Source of the DNA: Desulfuromonadales bacterium
Lineage (GTDB): Bacteria; Desulfobacterota; Desulfuromonadia; Desulfuromonadales; Syntrophotaleaceae
Assembly (NCBI GenBank): GCA_013619105.1
Contig: JABXKU010000004.1
Location: forward strand, 1-64,000
Reading direction: 5' to 3'
DNA: 64,000 bases
Below, in pieces: positions 1 to 64,000 of this stretch (the first letter of the stretch is position 1; the number at the start of each line of letters is the position of its first letter). Under the pieces are notes generated by a model. That model was not told the origin of the DNA and made no database searches. It saw only the letters and a program-made list of their open reading frames with translations. Both the position numbers and the translations under genes were made by a program.

Positions 1-27
1 ATGCAACAACAGGAGCAGCAACTGTGA
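1..27 (+). CDS. 3' end of an upstream CDS (…QQQEQQL*), possibly peptide deformylase by synteny with fmt
   Basis: In-frame from base 1 to TGA at 25-27, overlapping the GTG start of fmt; identity is inferred only from common def-fmt order. Confidence 0.35.
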   Translation: MQQQEQQL

Positions 28-971
28 TCAAGGCGGGGAATATCCGTACCATTTTTATGGGCACGCCCGACTTCGCCCTACACACTTTGCAAGGCCTTCT
101 CGATTGCGGTGTGGATCTGTGCGCCGTCTATACTCAGCCCGATCGGCCAAAAGGACGGGGCAAGAAGCTGGCCCCGCCACCGGTCAAAGAGTTGGCTGAG
201 CAGCACGGAATACCCGTTTATCAGCCCCTTAAATTGCGCGATCCGGCGGTCGTCGAGGAACTCAAGGCTTTGGCCCCCGATCTGATAGTGGTGGTTGCCT
301 ATGGTCAGATTCTGCCCAAGAGCGTACTCGATATCCCCCAGTATGGCTGTATCAACGTCCATGCTTCACTGCTGCCTCGCTATCGGGGGGCCGCGCCGAT
401 CAACAAGGCCGTGGTCGATGGCGAGCAGGTAACTGGAGTGACCACCATGCTGATGGACGTGGGTCTCGATACCGGCGATATGCTGGTCAAGCGGGCCACC
501 GAAATCGGAGCTGAGGAAACTGCAGGCGAGCTCCATGATCGTCTCGCGTTGCTGGGCCGCGAGGCTATGGAAGAGACTCTGCAGCGTCTCTGCGCCGGAA
601 CCCTTCGGCCTGAGCCTCAAGACGATGCCTTGAGTTGCTATGCGGCGATGATGAAAAAAGAGGACGGACGCATCGACTGGCAACAAAATGCGTTGACCAT
701 TCATAACTTGGTCCGGGGCTTGACCCCATGGCCGGGGGCCTATACTGCCCTGCAAGGGGAGACACTCAAACTTGGCAGCACTTTGACAGAAGATGGCGCC
801 GATGCTGATCCTGGTGCGATCGTCGCGACCGGCCCCGAAGGGGTGCGTATCGCCTGTGGCGACGGCACGCTTCTAGTGCGAGAACTGCAACTCCCTGGCA
901 AAAAGCGCCTTTCGGCAGCGGACTTTCTACGAGGCCGAGCTTTGCCACCAGGCACTATTCTGGGGGAATGA
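24..971 (+). CDS. fmt: Methionyl-tRNA formyltransferase
   Basis: FMGTPDFA, PDRPKGRGKKLAPPPVK, NVHASLLPRYRGAAPI, MDVGLDTGDML motifs; GTG start. Confidence 0.96.
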   Translation: MIKAGNIRTIFMGTPDFALHTLQGLLDCGVDLCAVYTQPDRPKGRGKKLAPPPVKELAEQHGIPVYQPLKLRDPAVVEELKALAPDLIVVVAYGQILPKSVLDIPQYGCINVHASLLPRYRGAAPINKAVVDGEQVTGVTTMLMDVGLDTGDMLVKRATEIGAEETAGELHDRLALLGREAMEETLQRLCAGTLRPEPQDDALSCYAAMMKKEDGRIDWQQNALTIHNLVRGLTPWPGAYTALQGETLKLGSTLTEDGADADPGAIVATGPEGVRIACGDGTLLVRELQLPGKKRLSAADFLRGRALPPGTILGE

Positions 972-972
972 C

Positions 973-1764
973 GTGAGCGAATGGACCTTTGATGGCCGAT
1001 CCTGTCGGCCGCCGTGGTTGTTCCTTTCTGTGCTCGGGCTTATCGGCTTTCTGCTGATTCTTGTGTCCTGGCTGGCCTGGTGGGTACCAAGCGTCGGCTT
1101 CGGTAATATTCATCCCGCATTGTCGCGCTGGTTCGGTATTCTGCTGGCAAGCATTGTGCTGGTGGTGTTACTGGCGTTGGGGCAGCTCGGCCTAACTTTG
1201 TTTAGTGGGCGTGATCTGTTTTTTTCTGTTCGTTTACGTGGTTTAGCCATCCGTTATCTGCTACCCGCTGTTATTGTTATCGGTCGTGGTTTCGGTGCCG
1301 ATCGCGATGCTCTGCAGCGTTCCTTCATCGCCGTCAACAATCAGTTGATACGAGGCCGCAAGCTGCAAGTACCGGCCAGCCAGGCGATTATTCTTTTGCC
1401 TCACTGTGTTCAATTGCATGAATGCGCCGTCAAGGTTACCGGTGATATCGACCAGTGTTTGCGGTGCGGCAAATGTGGCATCGGAGACTTGGCTGAATTA
1501 GCGAAAAGCCGTGGAGTGACCATTGCGGTTGCCACCGGTGGAACCCTGGCGCGAAAGATCCTGAAAGAAACGAGACCTCGATTTGTGCTGGCAGTGGCCT
1601 GTGAACGGGATTTGACCGCCGGTATCCGGGACGCCTATCCTCTGCCAGTATACGGTGTGTTTAACCGCCGACCCCAGGGGCCCTGCTACAACACAGAGAT
1701 CGACTTGACCGAAGTTAAAGTAGTCCTCGATGCCCATGTTCTCTCCGATTCGGTCAGCCGTTGA
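973..1764 (+). CDS. DUF116 family membrane protein
   Basis: N-terminal TM segments and Cys-rich CVQLHEC…CLRCGKCGIGDL region typical of DUF116; follows fmt. Confidence 0.8.
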   Translation: MSEWTFDGRSCRPPWLFLSVLGLIGFLLILVSWLAWWVPSVGFGNIHPALSRWFGILLASIVLVVLLALGQLGLTLFSGRDLFFSVRLRGLAIRYLLPAVIVIGRGFGADRDALQRSFIAVNNQLIRGRKLQVPASQAIILLPHCVQLHECAVKVTGDIDQCLRCGKCGIGDLAELAKSRGVTIAVATGGTLARKILKETRPRFVLAVACERDLTAGIRDAYPLPVYGVFNRRPQGPCYNTEIDLTEVKVVLDAHVLSDSVSR

Positions 1765-1784
1765 TCTAACAAGGTACAAAATTT

Positions 1785-2624
1785 ATGAATATATTACGAA
1801 CCGCGATCCTGATGTCTGTTATGACCTTTATTCTAGTCTTGGCTGGCGGCATGATAGGTGGCCAGGGCGGTGCCTTACTGGCGTTGGTTTTCGCCGGGGT
1901 AATGAACCTCGGCTCCTACTGGTTCTCCCATAAGATCGTGATTCGCATGTATCGTGGTCGCGAGGTGCAGCACGGAACCCTGTTTGAGGTGGTGAAGGAA
2001 CTTTGCCAGCGTAACAGTTTGCCGATGCCGAAGGTCTATACACTACCCCAGCCCACGCCTAATGCCTTTGCCACTGGCCGGAATCCCCAACACGCTGTGG
2101 TGGCGGCCACTGAAGGTCTGGTGCACACGCTCAATCGCGACGAGTTGAGGGGAGTCATGGCTCACGAGTTGAGTCACGTTCGCAATCGGGATATTCTGAT
2201 CGGTTCCATCGCCGCAACCATCGCCGGGGCCATCGGTTATTTGGCTCATATGGCTCAATGGGCCGCCTTGTTTGGCGGATTAGGCGGTCGTGACGATGAT
2301 GAGGGCGGTCCCTTCGGACTGATTCTACTGATGATTTTCGGACCCCTGGCCGCCATGCTGGTGCAGATGGCGATCTCCCGCTCTCGGGAATACGCAGCCG
2401 ATCGTGGTGGTGCCCAACTGTGTGGCAACCCTCATCATCTAGCTAGCGCTCTGCGCAAGCTGGAAGAGGCCAATCAGCAGCGGCCCATGCCGCGGATCAA
2501 TGAGGCCACCGCACATATGTTTATTGTTAACCCGCTGCGTCGCGGCGGTCTGGCTGCTCTGTTTTCCACCCATCCACCTATGGCGGAACGGGTACAGCGT
2601 CTGGAAAATATGACGCTTGGGTGA
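1785..2624 (+). CDS. htpX: Zinc metalloprotease HtpX
   Basis: HELSHVRNRD zinc motif, NAFATGRNPQHAVVAATEGL, TM segments. Confidence 0.95.
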   Translation: MNILRTAILMSVMTFILVLAGGMIGGQGGALLALVFAGVMNLGSYWFSHKIVIRMYRGREVQHGTLFEVVKELCQRNSLPMPKVYTLPQPTPNAFATGRNPQHAVVAATEGLVHTLNRDELRGVMAHELSHVRNRDILIGSIAATIAGAIGYLAHMAQWAALFGGLGGRDDDEGGPFGLILLMIFGPLAAMLVQMAISRSREYAADRGGAQLCGNPHHLASALRKLEEANQQRPMPRINEATAHMFIVNPLRRGGLAALFSTHPPMAERVQRLENMTLG

Positions 2625-2650
2625 CAAGCGTCAGCAGAGATTTTGAAAGT

Positions 2651-2681
2651 GCGGGGGCATGGCAACATGCCCCCGCTGCGT
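2651..2681 (+). terminator. GC hairpin downstream of htpX
   Basis: gcgggggcat…atgcccccgc perfect stem; no clear U tract. Confidence 0.45.
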
Positions 2682-2711
2682 TAGAACCCTAATGAATGTC
2701 GAGGTGAACTG

Positions 2712-4067
2712 GTGAAAAAGTATGATCCCCGAAGAATGGCCTGGGAAATCCTGGCGCGGGTCGAGGAGGGGATGTTTTCCGACGTCGCACTCGATGCGGG
2801 ACTGAGCGCTGCACCGCAACTTGAAGATCGGGACCGTGCCCTGCTTACCGAACTGGTCTACGGGGTATTGCGCCACTGCGGTCGTATCGATTTCGCCCTG
2901 GGTCATTGTTGTACTCAGCCCCTGCACAAGGTCGAGCCAGCGGTGTTGCGTCTGCTGCGTCTCGGTTGTTATCAGATTCTGCTTCTCGACCGTATTCCGG
3001 TTCGAGCGGCAGTGCACGAGACGGTGGAGTTGGCCAAACATCTTGGTTTGACTCGGGCTACCGGGTTTATCAACGGCATATTGCGTGGTATCGACCGTAG
3101 CCGAGAAAGTATTCCCTGGCCGAATTCCCAAAAGGCGCCTCTTGCGTATCTGCAGCATGTGCAGTCGCTACCTAAGTGGCTGGCAAAAGCTTGGTTGAAG
3201 GAATATGGCCCTGTTGAAGCCCTGGCCCTGGCCGAGGCCATGCTGCAAGTGGCTCCTTTCACGGTGCGAGTCAATAGCTTGCAGCAGGATCGGGAAGAGT
3301 TTATCGCCACCTTGACCGCCGCCGGCTATCGGGCTGCGGCGACTGCTTATGCCCCTGAAGGTGTAGTTGTCGAAGGAGGAGGATCCCGCCGTCTACCCGG
3401 TGATGACCAAGGTGCATATCAACTACAGGATCAGGCGAGTATGTTGATCGCTCATCTGTTGGCACCCCAGCCTGGTGAGCGTCTGCTTGATGCTTGCTCT
3501 GCACCCGGGGGCAAGACCACCCACCTTGCGGCTCTGGCGGATAATCAGGCCGAGATTGTGGCCCTGGATATTTCTTCCGCCCGATTGACTCTGGTAGAGC
3601 AGGGCGCTCGGCGACTCGGCGCTCAAGGCATCAGCTGTAAAGCCTGGGATCTGACCTTCGCGCCAGATTTTCTTGAAAAGGAGAGTTTTGACGCGATCCT
3701 GGTCGATGCCCCGTGCAGCGGGCTCGGTACCCTGCGGCGCAATCCAGAAAGCCGCTGGCGGCGGGAGCCGGAAGACTTAGCAACCAATGCCGAACGGCAG
3801 TTGGCCATCTTAAATCAGGTGGCACCATTGCTTCGTGTCGGTGGGCGTTTGCTCTATTCGCTCTGCACCTTCAGTAAAGAAGAGACCGAGGGCGTAGTAA
3901 AGCGTTTCCTCGCTGCTCATCCCGAGTTTGAGCGGATCGATCTGCGCCCGCAGGTGCCGGATGCCTGGCACGAGCTGTTTGATGAGCAGGGTGCGCTGCG
4001 TACTATGCCCCATCGCTCTGGTGGTATGGATGCCTTTTTCGCCGTTGGTTTTTGTCGCCAGCTCTAA
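2712..4067 (+). CDS. rsmB: 16S rRNA (cytosine-967-C5)-methyltransferase
   Basis: NusB-like N-terminus, ACSAPGGKTTHLA, VDAPCSGLGTLRRNPE motifs. Confidence 0.94.
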   Translation: MKKYDPRRMAWEILARVEEGMFSDVALDAGLSAAPQLEDRDRALLTELVYGVLRHCGRIDFALGHCCTQPLHKVEPAVLRLLRLGCYQILLLDRIPVRAAVHETVELAKHLGLTRATGFINGILRGIDRSRESIPWPNSQKAPLAYLQHVQSLPKWLAKAWLKEYGPVEALALAEAMLQVAPFTVRVNSLQQDREEFIATLTAAGYRAAATAYAPEGVVVEGGGSRRLPGDDQGAYQLQDQASMLIAHLLAPQPGERLLDACSAPGGKTTHLAALADNQAEIVALDISSARLTLVEQGARRLGAQGISCKAWDLTFAPDFLEKESFDAILVDAPCSGLGTLRRNPESRWRREPEDLATNAERQLAILNQVAPLLRVGGRLLYSLCTFSKEETEGVVKRFLAAHPEFERIDLRPQVPDAWHELFDEQGALRTMPHRSGGMDAFFAVGFCRQL

Positions 4068-4153
4068 CGACGCTTTTTTGCTGGGGTATCGATACCAATT
4101 CTGATACATATCGTATATTCACGCCTGTTTTTTAACTATTAGCGGAGCAACGC

Positions 4154-4813
4154 ATGATCAAGATCGCCCCTTCCATTCTGTCCGCCGATTTTGCCCGACT
4201 GGGCGATGAGATTCGCGCCCTAGAAGCCGGTGGTGCCGACTATGTCCATATTGATGTCATGGACGGCCATTTTGTACCCAATATTACCATCGGTCCGCTG
4301 ATCGTGGAGGCCGTCCGCAAGGTCACAGACATGCCTCTCGATGTGCACCTGATGATTGAAAACCCCGATCAGTATATCCCCGACTTTGTCAAAGCCGGGG
4401 CGGATATCATCACCGTCCATTATGAGGCGGTGCCTCACCTCCATCGCACCGTTCAGTTGATTCACAGCCTGGGCAAAAAGGCCGGTGTTTCTCTCAATCC
4501 CGCCACTCCGGTTTCGAGTCTTGAGGTTATTCTTGAAGAGCTCGATCTGGTGCTGCTGATGAGCGTCAATCCAGGATTTGGAGGGCAGAACTTTATCCCT
4601 TCCTGTCTGCCCAAGATCGAAGCCCTGCGTAAAGAGATTGACCGCCGGGGCTTGAATGTCGAGCTTGAAATCGACGGCGGGGTCAAGCCTGCCAACATCG
4701 CAGCCATTGCCGGTGCCGGTGCTGATGTCTTCGTTGCGGGTAGCGCGGTGTTCGGCGCCTCTGATTATCAAGCGACCATCGCCGAGCTGCGCCGGCTGGC
4801 CGAGGCAGGCTGA
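4154..4813 (+). CDS. rpe: Ribulose-phosphate 3-epimerase
   Basis: [46 protein letters not shown] motifs. Confidence 0.96.
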
Positions 4814-5382
4814 TGCTCGATCCGGCCGCTGTCCGGGCGGCCCTGGCCCGTCATACCTGCCGAACTATCGATCCCGGTGTGTTGCGGCCTGCAGCAGTGT
4901 TGCTCACCTTTTATCCTAAGGATAACAGCGACACCCTACTCTTTACTCGGCGTTCCGAGCATCTGCCCGATCATGCCGGCGAAATTTCCTTTCCCGGCGG
5001 TCGCTGGCAGCAGGGGGATGCCAATCTCACTGCCACCGCCCTGCGGGAGACCGAAGAGGAGATGGGGGTTGCGCCGCAGGACGTCACTGTTCTGGGGCGA
5101 CTGGATGATTTTGTTTCTGTTTACGGCTATCACGTGACCCCCTTTGTCGGCACCCTGCCGACGGCCTATCCCTTTCGCGTCGACCAGCGGGAGATCGCCG
5201 AAGTGATCGAGGTCCCCTTGCAGACACTCTGTGATCCAAAGCTTTATCACACCGAAAGCTGGCAGCACAAAGGGCGTCTGCATCCGGTTGGTTTTTTCTC
5301 CATCGGCCAGCATCCGATCTGGGGCCTGACGGCGGCGGTTTTGCGTCAGTTTCTGCAACGTATCGAGGCGATCGACTGGTAA
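4813..5382 (+). CDS. NUDIX hydrolase / CoA pyrophosphatase-like
   Basis: HAGEISFPGGR…ALRETEEEMG Nudix box. Confidence 0.9.
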   Translation: MLDPAAVRAALARHTCRTIDPGVLRPAAVLLTFYPKDNSDTLLFTRRSEHLPDHAGEISFPGGRWQQGDANLTATALRETEEEMGVAPQDVTVLGRLDDFVSVYGYHVTPFVGTLPTAYPFRVDQREIAEVIEVPLQTLCDPKLYHTESWQHKGRLHPVGFFSIGQHPIWGLTAAVLRQFLQRIEAIDW

Positions 5383-5446
5383 CCAAGGAAGGTGCTTTCG
5401 CAAAAAGTCATGAAATTTTTGCGACGCCATCAAGGAAGGTAGAGCA

Positions 5447-7285
5447 ATGGCGCAGAATAGCAGGGGAAATGAGCGATTTTTGCAGCGTCTGGCCGCCGGC
5501 CTGATCATCGGCGACGGTGCCATGGGTACATTGCTTTACAACCGCGGAGTACCGCTGGGGCACAGTTTTGAAGCACTCAACCTGAGTCGCCCGGAGCTGG
5601 TGCAGGCGGTGCATCGCGATTATGTGGCGGCCGGAGCCCAGCTGCTGGAGAGCAATACCTTTGCGGCCAACCGCCTAGCTCTGGCACCTCTCGGCCTGGA
5701 CGGGCGCGTCGCAGAAATCAATGCGGCCGGAGTGGGTCTGGCTCGGCAAGCTGCCGGTGCCGATCATCTGGTGGCCGGAGCGGTCGGCCCTTTGCCGCCT
5801 GCCAAAGGCCAAACCGCAGAACTCACCCTGGCCGAACAGCGATCCCTTTTCAGTGAACAGATGACCGCCCTGGCCGAAGCCGGAGCCGATCTCTTTGTCC
5901 TGGAAACCTTTTCGATTATTGAGGAACTGGAACTGGCTCTGCAAGTGGCGGCGGATCTAGACCTGCCGGCCGTGGCGCAGATGGCCTTTTTCGAAGAAGG
6001 CCGCACCCGCCACGGACTGAGCGCCGAAGAGGTTGCCCGTCGCTTGAGCGCGGCCGGTGCGGCTGTGATCGGCGCTAATTGCGGTTCCGGGCCGCGGGAG
6101 CTATTGGCCGTACTGCAGCGCATGGCCACGGTGACCGACCGGCCCCTGTCCGGTTTCGCCAATTCCGGATTTCCCCAATACGTCAACGGCCGCTATATCT
6201 ATCTGGCCACCCCTGATTATTTTGCCGATATGGGCCGCGAGATGGTTGCTGCAGGTGTTTGCCTGGTTGGCGGCTGTTGCGGCACCACTCCTGAGCATAT
6301 TCAGGCTCTATCCAAGAGTCTGAAAGATCTGCAGCCCATAGAGCGACCGGTACCTATGATAACGGTGACCGAGCCCCCTGCTGTGGCTGAACCAACAGCT
6401 GTGCAGCACACCTTCCTCGATGACTGGGGCCGACGGCCCATCGTCACCGTTGAACTCGGTCCTCCCAAGGGGCTGGACTGTCGCAAAGTACTGCGGGGAG
6501 CCGCGGCACTGGCCAAGGCCGGTGTCGATGCCATCAGCCTGACTGAAAACCCTTTGGCCCGCATTCGCATGGGCAACATCGCCCTGGCCAGTCAGATTCA
6601 GGCGCAGGCCGGTATCGAGGTGATCATTCATATCACCGGTCGCGACCGTAACCTGATCGGCCTCCATTCAGAGCTGATGGGGGCGCATTTGCTCGGTATC
6701 CGCAATGTGCTGGCCATCACCGGCGACCCGGTGGCCATCGGTGGCGAGGCGGGGGCAAGCAGCGTCTTTGATCTCAATTCCGTCGGCATTCTGCAACTGC
6801 TCAGTTCCCTGAACAAAGGCACTACCCTGCTCGGTTCGGAACTCGGTGGCACCACCCAGATGCTGGCCGGTGCCGCTTTCAATCCCAACGTGGCCAATAT
6901 GAGCGGGCAGATTCGTCGAATGGAAAAGAAGGTGGCGGCCGGGGCCCGTTTTATCGAGACCCAGCCGGTCTATTCGGCAGAAGTGATGTTGGAAATGCTG
7001 GAACGATTGGCGCCGTTGCAGGTGCCGGTGCTGGTTGGACTGATGCCCCTGGTCAGCGAGCGCAACGCCGAGTTTCTGCATAACGAGGTGCCAGGTATCT
7101 CTCTACCGGACGAGGTGAGAAGGCGGATGGTCGGCACTAGCGGCCCCGCTGGGGTAGAGGCCGGTATGACCATCGCTCGGGAACTGGTCGATGCAGGGCG
7201 GCAGGCCGCTGGTGGCTTTACTTTGATGCCGCCCTTCGGCAAGGTCGAACTGGCCCTGGAACTGCTGCGTTATATTCGTAATTAA
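5447..7285 (+). CDS. Bifunctional homocysteine S-methyltransferase / methylenetetrahydrofolate reductase
   Basis: N-terminal S-methyltransferase domain (GDGAMGTLLYNRGV, GGCCGTTPEH) fused to MTHFR domain. Confidence 0.92.
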   Translation: MAQNSRGNERFLQRLAAGLIIGDGAMGTLLYNRGVPLGHSFEALNLSRPELVQAVHRDYVAAGAQLLESNTFAANRLALAPLGLDGRVAEINAAGVGLARQAAGADHLVAGAVGPLPPAKGQTAELTLAEQRSLFSEQMTALAEAGADLFVLETFSIIEELELALQVAADLDLPAVAQMAFFEEGRTRHGLSAEEVARRLSAAGAAVIGANCGSGPRELLAVLQRMATVTDRPLSGFANSGFPQYVNGRYIYLATPDYFADMGREMVAAGVCLVGGCCGTTPEHIQALSKSLKDLQPIERPVPMITVTEPPAVAEPTAVQHTFLDDWGRRPIVTVELGPPKGLDCRKVLRGAAALAKAGVDAISLTENPLARIRMGNIALASQIQAQAGIEVIIHITGRDRNLIGLHSELMGAHLLGIRNVLAITGDPVAIGGEAGASSVFDLNSVGILQLLSSLNKGTTLLGSELGGTTQMLAGAAFNPNVANMSGQIRRMEKKVAAGARFIETQPVYSAEVMLEMLERLAPLQVPVLVGLMPLVSERNAEFLHNEVPGISLPDEVRRRMVGTSGPAGVEAGMTIARELVDAGRQAAGGFTLMPPFGKVELALELLRYIRN

Positions 7286-7536
7286 ATGCCCAGGCGGCTT
7301 TCCAGGGAACCAGAAGCGTCTAGGGCGAAAAGGTCGTCGCAGCCACCGATCAAAGCGTCGTCAATGAAGAGTTCCGGCACCGTCTGACGCCCGGAACGTT
7401 GGCGCATCTCCTGCTCCTTGGCGGAATCGTTGGTGACGTCGTATTCGACAAAGGGTACATTCTTGCTCTCCAGTAATTCCTTGGCCCGCTGGCAGTGGGG
7501 ACAATAGTCTTTGGTGTAGATTTCAACCCGTTTCAT
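7282..7536 (-). CDS. grxC: Glutaredoxin 3-like
   Basis: IYTKDYCPHCQRAKELL…VPELFIDDALIGGCDDL. Confidence 0.9.
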   Translation of the reverse strand: MKRVEIYTKDYCPHCQRAKELLESKNVPFVEYDVTNDSAKEQEMRQRSGRQTVPELFIDDALIGGCDDLFALDASGSLESRLGI

Positions 7537-7601
7537 GGTAACTCCATATTTGGTTGGCGATCATTGAGGCTTTTTAGTCCAGGCGCCGCAGGGGGTAGAA
7601 A

Positions 7602-8021
7602 ATGATGACACGATATGGCCGATTATACGCGATGTTGCTGATGGTTGTCCTGCTTTCTTCTTGTGGCGTGGCGTTGCGCCCAGAAGAGACCATGCTCGAG
7701 GCACGGGACGATTTCATCGAGCGATTGCGCTGGCAGGATTGCAATGGGGCCGGCCGCTACCTGGCGCCGGAGCAGAAGGAGGCGTATCTGGAGATCTGCC
7801 AGGTCGACGAGGACCTGCATTTTGTTGGCGTTCAGCCTCAGTCGGTGGAATTTAGCGACGATCAACGAAAAGCCGATACCGTGACCCTGGTCGAATATTA
7901 CCGGCTGCCGTCGGTGGTGGTGAAGAAATACCGCCTGAAGCAGGAGTGGGTCTACCAGCAGGGTGAAGGGATGAAGCAGGGTTTTTGGCAGGTTGTTAGT
8001 CGCTTTCCCGAGTTGCCCTGA
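7602..8021 (+). CDS. Hypothetical lipoprotein
   Basis: Signal peptide with LLSSC lipobox; no recognised family. Confidence 0.7.
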   Translation: MMTRYGRLYAMLLMVVLLSSCGVALRPEETMLEARDDFIERLRWQDCNGAGRYLAPEQKEAYLEICQVDEDLHFVGVQPQSVEFSDDQRKADTVTLVEYYRLPSVVVKKYRLKQEWVYQQGEGMKQGFWQVVSRFPELP

Positions 8022-8082
8022 AATAGATATTTTAGCGGATCGCCTGTTGCTCCCGCTGAATTCAGAGGTTAGGAGAGCACGT

Positions 8083-8577
8083 ATGCTAAGCCCTGTTTTG
8101 AGTCTACTGTTTCTGAGATGCGGTAGCATTTTTGATTATTGTTCGGATGGCAAACGCGTGGAAATTAAAGAGAGTTTGATAGGTCAGTTGTCCGACCAGA
8201 GGTGGAATGCTATATGCGCCATTAGAGAGTTAAACCGAGACCTGCGTTTTTCTAAAGTTGTCAATTGGAAGATGAAATTATTGATGCAAAAGATGCATGG
8301 GGATAGTGCCAGTGATCTATATGACGCCTTGCCTTCAGCCTACAAGACTCGGGAAATGACCAACTTGATGATCATTCAGTATCTAAGGCAGCCAAAGTTT
8401 GAGGATGGGAAGTACGATGCAGACCATGGCCCAAGACTCGCATCATCCTATGTTAGGTCGAGGCAGGTTACAAACGAAGACGTTAACCGCTTTGACAATC
8501 GACGGATACTGTCCCGAGTACCCACCAAACATAGGTTGCGTTACGGAATCAAAGAATGGAAGAGGGAGGCAGGATAA
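8083..8577 (+). CDS. Hypothetical protein
   Basis: ATG at 8083 preceded by GGAG; ORF track extends to 7993 but the internal start is more plausible. Confidence 0.55.
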   Translation: MLSPVLSLLFLRCGSIFDYCSDGKRVEIKESLIGQLSDQRWNAICAIRELNRDLRFSKVVNWKMKLLMQKMHGDSASDLYDALPSAYKTREMTNLMIIQYLRQPKFEDGKYDADHGPRLASSYVRSRQVTNEDVNRFDNRRILSRVPTKHRLRYGIKEWKREAG

Positions 8578-8642
8578 TCCTCCTGATCATCAACTGAACC
8601 AAGCCGCTTAACCATTCATTTATATTTTAAGGAGAACTTCAG

Positions 8643-8747
8643 ATGAAACAATTGGCAATTTTAATATTTATTTCGCTTATTACAATCTTACTTTCAGGGT
8701 GCGGTATCCCCGATCTTCCTGGCCCTATCGGAATTCCAGGGCTTTAG
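8643..8747 (+). CDS. 34-aa small lipoprotein MKQLAILIFISLITILLSGCGIPDLPGPIGIPGL
   Basis: AAGGAG RBS, ATG at 8643, TAG at 8745; hydrophobic segment with LLSGC lipobox; below the ORF-track cutoff. Confidence 0.65.
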   Translation: MKQLAILIFISLITILLSGCGIPDLPGPIGIPGL

Positions 8748-8845
8748 TAGGGACCACACAAGAGAGCCAGATTTCACCATTGGAGAGAGTGAAAAGAGGG
8801 AGGCTTCCAGTATTTCCTGAAATCCACCCTTCCTAAAACAAGAAA

Positions 8846-8878
8846 CGGCCCGCCTGTCATCTCAGGTCGGGCCTTTCT
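8846..8878 (+). terminator. Intrinsic terminator
   Basis: ggcccgcctg-tcatct-caggtcgggcc followed by tttctta. Confidence 0.75.
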
Positions 8879-8907
8879 TATTTCTGTCTTGTTGGAGATG
8901 CCTTGAG

Positions 8908-9099
8908 TCAGGAAATTAAGTCCTGACGGATCCGTAAGTCCTTTATTCTCTGCTCGGCTTCTGCGTGGCTCAAGATCACAGAATGGGGCTCAAGGGTGTG
9001 TCGATCGTCAAGAAACATCATAACTTCTACCACATGAGTGCCGTGGTTATACAAAGTCACTATCTCGCCAGGGTCGATAAACTCAAAAATCTTTTCCAT
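8908..9099 (-). CDS. Small hypothetical protein (63 aa)
   Basis: ORF with AGGA-type RBS upstream; no recognised family. Confidence 0.5.
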   Translation of the reverse strand: MEKIFEFIDPGEIVTLYNHGTHVVEVMMFLDDRHTLEPHSVILSHAEAEQRIKDLRIRQDLIS

Positions 9100-9207
9100 A
9101 AGCTTTTTCCTGTTGGATGCCGGGGCCTCCTGCTTGGGATGCCCCCCCCCCTTATTTTATCGATGCCTGCGGCGGATTTGCTAGCTTCGATATTGTCGCA
9201 TAATCGT

Positions 9208-11253
9208 TTATTGATTGCCGGTCTTGTCCTTGTTCTTTTTGGTGGCACCAGAAGAGAGGGCGCCTGCTTGAAACTCGGTCCATGCCGCTAGATTGTCTTG
9301 CTGACAGACCTTGAAGTTAGCTAGCAGCCCCTTTAATCGCTGGGCCTGGCTGAGCAGGGTTTCCGCTTGTGAAGTGGCTGGGACCTTGCTGGTAACGGCA
9401 ATTTCTGAGGCCAGTTCTGTGGCCTGACCAATTCCGGCAACAATCTTGCGCAGCGCAGTGGCCATCTGATCGGTCGATGGGCTGCCCACGCCGGAGGTAC
9501 CTTCGATGAGTTCTGCCGTATCTTTAGCTGTCCGTGCACTGCGGGCTGCCAGGGTACGTACCTCGTCCGCCACCTCTGCCAGGCTTGCGCAGGACTCGCT
9601 GCTACGGGTCGATTCCGACGCGGCGCTGAGGGTCAGCAGGTTGGTCTGAAAGGCGATCTCCTCGATTACTTTGATGATTTGAAAGATCTTGCCAGTGGCG
9701 GCGGGATCTTGGTCCGCGCTCGGCTTGGGCAGAACCGTTGGCGCGGTTGCCTCATCCGACATTGCGGCGGCACCCTGGGCCACCTGGTCGGCAATCCCCT
9801 GCACTTCTTGAATCAGGTCATTGAGGGCCAGATTGGCTTTGGCCAAAGGCGCGGCCAGCAGGCCCTTGGCCTGGAAGGTGAAGTCCCCTTGAGCCAGTTT
9901 TTCAAAGGTGGTCTGAATCTCCTGTTGCAGATCGTCGGCAAAGCTGTCCATGGCGCCGGCGATCTCGCCGATTTCATCGTGCCTGTCGAGGTTCAGTCGT
10001 TGGTCGAAACGGCCCTTTTTCAGGCCCTTGATCATCGCAGCGGTTTGTTTGAGCGGTTCGATAATATTGCGGGCCAGAATCAGCCCCGCTATCACCGCCA
10101 GCAGCATAACCGCCACGGCGACCGCCACCACAGAGCGGACGATCTCGATCAAGCCTTTGGCCACCGAAGCATGGGCTGTGTCCAGATCGTCTTCGTTAAA
10201 CACCGCTACCACAACCCAATCCCAAGGCTCATAATAGCTGATGGCGGCTATCCGTCGCCGGGGTTGAGCATCCCCCTCTTGCTGCAAGGTAAAGTGCTCA
10301 TAAGCCACCGGAATGGCCTGTTCGTCCCGGGTGTGCAATTGTTTGGCTTGGGCAATGATGTCGCGCATCACCAGGCGTTGATTGCTGCTGTCCTGCAAAT
10401 CCCACAGGCTGTTGCCTCGCAGGGCTGGATCGGGGCTGATCTGCAGTTGACCGAGATGGTCGCCGCTGCCGCCCAATACCTGCACATAGCCGGTTTGGCC
10501 TACCGCCATGGTACGGATCCCCAGGCGCAGACTGGGCACGTTCTCCTGCATCTCGCCCACATAGAGCATGCCTACCACTTTTTGACCCGTTGGGTCCCAG
10601 ATCGGCTCGTAGGCAGTCATGTACCAGGTATTGACAACAAAAGCGCGGCCGAAATAGGTTTCGCCAGCCAGTACCGCAGCGATGACTTCATTGGTCATAC
10701 CATCCGGTTGGCTCTGGGGGATAAAGGTGCCTATAGCCCGGCTGCCGTCCGCTTGTAGCACGTTGGTCGCCACCCGCAGCATATCCCCGGCTTCATTCAT
10801 GCGCTGAAAGACCGTTGCCGTGCCCCCCACCAGGGATTTGATTTCATCGACCAGTGGCGTCGGCGAGTCGGCCGTTAGGTTCTGGCCAAGCCAATCATTA
10901 CCAACCAGCATTTTCGGCAAGCTAAGGTGCATTGTCTGTTGGCTGAACTGATTGACCGCTTGCCAGTCCACCTGTTCCTCGGCGAACTTAATGCCGCCCT
11001 GCCGCTGCAGTAGATCATCGGCAACCCGAATATTATGGGAGACAGTTTCCTGGACTTCGGCGCGCATTACCTCGCACATCAGATGGACGTTACGTGCCAC
11101 CTTGCCGGCTTCTTGCCGAGCCTGTCCCTTGATGATCGCGCTCACCCGTTGGCCGATGCGTTTTTCTTGAAAACGGGTGATGCCGACGATGGCGCCGGTG
11201 GTCAGCAGTACCAGTGCCACGCCCAGGGCGGTTATCTTGCCTCGAATGGTCAT
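9208..11253 (-). CDS. Methyl-accepting chemotaxis protein with Cache-type sensor, HAMP and shortened, divergent signalling domain
   Basis: TM – Cache-like (VGGTATVFQRM…VGMLYVGE) – TM – HAMP – EEIAFQTNLLTLSAASESTRSSE…VADEVRTLA. Confidence 0.88.
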   Translation of the reverse strand: MTIRGKITALGVALVLLTTGAIVGITRFQEKRIGQRVSAIIKGQARQEAGKVARNVHLMCEVMRAEVQETVSHNIRVADDLLQRQGGIKFAEEQVDWQAVNQFSQQTMHLSLPKMLVGNDWLGQNLTADSPTPLVDEIKSLVGGTATVFQRMNEAGDMLRVATNVLQADGSRAIGTFIPQSQPDGMTNEVIAAVLAGETYFGRAFVVNTWYMTAYEPIWDPTGQKVVGMLYVGEMQENVPSLRLGIRTMAVGQTGYVQVLGGSGDHLGQLQISPDPALRGNSLWDLQDSSNQRLVMRDIIAQAKQLHTRDEQAIPVAYEHFTLQQEGDAQPRRRIAAISYYEPWDWVVVAVFNEDDLDTAHASVAKGLIEIVRSVVAVAVAVMLLAVIAGLILARNIIEPLKQTAAMIKGLKKGRFDQRLNLDRHDEIGEIAGAMDSFADDLQQEIQTTFEKLAQGDFTFQAKGLLAAPLAKANLALNDLIQEVQGIADQVAQGAAAMSDEATAPTVLPKPSADQDPAATGKIFQIIKVIEEIAFQTNLLTLSAASESTRSSESCASLAEVADEVRTLAARSARTAKDTAELIEGTSGVGSPSTDQMATALRKIVAGIGQATELASEIAVTSKVPATSQAETLLSQAQRLKGLLANFKVCQQDNLAAWTEFQAGALSSGATKKNKDKTGNQ

Positions 11254-11459
11254 GTATGCTCCAAAAAAATCTATTTTTCAACCAGATACAACCGACTACC
11301 CGCCGACATTAATCAAACGGACTTAGGATGTCAACGCGGAACACGATTTTGTAGTGGAGTGAAAGGCAAAGGGGGGATAAAGGGAAGGATTATAAGGGTA
11401 AATAGTGGTGAAAAGTCTCATTTGAAAGAGTGTTTCAGTATAAAAGTTCTTTGTGAATG

Positions 11460-11616
11460 ACTCAAGTCTCTTCTGGCGAAAATAGGACTGAACCCCTGCC
11501 TGGTAAAGATAGCGGCAGCTTGCCGGCTTTGTAAAAAGCTGGTGAAATCCGCCAGGGCTTTGGGGCAGCGGCTGTCCAGCATGGCTGCCATGGAGAATAC
11601 GATGGGGGCGTTGCCC
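11460..11616 (-). pseudogene. C-terminal remnant of a ModA-like periplasmic binding protein
   Basis: Minus-strand translation GNAPIVFSMAAMLDSRCPKALADFTSFLQSRQAAAIFTRQGFSPI aligns without gaps to the ModA C-terminus encoded at 15442-16233 (14/43 identical by hand). Confidence 0.6.
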
Positions 11617-12786
11617 TCAGGCCGATATGGTCGATTTGGCGCAGAGGATCCTGTCCATAGTGCGGAGTAAGGCGTCGATGTCCGCCGCCGTATTGAATAA
11701 CCCCGGGCTGACTCGAAGGGTGCCGGCAGGTAGGGTGCCGATGCTGCGGTGGGCATCGGGGGCGCAGTGCAGGCCGGTGCGGATACAGATATCGTGTTCG
11801 ACGTCGAGGAGAAAGCCGATCTCCGAAGGATCCTGGCCCGCGAGGCTGAAAGAGAGCAGGCCGCCCTGGGGCTGAACTTGGCTCGGGCCATGGATTCGAA
11901 TACCGGGCAGGCGGCTTAAGCCGAAAAACAACTGCTCCAGTAAAGCGCTCTTGTGCCGGCGGATTTGTTCCAGGCCATGGCTGCGGACAAATTCGATGCC
12001 GGCCTGCAGGCCGGCCAGGGCTTGGGTGTTAAGGGTGCCGTACTCCAGACGTTCGGGCAATTCCTCTGGCATCAATGGCGAGGCGGAGTTCCCCCCGGTG
12101 CCGCCGTAGATGAGTGGTGTTGGCTGCAGGCCTTCGACCAAATAGAGAAAGCCCGTACCCGCTGGGCCGAGCAGACCTTTGTGACCCGCTGCGGCGAGCA
12201 GGTCGATGCCCATGCTTTGTACGTCAATGGGCAGCAGGCCAGCGCTCTGGGCGGCATCGACCATGAACAATACACCCTGTTGCCGGCACCAGGGGCCGAT
12301 CTCCTCGATGGGCTGGATGCTGCCGGTGACGTTGGAACAGTGGCTGAGGACCACCATTCGGGCGATTTTCCCGCCGTTGGTGACGGCTTCGCGGATGGCG
12401 GCCGCTGACACCTGTCCGGTGGTGTTGGCAGGCACCCGCTCGATCTCGATGCCGCGACTCTCCAGGACCTGTAGCGGTCGACTGACGGCGTTGTGTTCCA
12501 TCGTGGTGCTGATCACTCGGTCGCCAGGCCGCAGCAGGCCGAACAGGGCCAGGTTGATGGCCTCGGTGGCGTTGGCGGTGAAGACCACCCGGCTCGGATC
12601 GGGGATATTGAAGAATTCGGCCACTGTTTCCCGCACCTCGTAGACCAGGCGTCCCGCCTCCAGGGCCAGGCTGTAGCTGCCACGGCCAGGGCTGATGGCG
12701 AGTTGGCGGCCGGTTTGGTCTAGGGCGTGATAAACGCTTTCGGGCTTAGGAAAGGTAGTGGCGGCGTTGTCGAGATAGATGGCCAT
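11617..12786 (-). CDS. Class V aminotransferase / cysteine-desulfurase family protein
   Basis: YLDNAATTFPKP, TMEHNAVSRPL, VDAAQSAG, GHKGLLGPAGTGFLY (PLP Lys) motifs. Confidence 0.92.
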   Translation of the reverse strand: MAIYLDNAATTFPKPESVYHALDQTGRQLAISPGRGSYSLALEAGRLVYEVRETVAEFFNIPDPSRVVFTANATEAINLALFGLLRPGDRVISTTMEHNAVSRPLQVLESRGIEIERVPANTTGQVSAAAIREAVTNGGKIARMVVLSHCSNVTGSIQPIEEIGPWCRQQGVLFMVDAAQSAGLLPIDVQSMGIDLLAAAGHKGLLGPAGTGFLYLVEGLQPTPLIYGGTGGNSASPLMPEELPERLEYGTLNTQALAGLQAGIEFVRSHGLEQIRRHKSALLEQLFFGLSRLPGIRIHGPSQVQPQGGLLSFSLAGQDPSEIGFLLDVEHDICIRTGLHCAPDAHRSIGTLPAGTLRVSPGLFNTAADIDALLRTMDRILCAKSTISA

Positions 12787-12800
12787 CTGAGAGTTCTCCG

Positions 12801-13073
12801 CTATTCGTTTTCGCTGGTTAGTTCCAGGGCGCTCAGAAGTCCCTGATGTTTGCCGTACAGGCGACGGGGTGTCAGATTTGCTGCGGCCAGTTCGTTAAAG
12901 ATGGCTGTCTGTTCAGTGGCGGCAAAGCGCAAGGCCAGGGCGCAACATTCGGCCACTTGGCGTGGGGCTGGAATCAGCTGGCAGACCAAGCCGGCTTTTC
13001 GCAAAAGTTTCTCCGCCTTCATCACCCGGGTTGGAGAGTTGAACAGGACAATGCGGTCACCGTCGGCAATCAT
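12801..13073 (-). CDS. DUF3343 protein (putative Se/S carrier-like)
   Basis: IVLFNSPTRVMKAEKLLRKAGL…IPAPRQVAECCALALRF. Confidence 0.8.
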   Translation of the reverse strand: MIADGDRIVLFNSPTRVMKAEKLLRKAGLVCQLIPAPRQVAECCALALRFAATEQTAIFNELAAANLTPRRLYGKHQGLLSALELTSENE

Positions 13074-13076
13074 CGC

Positions 13077-13823
13077 TTAGCTTCCAAGGGGACAGAGTCG
13101 CGGCAGGTCGAGCAGGGCGGCCACTCCAGAAAGGGTGTTGCCAAAAAAGACCAGAGGCTTGTCGGCAGCCGTAAAACGTTTCAACAGGTCGTTTATCGAG
13201 CCGTTGACCACCGATGATCCGGTGGCGACGCCGACTTGGCACCAGTCGATCATCCGCTGCAGATCCTTTTCGCCGTCCCAGATGGTGACGCCGAAGCGCT
13301 CTTGGCCGACATTGTCTTGGTTAAGATCTAAAACCCTGATCCGGGAGGTGCCAAAGCCGTCGCCCATGGCCTCGAGAATCGCGGGCTGCAGGCCAATGAG
13401 GCCGTAACAGGCCACGCCGAACCGCTCGTACAGTAGGTTGGTAAATTCCTCTCCGCAACGGGTCGGCTCGTCGTTTCGGCAGTGAATGGTACCCGTCGCC
13501 AGATCGAGCCGGCGCAACACAGCATTGAGGCCGGAAGTGAAGATCGCCCGCCGACCGGTATCGGTTAAATCCAGGTGCAACAACTCATCGAGACTGCCAA
13601 GCCAATCGCTCGGATGGTCAGTGAACGCCTGACCCGTGGCTCCGTCGAAGTCGGCCTCGATGACTCTTTCTTTGCCCTTTTTGATGACAAATTCTTCGGA
13701 AGCCTCAGCACCGATCGCCTCGTCGGGAGTCAGACAGCGCACCGTCACCTGTTGGTTCGGATCCAGGTTGTGCTCGGCGCAAATGTTAACCAACTGTTGT
13801 TGAGCTTGTTCTAAAACGTCCAT
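13077..13823 (-). CDS. DUF364 domain protein (putative heavy-metal chelatase-like)
   Basis: Rossmann-like architecture with FGVACYGLIGLQPAI…VATGSSVVNGSI…FFGNTLSGVAALL. Confidence 0.65.
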   Translation of the reverse strand: MDVLEQAQQQLVNICAEHNLDPNQQVTVRCLTPDEAIGAEASEEFVIKKGKERVIEADFDGATGQAFTDHPSDWLGSLDELLHLDLTDTGRRAIFTSGLNAVLRRLDLATGTIHCRNDEPTRCGEEFTNLLYERFGVACYGLIGLQPAILEAMGDGFGTSRIRVLDLNQDNVGQERFGVTIWDGEKDLQRMIDWCQVGVATGSSVVNGSINDLLKRFTAADKPLVFFGNTLSGVAALLDLPRLCPLGS

Positions 13824-13842
13824 ATCTATTCTCCTGTTCAGG

Positions 13843-14550
13843 TCAAACCGAGACGGTCTGTACCCCGCTTTCAGTCAGCGGTTGCTGCCAGGTGGGTTGC
13901 AGATTCGGTCGGCCAGCCTCGAGATAAATAACCTGGTCGGCCAGCGCCTCTAGTTCATGGGGGCAATGGGTGACCAGCACAAAGGGGATCTGCCAGGTAC
14001 GCTGCAACTGTTTCAGTTCTTGCTGCAGTGTTTGGCGAATCTGGTTGTCGAGGGCTGACAGAGGTTCGTCGAGAAGCAGTAACTCAGGCTCCACCATCAG
14101 TGCTCGGGCCAGGGCTACCCGCTGCCGCTCTCCACCCGAAAGTTGAGCCGGGTAGCGATCTTGCAGGTGGATGATTTTCAGGGTGTCGAGGGTCTCGCGG
14201 ACACTCATTCGGTAGCCGCGTTTCTTTTTACAGCGGTGCGGGCCGGGGGGCAGGCCAAACAGCACGTTGTCCTTGACCGTCATATGAGGGAACAGAGCAT
14301 AGTCCTGAAAGACATAGCCGATGCGCCGGGACCGGGCTGGTACGTTGATTCCCTGTTGCTGGCAGAAGAAGATCCGTTCACCAAGGGTAATGCGTCCTCC
14401 AGACGGTTTTCGCAGGCCGGCCAGGCAGTTGAGAATGGTGCTTTTGCCCGAACCGGAGGGGCCGAACAGTACTAGGATACCGTTGTCGAACTGCAGGTCG
14501 ATATCGATAGCGAAAGCGGGCAGTTCCTTACGAATGGATGCGTTGAGCAT
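13843..14550 (-). CDS. modC: Molybdate-type ABC transporter ATPase
   Basis: GPSGSGKST Walker A, LSGGERQRVALARAL signature, LLLLDEPLSALD; adjacent to modB and modA. Confidence 0.92.
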   Translation of the reverse strand: MLNASIRKELPAFAIDIDLQFDNGILVLFGPSGSGKSTILNCLAGLRKPSGGRITLGERIFFCQQQGINVPARSRRIGYVFQDYALFPHMTVKDNVLFGLPPGPHRCKKKRGYRMSVRETLDTLKIIHLQDRYPAQLSGGERQRVALARALMVEPELLLLDEPLSALDNQIRQTLQQELKQLQRTWQIPFVLVTHCPHELEALADQVIYLEAGRPNLQPTWQQPLTESGVQTVSV

Positions 14551-15229
14551 TGGAATCGCCTCCTTGTTGCCAAATTTCGATTTTTTTGCGCGACCAGAGG
14601 TTTAGCCAGAACAGGGCCGCGATGGACAGGCCGGTGATGACCAGCACCAGGTTGCGGGCCAGAATGTTGTCGCCGGTTTCTACCGCAAAGTAGATGGCCA
14701 GAGGAATGGTTTGAGTTTTGCCGGGAATGTTGCCGGCCACCATCAGGGTGGCGCCGAATTCTCCCAGGGCGCGAGCGAAGGACAGCACTAGTCCGGCCAG
14801 CAGTCCGGGGTAGGCCAGGGGCAGGGTGACCCGCAGAAAAACTCGCCCTTCGTTGCTGCCTAGGGTGCGGGCGGCCTGTTCCAGGGAAGCGTCGACACTG
14901 GCAAAGGCCGCCTTGGCGCTCTGGTACATGAGAGGAAAAGAAACCACCGCGGCGGCGATGATGGCTGCCCACCAGGTGAAGACGATCTGCCAGTCGAACC
15001 AGTCAAGTAATAGCCGACCGAGCAGGCCGCGCTTACCGAGCAGTATCAGCAGGCCGTAACCGAGTACCGTTGGCGGCAGCACCATGGGCAAAATGATGCA
15101 TGATTCAAGCAGGTTCTTGCCGGCAAAGGTGCGCCGGGCCAGCACACGAGCCAACAGGGTGGCCAACACCGCAACGATGGCCACGGCAATCAGAGCCACC
15201 TTTAGAGACAGCAGTATCGGTTCGATCAT
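14528..15229 (-). CDS. modB: Molybdate ABC transporter permease
   Basis: Multi-TM permease with LPMVLPPTVLGYGLL and EFGATLMVAGNIPGKTQT motifs. Confidence 0.94.
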   Translation of the reverse strand: MIEPILLSLKVALIAVAIVAVLATLLARVLARRTFAGKNLLESCIILPMVLPPTVLGYGLLILLGKRGLLGRLLLDWFDWQIVFTWWAAIIAAAVVSFPLMYQSAKAAFASVDASLEQAARTLGSNEGRVFLRVTLPLAYPGLLAGLVLSFARALGEFGATLMVAGNIPGKTQTIPLAIYFAVETGDNILARNLVLVITGLSIAALFWLNLWSRKKIEIWQQGGDSNAQRIHS

Positions 15230-15441
15230 GAATTTGTCCTTTGGAGTCGCGTGATTTCAGTGTGCAAATAGTTGCACCACAGAGCTGAAACTATTCACCT
15301 GAGAGGGTGCGAAGAAAACTCTGCAGTATTTCCCCTAATGTCTTGTCCGTCTCTGCAGCTCATGCCTTTAACGGTCTGGTTTTCTACTGAATCATGAAGC
15401 TGCTGTTGAGCCGACCTCATACTCCTTTTGTCGCTGCTCGC

Positions 15442-16233
15442 TCAGGGTTGGTTCTGTAACGGCATGAAACGGTACTTGGCGAACACCTTGCCCGCCTCAT
15501 CGCTTCGCAGAAAATCAAGAAACTGTTGGGCTTCGGCCGGATGTTTGCCGTCCGCAACCAGAGCTGCGGGGTAGATAATGGGGGCATGACTCTTTATTGG
15601 TGCCTCTGCTGCAATCACCGCGCTTTGCAGTTTCAGGGTGTCGGTACGGTAGACCAAGCCCGCGTCTGCATTACCCGAATCGACATAGACCAGCACTGCG
15701 CGAACATTCTTAGCCAGCACCAGGCGTTTCTCTAAGGGCTGCCAAAGGTCGAGGCTGACCAAAGTCTGCTTGCCATAACGGCCGGCGGGAACCGATTCAG
15801 GGTGGCCGATGGCAAAGTTGTCAGCGTGTTCTTGCAGGTCGCCAAAACCCTTGATTTGCTGTTGCTTCTCTCTGGCTACAACCAGCACCAGGGTATTGCC
15901 GAGCAGGTCGCAGCGGCTCTCCTTGACGATCAGGCCCTGGGTCTCCAGCGCGTCCATCTGTTTCTGGCCGGCGGACAGGAAAACCTCAGCCGGAGCTCCT
16001 TGCTCGATCTGTTTCTGCAAGGCTCCTGAGGAGGCAAAATTGATCTCCAACTCAATTTTTGGGTGTTGCACTTCGTAAATCTGCTGTAGGGCGGTTACTG
16101 CATCCTTCAGGCTCATGGCAGCGCAGATCGGTAGGGTGGTGCGGTTGCCAGCCATGGCGGTGTGGGGTAGGAACGCTACTAAAAGGGTCAGGAGTAGCAG
16201 GCTGCGGAAGTATAGGATCGCTAGATTTTTCAT
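15442..16233 (-). CDS. modA: Molybdate ABC transporter substrate-binding protein
   Basis: Signal peptide; AAMSLKDAVTAL, FASSGALQKQIEQGAPAEVFLSA motifs. Confidence 0.94.
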   Translation of the reverse strand: MKNLAILYFRSLLLLTLLVAFLPHTAMAGNRTTLPICAAMSLKDAVTALQQIYEVQHPKIELEINFASSGALQKQIEQGAPAEVFLSAGQKQMDALETQGLIVKESRCDLLGNTLVLVVAREKQQQIKGFGDLQEHADNFAIGHPESVPAGRYGKQTLVSLDLWQPLEKRLVLAKNVRAVLVYVDSGNADAGLVYRTDTLKLQSAVIAAEAPIKSHAPIIYPAALVADGKHPAEAQQFLDFLRSDEAGKVFAKYRFMPLQNQP

Positions 16234-16244
16234 CAGAAAATTTC

Positions 16245-16892
16245 CTAATTGAAAAGGGGGCTCGGTTGGGGGGCCACGGGCAGGTTGATAGCTTTTACTT
16301 CCAGCGCGGTCCCACGGCGCTCAATAATGTTGAGGCAGCCGAAGGGCTGCGGCAGAGCGAACAGTTCGTCAAGGGGACGGCCTAACAGGTGGCAGAGGAT
16401 GGCCCGGTTAACCCCGGCATGGGCAACGAGCACCACCGCTCCCCGCTCCCCGTCGATTAGTTCTAGAAAGGCCGGTACTACCCGAGTCTGCAGGTCGGCG
16501 AAGCTCTCACCGCCTGGAGGGCGGAAATAGATCAGGTTCTCGCCCCGTTGACGATACTCCTCGGGGTGGTATTGGCGGATTTTGGCCTGGGGGCGCCCAT
16601 CCCAATAGCCGAGTTTGATCTCTCGCAACAGCGGCTTGCTACGAATGCCTTTACCTTGCGGTCCGGCGATGATGCGAGCTGTCTCCTGGCAGCGCTTAAG
16701 GTCGCTGGCGTAGACTCTCTGAAAGGGGATCTCTGCCATATGCTTGCGCAGGGCTCGGGCCTGGGCGCGCCCCTTGGCGTTGAGGGACAGATCCACTTGG
16801 CCAATATAGCGCTTGATCTCATCTCGCCGGCAATCGCCATGACGGATCAGGTAGAGGGTGCAGTGATCCTCTTCAAGCGTTGGTGTGGTCAT
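16245..16892 (-). CDS. Histidine phosphatase (phosphoglycerate-mutase-like) family protein
   Basis: LYLIRHGDCRRDE (RHG) and VLVAHAGVNRA motifs. Confidence 0.88.
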   Translation of the reverse strand: MTTPTLEEDHCTLYLIRHGDCRRDEIKRYIGQVDLSLNAKGRAQARALRKHMAEIPFQRVYASDLKRCQETARIIAGPQGKGIRSKPLLREIKLGYWDGRPQAKIRQYHPEEYRQRGENLIYFRPPGGESFADLQTRVVPAFLELIDGERGAVVLVAHAGVNRAILCHLLGRPLDELFALPQPFGCLNIIERRGTALEVKAINLPVAPQPSPLFN

Positions 16893-16898
16893 GGTGAT

Positions 16899-18041
16899 TT
16901 ATCCTTTCGCTGCGAAGGATGGCAGCGGGTGCAGCATTTGTTCCAGGGCGGTTCCGGTCAGCTGCTCTACTTTTTGCTGTATCTGCCGAGCGGCGGCCAG
17001 GCGGCGGCGCATGGCCATGAAGGGACCTGTTTGACCGGCAAAGCATCTGAGCTTCGGTGCGAAGCGTTCTTCCAAGGTGACACAACGGTCACCCGCGGTC
17101 AGTTTGTCAGCCAAGTAGAGAATTTCCGTCGCGCTCAGATCAAAATTTGGCTGTGGCACCAGATCCATATGTTGTTGGATCAGTGCGGCAACTTGGGGAA
17201 AACCCAGCCGGTGCAGCTCCGCAGCTCCAACTGTGGCGTGATGGGGCTGGTTGCGCCGACAGTCGTGGAGCAGGGCTGCGGCCTGTAACAGCTCCCGGTT
17301 CACATCTCCGCCGGATTCGTTGATCGCCGCTGCAACACGATCAGCCACCTGCGCGACTTGTTGACAGTGAGCGATGATCCCCTTGTGGCAGGAAAATTTG
17401 TGAATCATTAGATGAGCGCACTCCCGTGGCGAGGGAAGTTGATAGTTGCGCCAGCGGTGACACAGGTAGTCGTAATCGGTCGGGGTGTCCATATCGAGCA
17501 CGGTATGCTCATCGGCCACCTCAACCTCTAGAATATCTTCCTCATAGGGCAGCAGTAGGGCTTTAAGGCCACCGGTTCCGTCTCCGCTAAGGATGGTTTC
17601 TCGGTAGCTAGTACTGATCAGCGGTGGGTGGCCCCGTTTGCCAAAAAACAGCGGATGGATAATACCCCGGTCACTCTCCTGCCGAGCCCGAATGAGCTGT
17701 GGCAGGGTTCGATCCCGGACCAGGGGCATGTCGACGGGCTGCAAGAAGAAGGCGTCAATATGATTCGGCATGGCCTGCAGGGCGCATTGTATCGAGGTGA
17801 ACATCCCCGCTTGATACTTCTGGTTGAAGGTTTCATTGACCTTTAGCTGTTGCAGCAGCGGTTGCAGGTCAGCGGCTCGGTGGCCGGTTACCACCTGCAG
17901 ATGGGCGACCTTGGCCCGCTGAAACAGACCGACCGTCCTTTCCAGAGCGGCCTTGTCCCCCAGAGGCAGCAACGGCTTGAAATCACCCATGCGCGTCGAA
18001 CAACCGGCGGCCAGCACGATGGCGGCAATCGATTCAGTCAT
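16899..18041 (-). CDS. MobA/MocA-like nucleotidyltransferase fused to HD domain (DVU_1551-type)
   Basis: IVLAAGCSTRMGDFKPLLPLG nucleotidyltransferase motif; C-terminal HD region (LLQAAALLHDCRRN). Confidence 0.85.
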   Translation of the reverse strand: MTESIAAIVLAAGCSTRMGDFKPLLPLGDKAALERTVGLFQRAKVAHLQVVTGHRAADLQPLLQQLKVNETFNQKYQAGMFTSIQCALQAMPNHIDAFFLQPVDMPLVRDRTLPQLIRARQESDRGIIHPLFFGKRGHPPLISTSYRETILSGDGTGGLKALLLPYEEDILEVEVADEHTVLDMDTPTDYDYLCHRWRNYQLPSPRECAHLMIHKFSCHKGIIAHCQQVAQVADRVAAAINESGGDVNRELLQAAALLHDCRRNQPHHATVGAAELHRLGFPQVAALIQQHMDLVPQPNFDLSATEILYLADKLTAGDRCVTLEERFAPKLRCFAGQTGPFMAMRRRLAAARQIQQKVEQLTGTALEQMLHPLPSFAAKG

Positions 18042-19089
18042 GCTGCGCCTGATTGTGCGCCCGGGACTGGATCAGTTCGCCGACGATGCTCACCGCGATT
18101 TCTTCCGGAGTTTCTGCCTTAATGGGTATCCCGATAGGGGAAAAGACGCGATCGATGGCTTGTTGCCCAATCCCTTCAGCCAGTAAATTGTTGTAGATTT
18201 TATCTCGCTTGCCGCGGCTTCCGATCATGCCGATGTAGCCGGCGTCGGTGCGCAGGGCTTGGCGCAACAGATCCTGATCATGACGATGGCCGCGACTCAC
18301 AATGACCAGGTAGCTGTAGCGATCGATGGCCAGGTCCTGCATGCAGTCGTCGTAGGATGAAACAACAAGAATCTCGCGGGCCTGGGGAAAGCGTTCCCGG
18401 TTGGCAAATTCGGCCCGATCATCGAGAACCACGGTGTTAAAACCGACCATGGTCGCCAGCTCCGCGGTGGGTCGACAGACATGACCGGCGCCGAAGAGGT
18501 AGAGGGTGGCCGGGACGAAACAGGGTTCAATGTAGAAGCTTCCCTCTGGCAGGTTAACGATGAGAGGGTAGAGGATATTTTTACTCTGCAGCCAGAGGGC
18601 TTCGGCGATTTCAGGCGGCAGAGCGCCCGGACCGTCACTGGTGGTGTCAGCCTGCAGCAGACAACGTTGCAGCAATTGTTGGCCATCGGTCCGCTTCAGC
18701 GGTGTCACCAGTAAGCACTCGGTGCCACTGTGCAGAGCCTTGTACCAAGCTTGAAACAGGGTCAGGTTGTCCGGGCTGGCTTGAATGTGTTCCAGCAGGA
18801 CTTCGACCTCGCCGCCGCAGATCATGTCCATGGATGCGGCCTGGGCACCGGTCATATCAAAGACGTAGCTCTGAGAATGACGGCTGGCATAGACTTCTGG
18901 CGCGGTCTGTTGAGCACGGGCCTCGATCAGTCCGCCGCCGATGGTGCCAAAGATGTCGCAATTAGCGCGAATGATCATCTTGGTACCGGCGGTTCGCGGT
19001 GCCGAGCCACTGCTACTGAGGATGGTAGCAACCACCAGGTCTTCGCCGGTCTCCAGCAACTGGCAAAGGGTCTCAATCAGGTTTCTCAA
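18034..19089 (-). CDS. xdhC: XdhC/CoxI family molybdenum-hydroxylase maturation protein
   Basis: SSSGSAPRTAGTKMII; LYLFGAGHVCRPTAELATMVGF; YIGMIGSRGKRD motifs. Confidence 0.93.
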   Translation of the reverse strand: MRNLIETLCQLLETGEDLVVATILSSSGSAPRTAGTKMIIRANCDIFGTIGGGLIEARAQQTAPEVYASRHSQSYVFDMTGAQAASMDMICGGEVEVLLEHIQASPDNLTLFQAWYKALHSGTECLLVTPLKRTDGQQLLQRCLLQADTTSDGPGALPPEIAEALWLQSKNILYPLIVNLPEGSFYIEPCFVPATLYLFGAGHVCRPTAELATMVGFNTVVLDDRAEFANRERFPQAREILVVSSYDDCMQDLAIDRYSYLVIVSRGHRHDQDLLRQALRTDAGYIGMIGSRGKRDKIYNNLLAEGIGQQAIDRVFSPIGIPIKAETPEEIAVSIVGELIQSRAHNQAQHD

Positions 19090-20438
19090 GGGAGTTGCTC
19101 CTTTCTACGATCTATAATGCTGCGTTTGATGGTGGCCGAGACGGGCAGCGGTTTCCCGCAAGAACGGGTCGCTGGCAGGCATAGGGTACCGGCGGCCAGC
19201 GCAGTGCTAATCGCGGGCAAGTCCCGCAGGCAACCGTCGACTTCGGCCAGCAGGTCCTGTTGGGCACCGGTAGTGCTTTCTATGCTCAGAGTCAGGCAGT
19301 TGATCCCATTCTTAGCGGTCAGAACAGCCTCGTAGTTGAGCAGCTCGGGGAGTGCGAACAGGGCCTCATCTAGTTGCGGGATGCCGAGTTGCTGGCCGGC
19401 ACCGATATTCATACGCTGGGCGATACGGCCCTGCAGTTTGCTCAGGCGCGGTAGGTTGCTGCCACAGGGGCAAGGCTCGTCGATTAAGGAAGCTAGATCG
19501 CCGGTGCGGTAGCGGATCAGCGGCAGGCCCTTGCGGGTCAGGGTGGTGACCACCACCTCACCGGTTTCGCCTGCCGGCAGGGTCCGGCCATTGACCGGGT
19601 CGATTACTTCAAAATAGAGGTGAGGCTCCCGCAGGTGATAGCCGTACAGAGCACGACATTCGACCCCGCCGGTCAGGGCCATTTCGGTCATGCCGTAGTG
19701 GTTGATGGCCGGGCAGCCCCAGCGTTTGTCGATCTCTTTTACCAAGGCCGACGGAACATAGTCGGAGGTTAGAAAGACCGATTTGATCCGATCTCGGGGG
19801 ATGGTCAATACATTGGGGTGGCGCAGTACGGACAACACCTGGACCGGAATGCCCACCACGCAGTCGAAGTCCTCCTCCGCCAGCAGGGTCACGCAACGAC
19901 CGGGGTCGATGACGATTCCTTCGATTTGGCAGTCCACGCCTAGGGGTTGCAGGGCGGTGGCCAGCAGATTGCCGGCACTGGCCGGCAACTCGCCGGGTAG
20001 TAGAATCAGAACCCGGTCGCCAGGATCGAGATAGGGACCCATGCCGAGGCGGAAAAATGCCTGGGTGCGAGCCAGTTCTTCGCCGGTGAAATAGAGCCGT
20101 TTGGCGGGGCCGGTGGTGCCGGAGCTCTCCAGGGTCACCACACGCTCGATAGCGCTCTGCGACACGCCAAGCATTTGCAGGCCCTGCTGGCGCAGATCAT
20201 CGGCGCTGGTGAACGGTAGTTCCGTTAATCCCTGCAGCGAATCCAGGGGGCGCCTTTGCCTGTTCTGAAACCGATTTTGGTAGAAGGGGCTGTTGGCGCT
20301 GGCGTGAGCCAGGGTGCGGTTCAGGCGTTCGAGTTGCAGGGCTCGCAGGGCTACGAGATCGAGGTCGCTATTAGGGTCCTGGTCCAGCTCGGCAGCTATC
20401 CAGGTGTGGAGCGGACTAATCTGCATGTTGACCCCCAC
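19086..20438 (-). CDS. Phenylacetate-CoA-ligase-like AMP-forming ligase (DVU_1553-type)
   Basis: LESSGTTGPAKRLYFT, HYGMTEMALTGGVEC, IRYRTGDLASL motifs. Confidence 0.85.
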   Translation of the reverse strand: MGVNMQISPLHTWIAAELDQDPNSDLDLVALRALQLERLNRTLAHASANSPFYQNRFQNRQRRPLDSLQGLTELPFTSADDLRQQGLQMLGVSQSAIERVVTLESSGTTGPAKRLYFTGEELARTQAFFRLGMGPYLDPGDRVLILLPGELPASAGNLLATALQPLGVDCQIEGIVIDPGRCVTLLAEEDFDCVVGIPVQVLSVLRHPNVLTIPRDRIKSVFLTSDYVPSALVKEIDKRWGCPAINHYGMTEMALTGGVECRALYGYHLREPHLYFEVIDPVNGRTLPAGETGEVVVTTLTRKGLPLIRYRTGDLASLIDEPCPCGSNLPRLSKLQGRIAQRMNIGAGQQLGIPQLDEALFALPELLNYEAVLTAKNGINCLTLSIESTTGAQQDLLAEVDGCLRDLPAISTALAAGTLCLPATRSCGKPLPVSATIKRSIIDRRKEQLP

Positions 20439-21777
20439 GGTAGAGGGCCTTGCCGCTGGCTGCGGTCAGGTTGTAGAGGCAGAAGGGCACCAGCTTCTCT
20501 GTGGCGGTCATGACGTGGATGCAGCAGCTGCGCGCCCGTTCCAGATCGATGTTCCAGGCGTCCTGAAAGGCCATGGCCGAAACAGCGAAGGTGTGGCTGC
20601 GCACCCGCTCGATAAAGGTGTCAAATTCGTTGCCGGCGGCCGGGGCGGTTTGCGGCTGGGCCGGTGCGGCCCATTGCTGGGAGAGAAACTCCTTTGATTT
20701 TTGCGCTCCTTCGGCGGCTGGTGTCGGTTTGTTGCAGCCGCAGTCGTCCGTTTTGGTCAGCGCCCGTAGGCTGCCGTTTTCTTCCACCAAGAAGTTGCCG
20801 TGAAAGGAGCAGTGGGAGTGCTCACAGCCTGGTGGAGCAAAATCTTGCAGCCGCATGCGACCGGCGGTTTGCTCTTCGATGCCGCGCATGATCTGCGGAA
20901 GGGTCATGCGATCGGCATCGAGTGGCGGTGCAGGAAAGCGGCCAAAGTAGCTGATCGGTTGAAAATGCACTCCCCGCACCCCGGGCGCCCGGGCGAGGGC
21001 GAAATCGAGAATGGCGCCGAGATTGTGGCTGTTGATCCCCGGAACCACGGTCGGCACCAGCACCACGCCGAGGCCATTTGCTACGCAGTGCTCGATGGCC
21101 AGAACTTTTTCAGCCAACATCTTTCGGCCGCGCAGCTTGAGCAGAATGTCCTCTTCGGTGCCGTCGAATTGCAGAAAAACCGTCGACAGACCGGCCTCTT
21201 TAAGCTGGCGGGCGTAGTCCGGTTCCTGGGCCAGGCGCAGGCCGTTACTGTTGAGTTGAATCGATTGGAAGCCCTGCCGACGGCCCAACTCGATGACGGC
21301 TGGTAGATCGTCGCGCACCGTCGGTTCGCCACCGGATAGCTGAATAACGATCTGGTGGCCACTGGCCCGGCCGGCCGCCCGGTACCAGCTGTCGATAGTC
21401 GCTAGAGAGGGATCGTCCGGCGCAGCTTCGCCGCTGGCGGCAAAGCAGACCGGGCAGCTCAGGTTGCAACGGGCGGTTATCTCTAGTAGCACCGAACATG
21501 AATGCTGGCCATGATTTGGGCAGAGCCCGCAATCGTAGGGACAGCCGCCTTCGACCTCGGTATAGCAGACCGGAGGCTGGGAAGGGATCTTCGGCCGGTT
21601 CCAGTCGCTGAGCAGGGGCGGGCCGTGCCAGATTAGGGCGCTGAATTCACCGTGCTCCGGGCAGAACTTGAGCAGCTGGACCTGTTCGCCCGCGACCTGA
21701 CGATGAGCCGGGACGCGTTGCAGGCAGATCGGGCAGAGGCTGGCAGTTTCCGTTGCGAGGGTATGCTGCTTAAGCAT
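20416..21777 (-). CDS. Radical SAM protein, MJ0619-like/TrsS-type
   Basis: N-terminal CPICLQRVPA…FCPEHGEF; radical SAM CNLSCPVCF; additional Cys clusters. Confidence 0.85.
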   Translation of the reverse strand: MLKQHTLATETASLCPICLQRVPAHRQVAGEQVQLLKFCPEHGEFSALIWHGPPLLSDWNRPKIPSQPPVCYTEVEGGCPYDCGLCPNHGQHSCSVLLEITARCNLSCPVCFAASGEAAPDDPSLATIDSWYRAAGRASGHQIVIQLSGGEPTVRDDLPAVIELGRRQGFQSIQLNSNGLRLAQEPDYARQLKEAGLSTVFLQFDGTEEDILLKLRGRKMLAEKVLAIEHCVANGLGVVLVPTVVPGINSHNLGAILDFALARAPGVRGVHFQPISYFGRFPAPPLDADRMTLPQIMRGIEEQTAGRMRLQDFAPPGCEHSHCSFHGNFLVEENGSLRALTKTDDCGCNKPTPAAEGAQKSKEFLSQQWAAPAQPQTAPAAGNEFDTFIERVRSHTFAVSAMAFQDAWNIDLERARSCCIHVMTATEKLVPFCLYNLTAASGKALYRGGQHAD

Positions 21778-22264
21778 CGCGCACCTCCGCCAGGTCGAAG
21801 CCGTGTTCCCCGAGCAGCCGTTTCACCTCGTTGTACACGCCGGCTACGATCTGGCCGCAGCGCAGTTGAGGGTCAGGGTCGTCGTCGAGGATGGTGCTGC
21901 AGTCGATGCCGCCGTACTCCTCGCCGACGGTTTCGCAAAACCATTCGGCCAGACGCTGGCGCATGGTCATAAAGTCGATGTGTTCCTGTTCCTGATCACA
22001 GCCCTTGGCGGCGTAGAAGGCCAGCAAGCAAGTGCCGCCGGTCAATGCGCCGCAGGTCCCTTCGCCAAATCCGGCGCCGTGGGCGAGGCCCGCCATGGTA
22101 CGGATCAGATCTGGGTTGCTGCGACCGCAGTTGTCGAGGCCGAGGTTGAGCAGGATTTGGCTGCAGTAGTAGCCCTTCTGCACCAGATCCATCATGCGAA
22201 ATAGTTCATTGCTCATGGCAGTCCCTTGTGATGATGGCAATTGGTTATTTGCTTTGCGGGCCAC
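21770..22264 (-). CDS. C_GCAxxG_C_C family redox protein (DVU_1555-type)
   Basis: KGYYCSQILLNLGLD…GFGEGTCGALTGGTCLLAFYAAKG…YGGIDCSTIL. Confidence 0.85.
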   Translation of the reverse strand: MARKANNQLPSSQGTAMSNELFRMMDLVQKGYYCSQILLNLGLDNCGRSNPDLIRTMAGLAHGAGFGEGTCGALTGGTCLLAFYAAKGCDQEQEHIDFMTMRQRLAEWFCETVGEEYGGIDCSTILDDDPDPQLRCGQIVAGVYNEVKRLLGEHGFDLAEVRDA

Positions 22265-22271
22265 GAAAGTT

Positions 22272-23021
22272 TCAGCCCTGTTTGGCGGCGACCACCAGAC
22301 AGTAGCCGGGCCGCATGGCCTGCACAGCTCGCTGCATGGGTTGGCCGTTGCCGTCTGCTGAGAATTGGCTCCAGAACTCGGTCAGTGAGCCGTTCAGCCA
22401 GGCCAGACGGGCCGCTAGTTCAGCCAGCAGGCGAGAGCGGTCTTGCCACAGCTGCACTGTAAAGCCGGCCTTCTGTAGCCAGTCAAGTAACTGCTCGCGG
22501 CTGGTCGCCCCCGCCAGGCAGCAGTTTCCCGGTAGTTCCTGATCTGAAATTTCTCTGCGTCGGTAGATGTCGCTTAAAACCAGCTGGCCGTCGGAGGCCA
22601 GCACCCGGGAAAACTCCCGCAAAGTGCCGAGGGGATCTTTGACCAGCGACAGCACGCATTCGCAAGTCAGACCCCTCAGTGAGCCGTCGGCGATGGGCAA
22701 TGTTTCGGCTCGGCTGCGGATCAGGGGCAGTTCTGGATGAGCCGCGGCCCCTTCAGCGAGCAGTTTCTCGGACAAATCGAGGCCCATGGCCTGCAGGTCG
22801 TGGGTCTGGCGTAAATAGGTGGCTGTGGCGCCGCTGCCGCAGCCGATATCCAGCACCCGCGATCCTGCTGGCCAACTTACCTGCTGCAAGGCTTCCTTTA
22901 GCAGGGACAGTCCTCCGGGCCGCAGGGTGTCACCGGTAGCCCGGCGCAGGGCGTTGGTTTCGTAAAGGCGCGGTGCCGCCAGGGGACAGACGGCACCGCT
23001 GGTCTCACTATTTGTCTTCAA
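22272..23021 (-). CDS. Class I SAM-dependent methyltransferase (TrsM-type)
   Basis: SRVLDIGCGSGATATYL motif I; located in the Mo-hydroxylase operon. Confidence 0.85.
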   Translation of the reverse strand: MKTNSETSGAVCPLAAPRLYETNALRRATGDTLRPGGLSLLKEALQQVSWPAGSRVLDIGCGSGATATYLRQTHDLQAMGLDLSEKLLAEGAAAHPELPLIRSRAETLPIADGSLRGLTCECVLSLVKDPLGTLREFSRVLASDGQLVLSDIYRRREISDQELPGNCCLAGATSREQLLDWLQKAGFTVQLWQDRSRLLAELAARLAWLNGSLTEFWSQFSADGNGQPMQRAVQAMRPGYCLVVAAKQG

Positions 23022-23211
23022 GTATGCCTTCTACTTCGGCCATTTTGCCCATGGCCAGCTCTTCGTTAATAAGCACCAGGTCACATTCTGGGCAGGCCGG
23101 CAGGTCGACGTGGAAGGTGCCGTTCAGGTAGAGAAATACCACCTCGCGCATTACAAGCGGCTTGTCGCAAGCATCGCAGCTCCATTGCTTGGCTTCTTCA
23201 AGGGATATCAT
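23008..23211 (-). CDS. Small CxxC…CxxC protein (DVU_1557-type)
   Basis: WSCDACDKPLV…PACPECDLVLI rubredoxin/zinc-ribbon-like knuckles. Confidence 0.75.
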   Translation of the reverse strand: MISLEEAKQWSCDACDKPLVMREVVFLYLNGTFHVDLPACPECDLVLINEELAMGKMAEVEGILEDK

Positions 23212-25526
23212 TATTTCACTCCGGTAACGTTCATACGATGGCTGTAGGCATTGAATATCTGAAAACCGCCCCCTTGGGGGGCATATTCGACCCAGAAGTT
23301 GACCTTGCCGAGTGCCCGGCTGGCCAGGCGCCGGCCATTGTTTTTGTCGATCAAACGTCGACCTTCGGCTTCCGACTGGTCGATTACTTGGCGGATGTCG
23401 TCGAGCAGAATCCGCCGTCGGTCAACGCTACGCTGGGTTTCGATGTCGAGATGAAGAATCATTTCCTGATAAGTTTCAGGCAGCTGGGGCTCTTCGCCCC
23501 ACAGGTGGCGGCCGAGAACTTCTTTGACCCGGGCCCGGTTCTCCCGACGCTCTGACCAGGATAGAAAGCCGCGCTGCCACGGGTCGCCGTTGTCGTTCTC
23601 GCCGAATAACAGCTCAATGAGATGGGCGGTCGGTTTACCTGCGGCGGCCATCTGGTCGCGGCACATGGCGCAGTAAGCCAGGTAGTCATGGTCGCTGGCC
23701 TTGGCCCGACAGCTGAGCTGTTCCTCGTTGAGGTCGGGGTTGGCGTTAAACACCAAGCCGCCGTAGCCGCAGCATTGGGCTGTTTCGCCACTGTAGTCCA
23801 ACTCCTCGATGGTTAAACCCAGTTCGGTGACAGCCTGCCGCACTCCCTGCTGAACCTTGGGATTATGGCGTGTGGCGCAGGGATCAATGACCGCCACCGT
23901 CTTGGCAGGCAGCGATGCGGCTGGCAGTGCTTTTTTGAGCTTTGGCATTTCTAGTATCTGCCATAGGGACTTGACCGGAATTTCCGGGAGGTGGTCCTGG
24001 AACAGTTGCTGACAGGAACTGCAGGCGCTGATGACTTGAGGACCGCCCATTTCCTGCCACTGCTGGCGCAATTCACCAATGATTTCGGTGAACAATTCCT
24101 GACGTCCGTCCCAGTAGGCCGGAGCGCCGCAGCAGGCTAACATCAGGCCGACGCCACCCTCGAGATTTTCCCGCAGGAAGCGATAGGATTCCATCACCTC
24201 CCCAGGGCTGCTGGAACAGAGCTGGCAGCTCGGGAAGTAGAGGTAGGCGCTTTCTTCGAAACCCGGAGCATGCCGGCAGAGGCTGAAGGCCTCGCTGCGG
24301 CTGAATTCAAGGTCCTGCAGGGCGAATTCGTGAGCCGAGTCCGGCATGAAATTCTCCCTCACCATGGTCTGGCGGGATTCGAGGCAGACGTCGCCCATGG
24401 ACAAGCCGTTGGGACAGACCTGCGCGCAGAGACCGCACAGGCTGCAGGAGTTGACGAATTTGTTGGCGGTGTGGCCGGCTCCGTGCAGGACTTTTTCGTT
24501 GTTGAATATCTGGCGGATGTAGGGCTTGGGATGTTTTTTGTATTTTTTCAGATAGTCGCAGTGCTTGACACATTCGAGGCATTCGCACTGCATGCAGCGG
24601 CTCGCTTCGGCCCGTACCGCTTCGTCGGTAAGCTGATCCGGCATGGCACGGTTGCTGGCCTCAATGCCTTCTAGATTGGTAGACAGTCGGGTCGGATAGG
24701 GGCCTTCGTTCTCCCGATTGTAATCGATGGTCGCTTTCTGCAAAAAGCGTTCAATGGACAGGGCACCTTTGCGCCCGGCATAGGCCTCCATGATCGGGGA
24801 GTAGCCCTGGCTCGGATCCGGTTCACCGCCGGCAAAGACACCTTGTTCGGCGGTGGCCGCAGTGAGCGCATCAATCACGATACGCCCGTTGGTCTCCTTT
24901 TGCAGGGGTAGGGACCAGCTTGAGGTGGCCTGGCCGTCGACGAATATGGCGTCAAAAGTTTCAACCAGTCCGGTAAAAGTGGCGGTATCGCATTGGGTGC
25001 CGAGATGCAAGGTGGCTCGCAGGGCATTCAGAACCGCCAGCTCGGCGTCGATTACTGCGGCCGGCAAGACGTTTTTTGGGTAACTGCGCAGGGCGCTGCC
25101 AAGCTGCTGGGCTTGTTCGTAGATGGTGACCTGCAGGCCCTTGTTGAGCATGTCCAGAGCAGCGGTGAGGCCGGCCATGCCGGTGCCGAGCACCGCAACC
25201 TTCCATCTCTTGCGCGGCAGAGGTTTGACCGGGTCCGGACCGCCATAGTGTTCCACGCAAAACCGCTCCAGGGCGCCGATGGCCAAAGCCTCGCCGGCCT
25301 CTTGGCGCCGGCAGGCAGCTTCGCAGGGGCGGTCGCAGATACGTCCCAGAATGCCCGGAAAGGGCATGGTTTTTTTTAAGGTCTGGTAAGCGGCCTTGTT
25401 GTCGCCGTCAGTGAGCTTTTGCATGAACTGGCGAACGTCGATATGCAACGGACATCCGCTGCTACAGGCGGGTGGCTCATCCTGGGTACACTTAGCCTCC
25501 CATGCGATGCGTTGTTCCTTTTCCAT
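23211..25526 (-). CDS. GltD-like pyridine nucleotide oxidoreductase fused to Fe-S and HdrB/CCG-type domains
   Basis: CxxxC Fe-S N-terminus, VAVLGTGMAGLTAALDM FAD site, CSLCGLCAQVCPNGL, two CCG motifs (ACCGAPAYW; QCCGYGGLVF). Confidence 0.85.
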   Translation of the reverse strand: MEKEQRIAWEAKCTQDEPPACSSGCPLHIDVRQFMQKLTDGDNKAAYQTLKKTMPFPGILGRICDRPCEAACRRQEAGEALAIGALERFCVEHYGGPDPVKPLPRKRWKVAVLGTGMAGLTAALDMLNKGLQVTIYEQAQQLGSALRSYPKNVLPAAVIDAELAVLNALRATLHLGTQCDTATFTGLVETFDAIFVDGQATSSWSLPLQKETNGRIVIDALTAATAEQGVFAGGEPDPSQGYSPIMEAYAGRKGALSIERFLQKATIDYNRENEGPYPTRLSTNLEGIEASNRAMPDQLTDEAVRAEASRCMQCECLECVKHCDYLKKYKKHPKPYIRQIFNNEKVLHGAGHTANKFVNSCSLCGLCAQVCPNGLSMGDVCLESRQTMVRENFMPDSAHEFALQDLEFSRSEAFSLCRHAPGFEESAYLYFPSCQLCSSSPGEVMESYRFLRENLEGGVGLMLACCGAPAYWDGRQELFTEIIGELRQQWQEMGGPQVISACSSCQQLFQDHLPEIPVKSLWQILEMPKLKKALPAASLPAKTVAVIDPCATRHNPKVQQGVRQAVTELGLTIEELDYSGETAQCCGYGGLVFNANPDLNEEQLSCRAKASDHDYLAYCAMCRDQMAAAGKPTAHLIELLFGENDNGDPWQRGFLSWSERRENRARVKEVLGRHLWGEEPQLPETYQEMILHLDIETQRSVDRRRILLDDIRQVIDQSEAEGRRLIDKNNGRRLASRALGKVNFWVEYAPQGGGFQIFNAYSHRMNVTGVK

Positions 25527-25600
25527 CGAGTCCCTCTTTCTTCACTACGGATTTTGGGGATTGTATGTTGGGCGAAATCAGTGTGTATCAAATTAATGAA

Positions 25601-25635
25601 TGCTGGAGAGTCACCTGAATGGCGACTCTCCAGCA
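25601..25635. promoter_or_regulatory. Perfect 12-bp inverted repeat between the aldehyde oxidoreductase and GltD/Hdr genes
   Basis: TGCTGGAGAGTC (25601-25612) … GACTCTCCAGCA (25624-25635). Confidence 0.6.
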
Positions 25636-25656
25636 TCACGATCTCCGGTTAGAGGT

Positions 25657-25691
25657 GGTGGCGGCGACTCCCGGAAAGGATCGCCGCCACC
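25657..25691 (-). terminator. GC-rich hairpin downstream of the aldehyde oxidoreductase gene
   Basis: ggtggcggcga…tcgccgccacc stem; no U tract. Confidence 0.5.
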
Positions 25692-25709
25692 GGCGGAGCA
25701 TTTGTAGAA

Positions 25710-28562
25710 TTATACTTTTGCAGTTTCCATATCAGCCAGGGCGTTGATTACATCCTCGGGCTTCGGCGGAACCGAATCGACTGCGTCGGAGGTGTAACCA
25801 AGGGCAATGGCGTCGGCCACGTCGAAGGCTTTCTTCTTCGAGTTGAGGGCCGCCAGCACCTTCTCCGGATAGGCCGGAAGGTGACGGATACGGGCGCCGC
25901 AGGCGTCATCGATGGCGTTGATGATGGCGCAGTGGGGAGAGGTCAGTGGCAGCTCTCCAACCCCGCCGGCACCGGAGGCACCATGCACCCGAGGCTCGCA
26001 GACGTAGATGATTTCCAGGTCGTCGGGGATGTCGTTGCAGAACGGGAAGCCTGCGCCGATCATGTTGGAGTGCTTCTTGATGTGCTCGAAGTCCTCGGTT
26101 AGAGCCAAGCCGACACCCTGGGCCAAGCCACCGTAGATCTGGCCGTCAACTGCTAGCTGGTTGGTGATGGTGCCGACGTCGGCGACAATGGTCATTTTCA
26201 ACACGGTAGTCTTACCAGTGGTGATGTCGACCTCGACTTCGGACAGGAACAGACCGTACATGTAGATGCAGAAGGGGTCGCCCTTGCCGGTTTCGACGTC
26301 GCACTCGGTGCAGGGGGTGGTCCACTTGCCGAGATACTTGGTGTCGATACCATCGGCCTGCATCTCGTCAAAGGTGCGGTAGCTGCCGTCGGCCTTTTTC
26401 ATGCCCTCCATAAGCATTTCGCAGGCAACGCGGATAGCATTACCGGTGACGACGTTGTGGCGGCTGCCACCGGAAGGACCGGAGTTGGGAGTCATGCTGG
26501 AGTCGTTCATGCACAAATGGATCTGTTCCGGCCGCACACCCAGGGGTGTCAGGGTTTGGTGAGCATGGGTGAGGGTACCGATGTCAGCGCCCTGGCCGTG
26601 ATCCTGCCAGCTGTTGCCGATCATGAACTCGTTGTTGGGCAGCAGTTCGGCCCAGGCTTCCGAAGTGTCGGGACCGTCGAGGCCGCAGCCGTAGATACCG
26701 AGGGAGACGCCGACGCCGCGCTTCTTGGTGGCGGTGCTGTTCTGCTCGGCCAGTTGCTTGGCCCGCTCGTACTTGGGACGCAGGGCTTCGAACTGTTGCG
26801 GGAAGATGAATACTTCCGGGATCTGCTGGGTCGGGGTGGTGGAACCTTCGCGGTAGCAGTTCAGTTCGCGCAGATCAAAAGGATCCTTACCCATCTTCTG
26901 AGCCAACTCGTCGATCAGCGACTCGGAAGCGAAGAAGGACTGGGGCGAACCGTAGGAGCGGAATGGAGCGCCCCAGCAGTGGTTTGTGCAGACCGTACGG
27001 CCTTCACCGCGCATGTTGGGGATGTCGTAGCCAGAGAAGCAGTACTGCATGCCACGGATGGTCAGCAGGTCGCCGAACTCGGAGTAGGGGCCGTGGTCGA
27101 CGGACCAGTCGGTCTCGACGGCCAGGAACTTGCCGTTTTTGTCGGCAGCCAGGCGTGCCTTGAACCAGAAGGGCGAACGCTTGCCGGTGTAGAACTGCAG
27201 CTGGGCCCAGCTGTACTCGAGGTAGACGGGACGACCGGTGGCCATAGTGGCCGCGGCGAGCAGAGCTTCGTTACTGGGGCAGAACTTGTAGCCGAAGGAA
27301 GAACCGCAGGGGTTTTGTACAATGACCAGGTTTTCCGGGTCCAAGCCGAGGCCCGGGGCGATCATCGCGATCTGCAGCTGAATTGCGATGGATTTGGAGT
27401 TGACGACCACTTTGTCGTCTTCGTTGATGTACGCGAAGCCGATGTCGGACTCGAGGGGCATCTGTGGCTGGCGGCCGAGATAGTACTCGCCCTCGACCAC
27501 ATAGGCGGCTTTTTCCATGATCGGCGCGGTTTCTTCACCTTTTTTCAGGCCCTGGGTGAAGTAGACGTTGGGGGTGCCGGGATGGATTTCGATAGCGTCT
27601 TCGGCCATGGCGGCCGGAGCGTTCATGTAGTGGGGTAGCACTTCGAGGTCAAGCTTGACCGCTTTGGCGGCTGCATCGGCCTGGACCTGGGTATCGGCGC
27701 AGACGATGGCGATGGCGTCGCCGTACTGGAAGACCTTCTCATCGCACAGGATCGGACGATCCCAGCCGTCACCCTTGTTGGTTGGGAAGGTGATCAGGCC
27801 GGTGATGCGGTTCTTGCCCTGGATGTCCTTGGCGGTGACGATCTTGACCACGCCGGGCATCGTTTCGGCTTCGCTGGTGTCGACGCCTTTGATGTTGGCA
27901 TGGGCCACATCGGCGTAGACCAGAGACAGGAACAGGGTGTTTTCAGGCAGCTGCTCGCGCTTGTCCGCACCGAAATCCCACAGACCGCAGACCTTGGCCA
28001 CCGAGGTGGGGCGAGGGTAGCGGGATCCGTAAAGTTTGCCGTCGTTGTTGTCTTTGTAGTCGAGCATGGCTTCGTCCATGTCGCCACGCAGCACCTTGGC
28101 GGCATCCAGCGCCGCGTCGACGAGGGACATGTAACCGACGCAGCGGCAAGCGTTCTTGTACTTGGTGAACCAGTCGCGCACGTCCTGACGGGTGGGACTG
28201 GCGTTTACGTCGAGCAGCGCCTTGATGGAGACGACAAAGCCCGGAGTACAGAATCCGCACTGTAGGGCGCCGTGCTTGATGATGGCCTTCTGCACAGGGT
28301 GCAGGTTCTGTGGGGTGCCGAGGCCCTCGACGGTGGTGAGGGTCGACCAATTGTCGATTCGTTTCATGCGGGTGACGCAGGAACGCACCAGCTTGCCGTT
28401 CAGGATCACGTTGCAGGCTCCACAGGTGCCGGTGCCGCAACCGACTTTAGTGCCGGTCAGCTGAAACTGCTTGCGGATCACATCGGACAACAGTGCGTCC
28501 TGGTCAACGATAACAGCCCGTTCGATGCCGTTGACTTTGAGTATCTTCTTGACCAATCCCAT
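25710..28562 (-). CDS. Molybdenum-dependent aldehyde oxidoreductase (Mop / xanthine oxidase family; 2Fe-2S + Moco)
   Basis: CGTGTCGACNV plant-type 2Fe-2S, LQCGFCTPGFVVS second 2Fe-2S, Moco-binding domains; start reassigned to 28562 (AGGAGG before MGLVKKILKVNG). Confidence 0.93.
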   Translation of the reverse strand: MGLVKKILKVNGIERAVIVDQDALLSDVIRKQFQLTGTKVGCGTGTCGACNVILNGKLVRSCVTRMKRIDNWSTLTTVEGLGTPQNLHPVQKAIIKHGALQCGFCTPGFVVSIKALLDVNASPTRQDVRDWFTKYKNACRCVGYMSLVDAALDAAKVLRGDMDEAMLDYKDNNDGKLYGSRYPRPTSVAKVCGLWDFGADKREQLPENTLFLSLVYADVAHANIKGVDTSEAETMPGVVKIVTAKDIQGKNRITGLITFPTNKGDGWDRPILCDEKVFQYGDAIAIVCADTQVQADAAAKAVKLDLEVLPHYMNAPAAMAEDAIEIHPGTPNVYFTQGLKKGEETAPIMEKAAYVVEGEYYLGRQPQMPLESDIGFAYINEDDKVVVNSKSIAIQLQIAMIAPGLGLDPENLVIVQNPCGSSFGYKFCPSNEALLAAATMATGRPVYLEYSWAQLQFYTGKRSPFWFKARLAADKNGKFLAVETDWSVDHGPYSEFGDLLTIRGMQYCFSGYDIPNMRGEGRTVCTNHCWGAPFRSYGSPQSFFASESLIDELAQKMGKDPFDLRELNCYREGSTTPTQQIPEVFIFPQQFEALRPKYERAKQLAEQNSTATKKRGVGVSLGIYGCGLDGPDTSEAWAELLPNNEFMIGNSWQDHGQGADIGTLTHAHQTLTPLGVRPEQIHLCMNDSSMTPNSGPSGGSRHNVVTGNAIRVACEMLMEGMKKADGSYRTFDEMQADGIDTKYLGKWTTPCTECDVETGKGDPFCIYMYGLFLSEVEVDITTGKTTVLKMTIVADVGTITNQLAVDGQIYGGLAQGVGLALTEDFEHIKKHSNMIGAGFPFCNDIPDDLEIIYVCEPRVHGASGAGGVGELPLTSPHCAIINAIDDACGARIRHLPAYPEKVLAALNSKKKAFDVADAIALGYTSDAVDSVPPKPEDVINALADMETAKV

Positions 28563-28637
28563 GACTCTGTTCCTCCTTCTAGGGTTGTAGGGGTTCATGC
28601 AGACCGACCATTCGGCTGCCCCCCATTTGCAAACATG

Positions 28638-28675
28638 CAGGGCCGATCCGAGTGGTACCTCGGACCGGCCCTGCA
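28638..28675 (-). promoter_or_regulatory. Long stable hairpin between the MoeA-like and aldehyde oxidoreductase genes
   Basis: GCAGGGCCG-(ATCCGAG…CTCGGAC)-CGGCCCTGC. Confidence 0.55.
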
Positions 28676-28683
28676 GAACTTGG

Positions 28684-29706
28684 CTATTTTCCGAAGCCGC
28701 AATCGGGATAACGGCACTCTTGGCAGCTGGCACAGATTCCGCCGTGGCCGAGAGCGATAATGTCCTCTCGCGTCACGCTTACGCCGGCCAGCAGGCGAGG
28801 GATAATAAGTTCAACGATGGTTGCCTTGTGATACATGGCGCAACCGGGCAGGCCGACCATCGGTACCCCGCGCAGTTCGGCCAGCATAAACATGGCTCCG
28901 GGATAGGTGGGGGCGCCGTAGCTGATGACCCGTGCGCCGCTAGCTCGAATTCCAGCCGGGGTCAGGTCGTCCGGGTCGACCGACATGCCACCGGTAAGGA
29001 CGATCATTTCGGCGCCGTCTCCGAGCAGTTTGTCGATAGCTTCGACGATGTCCGGCACTCGATCGGGCACCAAGTGCTGGCAGAACACCTCGCTGCCCCA
29101 GGCTTCGAATTTGGTTTTGACCAAGGGGCCGAAGCTATCGGGTATGCGACCGTAAAAGATTTCGTTACCGGTGGTGATCAAGCCGATTTGCAACGGCCGA
29201 AATGGTGTGAGGGTGATCAGGGGGGGGTGGTCTCGACAGATTTCTTCGAGGCGCTGCAGGTGATGTTCTTCGGTAAACAATGGAATAATACGGGTGCCGG
29301 CGACCACCTTGCCGGCCGTTACCGGTTGATTGCCATGCAGGGTAGCAATGGTAACGTCCGGCAGGCCATTGAGTTGTTTCAGTAGCCCAACGTCGATCTG
29401 CAGCAGCCCCTCAGTTTCAGCTTTGAGTTCGATTTTGCCTTGATTGGGCTCCGCAAAGCAGAGGTTCGGGCCACAGATGGCTTGGGCGATTCGCTGCGCG
29501 GCTTCATCCTCATGAATGTAGCCGTCGGGCAGGTTGAGTACATAGATACGTTCCTTGCCGATATCCTTAAGCCTTGGTACGTCGTCAAGGGTGATATGGT
29601 GCCCCTTCTTATAGGCGCGGCCCTTGAACTCTCCCGGCACGATGCGGGTGATATCGTGGTACAGCACTCTACCCACTGCTTGTTCGACATCTATGATTTC
29701 AACCAT
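28684..29706 (-). CDS. Molybdopterin-binding protein (MoeA/MogA-like) with C-terminal Cys cluster
   Basis: LITTGNEIFYGRIPDS, VLTGGMSVDPDDLTPAGIR (MoCF-type domain); C-terminal CASCQECRYPDC. Confidence 0.85.
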   Translation of the reverse strand: MVEIIDVEQAVGRVLYHDITRIVPGEFKGRAYKKGHHITLDDVPRLKDIGKERIYVLNLPDGYIHEDEAAQRIAQAICGPNLCFAEPNQGKIELKAETEGLLQIDVGLLKQLNGLPDVTIATLHGNQPVTAGKVVAGTRIIPLFTEEHHLQRLEEICRDHPPLITLTPFRPLQIGLITTGNEIFYGRIPDSFGPLVKTKFEAWGSEVFCQHLVPDRVPDIVEAIDKLLGDGAEMIVLTGGMSVDPDDLTPAGIRASGARVISYGAPTYPGAMFMLAELRGVPMVGLPGCAMYHKATIVELIIPRLLAGVSVTREDIIALGHGGICASCQECRYPDCGFGK

Positions 29707-29738
29707 GGGTTATCCCTTTGCGCTCTTTGGGCGCCAAT

Positions 29739-29824
29739 AAAAAAACCCGCATCAATACCTGTTGCCAGGGATCAATGCGGGTTTCGTTGGGTCTGCGTGG
29801 GGCAGAGGACGAAATAGGCGCCTG
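29739..29824 (-). ncRNA. Repeated structured RNA element, copy 1
   Basis: Minus strand GGCGCCUAUUUCGUCCUCUGCCCCACGCAGACCCAACGAAACCCGC + terminator ending in U7; 33 nt before MoeA-like ATG. Confidence 0.75.
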
Positions 29825-29852
29825 ATATTAAATTGGATGCCGAGCGATCGTT

Positions 29853-30107
29853 CTACTTAAACTGCTCGATCTTTTCGATATAGTTGACGCCGCCTTCTTT
29901 GAAGGAAATAACCAGTTTGCCGGTGAAGCTTTCGTCGATGAACGCTGTCTTCTGCATGGTGGCGGCAACGATCCGTTTGCGGCTGGAGATCGAAGTCGCA
30001 GACAGGTCCGTTTTAGCGGAGCGGCGCCGCCCGGAGGAGGACTTCTCCTTTTGGCGACTTTCTTCCCTCAGTTGCGATTCCACTCTTAGAATTTCCGGAA
30101 CGGACAT
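29853..30107 (-). CDS. Small protein with YezD/DUF2292-like C-terminus
   Basis: C-terminal FTGKLVISFKEGGVNYIEKIEQFK shared with the protein at 32062-32256. Confidence 0.6.
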   Translation of the reverse strand: MSVPEILRVESQLREESRQKEKSSSGRRRSAKTDLSATSISSRKRIVAATMQKTAFIDESFTGKLVISFKEGGVNYIEKIEQFK

Positions 30108-30160
30108 GACTGGAGCCTCGCTATTGTACAGGGCATGTCAACGGGTAGTCGGACGTCGAA

Positions 30161-30244
30161 TAAAAAACCCGCACCTAGGCCTCAGAAAGGTTCGCTGCGG
30201 GTTTCGTTGGGTCTGCTCTCATGCAGAGGACGAAATGGGCGCCA
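30161..30244 (-). ncRNA. Repeated structured RNA element, copy 2
   Basis: Minus strand GGCGCCCAUUUCGUCCUCUGCAUGAGAGCAGACCCAACGAAACCCGC + terminator; 55 nt before ATG at 30107. Confidence 0.75.
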
Positions 30245-30351
30245 TATTTGAGGCAATTTTCTTGAGACGATTGTCTAGTGTGGTCGTTCTCAAATTAAAA
30301 CACCATTTGAAGGGTCTCTTTATAGCAAACCCATGACCAAATCTTCAAGAT

Positions 30352-30377
30352 AAAAATAACACCATCGGATGTTATTT
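30352..30377 (-). terminator. A/T-rich hairpin (tandem pair, 1)
   Basis: AAATAACA-N8-TGTTATTT(TT) on minus strand. Confidence 0.5.
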
Positions 30378-30400
30378 ACCGTAAACAACCAATAATACCT

Positions 30401-30424
30401 AAAAATAACCACCATTTGTTATTT
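30401..30424 (-). terminator. A/T-rich hairpin (tandem pair, 2), downstream of NifX-like gene
   Basis: AAATAAC-N8-GTTATTTTT on minus strand. Confidence 0.55.
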
Positions 30425-30438
30425 GGGGTTTTTGAAAC

Positions 30439-30927
30439 TCAATGGGTGGAGCAGGAATCGCTACTATGATCGGCGCATCCGTTGCCACCTTGAAGGACGC
30501 AGTCGCTTGGTTCTTCCTCCTCCTTCTCTTCGTGGTCATGGTCACAGCTGCCCTCTTCTTCATCGCCACAGCGACCCGCATCCTGGCTGTAGAAGGGTTC
30601 CATTTCATTTAGTTGTTCCTTTTTAAGCTCCTCAACAAGTTGTTGCAGGTTGCTACTTGTGGCTTCAAAGACCCGGTAACCGCTCATATTCATGGTCTGA
30701 TGGATGGCATCGCCGATGGCGTCGACCACGATGGCATCCAGGTTTCTGCCTTGGAGGGCCGCAAAGGGGTTGCAGCCTTTTGGTGGGTCCTGGGGGTCGC
30801 AGTTGTCGATAGTTTCAACTACGCCACTTTCGCTATCGACGATCACAAACAGAGGGGAAGAGGAAAAATGACTGAAAAGTTGACTGTTGATGCCGTTGTC
30901 TACGGCGACGGGAAAGCAGATTTTCAT
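30439..30927 (-). CDS. NifX/NifB-type Fe-Mo-cofactor-binding-like domain protein with acidic Cys/His-rich tail
   Basis: KICFPVAVDNGINSQLFSHFSSSPLFVIVD…; RBS AAGGAG before ATG at 30927; the ORF-track start at 31143 is not supported. Confidence 0.85.
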   Translation of the reverse strand: MKICFPVAVDNGINSQLFSHFSSSPLFVIVDSESGVVETIDNCDPQDPPKGCNPFAALQGRNLDAIVVDAIGDAIHQTMNMSGYRVFEATSSNLQQLVEELKKEQLNEMEPFYSQDAGRCGDEEEGSCDHDHEEKEEEEPSDCVLQGGNGCADHSSDSCSTH

Positions 30928-31024
30928 TGGGTATTCTCCTTGTCGTATTGGGCTTAGAAGGGCGGTTTTAGGAACAGAACCGGGCCATACTGGCCAGGGA
31001 TGGGGTATTCTGGTGGGGCACGTT

Positions 31025-31930
31025 TCAGCTGCGCTGGAGCAGGGCTTGGCCACCTTGCAGATAGAGGACCTGCAAGTCATGGTTGCCGCAATATTCGTCC
31101 ACCGCCTGGCGAACCCCGGGGCAGGAAGGGAATCCGTAATCATCGAAAATCATCACCCCGCCAGGACTCAGCCGGGGGTAAAAAAACTGACAACAGGCCA
31201 AGGCTGAAGCGTAGATATCGACATCGACATGCACCAGTGAAAAAACTTTATAGGACCAGTGCTCAGGTAGGGTTTCGGGAAATAACCCTGGGTGGAGTTG
31301 CACATTTTTATATTCGCCCAGCAGGGCTGAGACGGCTTTGACGGAGGTGTCAGCAAAGTCCCCCGAGCGGTGCATGTCGATAGCGGGATCGCTGTCCGGC
31401 ATGCCGCAAAAGGTGTCAAAGAGATGCAGTTGCTGGATGCTGCCCTGCAGGGCCTCTGCCATGAGCAGTGCAGTGCCTCCCCGGTAGACCCCTATTTCAG
31501 CTAAGTCGCCATTGACCTTCCGTGCTTGGCGGCTGAGTTGATAGAGGGGAGCTAGGCGGTCTTCGCTCACCAGGGTGTGTCTTCGGACCTTGTCCCGTAG
31601 AGGGGCAAAGTCTGGCTCAAGATCGCTGTAGTGTAGTGGCCGCGGGGTCGCATCGTAAAAGTGTTGGTCTTCTTCAAGACCTAACCTTTCCAGCAGCTTA
31701 CGGACCTCCTGGTAGTGGCCACCCACCGCTACCGCGACGGTCGGTGGTCCGTCGTCCAGCGATAGCAGGTAGCCGGGTGGGTATACCGGCAGGCCTTCCA
31801 CGATCAGGCCCTGCTTGGTTGGATTACTATCGACGAAGCAGAGAACGTCTGCCGAATCAGGGTTTTTTTTTAACAGCCGCATCAGGGCGATCCCCTGGCA
31901 GCCAGCACCGTAAATGATAAAGAGTTTCAT
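31025..31930 (-). CDS. TylF/MycF-type methyltransferase with N-terminal Rossmann-like domain
   Basis: GDLAEIGVYRGGTALLMAEAL, HVDVDIYASALACCQFFYPRLSPGGVMIFDDYG; N-terminal FIIYGAGCQGIALMRLL; start moved to MKLF at 31930. Confidence 0.75.
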   Translation of the reverse strand: MKLFIIYGAGCQGIALMRLLKKNPDSADVLCFVDSNPTKQGLIVEGLPVYPPGYLLSLDDGPPTVAVAVGGHYQEVRKLLERLGLEEDQHFYDATPRPLHYSDLEPDFAPLRDKVRRHTLVSEDRLAPLYQLSRQARKVNGDLAEIGVYRGGTALLMAEALQGSIQQLHLFDTFCGMPDSDPAIDMHRSGDFADTSVKAVSALLGEYKNVQLHPGLFPETLPEHWSYKVFSLVHVDVDIYASALACCQFFYPRLSPGGVMIFDDYGFPSCPGVRQAVDEYCGNHDLQVLYLQGGQALLQRS

Positions 31931-31962
31931 GGGCATTTCGTAGTTAAGGTGAGTTGTAAAAC

Positions 31963-32058
31963 GAAAAAAACCCACTCCAGTGCCAGGCAGACCATAGGTC
32001 CGGCAGTATGGAGCGGGTTTCGTTGGGTCTGCCTTGGGCAGAGGACGAAATAGGCGCT
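31963..32058 (-). ncRNA. Repeated structured RNA element, copy 3
   Basis: Minus strand AGCGCCUAUUUCGUCCUCUGCCCAAGGCAGACCCAACGAAACCCGC + terminator with U7; 33 nt before ATG at 31930. Confidence 0.75.
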
Positions 32059-32061
32059 GAG

Positions 32062-32256
32062 TTATTTGAATGTTTCGGTTTTTTCGACGAAGCTGATGCC
32101 GCCATCCTTGAAGGAGATGACCAGCTTGCCGGTAAAGCGTTCAGGGACAATATGCAGTTCCTGAAAAGTATCGCACAGCTGCTTTTTCCAGACGGAGTTT
32201 TTGGCTTTAATGTCGGTTACGACCTGCCTTCTGACCTCTCTGTCCTTGTTTGCCAT
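32062..32256 (-). CDS. Small protein with YezD/DUF2292-like C-terminus
   Basis: C-terminal FTGKLVISFKDGGISFVEKTETFK, 17/24 identical by eye to the 29853-30107 product. Confidence 0.65.
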   Translation of the reverse strand: MANKDREVRRQVVTDIKAKNSVWKKQLCDTFQELHIVPERFTGKLVISFKDGGISFVEKTETFK

Positions 32257-32490
32257 GGTTTCTCGGTAAAAATCCTTTTTTGCGGCCAGAGGAGTAAGCC
32301 TTAGAAGCAGAAAGATCTACAAACAAAACATCGTTTGGATGCACCGTGGACTTGCCGTTATATAGCATGGCATACATCGGTATGCAAGAGCTAATGTTTG
32401 GGAGAGGAGCGCCTTGTCTAGCAGACGTCGAAAAGGAAAAAGCAGTATAGGAAAACCACAGCCTTAAGGATGTTGCTGAAGGATATTGGT

Positions 32491-32907
32491 TCAGCTTTCG
32501 TGGTAGCCCAGCACCACCAGGAGGCAACTGCCGTCGGCAATAACATTGATGCCGACTTCTTCGCAGCGGCTAACCGCAAGGGAACTTTGGGCACCTGGTT
32601 GCATCCAGATATTTTTTATGCCTTGATCGATGGCTTGCTCGACTAATTGTTCAGTTATTTTTGGCGGTGTAATGATGGATAGGCTTTGGACTTCGGTAGG
32701 TAGCTCGACCACACTAGTTGCGCAGTTCAAACCTTCGATGGTTGCGGCTCGGGGGTTGACGGGAATGACCCTGCGGTTGTGCTGTTGATAGCAGCGCAGA
32801 ACTTTGTTGCCGTATTTATCACGATTACTTGAGGCGCCGGCCACCGCAAAGGCTTCGGCGGCCAGAAACTGGATAATTTTTTCTTCTATTGTTTGCTTAT
32901 CAGCCAT
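32491..32907 (-). CDS. CoA-binding domain protein (YccU-like)
   Basis: AVAGASSNRDKYGNKVLRCYQQHNRRVIPVNP, IWMQPGAQS motifs. Confidence 0.88.
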   Translation of the reverse strand: MADKQTIEEKIIQFLAAEAFAVAGASSNRDKYGNKVLRCYQQHNRRVIPVNPRAATIEGLNCATSVVELPTEVQSLSIITPPKITEQLVEQAIDQGIKNIWMQPGAQSSLAVSRCEEVGINVIADGSCLLVVLGYHES

Positions 32908-32919
32908 GGTAACGCTCCA

Positions 32920-34332
32920 TCAAGGGGTTAATCTGGCAATGAGCTCCAATAAGGGTCCGGGAAATAGTCCGAAAGCCAGGGTCAAAACCAAGCAAAGAGC
33001 AATGACGGTATATTCCCCTGCATGACCCTCCACCGCTTCAGCTGATGAGGACGAGGGCATATACATCTGAATGACGGGCTGCAGATAAAAGTAGATGGAG
33101 ACTACCGATACCAGAATGCCGATTATTGCCAGCAGTGGATAACCGGCGGACAGGGCGGCAGAAAAAATCGCCAACTTGCCCATAAAACCCACCGTCGGTG
33201 GCAGACCAGCCAAGGCGAGAAGCAGTACCGTCAGAGCCAGGGCACGCAGAGGCTGGCGACGGGCCAGGCCACGGTAGTCGCTGAGTTGCTGAGGCTCCTT
33301 GTCTGCAGAGAAGGAAGTGATAACGGCAAAGATCCCCAGGGTGATGACGCTGTAGCCTACCAGATAGAAGAGTGCGGCAGTACGCCCGGTGTGGTTCCAG
33401 CAGAGCAGGCCGGTGAGCACGAAGCCCATATGGACCACCGAGGAGTAAGCCAGCATCCGTTTGACATTGCTCTGGGCCAGCGCGCAGAGGGTGCCGACCA
33501 CCATGGAGAGCAAGGCCAAGGTTATCAGCACCGGCTCAAAGATTGCGGGAGCTGCGGGTAGGGTTGCGGTCAGGGTCAGCAGCGCTGCAATTACGGCACC
33601 CTTGCTGCCACTGGCCAGAAGGCCGGTGACCGGTGCAGGAGCGCCCTGATAAACATCCGGCGTCCAGAAATGAAAGGGAGCCAGAGAAAGTTTGAAAGCA
33701 AAGGCGGCCAATAGCAGGGCCATGCCCGCCAGGGCCACCGATTGCATCGGCGCGCCAGACAACAGGGCCGCGGTGGCGGCGGGCAATTGCAGGCTGCCAC
33801 TTGCGGCGTAGAGCAAAGCCATGCCAAAGGCCAACAGCCCGGCGGCTACCCCACCGGGGACCAGATACTTGAGGCCGGCTTCAGCGCCAAGGGGACAATC
33901 TTTGTTAAAGGCGATAAGTACATAAAAGACCAGAGTGAAGGCTTCCAACGCCAGAAAGATCCCGCTTAGAGAGACGGCAGAGGACAGCAGACCCATGCCG
34001 GCTGCGGCAAATAGCAGCAGAGCGGTGTATTCTCCGCTGGGCAACTGGCGCCGGGTCAGATAGGCGCTAGAAGAAATCAAGGTAGCTGCGGTGGCTAAGG
34101 ACCAAAGTGCGATGAAAAAGCGCGCATAAGGTCCAGCAGCATACATGCCGCCTACTTCCATCAGACAGGGGGGCAGCAACAACGCGCTGAGCGCTGCACA
34201 CAGGGCTACAAGCGCCCCGACAACCAGGGGCCAACTACGGCCGACAGAGCCTCGAGCCAGCAACAGCAGGGCGGTGGCGCCGAGGGCCAGAATCATTAGA
34301 GGCAGTAGGGCAATCAGTTCCGTTACCGTCAC
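32920..34332 (-). CDS. nuoN: NADH-quinone oxidoreductase subunit N
   Basis: Multi-TM antiporter-like; position at end of nuo operon. Confidence 0.93.
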   Translation of the reverse strand: MTVTELIALLPLMILALGATALLLLARGSVGRSWPLVVGALVALCAALSALLLPPCLMEVGGMYAAGPYARFFIALWSLATAATLISSSAYLTRRQLPSGEYTALLLFAAAGMGLLSSAVSLSGIFLALEAFTLVFYVLIAFNKDCPLGAEAGLKYLVPGGVAAGLLAFGMALLYAASGSLQLPAATAALLSGAPMQSVALAGMALLLAAFAFKLSLAPFHFWTPDVYQGAPAPVTGLLASGSKGAVIAALLTLTATLPAAPAIFEPVLITLALLSMVVGTLCALAQSNVKRMLAYSSVVHMGFVLTGLLCWNHTGRTAALFYLVGYSVITLGIFAVITSFSADKEPQQLSDYRGLARRQPLRALALTVLLLALAGLPPTVGFMGKLAIFSAALSAGYPLLAIIGILVSVVSIYFYLQPVIQMYMPSSSSAEAVEGHAGEYTVIALCLVLTLAFGLFPGPLLELIARLTP

Positions 34333-35843
34333 GGTAATCCTCCACTTAGGCTCAGGGGAGCAGCACCGTTCAGCAACTGCTGAGCCGAGCCGCGTAGCGG
34401 TTCAAGAAAGGTTTCCGGGTGAAGGCCAAGCCACAGCACCAGCAGAACCAGGGGGACCAGAAGTAGCCATTCGCTCAAAACCAGATCGGACCAGGATTTC
34501 TCATCTTGGGCCGGACCCCAGATTACGCTCTGCAGCAGGCGCAACATGTAGATAGCGGCAAGCAACAGACCCGCCGCTGCTAGAACCGCCCACAAGGGTT
34601 GCACGCTGAAGGTTCCGAGCAGAATCAGAATTTCACCGACAAAATTGTTGAGTCCCGGCAGGCCGAGGGCGGCCAAGGAGAAAAATAGTAGCATGGCCGA
34701 GAGCTTGGGTGCCCGGCCCCATAAACCACCTAGCTCTTCAAGCTGCCGAGTACCGGCGCGTTTTTCGATTAAAGCAATAAGAATAAATAGGGCGGCGGTG
34801 GTCAAGCCGTGGTTGACCATCTGCAGCAGGGCGCCTTCGACGGCAGTGGTGGTCCAGGCGCTTAGCCCCAAAAGAATAAATCCGAGGTGAGCCAGGGAGG
34901 AGTAGGCCACCAGGCGTTTAAGATCCCTCTGGGCGCTGGCAATCCAGCCGCCGTAAAGGATGCTGACCAGGGAAAGAACGGCCAGCAGCGGTAGGGCGGC
35001 TTGAGCGGTGTCAGGAAACAGCGGCAGAGCAAATCGTATCAGACCATAAATGCCGGTTTTGGCTAGCACACCGGCCAAGAGCAGGCTGCAGGCCGCCGGA
35101 GCGGCGCTGTAGGTGTCGGCCTGCCAGCTGTGCAGGGGCACCAGCGGTACCTTGATCAGGAAGGCCAGAGCAAAGGCGGCAAACAGCCAGGGCTCCAGTC
35201 CGGTGGGTACCACGGTGTTTTGCAGGGCGGACAGGGCGAAGCTGTAGTCGCCGCTCTGCTGGCCGTGTAATACATAAAGGCTAATGATAGCCAACAGCAT
35301 CAACAAGCTGCCGGCTAAGGAGAAGAGGAAGAACTTCATGGCGGCGGCCATGCCGCCCCGTTGGCCCCAGATGCCGATCAAAAAGAACAGGGGAATCAGC
35401 ATTAGCTCCCAGCTGATGTAGAAAAGCACCAGGTCCAGGGCCATGAACACCCCCAACACACCGGCTTCCACCAACAGCAGTAGAGCGAAATAGGCGGTTG
35501 GTCGGTTGTCCTCATTCCAAGAGAGCCCTATTGCCAGCACCGAGAGAAAAGCGGTCAGCAAGATCATCAGCAACGAAAGGCTATCGATGCCGAGGCTGAC
35601 TTGAATGCCCAAGGCTGGGATCCAGCGGTAGTTTTCCCGCAGCAGCCAGCCAGTCTCGGCAGGTAGCAGCACGAAACAGCCAATGGCGATAAGTAGCACA
35701 GCCAGGGTGCCGGCCAGGGCCAAGCTGCGGGCAGCTGCAGGCCGATGCCGACAGGCCAGGCAAAGGGCTGCGGTGCCGACGGGCAGGGTCAGCAGCAGGG
35801 TCAGCAAAGGTAAGGGGCAGGTACCAGTCATTATGGTTTCCAT
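34329..35843 (-). CDS. nuoM: NADH-quinone oxidoreductase subunit M
   Basis: Antiporter-like; FYISWELMLIPLFFLIGIWG; probable start METIM. Confidence 0.93.
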   Translation of the reverse strand: METIMTGTCPLPLLTLLLTLPVGTAALCLACRHRPAAARSLALAGTLAVLLIAIGCFVLLPAETGWLLRENYRWIPALGIQVSLGIDSLSLLMILLTAFLSVLAIGLSWNEDNRPTAYFALLLLVEAGVLGVFMALDLVLFYISWELMLIPLFFLIGIWGQRGGMAAAMKFFLFSLAGSLLMLLAIISLYVLHGQQSGDYSFALSALQNTVVPTGLEPWLFAAFALAFLIKVPLVPLHSWQADTYSAAPAACSLLLAGVLAKTGIYGLIRFALPLFPDTAQAALPLLAVLSLVSILYGGWIASAQRDLKRLVAYSSLAHLGFILLGLSAWTTTAVEGALLQMVNHGLTTAALFILIALIEKRAGTRQLEELGGLWGRAPKLSAMLLFFSLAALGLPGLNNFVGEILILLGTFSVQPLWAVLAAAGLLLAAIYMLRLLQSVIWGPAQDEKSWSDLVLSEWLLLVPLVLLVLWLGLHPETFLEPLRGSAQQLLNGAAPLSLSGGLP

Positions 35844-35856
35844 GGCAGTGATCGTT

Positions 35857-37719
35857 TCAGGATTGCAGCAGCTGCAACAGCAGCCAGCCAAGCAGAGCAC
35901 TCAGGCCCAGGACCATTCCTGTCAGGTAATGGGACAATTGGCCGCTGGTTAGTCGGCGTAGTTGCCGGCCGCTCTGCAAACAGAGTAGAGCCGCCCCCCG
36001 ATAAAGGCCGCCGAGAAATTCTTCATCAAATTGACGCCAGCCGCAGGCCAGGGTGCGGAAGGGTCGCTGCAGCAGCTCTTCCTGCCAGCGATCGACTTCG
36101 CCGCCACGCAAGAAAAAAGCTTCGATGCGGCCAGCCGGGCGCAGGGCCGGGCTTCGCCAGTAGCGGTAACGGCTCCACAGCCAAGCGGTGAGCACCAGCA
36201 ATGCGGCTGTAGCCGCCATGATAAATTCGGCGCTTAGATGGGGATGCAGAATGACGCTAACGGGTTCAAGCAAGTGCTGTAGGCGCAAGTTTCCGCCCCA
36301 CATCGGAGGTAGATTGAGCAAGCCGCCGCCAAGGCCAAGCAGGGCCAGAGGCAGGAGCGGCCAGAGCATGCTGATCGGTAGCTTGTGAGAACTTGTCGCG
36401 GGTTGATGGGGGCCGCATAACACATAGAGCAGCCGAAAGCTGTACAGGGCCGTGAGCAGGGCCGCCAGTAATCCCATCCCGCCGAGGAGCTGATAGTATC
36501 GCCCGCCGGTTGTGAAGGTGGCCATCAAAATGGCATCCTTGGAAAAGAAGCCACCGGTCAAGGGTACTCCCGCCAGGCACAGGCCACCAACTAGCAGAGG
36601 CCAGAGCAGCAGGGGCTGACGTCGGGCCACTCCCCGCAAATAGGCGAGTTGTTGTTCGCCGCCCGCCAGATGAATGACGCAGCCGGCAGCCATGAACAAC
36701 AGGGCCTTGTAGAAGGCGTGAACCAGCAGATGAAACAGGGCGCCGCTGACTGTTCCGGCTCCCACGGCCAGAAACATATAGCCGACTTGACTCATGGTCG
36801 AGTAAGCCAGCAGCCGTTTCAGGTCCCGCTGAGCCAGAGCGCAGGCGGCACCATACAGGGCGGTGATGGCGCCGACGGTGGCGATGGCGGCCATCGCTGT
36901 TGCAGATAAGCTGAGCAGAGGGAAGAGTCGACAGAGCAGATAGACGCCGGCAGTGACCATGGTTGCAGCATGGATCAAAGCGGAAACCGGGGTCGGCCCG
37001 GCCATGGCATCGGGCAGCCAGGTCATGAAGGGTAGCTGAGCCGATTTGCCGCAAGCCCCGGCCAGCAACAGCAAGCCAAGAGCGGTGACGGTGGCCACCG
37101 GCAGAGTCGCAGCCTGGGTATTAATGGCTTGCAGATTCAGGGTGCCAGTCAACTTAAACAGCCAGAGGATGGCGACCAGCAAAAACAGGTCGGCACTGCG
37201 GGTTACTAGAAAGGCCTTGCGCCCGGCGCTAGCATTGGCGTCCTTCTGATACCAGTAGCCGATCAGAGCGTAGGAGCAGAACCCGACCCCTTCCCAGCCA
37301 AGCAACAACAGCAGTAGATTGTCGGCCAGCAACAGGGTCAGCATGGCAAAGACAAAAAGGTTGAGCAGAGCAAAGAAGCGGCTGACCGCCGGTTCCTTAT
37401 GCAGATAGGCGATAGCGTAGATATGAATGAGGGTCGCCACGCCGGTGACCATGAGGCACATGCAAGCCGCTAGGCGGTCGTAATGGAAGGCGAAGGAAAC
37501 CTGCAACGGGCCGCTTTGCAGCCAGCTGAAGAGCTCCAGGGTGGTGCCGTCGCCACTTGCCAGAGGCCATGCCAGGGCACTGGCCACAGCTGCCGACGCC
37601 ACAGCTAGCATCGCCAGCAGTTCGGTAACCCGCCGAGGCCAACTACGGCCGCCGAGCATGATCAGGCCGGCCCCACACAGGGGCAGCAGCACAATAAGGC
37701 CAATCAGCAAGTCGCTCAT
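35857..37719 (-). CDS. nuoL: NADH-quinone oxidoreductase subunit L
   Basis: WEGVGFCSYALIGYWYQ, WLPDAMAGPTPVSALIHAATMVTAGVYLL. Confidence 0.95.
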   Translation of the reverse strand: MSDLLIGLIVLLPLCGAGLIMLGGRSWPRRVTELLAMLAVASAAVASALAWPLASGDGTTLELFSWLQSGPLQVSFAFHYDRLAACMCLMVTGVATLIHIYAIAYLHKEPAVSRFFALLNLFVFAMLTLLLADNLLLLLLGWEGVGFCSYALIGYWYQKDANASAGRKAFLVTRSADLFLLVAILWLFKLTGTLNLQAINTQAATLPVATVTALGLLLLAGACGKSAQLPFMTWLPDAMAGPTPVSALIHAATMVTAGVYLLCRLFPLLSLSATAMAAIATVGAITALYGAACALAQRDLKRLLAYSTMSQVGYMFLAVGAGTVSGALFHLLVHAFYKALLFMAAGCVIHLAGGEQQLAYLRGVARRQPLLLWPLLVGGLCLAGVPLTGGFFSKDAILMATFTTGGRYYQLLGGMGLLAALLTALYSFRLLYVLCGPHQPATSSHKLPISMLWPLLPLALLGLGGGLLNLPPMWGGNLRLQHLLEPVSVILHPHLSAEFIMAATAALLVLTAWLWSRYRYWRSPALRPAGRIEAFFLRGGEVDRWQEELLQRPFRTLACGWRQFDEEFLGGLYRGAALLCLQSGRQLRRLTSGQLSHYLTGMVLGLSALLGWLLLQLLQS

Positions 37720-38021
37720 CCCTGCATATCCTTAAAGGTGTTGACGTCGATGGTGCCGGTGCGGCCGTGCAGATAGACCACCATGGCTAGGGCGACAGCT
37801 ACTTCGGCAGCGGTGACGGCCATGATCAACATGACCATCAGTTGACCGTCCAATTGCTGCCAGAAAGCGGAGCCCGCGACCAGCACCAGGCCGGCAGCGT
37901 TCAGCATGATTTCCACGCCGATGAGGATCATGACCAGGTTGCGCCGTACTAGGGTGCAGGACAGGCCCATGAAAAAGAGCGCCGCAGCGACCAATAAAAT
38001 ATGGTTTAAGGGCACGATCAT
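37716..38021 (-). CDS. nuoK: NADH-quinone oxidoreductase subunit K
   Basis: Three TM segments; MILIGVEIMLNAAGL. Confidence 0.94.
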   Translation of the reverse strand: MIVPLNHILLVAAALFFMGLSCTLVRRNLVMILIGVEIMLNAAGLVLVAGSAFWQQLDGQLMVMLIMAVTAAEVAVALAMVVYLHGRTGTIDVNTFKDMQG

Positions 38022-38533
38022 GACGACTCCTCCGCCTGACGGGCTTTGCGGCGCCGGCCCAGGTAGTAAGCGCCAACGGCGGCAAACAACAATTGGAAAG
38101 AAACGATTTCCACTGCCAGACCATAGCGGTCAAACAGGGCGGCGCCGAAACTGCGCGGTGAGGCATAGAAGAGCGGCACCGAGGCTTGGCTGGCCGGATC
38201 GAAGGTCAGAATCAGGCCGGCGGAGACCAGCAACAGCAAAAACAGCAGCAGCACCGGTGCCCACTGTCCGCGACTCAAGGCAGGCCTTTGCGAGTCGGGG
38301 CTAAGGTCCAGAGTCATGATAACGAATAGAAACAGTACCATGATCGCGCCAGCATAGACGATCACCTCCCAGGCGGCGATGAGCGGTGCGCCAAGCAGGT
38401 AGAACATCAGCGCCAGAGCGAAAAAGGCATTGATGAGAAAGATGACTGCATGCACCGGGCTTCTGCGGGTGATGCAGAGTAGGGTCGCCAGCAGGGCAGT
38501 CGCAGCTAGCAGATAAAAAAGTAGGCTTGCCAT
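38018..38533 (-). CDS. nuoJ: NADH-quinone oxidoreductase subunit J
   Basis: EVIVYAGAIMVLFLFVIMTLDL. Confidence 0.93.
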   Translation of the reverse strand: MASLLFYLLAATALLATLLCITRRSPVHAVIFLINAFFALALMFYLLGAPLIAAWEVIVYAGAIMVLFLFVIMTLDLSPDSQRPALSRGQWAPVLLLFLLLLVSAGLILTFDPASQASVPLFYASPRSFGAALFDRYGLAVEIVSFQLLFAAVGAYYLGRRRKARQAEESS

Positions 38534-38547
38534 AGTTACTTCCTCGC

Positions 38548-39078
38548 TTAGGGCAAGTTAGTTTTGATGTTGACCGGTGGAAGTTCGTCGTCGTTTCCAC
38601 CACGGGGAGCCGCAACGCCGATGCCGCTATGGCGGTAAAAGTGGTAGTTGGGGTCTTTGCCGCCGTGATCGACGAGCAGGTCCTCTTTTTCCCAGACCAG
38701 TTTTAGTGGGTCGCGATTGCCCAGTTCGTATTCGGGGCTCATTTGGATAGCCATAGTCGGGCAGGCTTCGGCACAGAGTCCGCAATAGATACAGCGGGCG
38801 AAGTTGATGCGAAACCAGGCTGCCTGGCGGCGACCGTCCTCCCGCTCGGCGGCCTGCATAGAGATGCAGTCGACGGGGCAGGCGGCGCTGCACAGATGAC
38901 AGGCCACACAGCGCTCCTCACCTTCCGGATCGCGGGTCAGAATCATCCGCGCCCGGTAGCGAGGTGGCGGAGTGCGTTTCTGCTCCGGATAGGAGATGGT
39001 TACCGGTCGCTTGAACAGATAGCGCAGGGTGACCCAGAAGGGTTGAAAGGTGCCTTTGATATCTCGCCAAAGGTTCAT
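38548..39078 (-). CDS. nuoI: NADH-quinone oxidoreductase subunit I (2x 4Fe-4S)
   Basis: CVACHLCSAACPVDCI, CIYCGLCAEACPTMAI. Confidence 0.95.
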   Translation of the reverse strand: MNLWRDIKGTFQPFWVTLRYLFKRPVTISYPEQKRTPPPRYRARMILTRDPEGEERCVACHLCSAACPVDCISMQAAEREDGRRQAAWFRINFARCIYCGLCAEACPTMAIQMSPEYELGNRDPLKLVWEKEDLLVDHGGKDPNYHFYRHSGIGVAAPRGGNDDELPPVNIKTNLP

Positions 39079-40076
39079 GATGCTCCTCCCAGCCAGAGCA
39101 GCACGCCACCCGTGACTAGCAGATTGACCAGGGCCAGTGGTACCAGTATTTTCCAGCCAAAGGCCATCAGTTGGTCGTAGCGCAAACGTGGCAAGGTGCC
39201 GCGAATCCAGATGAAGACAAAGGCCACAGCCAGCACCTTGCCCAGAAACCAGATGATGGGCGGCAAAAACGGACCGTGCCAGCCACCGAGGAACAGACTG
39301 GTGATAATGGCGCCGAGGACCACTAGGTTAAGGTATTCGCCGACGAAAAACAGGCCGAAGCGCATCCCGGAATACTCGGTGTGATAGCCCGCCACTAATT
39401 CATTCTCTGCTTCGGGAAGGTCGAAGGGAGTGCGCTTCGACTCGGCTAGGGCACTGATGAAGAAGATGCCGAAGGCCACAGGGTTGCACAGGGCAAAGGG
39501 CGCTGATGCTTGAGCCTGCACGATCTCTGTCAGCGAGAAGGAGCGGGCCATGAGAATCACCGGCACAATGGACAGGCCCATGGCCAGCTCGTAGGAGAGC
39601 ATCTGGCCCATGGCGCGCAGGGCGCCGAGCAAGGCGTATTTAGAATTGGAGGCCCAGCCGCCGAGGGCGACACCGTACACCGCCAGGGAGGAGAGGCCGA
39701 AAAAGTAGAGGATGCCTACATTGAGGTCGCAGACCACCATCGGTAGCTGCCGGCCGAATATTTCCAAGGGGGGCGCGAAGGGGACCACGGCAAAGGCCAG
39801 CAGGGCAGTGACTGCTGCCAGGCCTGGCGCCAGCATAAATAGCCATTTATCGGCCTGCGCCGGAATAAAATCTTCTTTGGTCAGAAGTTTGATCAGATCC
39901 GCCAGGGGCTGCAGCATGCCTCCGAAGCCGACCCGGTTGGGTCCGTAGCGGCGCTGCATGCGGCCCAGAATTTTGCGTTCGGCGAGTACCAGGTAGGCGG
40001 CCATGGATAGCAGAACGGCGAGGACCATACCGAGCTTAATCAGTATTAGCAGCCCTGTGAGCAAAAGATCGTTCAT
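39075..40076 (-). CDS. nuoH: NADH-quinone oxidoreductase subunit H
   Basis: AERKILGRMQRRYGPNRVG, RTPFDLPEAENELVAGYHTEYSGM. Confidence 0.96.
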   Translation of the reverse strand: MNDLLLTGLLILIKLGMVLAVLLSMAAYLVLAERKILGRMQRRYGPNRVGFGGMLQPLADLIKLLTKEDFIPAQADKWLFMLAPGLAAVTALLAFAVVPFAPPLEIFGRQLPMVVCDLNVGILYFFGLSSLAVYGVALGGWASNSKYALLGALRAMGQMLSYELAMGLSIVPVILMARSFSLTEIVQAQASAPFALCNPVAFGIFFISALAESKRTPFDLPEAENELVAGYHTEYSGMRFGLFFVGEYLNLVVLGAIITSLFLGGWHGPFLPPIIWFLGKVLAVAFVFIWIRGTLPRLRYDQLMAFGWKILVPLALVNLLVTGGVLLWLGGAS

Positions 40077-42454
40077 AGCGCGCTCACTTTCTCCACCCGG
40101 CAGGGTTGGGATGGTTGACCGGGATAGAAACTCTCCAGTTCGGTACGGCGCAGGTGCGGTACGATGACGACCCCCGCCGCCATGCGGTCACTGAGTTGGG
40201 CGGGAAGGGTCAGTTGGATTTCGCCAGCGCTAAGTCGTACTAGGTCACCGGCGGCGATGCCCAGTCGGTCTGCGTCGAGCTCATGCAGCAGCAGATAGGG
40301 TTGCGGCCGAACCGGATCAAGAGGTGACGAATGAGCACTTAAGACTTCGGAACCGTAGAGGGTTTCACACGCCAGCAGCTGCAGAGCATCGACCTGCTCG
40401 GTAATTAGTGCATGAGGTTGGGACAGCGGTTTATCTGCGGATTGAATCCGTTGTCCAGAGCCTTCGGCCAGCAAATCCGGTAGCCCGGCCAGACGTGGTT
40501 CTTGCGTTGCCAGTTCCCGGCGAATCTTGGCGAGGTCAACGGGTAGGTCGCAGAGTTTGGCTAGCAGCGCCCAGGCTTGGCAAGGCAAAGCGCCGGGGGT
40601 AGTCGTTGAGAAGCTCCGGGGCGGATGATTGCCCTGGCTAGTAATGCGTAGGGGCTGCCCTGGACTGAAGACTGGGGCAAAGGCCTGCATCCGACCCTCG
40701 TTGTTGATCAAGGTGCCGGCCCCTTCGGCCAGAGCCGTGGTTGGCAACAGCAGATCGGCTTTAGCGGCGATCAGGCTGGGCAGATGGTCGAAGACAGCTA
40801 GAAAGTCTAGCTGCTCTAAACCTTGAAGCAACTGCTGCCGGTCTGGGCAGTCGGTCAGAGGGTCGGCTTCCAGGCAAACTAGGGCTTTGATCCGGCCAGA
40901 GGCCATATCTGCCAGCAATTGTTCGAAGTCTGGGCCGTCGGCGGCTAGCAGGGCGGCGCCAAAGCTGTTGGCTTCCGGTAGCAAGACCATAGCCAGACAG
41001 GAGCGGTCCTCACTATTTAACTTTTGCGCTGCGGCCAGTAGAGCAGTCGTGCCTTCGGCGCCTAGCAGGTCGCCTCCGCCGATTAATACAGGGCGCTGAG
41101 CCAGCTGCAGAGCCTCTACCAAAGGTTGAAGCTTGGTCGGCAGAGTCTCGCCTAGCGATAGGGCGCTGAGCAACTGGAGCAGCTCTTGTGGCTGGCAGGC
41201 TAGATATTCTGTGCTGCAGGGCAGTTCAACCGGCCGTGGGTCGCAGATCATCACCCGGCCTCCGTTGCGAACCGCCTGACGAATGGCCAAGGCGAGCATA
41301 GGACCTTCAGCCAGCGGATCGGCTCCCGTTAGCAGTATCAGGTCGCTGTTGCGCACATCGGCTAGACTGGCACTTAGTTCTGTGGGCAGAGTGGTTGCAG
41401 CGCGAGCGGCTCGATCACGACCGGCATGACTGCCGTAAACGGGGGCGGCGCTGCCGAGCTGTTCGCTCAGGCGCTGCAATAGATAGTTGGCTTCCAAGCT
41501 GGCCCGGCCGGAACCTAGCAGGGCGATGGAATCGCTACCGTGACACTCGATTAGTTTTGTCAGGCGCTGTAGCAGAGTCTCAAGGGCCTCGTTCCAGGGG
41601 ATTTCTTCACCGTGCAACAGGGGAGTCCGTGGGCGGTCGGAGTGGTTGACGTAGTCGTAGCCGAAGCGGCCCCGATCGCAGATGAAGCAGCCGTTGATCT
41701 CGGGGTTGTTGCCGGAACGAACGCGTTGCAATTCACGAAAGCGAGCACCGGGGATCGTTGCGCAGCCGAGGGAACAGTGAGGGCAGACCGAGGGAGCTTC
41801 CTGTAGATCCCAGAATCGGGAAGTAAAGCGGTAGGGCTTATTGGTCAGCACTCCCGTTGGGCAGAGGTCGATCAGGTTACCGGCAAAGGGGCTCTCCAGA
41901 GGCCCATCTTGAAAGCGTCCGAAATAGAGGCGCTGGTTGGAGCCGAGCACGCCGTAATCGGTGCCTCCGCAGTAATCCTGATAGGTGCGAACGCAACGGT
42001 AACATTGAATGCAGCGATTCATCTCATGATGGATGAAAGGCCCCAGGTCCTGGTTTAGGTAAGTGCGCTTTTTGCCCGTGTAACGCCGTACGCTGTGTCC
42101 GCTGGCCACAGTCATATCTTGCAACTGGCATTCGCCGCCTTCGTCGCAGACCGGGCAGTCGTGGGGGTGGTTAAGCATCAACCACTCGATGACCTGGCCA
42201 CGATAAGCGACGGCCTCGGGGGCCTCTGTCGATACCACCATGCCGTCTTTGGCTTCGACCATGCACGACATCTGCATGCCCTTGACCGGACCGTCGATAA
42301 ATAGCATGGCGCACAGCCGGCAGGCACCGACGGCACCCAGGGCCTCATGGTAGCAAAAATGGGGCACGACGATGCCGAGCTGTTGGGCAGCCTCCAGGAC
42401 GTTGGTCCCTTCAGGCACGGTCACGCTCTGGTTGTCGATGATCAGAGTCGGCAT
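40073..42454 (-). CDS. nuoG: NADH-quinone oxidoreductase subunit G
   Basis: 2Fe-2S and His/Cys Fe-S motifs (HPHDCPVCDEGGECQLQD), molybdopterin-oxidoreductase-like body; start moved to MPTLIIDN at 42454. Confidence 0.93.
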   Translation of the reverse strand: MPTLIIDNQSVTVPEGTNVLEAAQQLGIVVPHFCYHEALGAVGACRLCAMLFIDGPVKGMQMSCMVEAKDGMVVSTEAPEAVAYRGQVIEWLMLNHPHDCPVCDEGGECQLQDMTVASGHSVRRYTGKKRTYLNQDLGPFIHHEMNRCIQCYRCVRTYQDYCGGTDYGVLGSNQRLYFGRFQDGPLESPFAGNLIDLCPTGVLTNKPYRFTSRFWDLQEAPSVCPHCSLGCATIPGARFRELQRVRSGNNPEINGCFICDRGRFGYDYVNHSDRPRTPLLHGEEIPWNEALETLLQRLTKLIECHGSDSIALLGSGRASLEANYLLQRLSEQLGSAAPVYGSHAGRDRAARAATTLPTELSASLADVRNSDLILLTGADPLAEGPMLALAIRQAVRNGGRVMICDPRPVELPCSTEYLACQPQELLQLLSALSLGETLPTKLQPLVEALQLAQRPVLIGGGDLLGAEGTTALLAAAQKLNSEDRSCLAMVLLPEANSFGAALLAADGPDFEQLLADMASGRIKALVCLEADPLTDCPDRQQLLQGLEQLDFLAVFDHLPSLIAAKADLLLPTTALAEGAGTLINNEGRMQAFAPVFSPGQPLRITSQGNHPPRSFSTTTPGALPCQAWALLAKLCDLPVDLAKIRRELATQEPRLAGLPDLLAEGSGQRIQSADKPLSQPHALITEQVDALQLLACETLYGSEVLSAHSSPLDPVRPQPYLLLHELDADRLGIAAGDLVRLSAGEIQLTLPAQLSDRMAAGVVIVPHLRRTELESFYPGQPSQPCRVEKVSAL

Positions 42455-42459
42455 GGCGT

Positions 42460-43749
42460 TCAGGATTCCTTTAACGAGCTGTTGCGGGGCAAGGGGCAAC
42501 GACCTTTTTTAACGTGATCGAGCACTTCTTCCTCAAATAGGCGTAGCAAGCCGTCGACCGGGCCCATGGCACCGAGAGCCAGAGCGCAGAAAGAACGCCC
42601 GTTGATATGTCCCAGAAGTTCACGCAGCATGGCGACATCGTCGACAGTGCCCTGGCCGCTCTCGATTTTTTCCAAAACCCAGCAGACCATGGGCAGGCCG
42701 TCCCGGCAGGGGGTGCACCAGCCGCAGCTTTCCCGGGCGAAAAACCGCATTAGATTGAGGGTTGCCGCCACCATGCAGGTCTGGTCGTCAAAGACCACCA
42801 GGCCGCCGGTGCCGAGGCGGGTTTTGACCGCTTCGAGTGGGACGTAATCCATAGCCACATCCAAGTGGGCCGCGGTCAGGTAAGGGGTCGAGGCGCCGCC
42901 GGGTAGGCAGGCCTTGAATTTACGCCCTTGCCAGACTCCGCCGCCATGCTCCTCCACCAATTCGCCGATGGTAACGCCCATGGGCAGTTCGACGCAGCCG
43001 CGGTTATTGAGATGCCCGGCTAGTCCGTAGAGCTTGGTGCCAGCACCTTCTTCGGTGAGGGCCAGATCTGAAAACCATTGGGCACCACCGTTGACGATAT
43101 GGGGAATATTGGCCAGGGTCTCGATGTTGTTGAGAACTGTCGGTTTGGCGAACAGGCCCTTAATAGCTGGAAAGGGCGGTTTGGAGCGGGGGTTAGGTCG
43201 CTTGCCCTCCAGCCCGTTGAGCAGGGCGGTTTCCTCGCCGCAGATGTAACGACCGGCGCTGCGGTGGACATGCAGTTCAAAGGAAAAGTCGCTGCCGAGG
43301 ATGTTGCGACCCAGGAGCCCTGCCTGTTTGGCTTCGGCAATGGCCCGCTGCAGGTTAGCGTAGCACTGGTCGTAGGCATAGCGCAGAAAGATGTAGCCGG
43401 TGGTGATGTTAAGAGCGTAGGCCGAGAGGACCATCCCCTCCACGAGCTGGTGAGGGTCGGCTTCGAGAAGTGCCCGGTCTTTGAAGGTGCCCGGCTCCAT
43501 TTCGTCGCCGTTGCAGACCAGATATTTGTCTCCGGGTGCGTCGAAGGGGAAAAAGGACCATTTGAGGCCGGTGGAGAAACCGGCACCGCCGCGGCCACGC
43601 AGTCCTGACGCCTTGACCTCGTCACGGATTTGGGCTGGCTGCAGTTCGCGTAGTGCTTTCTCAAGACCCTGATAACCGCCGTTCTGGCGGTATTCATCGA
43701 GCAGCACCGTGTGGTTCGGCCGACGGTTCTTGAATAGTAGCTGGCTCAT
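42460..43749 (-). CDS. nuoF: NADH-quinone oxidoreductase subunit F
   Basis: GRGGAGFSTGLKW, ESCGWCTPCRDG. Confidence 0.95.
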   Translation of the reverse strand: MSQLLFKNRRPNHTVLLDEYRQNGGYQGLEKALRELQPAQIRDEVKASGLRGRGGAGFSTGLKWSFFPFDAPGDKYLVCNGDEMEPGTFKDRALLEADPHQLVEGMVLSAYALNITTGYIFLRYAYDQCYANLQRAIAEAKQAGLLGRNILGSDFSFELHVHRSAGRYICGEETALLNGLEGKRPNPRSKPPFPAIKGLFAKPTVLNNIETLANIPHIVNGGAQWFSDLALTEEGAGTKLYGLAGHLNNRGCVELPMGVTIGELVEEHGGGVWQGRKFKACLPGGASTPYLTAAHLDVAMDYVPLEAVKTRLGTGGLVVFDDQTCMVAATLNLMRFFARESCGWCTPCRDGLPMVCWVLEKIESGQGTVDDVAMLRELLGHINGRSFCALALGAMGPVDGLLRLFEEEVLDHVKKGRCPLPRNSSLKES

Positions 43750-44249
43750 GCTTCAGTCTCCTGACGCTCATCGGCCAGAATAGTATTAACCCGCTCCACG
43801 GTCAGTTCACCGTACAATCGGTCGCCGATGCGCATGGCTGGTGACTTGTCGCAGGCACCAAGGCAGCAGGTCGGCAGCAGGGTGAAGCAGCCGTCGCTGG
43901 TGGTTTCACCGGGAACGATGCCGAGAACTTGTTGTAGGTGGCGATAGACCAGTTCAGTTCCGCGGGTCCAGCAGCAGATAGAGTCGCAGACGTGGATCAC
44001 CTTGCGTCCCACCGGACTGCGGTAGATTTTATCGTAAAAGGTAGCGACCTCATCGACTTGCAGAGGCGACAGGCCGAGAAGCTCGGCGGCCAGTTTCACG
44101 CCGGCGTCGGGTACCCAGCCGTGACTCTTTTGCACCGCCTGCAGCACCTCGATGATGAGTTCGCGGGGTTCGTGCACGGCAGCTATCTGCCCTTTCAGCT
44201 CAATAATCTCTTCTGCAGACAGTAATTCGGCCATATCAGCGATCCACAT
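43746..44249 (-). CDS. nuoE: NADH-quinone oxidoreductase subunit E
   Basis: [10 protein letters not shown]…[15 protein letters not shown] thioredoxin-like 2Fe-2S. Confidence 0.93.
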
Positions 44250-46623
44250 CAGCCAGGACGAAATCGACCGAGCCGAGGTTGGTGATTAAGTCGGAAATCA
44301 GGCCCCCGCGGCTGAGCAGCGGCATGGCCTGAATGTGGGCAAAGGACGGGGTTCTGATGCGCATGCGGTAGGGGATGCTGGTGCCATCGCTGACCGCATA
44401 GTAGCCGCACTCGCCCTTGCTCGATTCAACGGCGCGGTAGCATTCGCCGACCGGCGGGGTCGGTCCTCGCGAGACATTAACAAAGTGGTGTATCAGGCTG
44501 TCGATATCCTGCAGGCCGTCCTCCCGTTGGGGATAGGAGTAGCGATAGGCATCATTCATCCAACGCCCACCCGGCATCCGTTCGGCTGCCTGGCGGACGA
44601 TTTTCAGGCTCTGGCGCAATTCTTCAAGGCGCACCCGGTAGCGGGCGTAACAGTCGCCGCCTTTAGCGGTGGCGATGTCGAAGTCGAACTCCTCATAGCC
44701 ACCATAGGGCATGCTTTGACGCAGATCCCAGGCCAGGCCCGTAGCCCGCAAATTGGGGCCGGTGAAGCCCCAGTCTATAGCGTCTTCCTGGCTGATGACA
44801 CCAACTCCTTCGGTACGGGCGCGGAAAATCGGACCGTTGCTAAGTAGGCGGTCGAATTCGTCGATATGTTTGTGGAAATCGGTGCTGAAGGCGGCCACTG
44901 CTGCTTGCCACCCTTCGGGTAGATCATCGGGTAGTCCACCGATACGGAACCAGGCCGGGTGCATGCGGCCGCCGGTAATCAATTCAACAATATCGAAAAT
45001 CCGCTCGCGGATCTCAAAGGCGTAGAACACTGGAGTCATGGCGCCGACATCGTGAGCGAAGGAACCGAGCCACACCAAGTGACTGGAAATGCGGAACAGT
45101 TCGCCCAGCAGAATGCGCACGTAGCGGGCACGGGGTGGCACCTCCACTCCGAGCATGGTTTCGACGCTCTGCAGGTAGGCCAGGTTGTTGAGCGAGCCGG
45201 CCAGGTAATCGATGCGGTCGGTATAGGGCATAAACTGGGCCCAGTGCTGGCGTTCAGCGATCTTCTCGGCGCCCCGGTGGTGGTAGCCGAGATCGGCTTC
45301 GAGATCGACCACCTCTTCGCCGGCTAGCTGCAGGATCAGGCGTAACACGCCGTGAGTACCCGGATGCTGCGGGCCGAGGTTGAGGAGCATGGTCTTCTCA
45401 CCGTCGACTAGCATCCGGCCCTTGAAGTAGTCCTCGGCCGGGCGAGGCTCAAGGGCAGCGATGTCCTCCCGAGTAAAAGGGGCCATCTCCGTAGCGCGGA
45501 AGGGCTGATCCTTGCGCAGCGGGTGACCCGACCAGTTGTCTGGCATGAGGATACGACGCAGATCAGGGTGGCCGTTAAAGCGGATGCCGAACATGTCGTA
45601 GGCTTCTCGCTCGTACCAGTTGGCCGATGGCCACAGCTCGGTGATGGAGGGAGCTTCAGGTTCCTCCCCGGTCAGCGGTACCTTGACCCGTAGATACCCG
45701 GGCTGGTCAAAGGACAATAGATGGTAAACCAGGGTGTAGTCATGCTCAGGTCGCTGGCGCCGAGCACTTTCATCGACGGCGGTCAGATCTTCCAGGCGTT
45801 TATAGGGTTGCGGCGCGTCGTGTTTCAGGTAACGCAGCAGTTCTGGCGCATGCTCCGCGGCCACCTGCAGGGTCGGCATGTCCTTGGCCTGATCATCGAT
45901 CTTTACCTGCTCGCCGAAGCGTTCTGCCACCTGTTGTTGCAGGTTGTCGCTGCCCGCGGGAAAGGTCACTTTCGGTTGGCTGGGGCGCCACATGCCGTCG
46001 CTGCGTTGCTGCCAGAAGTTCGGCTGTTGCATGGAACTTCCGCGCAGCGGGGTGTTGCCATAGCCTGGCCCCCGTGGGTCGCGGCTCTTGCTTAAGCCAT
46101 CGACCAGCCATGGGCCGCTGGTTCCCTCAGTGCCACCCTGTAGGCCGAGCACCGGGCGGGCCGGTCGCTCATTCCTGGCGATCTTGTCCTGCAGTAGCTG
46201 CAGACCCTGAATGAAGGCCTCTGGCCTTGGTGGGCAGCCGGGGATGTAGACATCGACGGGTAGGATTTGGTTGATACCCTGCATGACGCTGTAAACATCG
46301 TACATGCCGCCGGAATTGGCGCAGCTACCCATGGCGATGACCCATTTGGGGTTAGCCATCTGCTCGTAGACCCGCAGGATGGCCGGGGCCATCTTCTTAA
46401 AGGGGGTGCCGGCAATCACCATCAGGTCCGCTTCACGGGGCGATCCACGCATGACCTCGGCGCCAAAGCGGGCCAGGTCGAAACGGGGTGTCATGCTGGT
46501 CATCATTTCAACAAAGCAGCAGGAGAGACCAAAAAACATCGGCCAGAGGCTGTTTTTGCGGCCCCAGTTGATGGCGTCATCGAGGGTAGTGAGAAGAATG
46601 TTGTCGGGTAGGTCGCTGCTCAT
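44236..46623 (-). CDS. nuoBCD: Fused NADH-quinone oxidoreductase subunit B/C/D
   Basis: One 795-aa ORF with NuoB ([28 protein letters not shown]), NuoC ([29 protein letters not shown]), NuoD ([15 protein letters not shown]). Confidence 0.95.
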
Positions 46624-47075
46624 CGGCCCTCCTTGGTTGCGTTGAGCCTTTGACGGGACGGACTCCAGTCAAGGGCCCCTTCGGCCCACAGGTAGATCAG
46701 GCCGAGAAAGAGGATGACGATAAAGAACAGGATCTGCAGAAAGCCGCTCCAGCCGAGCAGGTCGTAGGCCACCGCCCAAGAAGAGATAAAAACAACCTCT
46801 ACATCGAAGACGATAAAGAAAATTGCCACCAGATAGAAGGGGACCGGCCGGCCCGGTTGTGCTGGACCTGTGGGCTCAACACCCGATTCGTAGGGCTGGT
46901 CCTTGAGCTTTGAGTGGGTTTTTTGGCCGATCAGACGGCAGGCGATCAGCAGAAAAGCGATCAGTCCGACCGCCATGGCAACGTACAGGCCTAGAGACAG
47001 TAAGTTCTCGGGGGCCGGCATCAGTTGGCTGCTTGAGGTAGCGGCGGACGATATGGGGAAAGCCTCCAGAGGCAT
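46620..47075 (-). CDS. nuoA: NADH-quinone oxidoreductase subunit A
   Basis: [13 protein letters not shown]…[15 protein letters not shown]. Confidence 0.94.
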
Positions 47076-47254
47076 GGGCCACTCACTGCGGTGCGAGAAA
47101 TAAAATGCCGGAACGCTGCCGGCGACAGTCGGTTACTTGTCATGGCGGTCACAGGGACAAGCCTTTGAAAAGACACCGTTAAGGGTAAAACAATAGCATA
47201 AATTATTGGCAGAGCCAAGGGGGGCATGAATAACAGGGGCAGGGCGGCTTGGTG

Positions 47255-47704
47255 TTAGCTTCGACCTACGGTGATGGCATCGCGGGCCAGTTCGTCGCAT
47301 CGTTCGTTTTCCGGATGGCCGTTGTGGCCGCGAACCCAGCACCACTCAACCTTATGGGGAGCGCAGGACGCTTGCAGTCGTTCCCAAAGATCGCGATTGG
47401 CGACCGGTTCCTTTTTAGAGTTCTTCCAGCCCTTCTTGATCCAGTTGTGGATCCATTCGGTGATGCCTTTATGGACATACTGGGAGTCGGTGGTAAGGCG
47501 GACCCGGCAGGGTCGCTTCAGAGCTTCGAGGCCGACGATAGCCGCCAGCATCTCCATGCGGTTGTTGGTGGTGTCGGGATCGTATCCCGACAGTTCTCTG
47601 GTCTGGTCACCCGAGCGCAACAGGGTACCGTAGCCCCCGGGGCCAGGGTTGCCCGAACAGGCGCCGTCACTGAAGATTTCTATCAGGTTGTTGTCTGTCG
47701 ACAT
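47255..47704 (-). CDS. rnhA: Ribonuclease HI
   Basis: [50 protein letters not shown]. Confidence 0.96.
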
Positions 47705-47744
47705 GGCTGGGCTCTCGGAAAAGTTTGGCTGGATTGATTGATCA

Positions 47745-47785
47745 GAAAAAGCAACAGCCCCATTACCGTGGGTAATGGGGCTGTC
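47745..47785 (-). terminator. Intrinsic terminator downstream of tRNA-Glu
   Basis: CAGCCCCATTACC/GGTAATGGGGCTG stem, U-rich tail on minus strand. Confidence 0.75.
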
Positions 47786-47791
47786 AGTTGT

Positions 47792-47869
47792 TGGCGTCCC
47801 CAGGGGGATTCGAACCCCCGTCGCCGCCGTGAAAGGGCGGTGTCCTGGGCCAGGCTAGACGATAGGGAC
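47792..47869 (-). tRNA. tRNA-Glu (anticodon TTC), CCA encoded
   Basis: GTCCCTATCGTCTAGCC…CCCTTTCACGG…GGTTCGAATCCCCC…GGGACGCCA cloverleaf. Confidence 0.95.
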
Positions 47870-47874
47870 TTATC

Positions 47875-47950
47875 TGGTGAGCCGCGTAGGGATCGAACCT
47901 ACGACCATCTGATTAAAAGTCAGATGCTCTACCAACTGAGCTAGCGGCTC
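47875..47950 (-). tRNA. tRNA-Lys (anticodon TTT), CCA encoded
   Basis: GAGCCGCTAGCTCAGTTGGTAGAGCATCTGACTTTTAATCAGATGGTCGTAGGTTCGATCCCTACGCGGCTCACCA. Confidence 0.96.
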
Positions 47951-48099
47951 TTGCTCACAACGGAATGCAGTTATACTGAATCGGCCAAAAAGAGTCAACC
48001 CCTTTTTTTATATTTTTTCAGATCTTGGAGCATTTTAACAGCATGGCCTGTAAATACTAGCTGTGGTTAATTGTTAGGCAGCAATTGTTCGGTTGTGCT

Positions 48100-50710
<2,611 letters not shown>

Positions 50711-50796
50711 TGGTTTATCTTCCTTTGAAATTTATTCCGCAATGAGCGAGCGGTGTTTTCTGTTATTTGGTCGCTTGTATGGTTACCGTTGGCGAA

Positions 50797-52380
50797 TTAG
50801 AGACTGACCTGGACTGCCGAGATGATATGTGGGTTGGCTCGAAGGCGCTGTAGAACCTCTTCTGGGATCTTGCTGTCCACCGTAATCAGGGAGATGGCCC
50901 GGCCCTGAATTTTGCGACGTGACAACCCCATCATGGCGATGTTAACGCCAGACTCCCCCAGAACCTGTCCGATGAAGCCGATCACCCCTGTGCAATCTTC
51001 ATTGTGCATGATCAGGATGTGGCCATCGGGAACCGCTTCCACGTGGTGGTCGTTGACCCGAACAATACGGTAGTCCTGGTCGCCGAACAGGGCGCCACTC
51101 ACTGAGCTTTCACCGTTGTTGCCGGAAACGGTCAGTCGGATCAGGTTGGTGAATTCCTGGCTCATGTCGCAGCTGCGTTCCTCGATCTGGATGCCCCGTT
51201 CCCGGGCCAGATGAGGAGCGTTGACATGGTTGACCATGGGGCCGACAATCGGCTCCAGAAGGCCTTTGAGTAGTGCGTTGGTCAGGGGGCGGGACGGATG
51301 TTCGGTCACGCTGCCGGAATACTCAATGGTGATCTTTTCTAGAGCTTTAACTCCGCGCTGGGCCTGGAATTTGCCGAGGCGCTCGGCCAGTTCCATATAG
51401 GGGCGGATTTCGCTAAGACGCTCGGCGCTGATCGAGGGCATGTTTAGCGCATTGGTGACGATGCCTTTTTGTAGAAAATCGACAATCTGCTGGGCTATCT
51501 GAACGGTCACGTTGATCTGGGCATCGACGGTGGCGGTGCGCAGATGCGGGGTGCAGATGACCTGTTCCATGGCCAGCAGTGGATTGTCGGCTTTGGGAGG
51601 CTCATCGAGAAAGGCGTCTAGGGCGGCACCGGCCACCTGCCCCAGCTTAATGGCGGCGGCCAAGGCGGTTTCGTCGATCAGGCCACCCACTGCGCAATTG
51701 ACGATTCGGCAGCCCGGCTTGACTCGTGCCAGTGCTTCTTCGTCAAGTAGGTTGGCGGTTTCCGAGGTCAGCGGAGCGTGCAGAGAGATAAAGTCGGAGC
51801 GGCTCAGCAGGGTCTCAAAATCGACCACTTCAGCACCCTTTTTAAGAATCACCTCTTCGGCCAGATAGGGGTCGTATACGATGACTCGCATCTTTAAGCC
51901 CAGCGCTCGTTCAATGACCAGGCCGCCGATTTTGCCGGCGCCAATTACGCCGAGGGTCTTGCCGTTGATCTCGACGCCTAGAAAGCGCTGATTTTCCCAA
52001 TGACCGTCCTTGGTGGAGCGGTTCGCCGCAGGAATCTGGCGGCTGAGGGCCAGTAGCATGGCAATGGAATGTTCCGCGGCGGTCGTAGTGCTGCCAAAGG
52101 GGGTGTTCATCACGATGACCCCTTTGCGATTGGCCATCTCTAGATCGAGGTTTTCGATGCCGATGCCGGCCCGCCCCACGACTCGCAAGTCTGGTGCTGC
52201 GTCGAATACTTCGGCGGTGATATGGGTGCCGCCCCGCACCACCAGAGCATCGACCTCTTGTACCGCCTGCAACAGTTCCTCGGAAGAGATGCCTGGACGG
52301 TAATCGAGTACGATGCCGGCGGTCTCTTCGAACACCGCCAGTCCTTCGGCGGGAAATATGTCAGAGACCAGAACTTTCAT
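50797..52380 (-). CDS. serA: D-3-phosphoglycerate dehydrogenase
   Basis: VVGRAGIGIENLDLE, GKTLGVIGAGKIGG, ACT domain at C-terminus. Confidence 0.95.
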   Translation of the reverse strand: MKVLVSDIFPAEGLAVFEETAGIVLDYRPGISSEELLQAVQEVDALVVRGGTHITAEVFDAAPDLRVVGRAGIGIENLDLEMANRKGVIVMNTPFGSTTTAAEHSIAMLLALSRQIPAANRSTKDGHWENQRFLGVEINGKTLGVIGAGKIGGLVIERALGLKMRVIVYDPYLAEEVILKKGAEVVDFETLLSRSDFISLHAPLTSETANLLDEEALARVKPGCRIVNCAVGGLIDETALAAAIKLGQVAGAALDAFLDEPPKADNPLLAMEQVICTPHLRTATVDAQINVTVQIAQQIVDFLQKGIVTNALNMPSISAERLSEIRPYMELAERLGKFQAQRGVKALEKITIEYSGSVTEHPSRPLTNALLKGLLEPIVGPMVNHVNAPHLARERGIQIEERSCDMSQEFTNLIRLTVSGNNGESSVSGALFGDQDYRIVRVNDHHVEAVPDGHILIMHNEDCTGVIGFIGQVLGESGVNIAMMGLSRRKIQGRAISLITVDSKIPEEVLQRLRANPHIISAVQVSL

Positions 52381-52542
52381 GGGAAAGTAGCCTGTATTCA
52401 GGTTAGTTGTTGCCTAGCTTCCAGTAAAGAGCCAAGCATTATGAAGAAAGTTGACGGACAAACAAACAGTACAAAGTAGCAACAGCCCCTGAGGATGTCA
52501 AGGACTTGGGGGCCCCAGATCATCGACAGGTCTGCACCAAGT

Positions 52543-52573
52543 TAGTTTTCATCCGGAAACGTTGGATGGACAC
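52543..52573. repeat. Ends-only (internally deleted) copy of the 57171-57425 repeat
   Basis: tagttttcatccggaaacg + tt + ggatggacac, matching both termini of the larger element. Confidence 0.55.
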
Positions 52574-54078
52574 TCGTTGGGCTGGGCTAGGTGCTGGCTT
52601 AGATGTTCGATCAGCAAGCGTACGCCGAATCCGGTGCCTCCGGCGGGCCGATAGTCGGAGCCTTTTTCCTGCCAGGCCGTGCCCGCGATATCCAAGTGAG
52701 CCCAACGAAAGTCTTTGGCAAAATGCTGCAGAAAGGCGGCGGCGGTAATGGTGCCGGCAGAGCGGCCGCCGATGTTCTTTAGATCAGCAACGTCACTTTT
52801 GATTTGCTCGGCGTATTCATCCCATAGGGGCAGCTGCCAGCAGCGCTCGCCGCTTGCTTCACCCGCTCGCTGTAATTGACGCAGCAGGCCGTTGTGGTTG
52901 CCGAGGAGGGCCGCCGCATGGTGGCCCAGGGCGATAATGCAAGCGCCGGTCAGAGTCGCCACATCGATAACCTCCCGCGGGTTAAAACGTTTGGCGTAGG
53001 TCAGGGCATCGGCCAGGATGAGCCTCCCCTCGGCATCGGTATTAAGCACTTCGATGGTGCTACCGGCCAGTGAGGTCAGTATGTCGCCAGGTCGAATGGC
53101 GCTGCCCGAAGGTAGATTCTCCACCGCTGGAATGATGCCGGTCAGGTTGATCGGCAATTTCAGCAGTGCGGCGGCCAGCATCGTACCGAGTACGGTCGCG
53201 CCGCCGGCCATGTCCATCTTCATCTGGCCCATATTTTCGCCGGGTTTCAGGGAAATGCCGCCTGAGTCGAAGACCACGCCCTTGCCGACCAGGGCAACGG
53301 GGCGTTCCTCGCCAGCGCCTTGGTAGTGCAACACGATCAGGCGTGGTTCCCGAATACTGCCTTGAGCCACGCCGAGCAGGGCACCGAAGCCTTCCTGCTC
53401 GAGAGCTGGCTGGTCCAGTATCGTGCATTGCAGGCCGACCTCTGCCGCGATGGCCTGCGCTTGCTCGGCCAGAAAGACTGGTGACTTAACATTGCCCGGC
53501 TCGTTGACCAGATCTCGGGCCAGCAGCACGCCGCGGCACAGTTTCTCGGCTCTCTGGACCGCTGCGTTGATGACCGGTAGGTTGCCTTTGCGGTCCGTCA
53601 CTACATTCAACTGCTTTAGTGCAGGGGTTCGCTTCGGATCGGCACTGAGGTAGCGTTCGAAGCGGTAGTCGGCCAGGATCAGTCCCTCGATCCAGGCACT
53701 GGCCATGGCCTCGGGTGGCAGGCCGTGCAGGGGGCTGTCCGTCGGGGTCCATGTGAAATTCGTCAGTCGCCGCTGCCGCAGTTGCTCTGCTGCTGTGGCT
53801 CCCGCTTTGCGCAGGGTTTCCAGGGTAATGGCCTTTTCCTTGCCGAGGCCGATGAGTAGAATGCGCTCGGCTACCAGCTGGCTACTGCCGTGCAGCAGCA
53901 GAGTTTGTTGGGCGTTGCCGGAAAATTCCTGAGCCGTGACTGCGCGAGTAAGGGCTCCATCGAGAGCCTTGTCGATCTTTTTCAATAGCGGCGTGGCCAA
54001 CTGATTAGCCACAACCCCTATCAGTAGACAAGGGGTGGCCTGTTTCAGAGTGGCGCCGTGAGTGACGTTAATGTCCAT
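52549..54078 (-). CDS. pepA: Leucyl aminopeptidase
   Basis: VGKGVVFDSGGISLKPGENMGQMKMDMAGGA, NTDAEGRLILADAL motifs. Confidence 0.95.
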   Translation of the reverse strand: MDINVTHGATLKQATPCLLIGVVANQLATPLLKKIDKALDGALTRAVTAQEFSGNAQQTLLLHGSSQLVAERILLIGLGKEKAITLETLRKAGATAAEQLRQRRLTNFTWTPTDSPLHGLPPEAMASAWIEGLILADYRFERYLSADPKRTPALKQLNVVTDRKGNLPVINAAVQRAEKLCRGVLLARDLVNEPGNVKSPVFLAEQAQAIAAEVGLQCTILDQPALEQEGFGALLGVAQGSIREPRLIVLHYQGAGEERPVALVGKGVVFDSGGISLKPGENMGQMKMDMAGGATVLGTMLAAALLKLPINLTGIIPAVENLPSGSAIRPGDILTSLAGSTIEVLNTDAEGRLILADALTYAKRFNPREVIDVATLTGACIIALGHHAAALLGNHNGLLRQLQRAGEASGERCWQLPLWDEYAEQIKSDVADLKNIGGRSAGTITAAAFLQHFAKDFRWAHLDIAGTAWQEKGSDYRPAGGTGFGVRLLIEHLSQHLAQPNECPSNVSG

Positions 54079-54253
54079 GGAGCGATTCCTTTCTGCGTGA
54101 GAAAAGTGGGCGACGGACGGTTTGCCCGACCTATTGTAGCTTCTTCCTGGGTCTGTTTCAATGTTTTAGCCGCAGATAATTATTTGCCAGAATCTGTGTA
54201 ATAATGCTATTTTGGCGCAGGTTGAATCGGTTTCAAAAGACTAGGAGCGTAGC

Positions 54254-55060
54254 ATGGAAGCAGCCTGTATGGAGGTCACCATACTTGGATCGGGCACCAG
54301 CACCGGGGTGCCGATGCTCGGCTGTTCCTGCGACGTCTGTCGTTCAACCGATCCCCACAACTGCCGCACTCGCTGCAGTGCTCTGATCAGCTATCGCGGC
54401 CAGCAAATCGTCATTGATACCGGCACCGACTTTCGCCAGCAAGCCTTGCGTGAGGGCATCGGCCAGATCGATGCGGTGCTCTACACCCATGCTCATGCCG
54501 ACCATGTGCACGGCATTGATGATCTGCGTGCTTTCAATATGGCCTCCGGTGGCGCCGCCATTCCCATCTACGGCTTGCCGTCCACCATGGATTTGATTCG
54601 GCGTAATTTCCGTTATATTTTTGGTGACGAAGTGGCATCCAAGTTTCGACCGCGGCTGGTTCCCTGGGACCTGGGAGGCAACTTCTCTCTCTGCGGTCTG
54701 CCCGTCGAGCCTCTACTGTTGCAGCATGGCCCCGGCAGTTCCTGTGGCTATCGCATCGGGTCCTTTGCCTATGTGACCGACTGCAACGGTATTTCCGAAT
54801 CGACCATGTCCCGTCTGCAGCAACTCGAACTGTTGGTTATCGACGGCCTACGTTTTCGTTCCCACCCCACCCACTTTAGTATCGATGAAGCCATTGCCGT
54901 GTCCGCTCGGCTCGGTGCCCGGCGCACCGTTTTAACCCATATCTGTCATGAAGTCGAACATCAGCGGGGTACCGCCAAACTGCCCAGCGGGGTGGAATTT
55001 GCTTACGACGGCCAGCGTTTCACGCTGCCTTTGCCGCCCAACCATTCTCTGCAAGAATAG
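54254..55060 (+). CDS. MBL-fold metal-dependent hydrolase (PhnP-like)
   Basis: ILGSGTSTGVPMLGCSCDVC, YTHAHADHVHGIDD. Confidence 0.9.
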   Translation: MEAACMEVTILGSGTSTGVPMLGCSCDVCRSTDPHNCRTRCSALISYRGQQIVIDTGTDFRQQALREGIGQIDAVLYTHAHADHVHGIDDLRAFNMASGGAAIPIYGLPSTMDLIRRNFRYIFGDEVASKFRPRLVPWDLGGNFSLCGLPVEPLLLQHGPGSSCGYRIGSFAYVTDCNGISESTMSRLQQLELLVIDGLRFRSHPTHFSIDEAIAVSARLGARRTVLTHICHEVEHQRGTAKLPSGVEFAYDGQRFTLPLPPNHSLQE

Positions 55061-55103
55061 ATAGTCGCTCATTTGTTTGATTTCTTTCTGGAGGTGACAG
55101 GAC

Positions 55104-57173
55104 ATGGAACATCCGCCCCTGCATGCCATCCGAAATATCGGAATCATTTCTCATATTGATGCCGGCAAGACCACTGTCTCTGAACGGGTACTCTACTATA
55201 CCGGCAAGAGCCACAAGATGGGCGAGGTGCATGACGGGGCGGCGGTCATGGACTGGATGGAGCAGGAGCAGGAGCGGGGTATCACCATAACCGCCACTAC
55301 CACCAGTTGTCGCTGGCGGGACTACTGGATCAATCTCATCGATACCCCCGGTCATATCGATTTCACCATTGAGGTCGAACGCTCTCTGCGGGTGCTCGAC
55401 GGCGCCGTGACCGTCTTTAGTGCGGTGGAGGGGGTGCAATCGCAGAGCGAGTCGGTCTGGCATCAGGCTGATCGCTATCGTGTGCCGCGCCTCTGTTTGA
55501 TCAACAAGATGGATCGCATCGGCGCCGACTATCGCCGGGTGCTGGAGCAGATTGCCCAGCGCTTCGATGCACGGCCCGTATTGCTGCAGTTGCCCCTGGG
55601 GGAAGAGGGCGGCTTTGCCGGAGTGATCGATCTCATCGCCGAGCAATGTCTGCTCTTTAGTGAGGATGATCAGGGGGCGACGGTGACTGCCGAGGCGGTG
55701 CCTGCTGGGCGTCTCGACGAAATGCGCCAGGCCCGCGAGGTTCTTGTGGAGACGGCCGCTGATTTTGACGACCAGATCCTTGACGATTTTCTCGAAGGCC
55801 GCAGCATCGAGGCCCCTCGCCTGCAGGCTGCGCTGCGGCGCGGGGTGCTGGAATGCCGGCTGTTTCCGGTATTGCTCGGTTCGGCCTTGCGCAACAAGGG
55901 TATTCAGCCGCTGCTTGATGCCGTAGGCACCTTTCTGCCTTCACCGCTGGATGCGCCACCGGTGCGAGCCTTGGTCGAAGGGGACGGTCTGCAGGAGCGG
56001 TTTTTGAGTTGCGACCCCTCCGGACCCCTCTGTGTGCTGGCGTTCAAGGTGCTCTCCGATGCCGGGCGCAAGCTGACCTATCTGCGAGTCTACTCCGGTA
56101 CGGTGCATGCCGGCGACGAACTGTTCAACGGTGCGCGCGGGCAGAAAGAAAAACTCTCCCGCTTGTTTCGTATGCACGCGCATAAGCGGGAGCGGATCGA
56201 AGAGGCTCGAGCCGGTGATATTGCCTGCGTAGTTGGCCTCAAAGAAGTCTTGACCGGTGATACGCTGAGCGCCGAACAGGAGCCGTTGCTGCTGGAAGGC
56301 TTGACTGTCCCCGAGCCCGTCGTCTCGCTGGCGGTGGAACCCAAACGCATTGACGACCGGGAGAAATTGTTGCCGGCGTTGGAGAAGCTGCAGTGGGAAG
56401 ATCCGACCTTCCTGGTGCGTGAGGATGCGGGGACCGGTCAGCTGATTCTTGCCGGCATGGGCCAATTGCATCTGGATATTTTGACCCAGCGGCTGTCCCG
56501 AGAATTTGGTGTCGAGGTGATTACCGGTCGGCCCCAGGTGGTTTATCGGGAGACACTGCGCCAGCCTGTGGAACATCGGGAAATATTTCACCGTGAAGCC
56601 GAGGGCAAGCTGCAGTGCGGCGAAATCTTGCTGTGTCTGAAGCCTTTGCCGCGGGGCGAAGGTCTGTTTGTGATTCTGCCACCAGAAGCAGAGACTGAGC
56701 TGCCTCTGGAATGGCGCCCCGCTCTGTTGGCTAGTCTTGAGCAGGGCTGCGCCGCCGGGGTTCAGGCTGGCTATCCCCTGACCGATCTGCAGGTTACAGT
56801 GGTCGAGTTGCCCTACGAGGCAGGTGTCACCACCCAAGCCGGTTTGTTGGCCGCCGCCCAGCGGGGGCTGGCCGTGGCTACCCGGCAGGGTCGACCGACC
56901 CTGCTCGAGCCGATCATGGCCCTGGAGTTGATGGTGCCGAGAGAAAGCGCCGGCAAGGTCCTTGGCACCCTGCAGCAGAAGCGCGGTCGCATCGGCGGCA
57001 TGGAAAGCCGAGGAGAGATGGAAATCATTCAGGCTCAAGTGCCGCTGACAGAGATGTTCGATTATATGACCGAATTACGCAGCGCCACCAAGGGACGCGG
57101 CACCTTCAGTATGGAATTTTCCCAGTACGACCAAGCGCCGGACGAAGTCTTGCAGAAATTCAGTATGAAGTAG
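55104..57173 (+). CDS. Elongation factor G-like GTPase
   Basis: [69 protein letters not shown] domains II-V. Confidence 0.93.
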
Positions 57174-57425
57174 TTTTCATCCGGAAACGGCCCTTTTCCC
57201 CAATCTCTGCGTCAAGCTGCCCACTTGCTTGTGACTCGGGCCATCCCTGGCCCTCGCCCTTCGGGCAACCAGAGGCTGTCCCATTCCGCTGTCCTGCGGA
57301 ATGGTGCGGCGTAAACAGCTACGCCTCCGCGCAAGTGATTGATTTCCTTGACCTTGGAAAAAATTGCTCGTTTCCCATATAAAAACTGCGCTGTGTCCAT
57401 CCATAGTTCCCGGATGGACACGAAC
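57171..57425. repeat. Candidate dispersed non-coding repeat (multi-hairpin, MITE/REP-like)
   Basis: Left end tagttttcatccggaaacg identical to 52543-52561; right-end hairpin GTGTCCATCC-N9-GGATGGACAC; internal hairpin CATTCCGC…GCGGAATG. Confidence 0.55.
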
Positions 57426-57577
57426 TAGTACCTTGTAACTCATAAGATGTCGTGATCTTGCGCAGGAGTTTGGTGGGTCAACAAGGCATGATCAATGCTG
57501 CCTAACCGGTGCTAGTCAGCGTTGGTCGTAACGCAGTTGACGCGACAAAGAACCAGCAAGATGCGATAGATGATGGT

Positions 57578-57943
57578 TTACTGGGTACTAGCCGGTTCCA
57601 GGCCGCGGCGGGATAACTCCAGACGAACCTGGTTGCGCCGCTGTTGCAGGGCTTCCGTTGTATATTCCCGCTCCGGCCCCTTGCTGGCGCCGAGACCCAC
57701 CGAACTGTTACTGCCCAGTCCGATTCCGATCCCCAGCCCGAAGCCGAAACCGCCCCCTCCCGAGTTGGGCTCTTCAATCCCTTCGACCAATTGTTGATAG
57801 TGGCTAAGTAGCTCAGCATCCGTCATCTGAATGTAATCCTCTTGCAGCAGTTGCTTGGTGGTTGGCTGCGTCGATTGGCAGCCGACGTTCATCAAGAGTG
57901 TGCTTAGCAACAGGATCATCAGTCGGGCGATTTTTCGATTCAT
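57578..57943 (-). CDS. Gly-rich hypothetical lipoprotein
   Basis: Signal peptide with LLMNVGC lipobox; GGGGFGFGLGIGIGLG tract; start at MNRKI (57943). Confidence 0.65.
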   Translation of the reverse strand: MNRKIARLMILLLSTLLMNVGCQSTQPTTKQLLQEDYIQMTDAELLSHYQQLVEGIEEPNSGGGGFGFGLGIGIGLGSNSSVGLGASKGPEREYTTEALQQRRNQVRLELSRRGLEPASTQ

Positions 57944-58031
57944 CTGGTCCTCCCTGTTTGCGGTCAACAGTCTGGCGCTGACGGTTCATTGTGCGTTCCT
58001 TTATTATATAACAACAACGCCAAACCGTTCG

Positions 58032-58051
58032 ATTGTCACAAAAATGACAAT
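58032..58051. promoter_or_regulatory. Putative CRP/FNR-family operator
   Basis: ATTGTCA-N6-TGACAAT perfect inverted repeat centred about 60 bp before the predicted TSS. Confidence 0.5.
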
Positions 58052-58066
58052 TTCTCATATTTTTAC

Positions 58067-58095
58067 TTGCCAGCCGCTATTCCCTTTGCTATACA
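58067..58095 (+). promoter_or_regulatory. Sigma70-like promoter for the TonB operon
   Basis: TTGCCA-N17-TATACA. Confidence 0.6.
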
Positions 58096-58119
58096 ACGAA
58101 GGTCCAAGATTTAATTAAG

Positions 58120-58312
58120 ATGGGCTTCGCAGCCCGCTGACATAAAAGTCCACTCCGATTTAAGGCCGGCTAAGGCAATAGCTAAGCTACCTTGAACGAT
58201 GGGTGTCCCTGGAAACGGTGGCGCCTCCCGCATTTGGAAAGGAGTCGACCTGCGAACGCGTATTCCAAGGTATATGGTGCGCTGGCGGGGTGACCCGTCA
58301 GCGCATTTTTTT
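58120..58312 (+). ncRNA. Structured leader / candidate riboswitch with intrinsic terminator
   Basis: TACCTTGAA (58188) pairs with TTCCAAGGTA (58263); internal GGTGTC/GGCGCC hairpin with GAAA loop; terminator TGCGCTGGCGGG/CCCGTCAGCGCA + T7 at 58278-58312. Confidence 0.65.
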
Positions 58313-58371
58313 ATGTGCTGTATTGATAGGTACACATTTGATGGACATTTTTTTTCTTCAGGAGGAATTTC

Positions 58372-60342
58372 ATGAACACAAGATTATTTACACCGCTGGT
58401 CTGGGTGTGCTTGTTGGCTTTGCTGCCGGCAATGCCAAGTTTTGCAGCTGACAGCGAAGTATTTTCCCTCGGCGAGGTTATCGTTACCGGTGAACAGCAG
58501 GTGGTCAATCTGGCTACTACCGTGACCGAGGTGACTGCCGAGGATATCGAGCAGCGCGGTGCGCGAAATGTCGCTGAGGCCTTGGAGCAACTGCCCGGTG
58601 TTGATGTGCAGAAGGGCGGCAAAGGTCAGAGCTATGTCAGTATTCGTGGTTTTGAGCAGGGCGATCTGAAAATATTGATCGACGGCGTGCCGGTCTACGA
58701 GCAGTATTTTCGTAGTATCGACCTTGACCAGCTTCCGGTCGATTCCATTGCCAAGATCACCGTGACCAAGGGAGCTTCTTCGGTACTGTACGGGGCCAAC
58801 ACCATGGGTGGGGTCATCAATATTATCACCAAAAAAGCCGGCTCCAAGCCGAGCGCCACGGTGTCCGGTGCCTGGGGGGATTACGACACCCAACACTACG
58901 GCGTCAGTTTCAGCGCGCCCGCCGGCCCCTTCAATTACCGGCTGGGATACACCTATCGCCATTCCAATGGCTGGCGCCTGTCCAGCGACTACGATGAGGA
59001 CCACTGGGCGGCACAGTACAGTTCCTATACCCAGGATGACGGTGGCGCAATGGATGACACCGGTTATCTTATGCACAACTTTAATGCCAAGTTTGGTTTC
59101 GAGCCCTCAGACAATACTAAGCTGTACCTGACTCTCGACGTGAACGACAACGAAAAGGGTATCCCCTCCAGAAACTGGTATTTCGAAGACTGGAAGCAAT
59201 GGCAGGTGAGTCTGGTCGGGGAGCAGCGCATTAACGATGTTCTGCGGGTCAAGGCCCGGGCCTATTATGTCGACCACGAGGATACCCTGCGTGATACCGA
59301 CTGGACCGATCGGTCCTGGTTCTATAAGTCCGCTTACGATAACTATACCATTGGCGGCGAAGCCCAGGCGTTTATGGATTTCAGCGACTTAAGTTTCCTG
59401 AAGGTCGGGTTCAGCTTCTTGCGGGATAATTGTCAGCAAGAAGAAATGGAGGCTCCCGGAGCTTCCTGGGAAGATACCGGCGAGTACGAATCTGACACCT
59501 ACTCGCTCGGTGTGGAAGACGAGATCAAGGTCAATGACTGGTTGGCCTTCACCGTCGGCGCTAGCTACGATTACTTTGACCCTCGTGAGTCAGATGATCA
59601 GCCAGTGCCCGATAGCATCGGTTCCTTCAACCCCCAGGCCGGGGTGGTCGTAACCCTGTCGGACAGCACCTTGCTGCACGGATCCGTCGGTAAAAAGATT
59701 CGCTTCCCCCATCTGAAAGAGTTGTACAGTGAGGCAACGGGTGGCAACCCCGACCTTGATCCCCAGGAGACCATCGCCTATGAAGTCGGTGTGACCCAGC
59801 AATTCTCGGATGCCGTCAACGGTTCGGTAGCCATTTTCTACAACGATATCAAGGACCTGATCGTGAAGGGCGAAGTCGCCGGTTACGATGACGATATTTA
59901 TTACAATGTAGGTAACGCCAACATCTTCGGTGTCGAAGCCACTCTTGGGGCCGATATCACCGACCGTTTCTGGGTCGGTATCAACTATACCTACCTCAAT
60001 ACCGAAGACGAAGAGACGAATAAAGAACTGGAAGAGCGGCCCCGCCATCGGGCTAACCTCGACGCCCGCTATCGGTTCCCCTTCGGTCTCTCGATTTCGA
60101 GTCAACTCTCGATTACCGACCGCCAGTTTTATTCTAAGGAAGTCGCTCGCAGAAACTACGAGTGGACCGAGAATGATGATTTTGTGTTGCTGAATGCACG
60201 GGTTGAGCAGAGTCTTGAAGCCTGGAAAATTACTGGCAAAGCTTTCCTCGAGGTGAACAACATCACCGACCGTGACTACACCGAAGGCGGTGACCTGATG
60301 CCCGGCCGTAACTTCATGGCTGGTTTGAACTTCACTTATTAA
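58372..60342 (+). CDS. TonB-dependent receptor
   Basis: Signal peptide; plug domain (EVIVTGEQQ…GVPVYEQYF…GASSVLYGANTMGGVINIITKK); C-terminal aromatic residue. Confidence 0.94.
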   Translation: MNTRLFTPLVWVCLLALLPAMPSFAADSEVFSLGEVIVTGEQQVVNLATTVTEVTAEDIEQRGARNVAEALEQLPGVDVQKGGKGQSYVSIRGFEQGDLKILIDGVPVYEQYFRSIDLDQLPVDSIAKITVTKGASSVLYGANTMGGVINIITKKAGSKPSATVSGAWGDYDTQHYGVSFSAPAGPFNYRLGYTYRHSNGWRLSSDYDEDHWAAQYSSYTQDDGGAMDDTGYLMHNFNAKFGFEPSDNTKLYLTLDVNDNEKGIPSRNWYFEDWKQWQVSLVGEQRINDVLRVKARAYYVDHEDTLRDTDWTDRSWFYKSAYDNYTIGGEAQAFMDFSDLSFLKVGFSFLRDNCQQEEMEAPGASWEDTGEYESDTYSLGVEDEIKVNDWLAFTVGASYDYFDPRESDDQPVPDSIGSFNPQAGVVVTLSDSTLLHGSVGKKIRFPHLKELYSEATGGNPDLDPQETIAYEVGVTQQFSDAVNGSVAIFYNDIKDLIVKGEVAGYDDDIYYNVGNANIFGVEATLGADITDRFWVGINYTYLNTEDEETNKELEERPRHRANLDARYRFPFGLSISSQLSITDRQFYSKEVARRNYEWTENDDFVLLNARVEQSLEAWKITGKAFLEVNNITDRDYTEGGDLMPGRNFMAGLNFTY

Positions 60343-60423
60343 TCATTTGCTTTGGGCTGTCCTAGACCTAAATCTGTTGTCTAGGACAGCCCATTTAGTT
60401 TCCCTCCGCAAGGGGATTTAAGC

Positions 60424-61308
60424 ATGACAGTAACAACTGCCTCCTCTGTGTTATTTAATGTGGCTGCCGGTACCTATGCCGGCAGCCTTTTCTTCCATTT
60501 GCTGAAACGCCACCGCTTTAGCTGTTGGCTGCTGGGACTCGGTTTTGCCCTGCACACGGCCAGTCAGGTGAGTCGCTGCTGGCGCTGGGGTGTCTTCTCC
60601 CTCGACGGGGTGTTCAATGGCGCCCTGTTTCTGCCCTGGTGCCTGGCTTTTTTGGCCCTGTTCTGTCTGTGGCGGGGCCGACAGCAGGATGCGGCTTCGA
60701 TGAGCTGGTTGGTCGCCCCGGCGATGTTCATCACCTTGCTCCTGCCAATCCAAATTCCTGCTCCCGGTCCCTTTACGGCCACTTGGTCGTCGCCCATGTT
60801 TTTCTGCTTGGAGGTGCTGGCTATCGCTTGCTTTCTGGCCAGTGGCTGGTTCGCCTGGCGTCAGCTGCGTCGCCGCGATGACGATCAGCTCTTTAACCAG
60901 TTGGCCATCTGGGGTTTTATCCTCTACAGCTTGGCTCAGGTGGTCGGGGCTGTCTGGAGTTATCTCGGCTGGGCCAGCCTTTTCCACTGGGGCGAGCGGC
61001 ATCTGCAATCGGCGGCCATCTGGTGCCTTTATTGCGGTTATCTTCATACCCAATTCGACCGCTCTTTCGATATGCGCAAAAAGGCCCGCTGGGCTTTGAC
61101 CAGTGCGCTGGTCGTGTTGCTCGTCGCCTATGCTCTGCAGGTAGCGGCTCATCTCACCGTGCTCAATCCGGCTAAGGTTTCTGGCAAAGGATCTGGTAGA
61201 GGTGAGGCCCGAGTGACCGCTCAGGAGCAGGTGCACGTTGCCCTGCCCCATGGCGCCGTGCCAGGAGCCTGCCGTGATCCAAAACTGGCGGAGGAAAGCC
61301 ATGATTAA
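60424..61308 (+). CDS. CcsA/CcmC/HemX-like cytochrome c biogenesis membrane protein
   Basis: Multi-TM protein; W-rich loop and His positions resemble CcsA-type; overlaps a ResB-like gene. Confidence 0.7.
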   Translation: MTVTTASSVLFNVAAGTYAGSLFFHLLKRHRFSCWLLGLGFALHTASQVSRCWRWGVFSLDGVFNGALFLPWCLAFLALFCLWRGRQQDAASMSWLVAPAMFITLLLPIQIPAPGPFTATWSSPMFFCLEVLAIACFLASGWFAWRQLRRRDDDQLFNQLAIWGFILYSLAQVVGAVWSYLGWASLFHWGERHLQSAAIWCLYCGYLHTQFDRSFDMRKKARWALTSALVVLLVAYALQVAAHLTVLNPAKVSGKGSGRGEARVTAQEQVHVALPHGAVPGACRDPKLAEESHD

Positions 61309-62068
61309 GTGTCTCTGGAAGGCTCTGGCCAGCATTCGCCTGACCCTATGGTTGCTCGTCTTGCTCACTCTGAATCTGTTTGTCGGCAGCTTCTACGCTA
61401 AATTCATGCCGGTGTTCGGCGAATTGAACACCAAGCTCTTCCCCGTCTGGCTGATGACGCGCAGTGACATCCACAGCTGGTGGATCTTCACTTTATTTGG
61501 CCTGCTAGCTCTGCTCTTTGCCAACACCTTGGCCTGTACCCTGGACCGGGTCCATTTTTTGTGGGGCAAGCGTCAACATCATCGCCGCAGCATCTTTTTT
61601 TTACTGCTGGCGCCTTCGATCATGCATTTCTGTTTTTTGTTTATCATCGGAGGACATGCCCTGACCGAATTTACCGGCAGCAAGGAGCGGCTGCTGGCTG
61701 TGGTTGGCGAACAGGTTAGTTTCGATGATCTGCAAGTCACCATGCTGGATCGGCACTACGATTACTGGCAGGCACCGGCACTTGAGGGGAAAATGCAGCA
61801 ATGCACCGCAACCCTGGAGCTGAAAAGCGGCTCTAACGTCGAGCAGCGCCCAATCGCCATCCTCGAGCCCCTCTATTGGCAAGGCTACACCCTGCACCTC
61901 GGCATGGCTGGCAAACCCGGTATCGACGAACTGCCCCCGTTACAAATTACCGTTAAAAAGGATCCTGGGCTGTTGTTGATTTTGATCGGCAACACGGTGC
62001 TGTGTCTGCTGATGCTCTGGTACTTTCCGCAAATCCGTAAGATTCGCAACGGAGGACAAAAGCAATGA
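61301..62068 (+). CDS. ResB/Ccs1-like cytochrome c biogenesis protein
   Basis: MIKCLWKALASIRLTLWLLVLLTLNLFVGSFY N-terminus; TM-rich with periplasmic domain; ATGATTAA overlap with upstream gene. Confidence 0.75.
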   Translation: MIKCLWKALASIRLTLWLLVLLTLNLFVGSFYAKFMPVFGELNTKLFPVWLMTRSDIHSWWIFTLFGLLALLFANTLACTLDRVHFLWGKRQHHRRSIFFLLLAPSIMHFCFLFIIGGHALTEFTGSKERLLAVVGEQVSFDDLQVTMLDRHYDYWQAPALEGKMQQCTATLELKSGSNVEQRPIAILEPLYWQGYTLHLGMAGKPGIDELPPLQITVKKDPGLLLILIGNTVLCLLMLWYFPQIRKIRNGGQKQ

Positions 62069-63870
62069 GACGATTCGCCCAGCTGTTCAGTACGATGCTG
62101 GCCTGGCTGCTGCTCTGCAGCACTGCCCTGGCCATGACCAACCATGGCCCGCCTGCCGAACCGGTACTGACCATTACCGGCAAGGTGACTAACCCTCTCA
62201 AGCTGACCGTTGCCGACCTGGCGCGTTTTCAGTCGGTGGAGATTCAGCTCAACGAGGTCGACCGTGATCGTCAATTCCACGGTATCTACCTTCATCAGGC
62301 CGTGCCCCTGCGCACCCTACTGGATATGGCTGAAATCACCACGCAGAACCAACCGACTAAAAAGGGCATCGAGTTAGCCATTCGGGTGACCGGTGTTTCT
62401 GGTAAGCAGGTGGTTCTCTCCTGGGGTGAAATCTATTACAGCAATGCAGCTGAATATGCGATTGCTTTTGCTGCGGCCCCCGTTAAGCCGATGATGACCG
62501 AGGCACGCTGCCTGAAATGCCACGGACCTGAAATCTATCAGTCGGCACTTGATCAGTATGAGCGGCCAGCACTGATGCCCAAATTGCTGATTCGTGGCGA
62601 CTTCTATACCGATCGGTGTGTGGAAGGTGTCACCCGTATCGAGGTTATCGACATTTACCCAAAGCTCAAGAGCGATCGGTCACTCAAGCTTGAATCGAGC
62701 GAATTTCAAGTCACAGGTTTGGTCACCAAGGAGCTAAAGCTCTCCAGTCTCAAAGACTATCCTCAAATGTCCATGTGGAAGAAGGTCGTGGGCCTGCATA
62801 TGGGTTATCACGGTCTGCATCTTTATAAGGGGGTGTCCCTGGCTAAGGTGCTGGAAGCAGCCGGAGTCGGCGATGATCTGACCAAGGCGGTGATGATCTC
62901 CGCGCCGGATGGCTACCGGGCGCTCTTCTCCTTTGGCGAGCTGTTTCAGTCTTTTAAAGGGCGGCGCATCATGTTGGCCGAAAGTGTTGATGGAAAGCCC
63001 CTTAAAGGGCAGCGCGGTGGAAAATACCGGATTATCGTTCCCGAAGAACTGGTTGATGATCGGGACGTATTGGCTGTCGATCGCATCGAAATTATCGACT
63101 TAAAACCTAAGGCGAAAATTTCGATTATTGGCGTCGGCCCTGGCGATACCGATCTTCTCACCCTGGAGGCCCTTAGCGCCCTGGCTCGTGCCGATGTGCT
63201 GGTGGCCCCAGAGGATATTGCCAAACGCTTTGCCCCTTACCTCGGCAACAAGCCGAACCTGTTTGACCCGTTGCAGCTGATTAAGCACATCTACCGCAAG
63301 GCCCATCCGGACCTTAGCGCAGAGGAGTTGTCGGAGCAGGTCACGGTTGAACGGGACGCCGGTGTACAGAAGATTCGTCAGGCTCTCGATGAAGGCAAGA
63401 ACGTGGCCTTTCTCGATTGGGGCGATTCCCTCATCTACGGCAGCTCTCGCTGGATTCGTCATTACTTCAGCGACGATGAACTGGAGACGGTGGCGGCCCT
63501 GAGTTCCTTTAATGTCGCCAATGCCATGATTCAGCGCGATATCGGTGCCGGGGGATCTATTGTGATCACCATGCCAAGCGGACTGAAAGAACATCCCCAG
63601 TTGCTTGAAGCGGTGGCCAAGAGCGGTGATACCCTGGCTATCTTTATGGGTTTGAAAGAATTTCAGGAACTGAAACCCCAATTCGATAACTACTATGCCG
63701 CCGATACCCCGGTGGCTCTGGTCTTCAGTGCCGGTGTGGCCGGCAGCGAACGGCTGGTGCGCACCACCTTGGAGCAGGCAGTGGAAGAGCTGATGGCCGA
63801 TTCGGAAAAATTCCTCGGTCTGATCTACATGGGACCGCGTCTCAATCAGCGTTCCAGCGAATGTCAGTAA
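62065..63870 (+). CDS. Exported fusion: signal peptide + two Mo-cofactor-oxidoreductase-fold domains with CLKCH motif + tetrapyrrole methylase domain
   Basis: MRRFAQLFSTMLAWLLLCSTALA signal; LTITGKVTNPLKLTVADLARF and FQVTGLVTKELKLSSLKDYP; CLKCH; ISIIGVGPGDTDLLTLEAL methylase motif. Confidence 0.85.
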   Translation: MRRFAQLFSTMLAWLLLCSTALAMTNHGPPAEPVLTITGKVTNPLKLTVADLARFQSVEIQLNEVDRDRQFHGIYLHQAVPLRTLLDMAEITTQNQPTKKGIELAIRVTGVSGKQVVLSWGEIYYSNAAEYAIAFAAAPVKPMMTEARCLKCHGPEIYQSALDQYERPALMPKLLIRGDFYTDRCVEGVTRIEVIDIYPKLKSDRSLKLESSEFQVTGLVTKELKLSSLKDYPQMSMWKKVVGLHMGYHGLHLYKGVSLAKVLEAAGVGDDLTKAVMISAPDGYRALFSFGELFQSFKGRRIMLAESVDGKPLKGQRGGKYRIIVPEELVDDRDVLAVDRIEIIDLKPKAKISIIGVGPGDTDLLTLEALSALARADVLVAPEDIAKRFAPYLGNKPNLFDPLQLIKHIYRKAHPDLSAEELSEQVTVERDAGVQKIRQALDEGKNVAFLDWGDSLIYGSSRWIRHYFSDDELETVAALSSFNVANAMIQRDIGAGGSIVITMPSGLKEHPQLLEAVAKSGDTLAIFMGLKEFQELKPQFDNYYAADTPVALVFSAGVAGSERLVRTTLEQAVEELMADSEKFLGLIYMGPRLNQRSSECQ

Positions 63871-63925
63871 CACTGGTTTGATGCAATGCGTTGAACTCGT
63901 GGCGCGTTGGTAAGATGGATACAAA

Positions 63926-63976
63926 GGGGCAGACTCGCAGTGGTGATGGAATTGTGCGAGTCTGCCCCTCTTTTTT
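63926..63976 (+). terminator. Intrinsic terminator after the TonB operon
   Basis: GGGGCAGACTCGCA…TGCGAGTCTGCCCC followed by TCTTTTTT. Confidence 0.8.
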
Positions 63977-64000
63977 GAAGGGAAAGAGCTTGTGATGACA

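Follow-up and report, generated by a model that had tools for sequence, protein, structure and literature searches.

Three copies of the Moco-II motif (RF01713) at a molybdenum aldehyde oxidoreductase locus, with a candidate closing helix that overlaps the terminator

The window, a stretch of 64,000 nucleotides from a Desulfuromonadales bacterium, carries three structured RNA elements on its minus strand that are almost certainly members of the Rfam family RF01713 (Moco-II). In a cmscan of Rfam 15, all three match RF01713 over model positions 1–46 of 46, with 55.5 bits for copy 1 (core at 29,777–29,821), 54.9 bits for copy 2 (30,197–30,242) and 60.1 bits for copy 3 (32,013–32,057), as compared with a gathering score of 35 bits. 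The E values of 4.5e-7 to 2.8e-8 against the whole of Rfam are far from chance, and a search of the window's own genome with RF01713 returned exactly these three copies. The model R1 gives 67.8 bits to copy 1, which is among its training sequences. The first-pass annotation of this DNA had described three minus-strand repeats at these positions, each with a terminator, and the sequence and the Rfam matches bear this out; its proposal that they represent an unclassified riboswitch class is refuted by the same matches. The model of the Moco riboswitch, RF01055, has no match at the trio in the cmscan and one elsewhere in the window (58,141–58,260, plus strand), upstream of a TonB-dependent receptor (58,372–60,342, plus strand). 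In the table of Weinberg et al. (2010; PMC2864571), Moco-II is entered for Proteobacteria and graded "probably" an RNA, "certainly" cis-regulatory and "ambiguous" (?) as a riboswitch. In the literature searched, this table line is the only place where Moco-II appears by name, and two papers contain the accession RF01713; no ligand is assigned to it in any paper found, and it is still an orphan motif. The best overall explanation of the trio, to which we give guarded preference, is that the elements may be ON switches of the Mo/W pathway that act by antitermination at a Mo aldehyde oxidoreductase locus.

The three copies share a core of 45–46 nucleotides, GCGC(C)(U/C)AUUUCGUCCUCUGC-loop-GCAGACCCAACGAAACCCGC, which is followed without a gap by a terminator hairpin and a U tract. 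The intrinsic terminators, all on the minus strand, lie at 29,739–29,784 in copy 1 (AAACCCGC...GCGGGUUUUUUU), 30,162–30,204 in copy 2 and 31,964–32,020 in copy 3 (CCCGCUCCA...UGGAGUGGGUUUUUUU), and the U tracts end near 29,739, 30,162 and 31,964, respectively. The helices of copy 1 are P0 (GCG/CGC), P1 (UUCG/CGAA) and P2 (UCUGC/GCAGA), and the 5′ arm of its terminator has CGC in common with P0. The locus is co-directional, on the minus strand. It runs from a gene for a 64-residue protein (32,062–32,256), whose stop codon directly adjoins the core of copy 3, through copy 3, a TylF-type methyltransferase domain protein (31,025–31,930; PF05711) and a dinitrogenase iron-molybdenum cofactor (FeMo-co) domain protein (30,439–30,927; PF02579) to copy 2, a gene for an 84-residue protein (29,853–30,107) and copy 1. 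Downstream of copy 1 are a MoeA-like protein with a molybdopterin-binding domain (28,684–29,706; PF00994, Pfam 1.5e-22), a molybdopterin-dependent aldehyde oxidoreductase (25,710–28,562; NF045668, 1555.7 bits) and, in the same cluster, an FeS/NAD pyridine nucleotide-disulfide oxidoreductase/dicluster-binding protein (23,211–25,526; NF045663, 993.7 bits). The start codon of the aldehyde oxidoreductase may be further upstream, the reading frame being open to 28,733. The labels "MoeA-like" and "TylF-like" given previously agree with the Pfam matches to MoCF_biosynth (PF00994) and PF05711, and the label "YezD-like", given to the 84-residue protein, is recognized by neither Pfam nor NCBIfam. Homologues of this protein occupy the same place in relatives and also have no Pfam or NCBIfam match; it looks related to the 64-residue protein, the two having FTGKLVISFK in common. 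A scan of 28.5–33.2 kb for sigma-70-type promoters found none.

RF01713 matches are present in 8 of 58 relatives, all within the window's own family, and, across the class Desulfuromonadia, in 20 of the 277 genomes searched. A phylum-wide sample of 396 genomes, searched with few candidates scored per genome, contained no Moco-II beyond the window's own genome. An exact-pattern scan of 85,462 GTDB species returned Desulfuromonas, Pelobacter and Geobacter-type records together with two matches outside the class that appear to be due to chance, one in an Acidobacteriaceae MAG (L031) and one in a Deltaproteobacteria MAG (L040). Both were set aside: neither resembles any Rfam family at an E value of 1 or less, RF01713 searches of the two genomes gave no match, and the L040 match, which reaches only 20 bits with R1, appears to sit inside a coding sequence. 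The sample used below consists of 78 Moco-II copies with their flanks from the 20 Desulfuromonadia genomes, four of them under the gathering score (34.5, 34.2, 33.5 and 30.9 bits). The alignment comprises 76 of these copies, with the low-scoring L140 and L109 (35 bits) left out, and a model built from the 76 found one more copy outside its training set (L161, 42 bits). In 2010 the motif reportedly had about eight representatives.

The trio agrees with Moco-II as published (RF01713; PMC2864571) in its full-length matches, in P1 and P2 and in the consensus. The consensus line of RF01713 pairs only P1 (UCGU/ACGA) and P2, with GCG and CCCGC unpaired; what is added here to the Rfam entry is the 3-bp closing helix P0 (GCG/CGC), its overlap with the terminator and the assembly of 78–79 copies. 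Among the 76 aligned copies, 98.8% of the pairs in P0, P1 and P2 are standard as compared with 94.6% in shuffles, and 50 cells have changes on both sides as compared with 12.1 in shuffles; none of 500 shuffles reaches the observed value on any of five measures. Covariation across homologues, which the first-pass annotation had named as a check on the fold, is strong in P2: each of its five pairs is altered on both strands in some copies, as in the exchange of U-A for C-G seen in 13 and 21 copies. P1 is almost invariant, so that covariation speaks neither for nor against it. The helix UUUCGU/ACGAAA put forward earlier stands in its 4-bp core, UUCG/CGAA, but its outermost and innermost pairs fail in 19 and 16 of the 76 copies. 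P0 can form in every one of the 76 aligned copies, among which there are one double change from G-C to A-U and two G-U pairs, and in 77 of 78 overall (L140 has GCG/CGC and L109 is without the 5′ GCG). With 3 bp and a single double change, the predicted P0, like P1, falls short of proof by covariation. In the 78 copies a sharply conserved block extends from the first to the last base of P0. It is followed by an A in 67 of 78, and beyond this point conservation falls although the terminator stem goes on. The natural reading of this pattern is that CCCGC would be kept for the sake of the core and not for that of the terminator.

The conserved core is coupled to a terminator in most copies. For the 49 nt from AACCCGC onward, the mean folding z-score against shuffles is −5.3, and z is below −2 in 69 of the 78 copies. 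A terminator-like hairpin that uses CCCGC and has a U tract, usually 28–42 nt past the core, was called in 67 of 78 by a detector with at least one false short hairpin among its calls (G005:C85) and a few omissions where the U tract is interrupted, the shuffle-based z-scores being the safer figure; about nine copies are without a clear terminator of their own. The 3′ strand of P0 lies within CCCGC, the 5′ arm of the terminator, and comparison of the copies shows that the predicted closed P0 and the complete terminator are mutually exclusive. Both folds were computed for the window copies. In the minimum-energy folds the terminator is present and P2 is kept, as is most of P1 in copies 1 and 3, and forcing P0, P1 and P2 together costs 15.8, 7.7 and 11.0 kcal/mol in copies 1, 2 and 3, respectively. 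With the terminator fold favored by 8–16 kcal/mol, the predicted ligand-free state is termination. The overlap of helix and terminator described previously is thus switch-like in its geometry, but the conflict arises mainly through GCG/CGC, a pairing that was not listed then; P2 as a whole and the greater part of P1 can form alongside the terminator.

The genes downstream are coherent: 75 of the 78 copies precede Mo/W-related operons and not unrelated genes, which is the outcome that the earlier view of a structured, terminator-coupled cis-regulatory RNA near Mo genes called for, and that view is upheld by recurrence in 20 genomes and by covariation. As these downstream proteins were also the basis for defining the clusters, the figure of 75 of 78 rests on independent identification of domains, by Pfam and NCBIfam with a tblastn pass, our own ORF caller being crude. 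A MoeA-like/aldehyde oxidoreductase locus follows 41 of the 78 copies, counting those in which the leading genes encode TylF-like, FeMo-co domain, DsrC, NarI-like, nitroreductase or small proteins. The aldehyde oxidoreductase alone follows five, formate dehydrogenase with or without NuoE/NuoF-like subunits follows 10, and a NifS-like gene follows four, in one case with XdhC. Uptake-like operons (Peripla_BP_2, FecCD, ABC ATPase, FmdE, TonB receptor, DUF364/DUF4213 and ModA-like genes) follow 15; the presence of FmdE and ModA, together with the RNA context, leads us to infer that these probably carry molybdate or tungstate. Acetate kinase (two copies) and URO-D (one copy) make up the remaining three. 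In the window's family (14 genomes including its own), a complete close orthologue of the MoeA-like gene is present in the eight genomes that have the element and in no others, and the element is upstream of it; a ninth has a MoeA-like gene cut at a contig end, with the upstream region outside view, and five have neither gene nor element (hypergeometric p 0.003, uncorrected for kinship). In the window the TonB receptor is behind RF01055, and Moco-II copies precede a TonB receptor operon in relatives.

These results bear on the simplest interpretation, namely that the elements are plain intrinsic terminators that were spread by duplication and end upstream transcripts, with no sensing. Their location between co-directional genes, with copy 3 adjoining a stop codon, is compatible with such a role. 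Nevertheless, it is highly improbable and was rejected as a candidate: the 45-nt core is conserved far past the needs of a terminator and conservation drops after CCCGC while the stem continues, P2 covaries, the copies lie ahead of Mo/W-related genes as counted above, and a pattern search finds this type of terminator nowhere else in the 3.3-Mb genome. In that search, which served as the genome-wide terminator control, CCCGC-N(14–34)-GCGGGTTTT has two matches, both in these elements, and the third copy has GUGGGU instead. A generic terminator scan limited to loops of 3–8 nt and unbroken stems does not register the three terminators of the window.

We consider it very likely that the Moco-II trio is a cis-acting transcription attenuator and, on the features of the sequences, probable that Moco-II acts as a direct small-molecule riboswitch; an ON polarity is modestly favored by the computed folds. 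In the proposed mechanism, the more stable terminator would win when no ligand is bound, and RNA polymerase would halt ahead of the Mo-enzyme genes. A ligand of the Mo/W cofactor pathway (Moco, a metal-free pterin precursor or an oxyanion) would bind the internal loops, and the ligand-bound core would hold P0, so that the terminator could not nucleate and read-through would follow. The three copies would gate successive genes of one Mo aldehyde oxidoreductase locus. The closing helix P0 explains how Moco-II could control the terminator; the CGC that P0 shares with the terminator arm, together with the 69 of 78 copies with z below −2, is the geometry that points to an ON switch by antitermination. 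Ligand binding, however, need not exclude the terminator because P1 and P2 are compatible with it. Both helices are largely formed in the terminator-containing minimum-energy folds, so that the pocket, if it lies in the P1/P2 loops, can exist in both states. A ligand on P1/P2 might then favor the terminator instead, as an OFF switch, with ligand-free expression arising from kinetic trapping in the P0-closed core, where P0 has a pairing probability of ∼0.75 when the core is isolated; the 15 copies ahead of Mo-uptake-like genes, which Moco would be expected to shut off, agree with this polarity. We regard it as unlikely, as the sequences show no separate antiterminator, the regulon consists mostly of Mo-enzyme genes and the terminator already wins in the ligand-free state, leaving little to repress. 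Within the ON switch that we prefer, the same architecture ahead of enzyme and uptake genes is awkward for simple activation by Moco, and ∼45 nt is small for a Moco-binding aptamer. It is a speculation that a metal-free pterin precursor, signaling that pterin is ready and metal is needed, would fit both types of genes as the ligand.

RF01055 is found in 19 of the 20 Moco-II genomes, and at nine Geobacter-group loci it lies 42–130 nt upstream of Moco-II on the same strand, in the order RF01055 then Moco-II in all nine. These are G546:C99, G547:C104, G547:C76 (L161), G584:C4, G584:C8, G584:C13, G588:C53, G589:C211 and G590:C110, which carry the L labels L108, L111, L119, L123, L124, L129, L133, L139 and L161. 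Most have a separate terminator for each RNA; G584:C13 is a triple (RF01055, Moco-II, RF01055), and a tenth locus, L117, has an apparently decayed 5′ part of RF01055 followed by an intact Moco-II. Eight of the nine precede uptake-like operons, with a ModA-like gene in two of these (G547:C104, by Pfam SBP_bac_11, and L161, by sequence reading), and G546:C99 precedes a MoeA-like gene. When the RF01055 platforms of the tandems were read for the sign of regulation, partial overlap was seen. Tandem Moco and Wco riboswitches have been reviewed, with Moco-II absent from the review (PMC9481103), and a mixed RF01055/Moco-II tandem was not found described in the papers searched. The pair looks like a two-aptamer relay, and the tandems are the strongest hint that Moco-II may read a signal of the same pathway as RF01055. 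We suggest tentatively that Moco-II could be a second class of aptamer for the Mo/W cofactor pathway, much smaller than RF01055 and structurally unrelated to it, and that ahead of Geobacter-group Mo-uptake operons the two could form a two-input or band-pass gate, one RNA reading Moco and the other, in a different sense, reading either Moco as well or its metal-free precursor or tungsten form.

The tandems also bear on protein-mediated attenuation, in which a Mo- or pterin-responsive RNA-binding protein, perhaps encoded in the cluster, would bind the core and control the terminator. A compact hairpin with internal-loop bases that are nearly invariant among copies would suit such a protein, and small conserved proteins of no known family are encoded between the copies at the locus. 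The YezD-like gene, however, is confined to the MoeA-like locus in the window's family and is not found beside the Geobacter-group elements, so that it is no general partner, and the placement of Moco-II in series with an established riboswitch class points to a small molecule of a related kind as the input. We find this alternative rather improbable and continue to favor direct ligand binding.

Several further features of the serial arrangements were observed. In the window's family the uptake operon often has two Moco-II copies in series, of which the second is usually degenerate. Such direct tandems are at L101 9532–9650, L104 6295–6413, L106 1139–1257, L138 1527–1632 and L100 from 6326; the first copy of each has no U tract, and its CGCA in some cases pairs with the UGCG that opens the next copy, which could couple both folds. 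In L119, L123, L124, L129, L139 and L161, the RF01055 terminator loop (GUGUUUA/GUGUUUG) is complementary to UAAACAC/CAGACAC just 3′ of its P1, with an apparent compensatory change between loci, and may form a terminator-loop pseudoknot or an antiterminator. A 61-bit Moco-II core at L101 6815–6857 (plus strand) is without a terminator; the nearest called downstream genes run the opposite way, and by tblastn a MolA-like sequence starts ∼450 nt downstream on the same strand. The Geobacter-type MAG G584 (3.7 Mb) contains 13 RF01055 and eight Moco-II copies.

The trio thus represents new copies of a known, unsolved motif, and what is worth following is the overlap of P0 with the terminator and the RF01055/Moco-II tandems. 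The larger alignment, the closing helix, the coherent Mo/W regulon and the adjacency to RF01055 make the ligand of Moco-II, a motif unproven since 2010, directly testable. Two unrelated RNAs in series on one operon offer a genetic way to separate the sensing of Moco, of the tungsten cofactor and of a precursor, a route that is valuable given the instability of Moco and the difficulty of working with it in binding assays. In terminator-controlling ON riboswitches such as adenine pbuE, the closing strand of the aptamer doubles as the terminator 5′ arm. Moco-II resembles these in the reuse of its closing strand in the terminator, but its closing helix has only 3 bp and it is a candidate switch. 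Two-class tandem riboswitches such as SAM-II/SAM-V (PMC9481103) resemble the Geobacter-group tandems in having two RNA families in series ahead of one operon, whereas the window itself is without an RF01055/Moco-II tandem. The Moco riboswitch RF01055 (Regulski et al., 2008; PMC2408646) is like Moco-II in its regulon of Mo transport, Moco biosynthesis and Mo enzymes and in being coupled to a terminator in some cases, but it comprises ∼120 nt and differs in sequence and structure.
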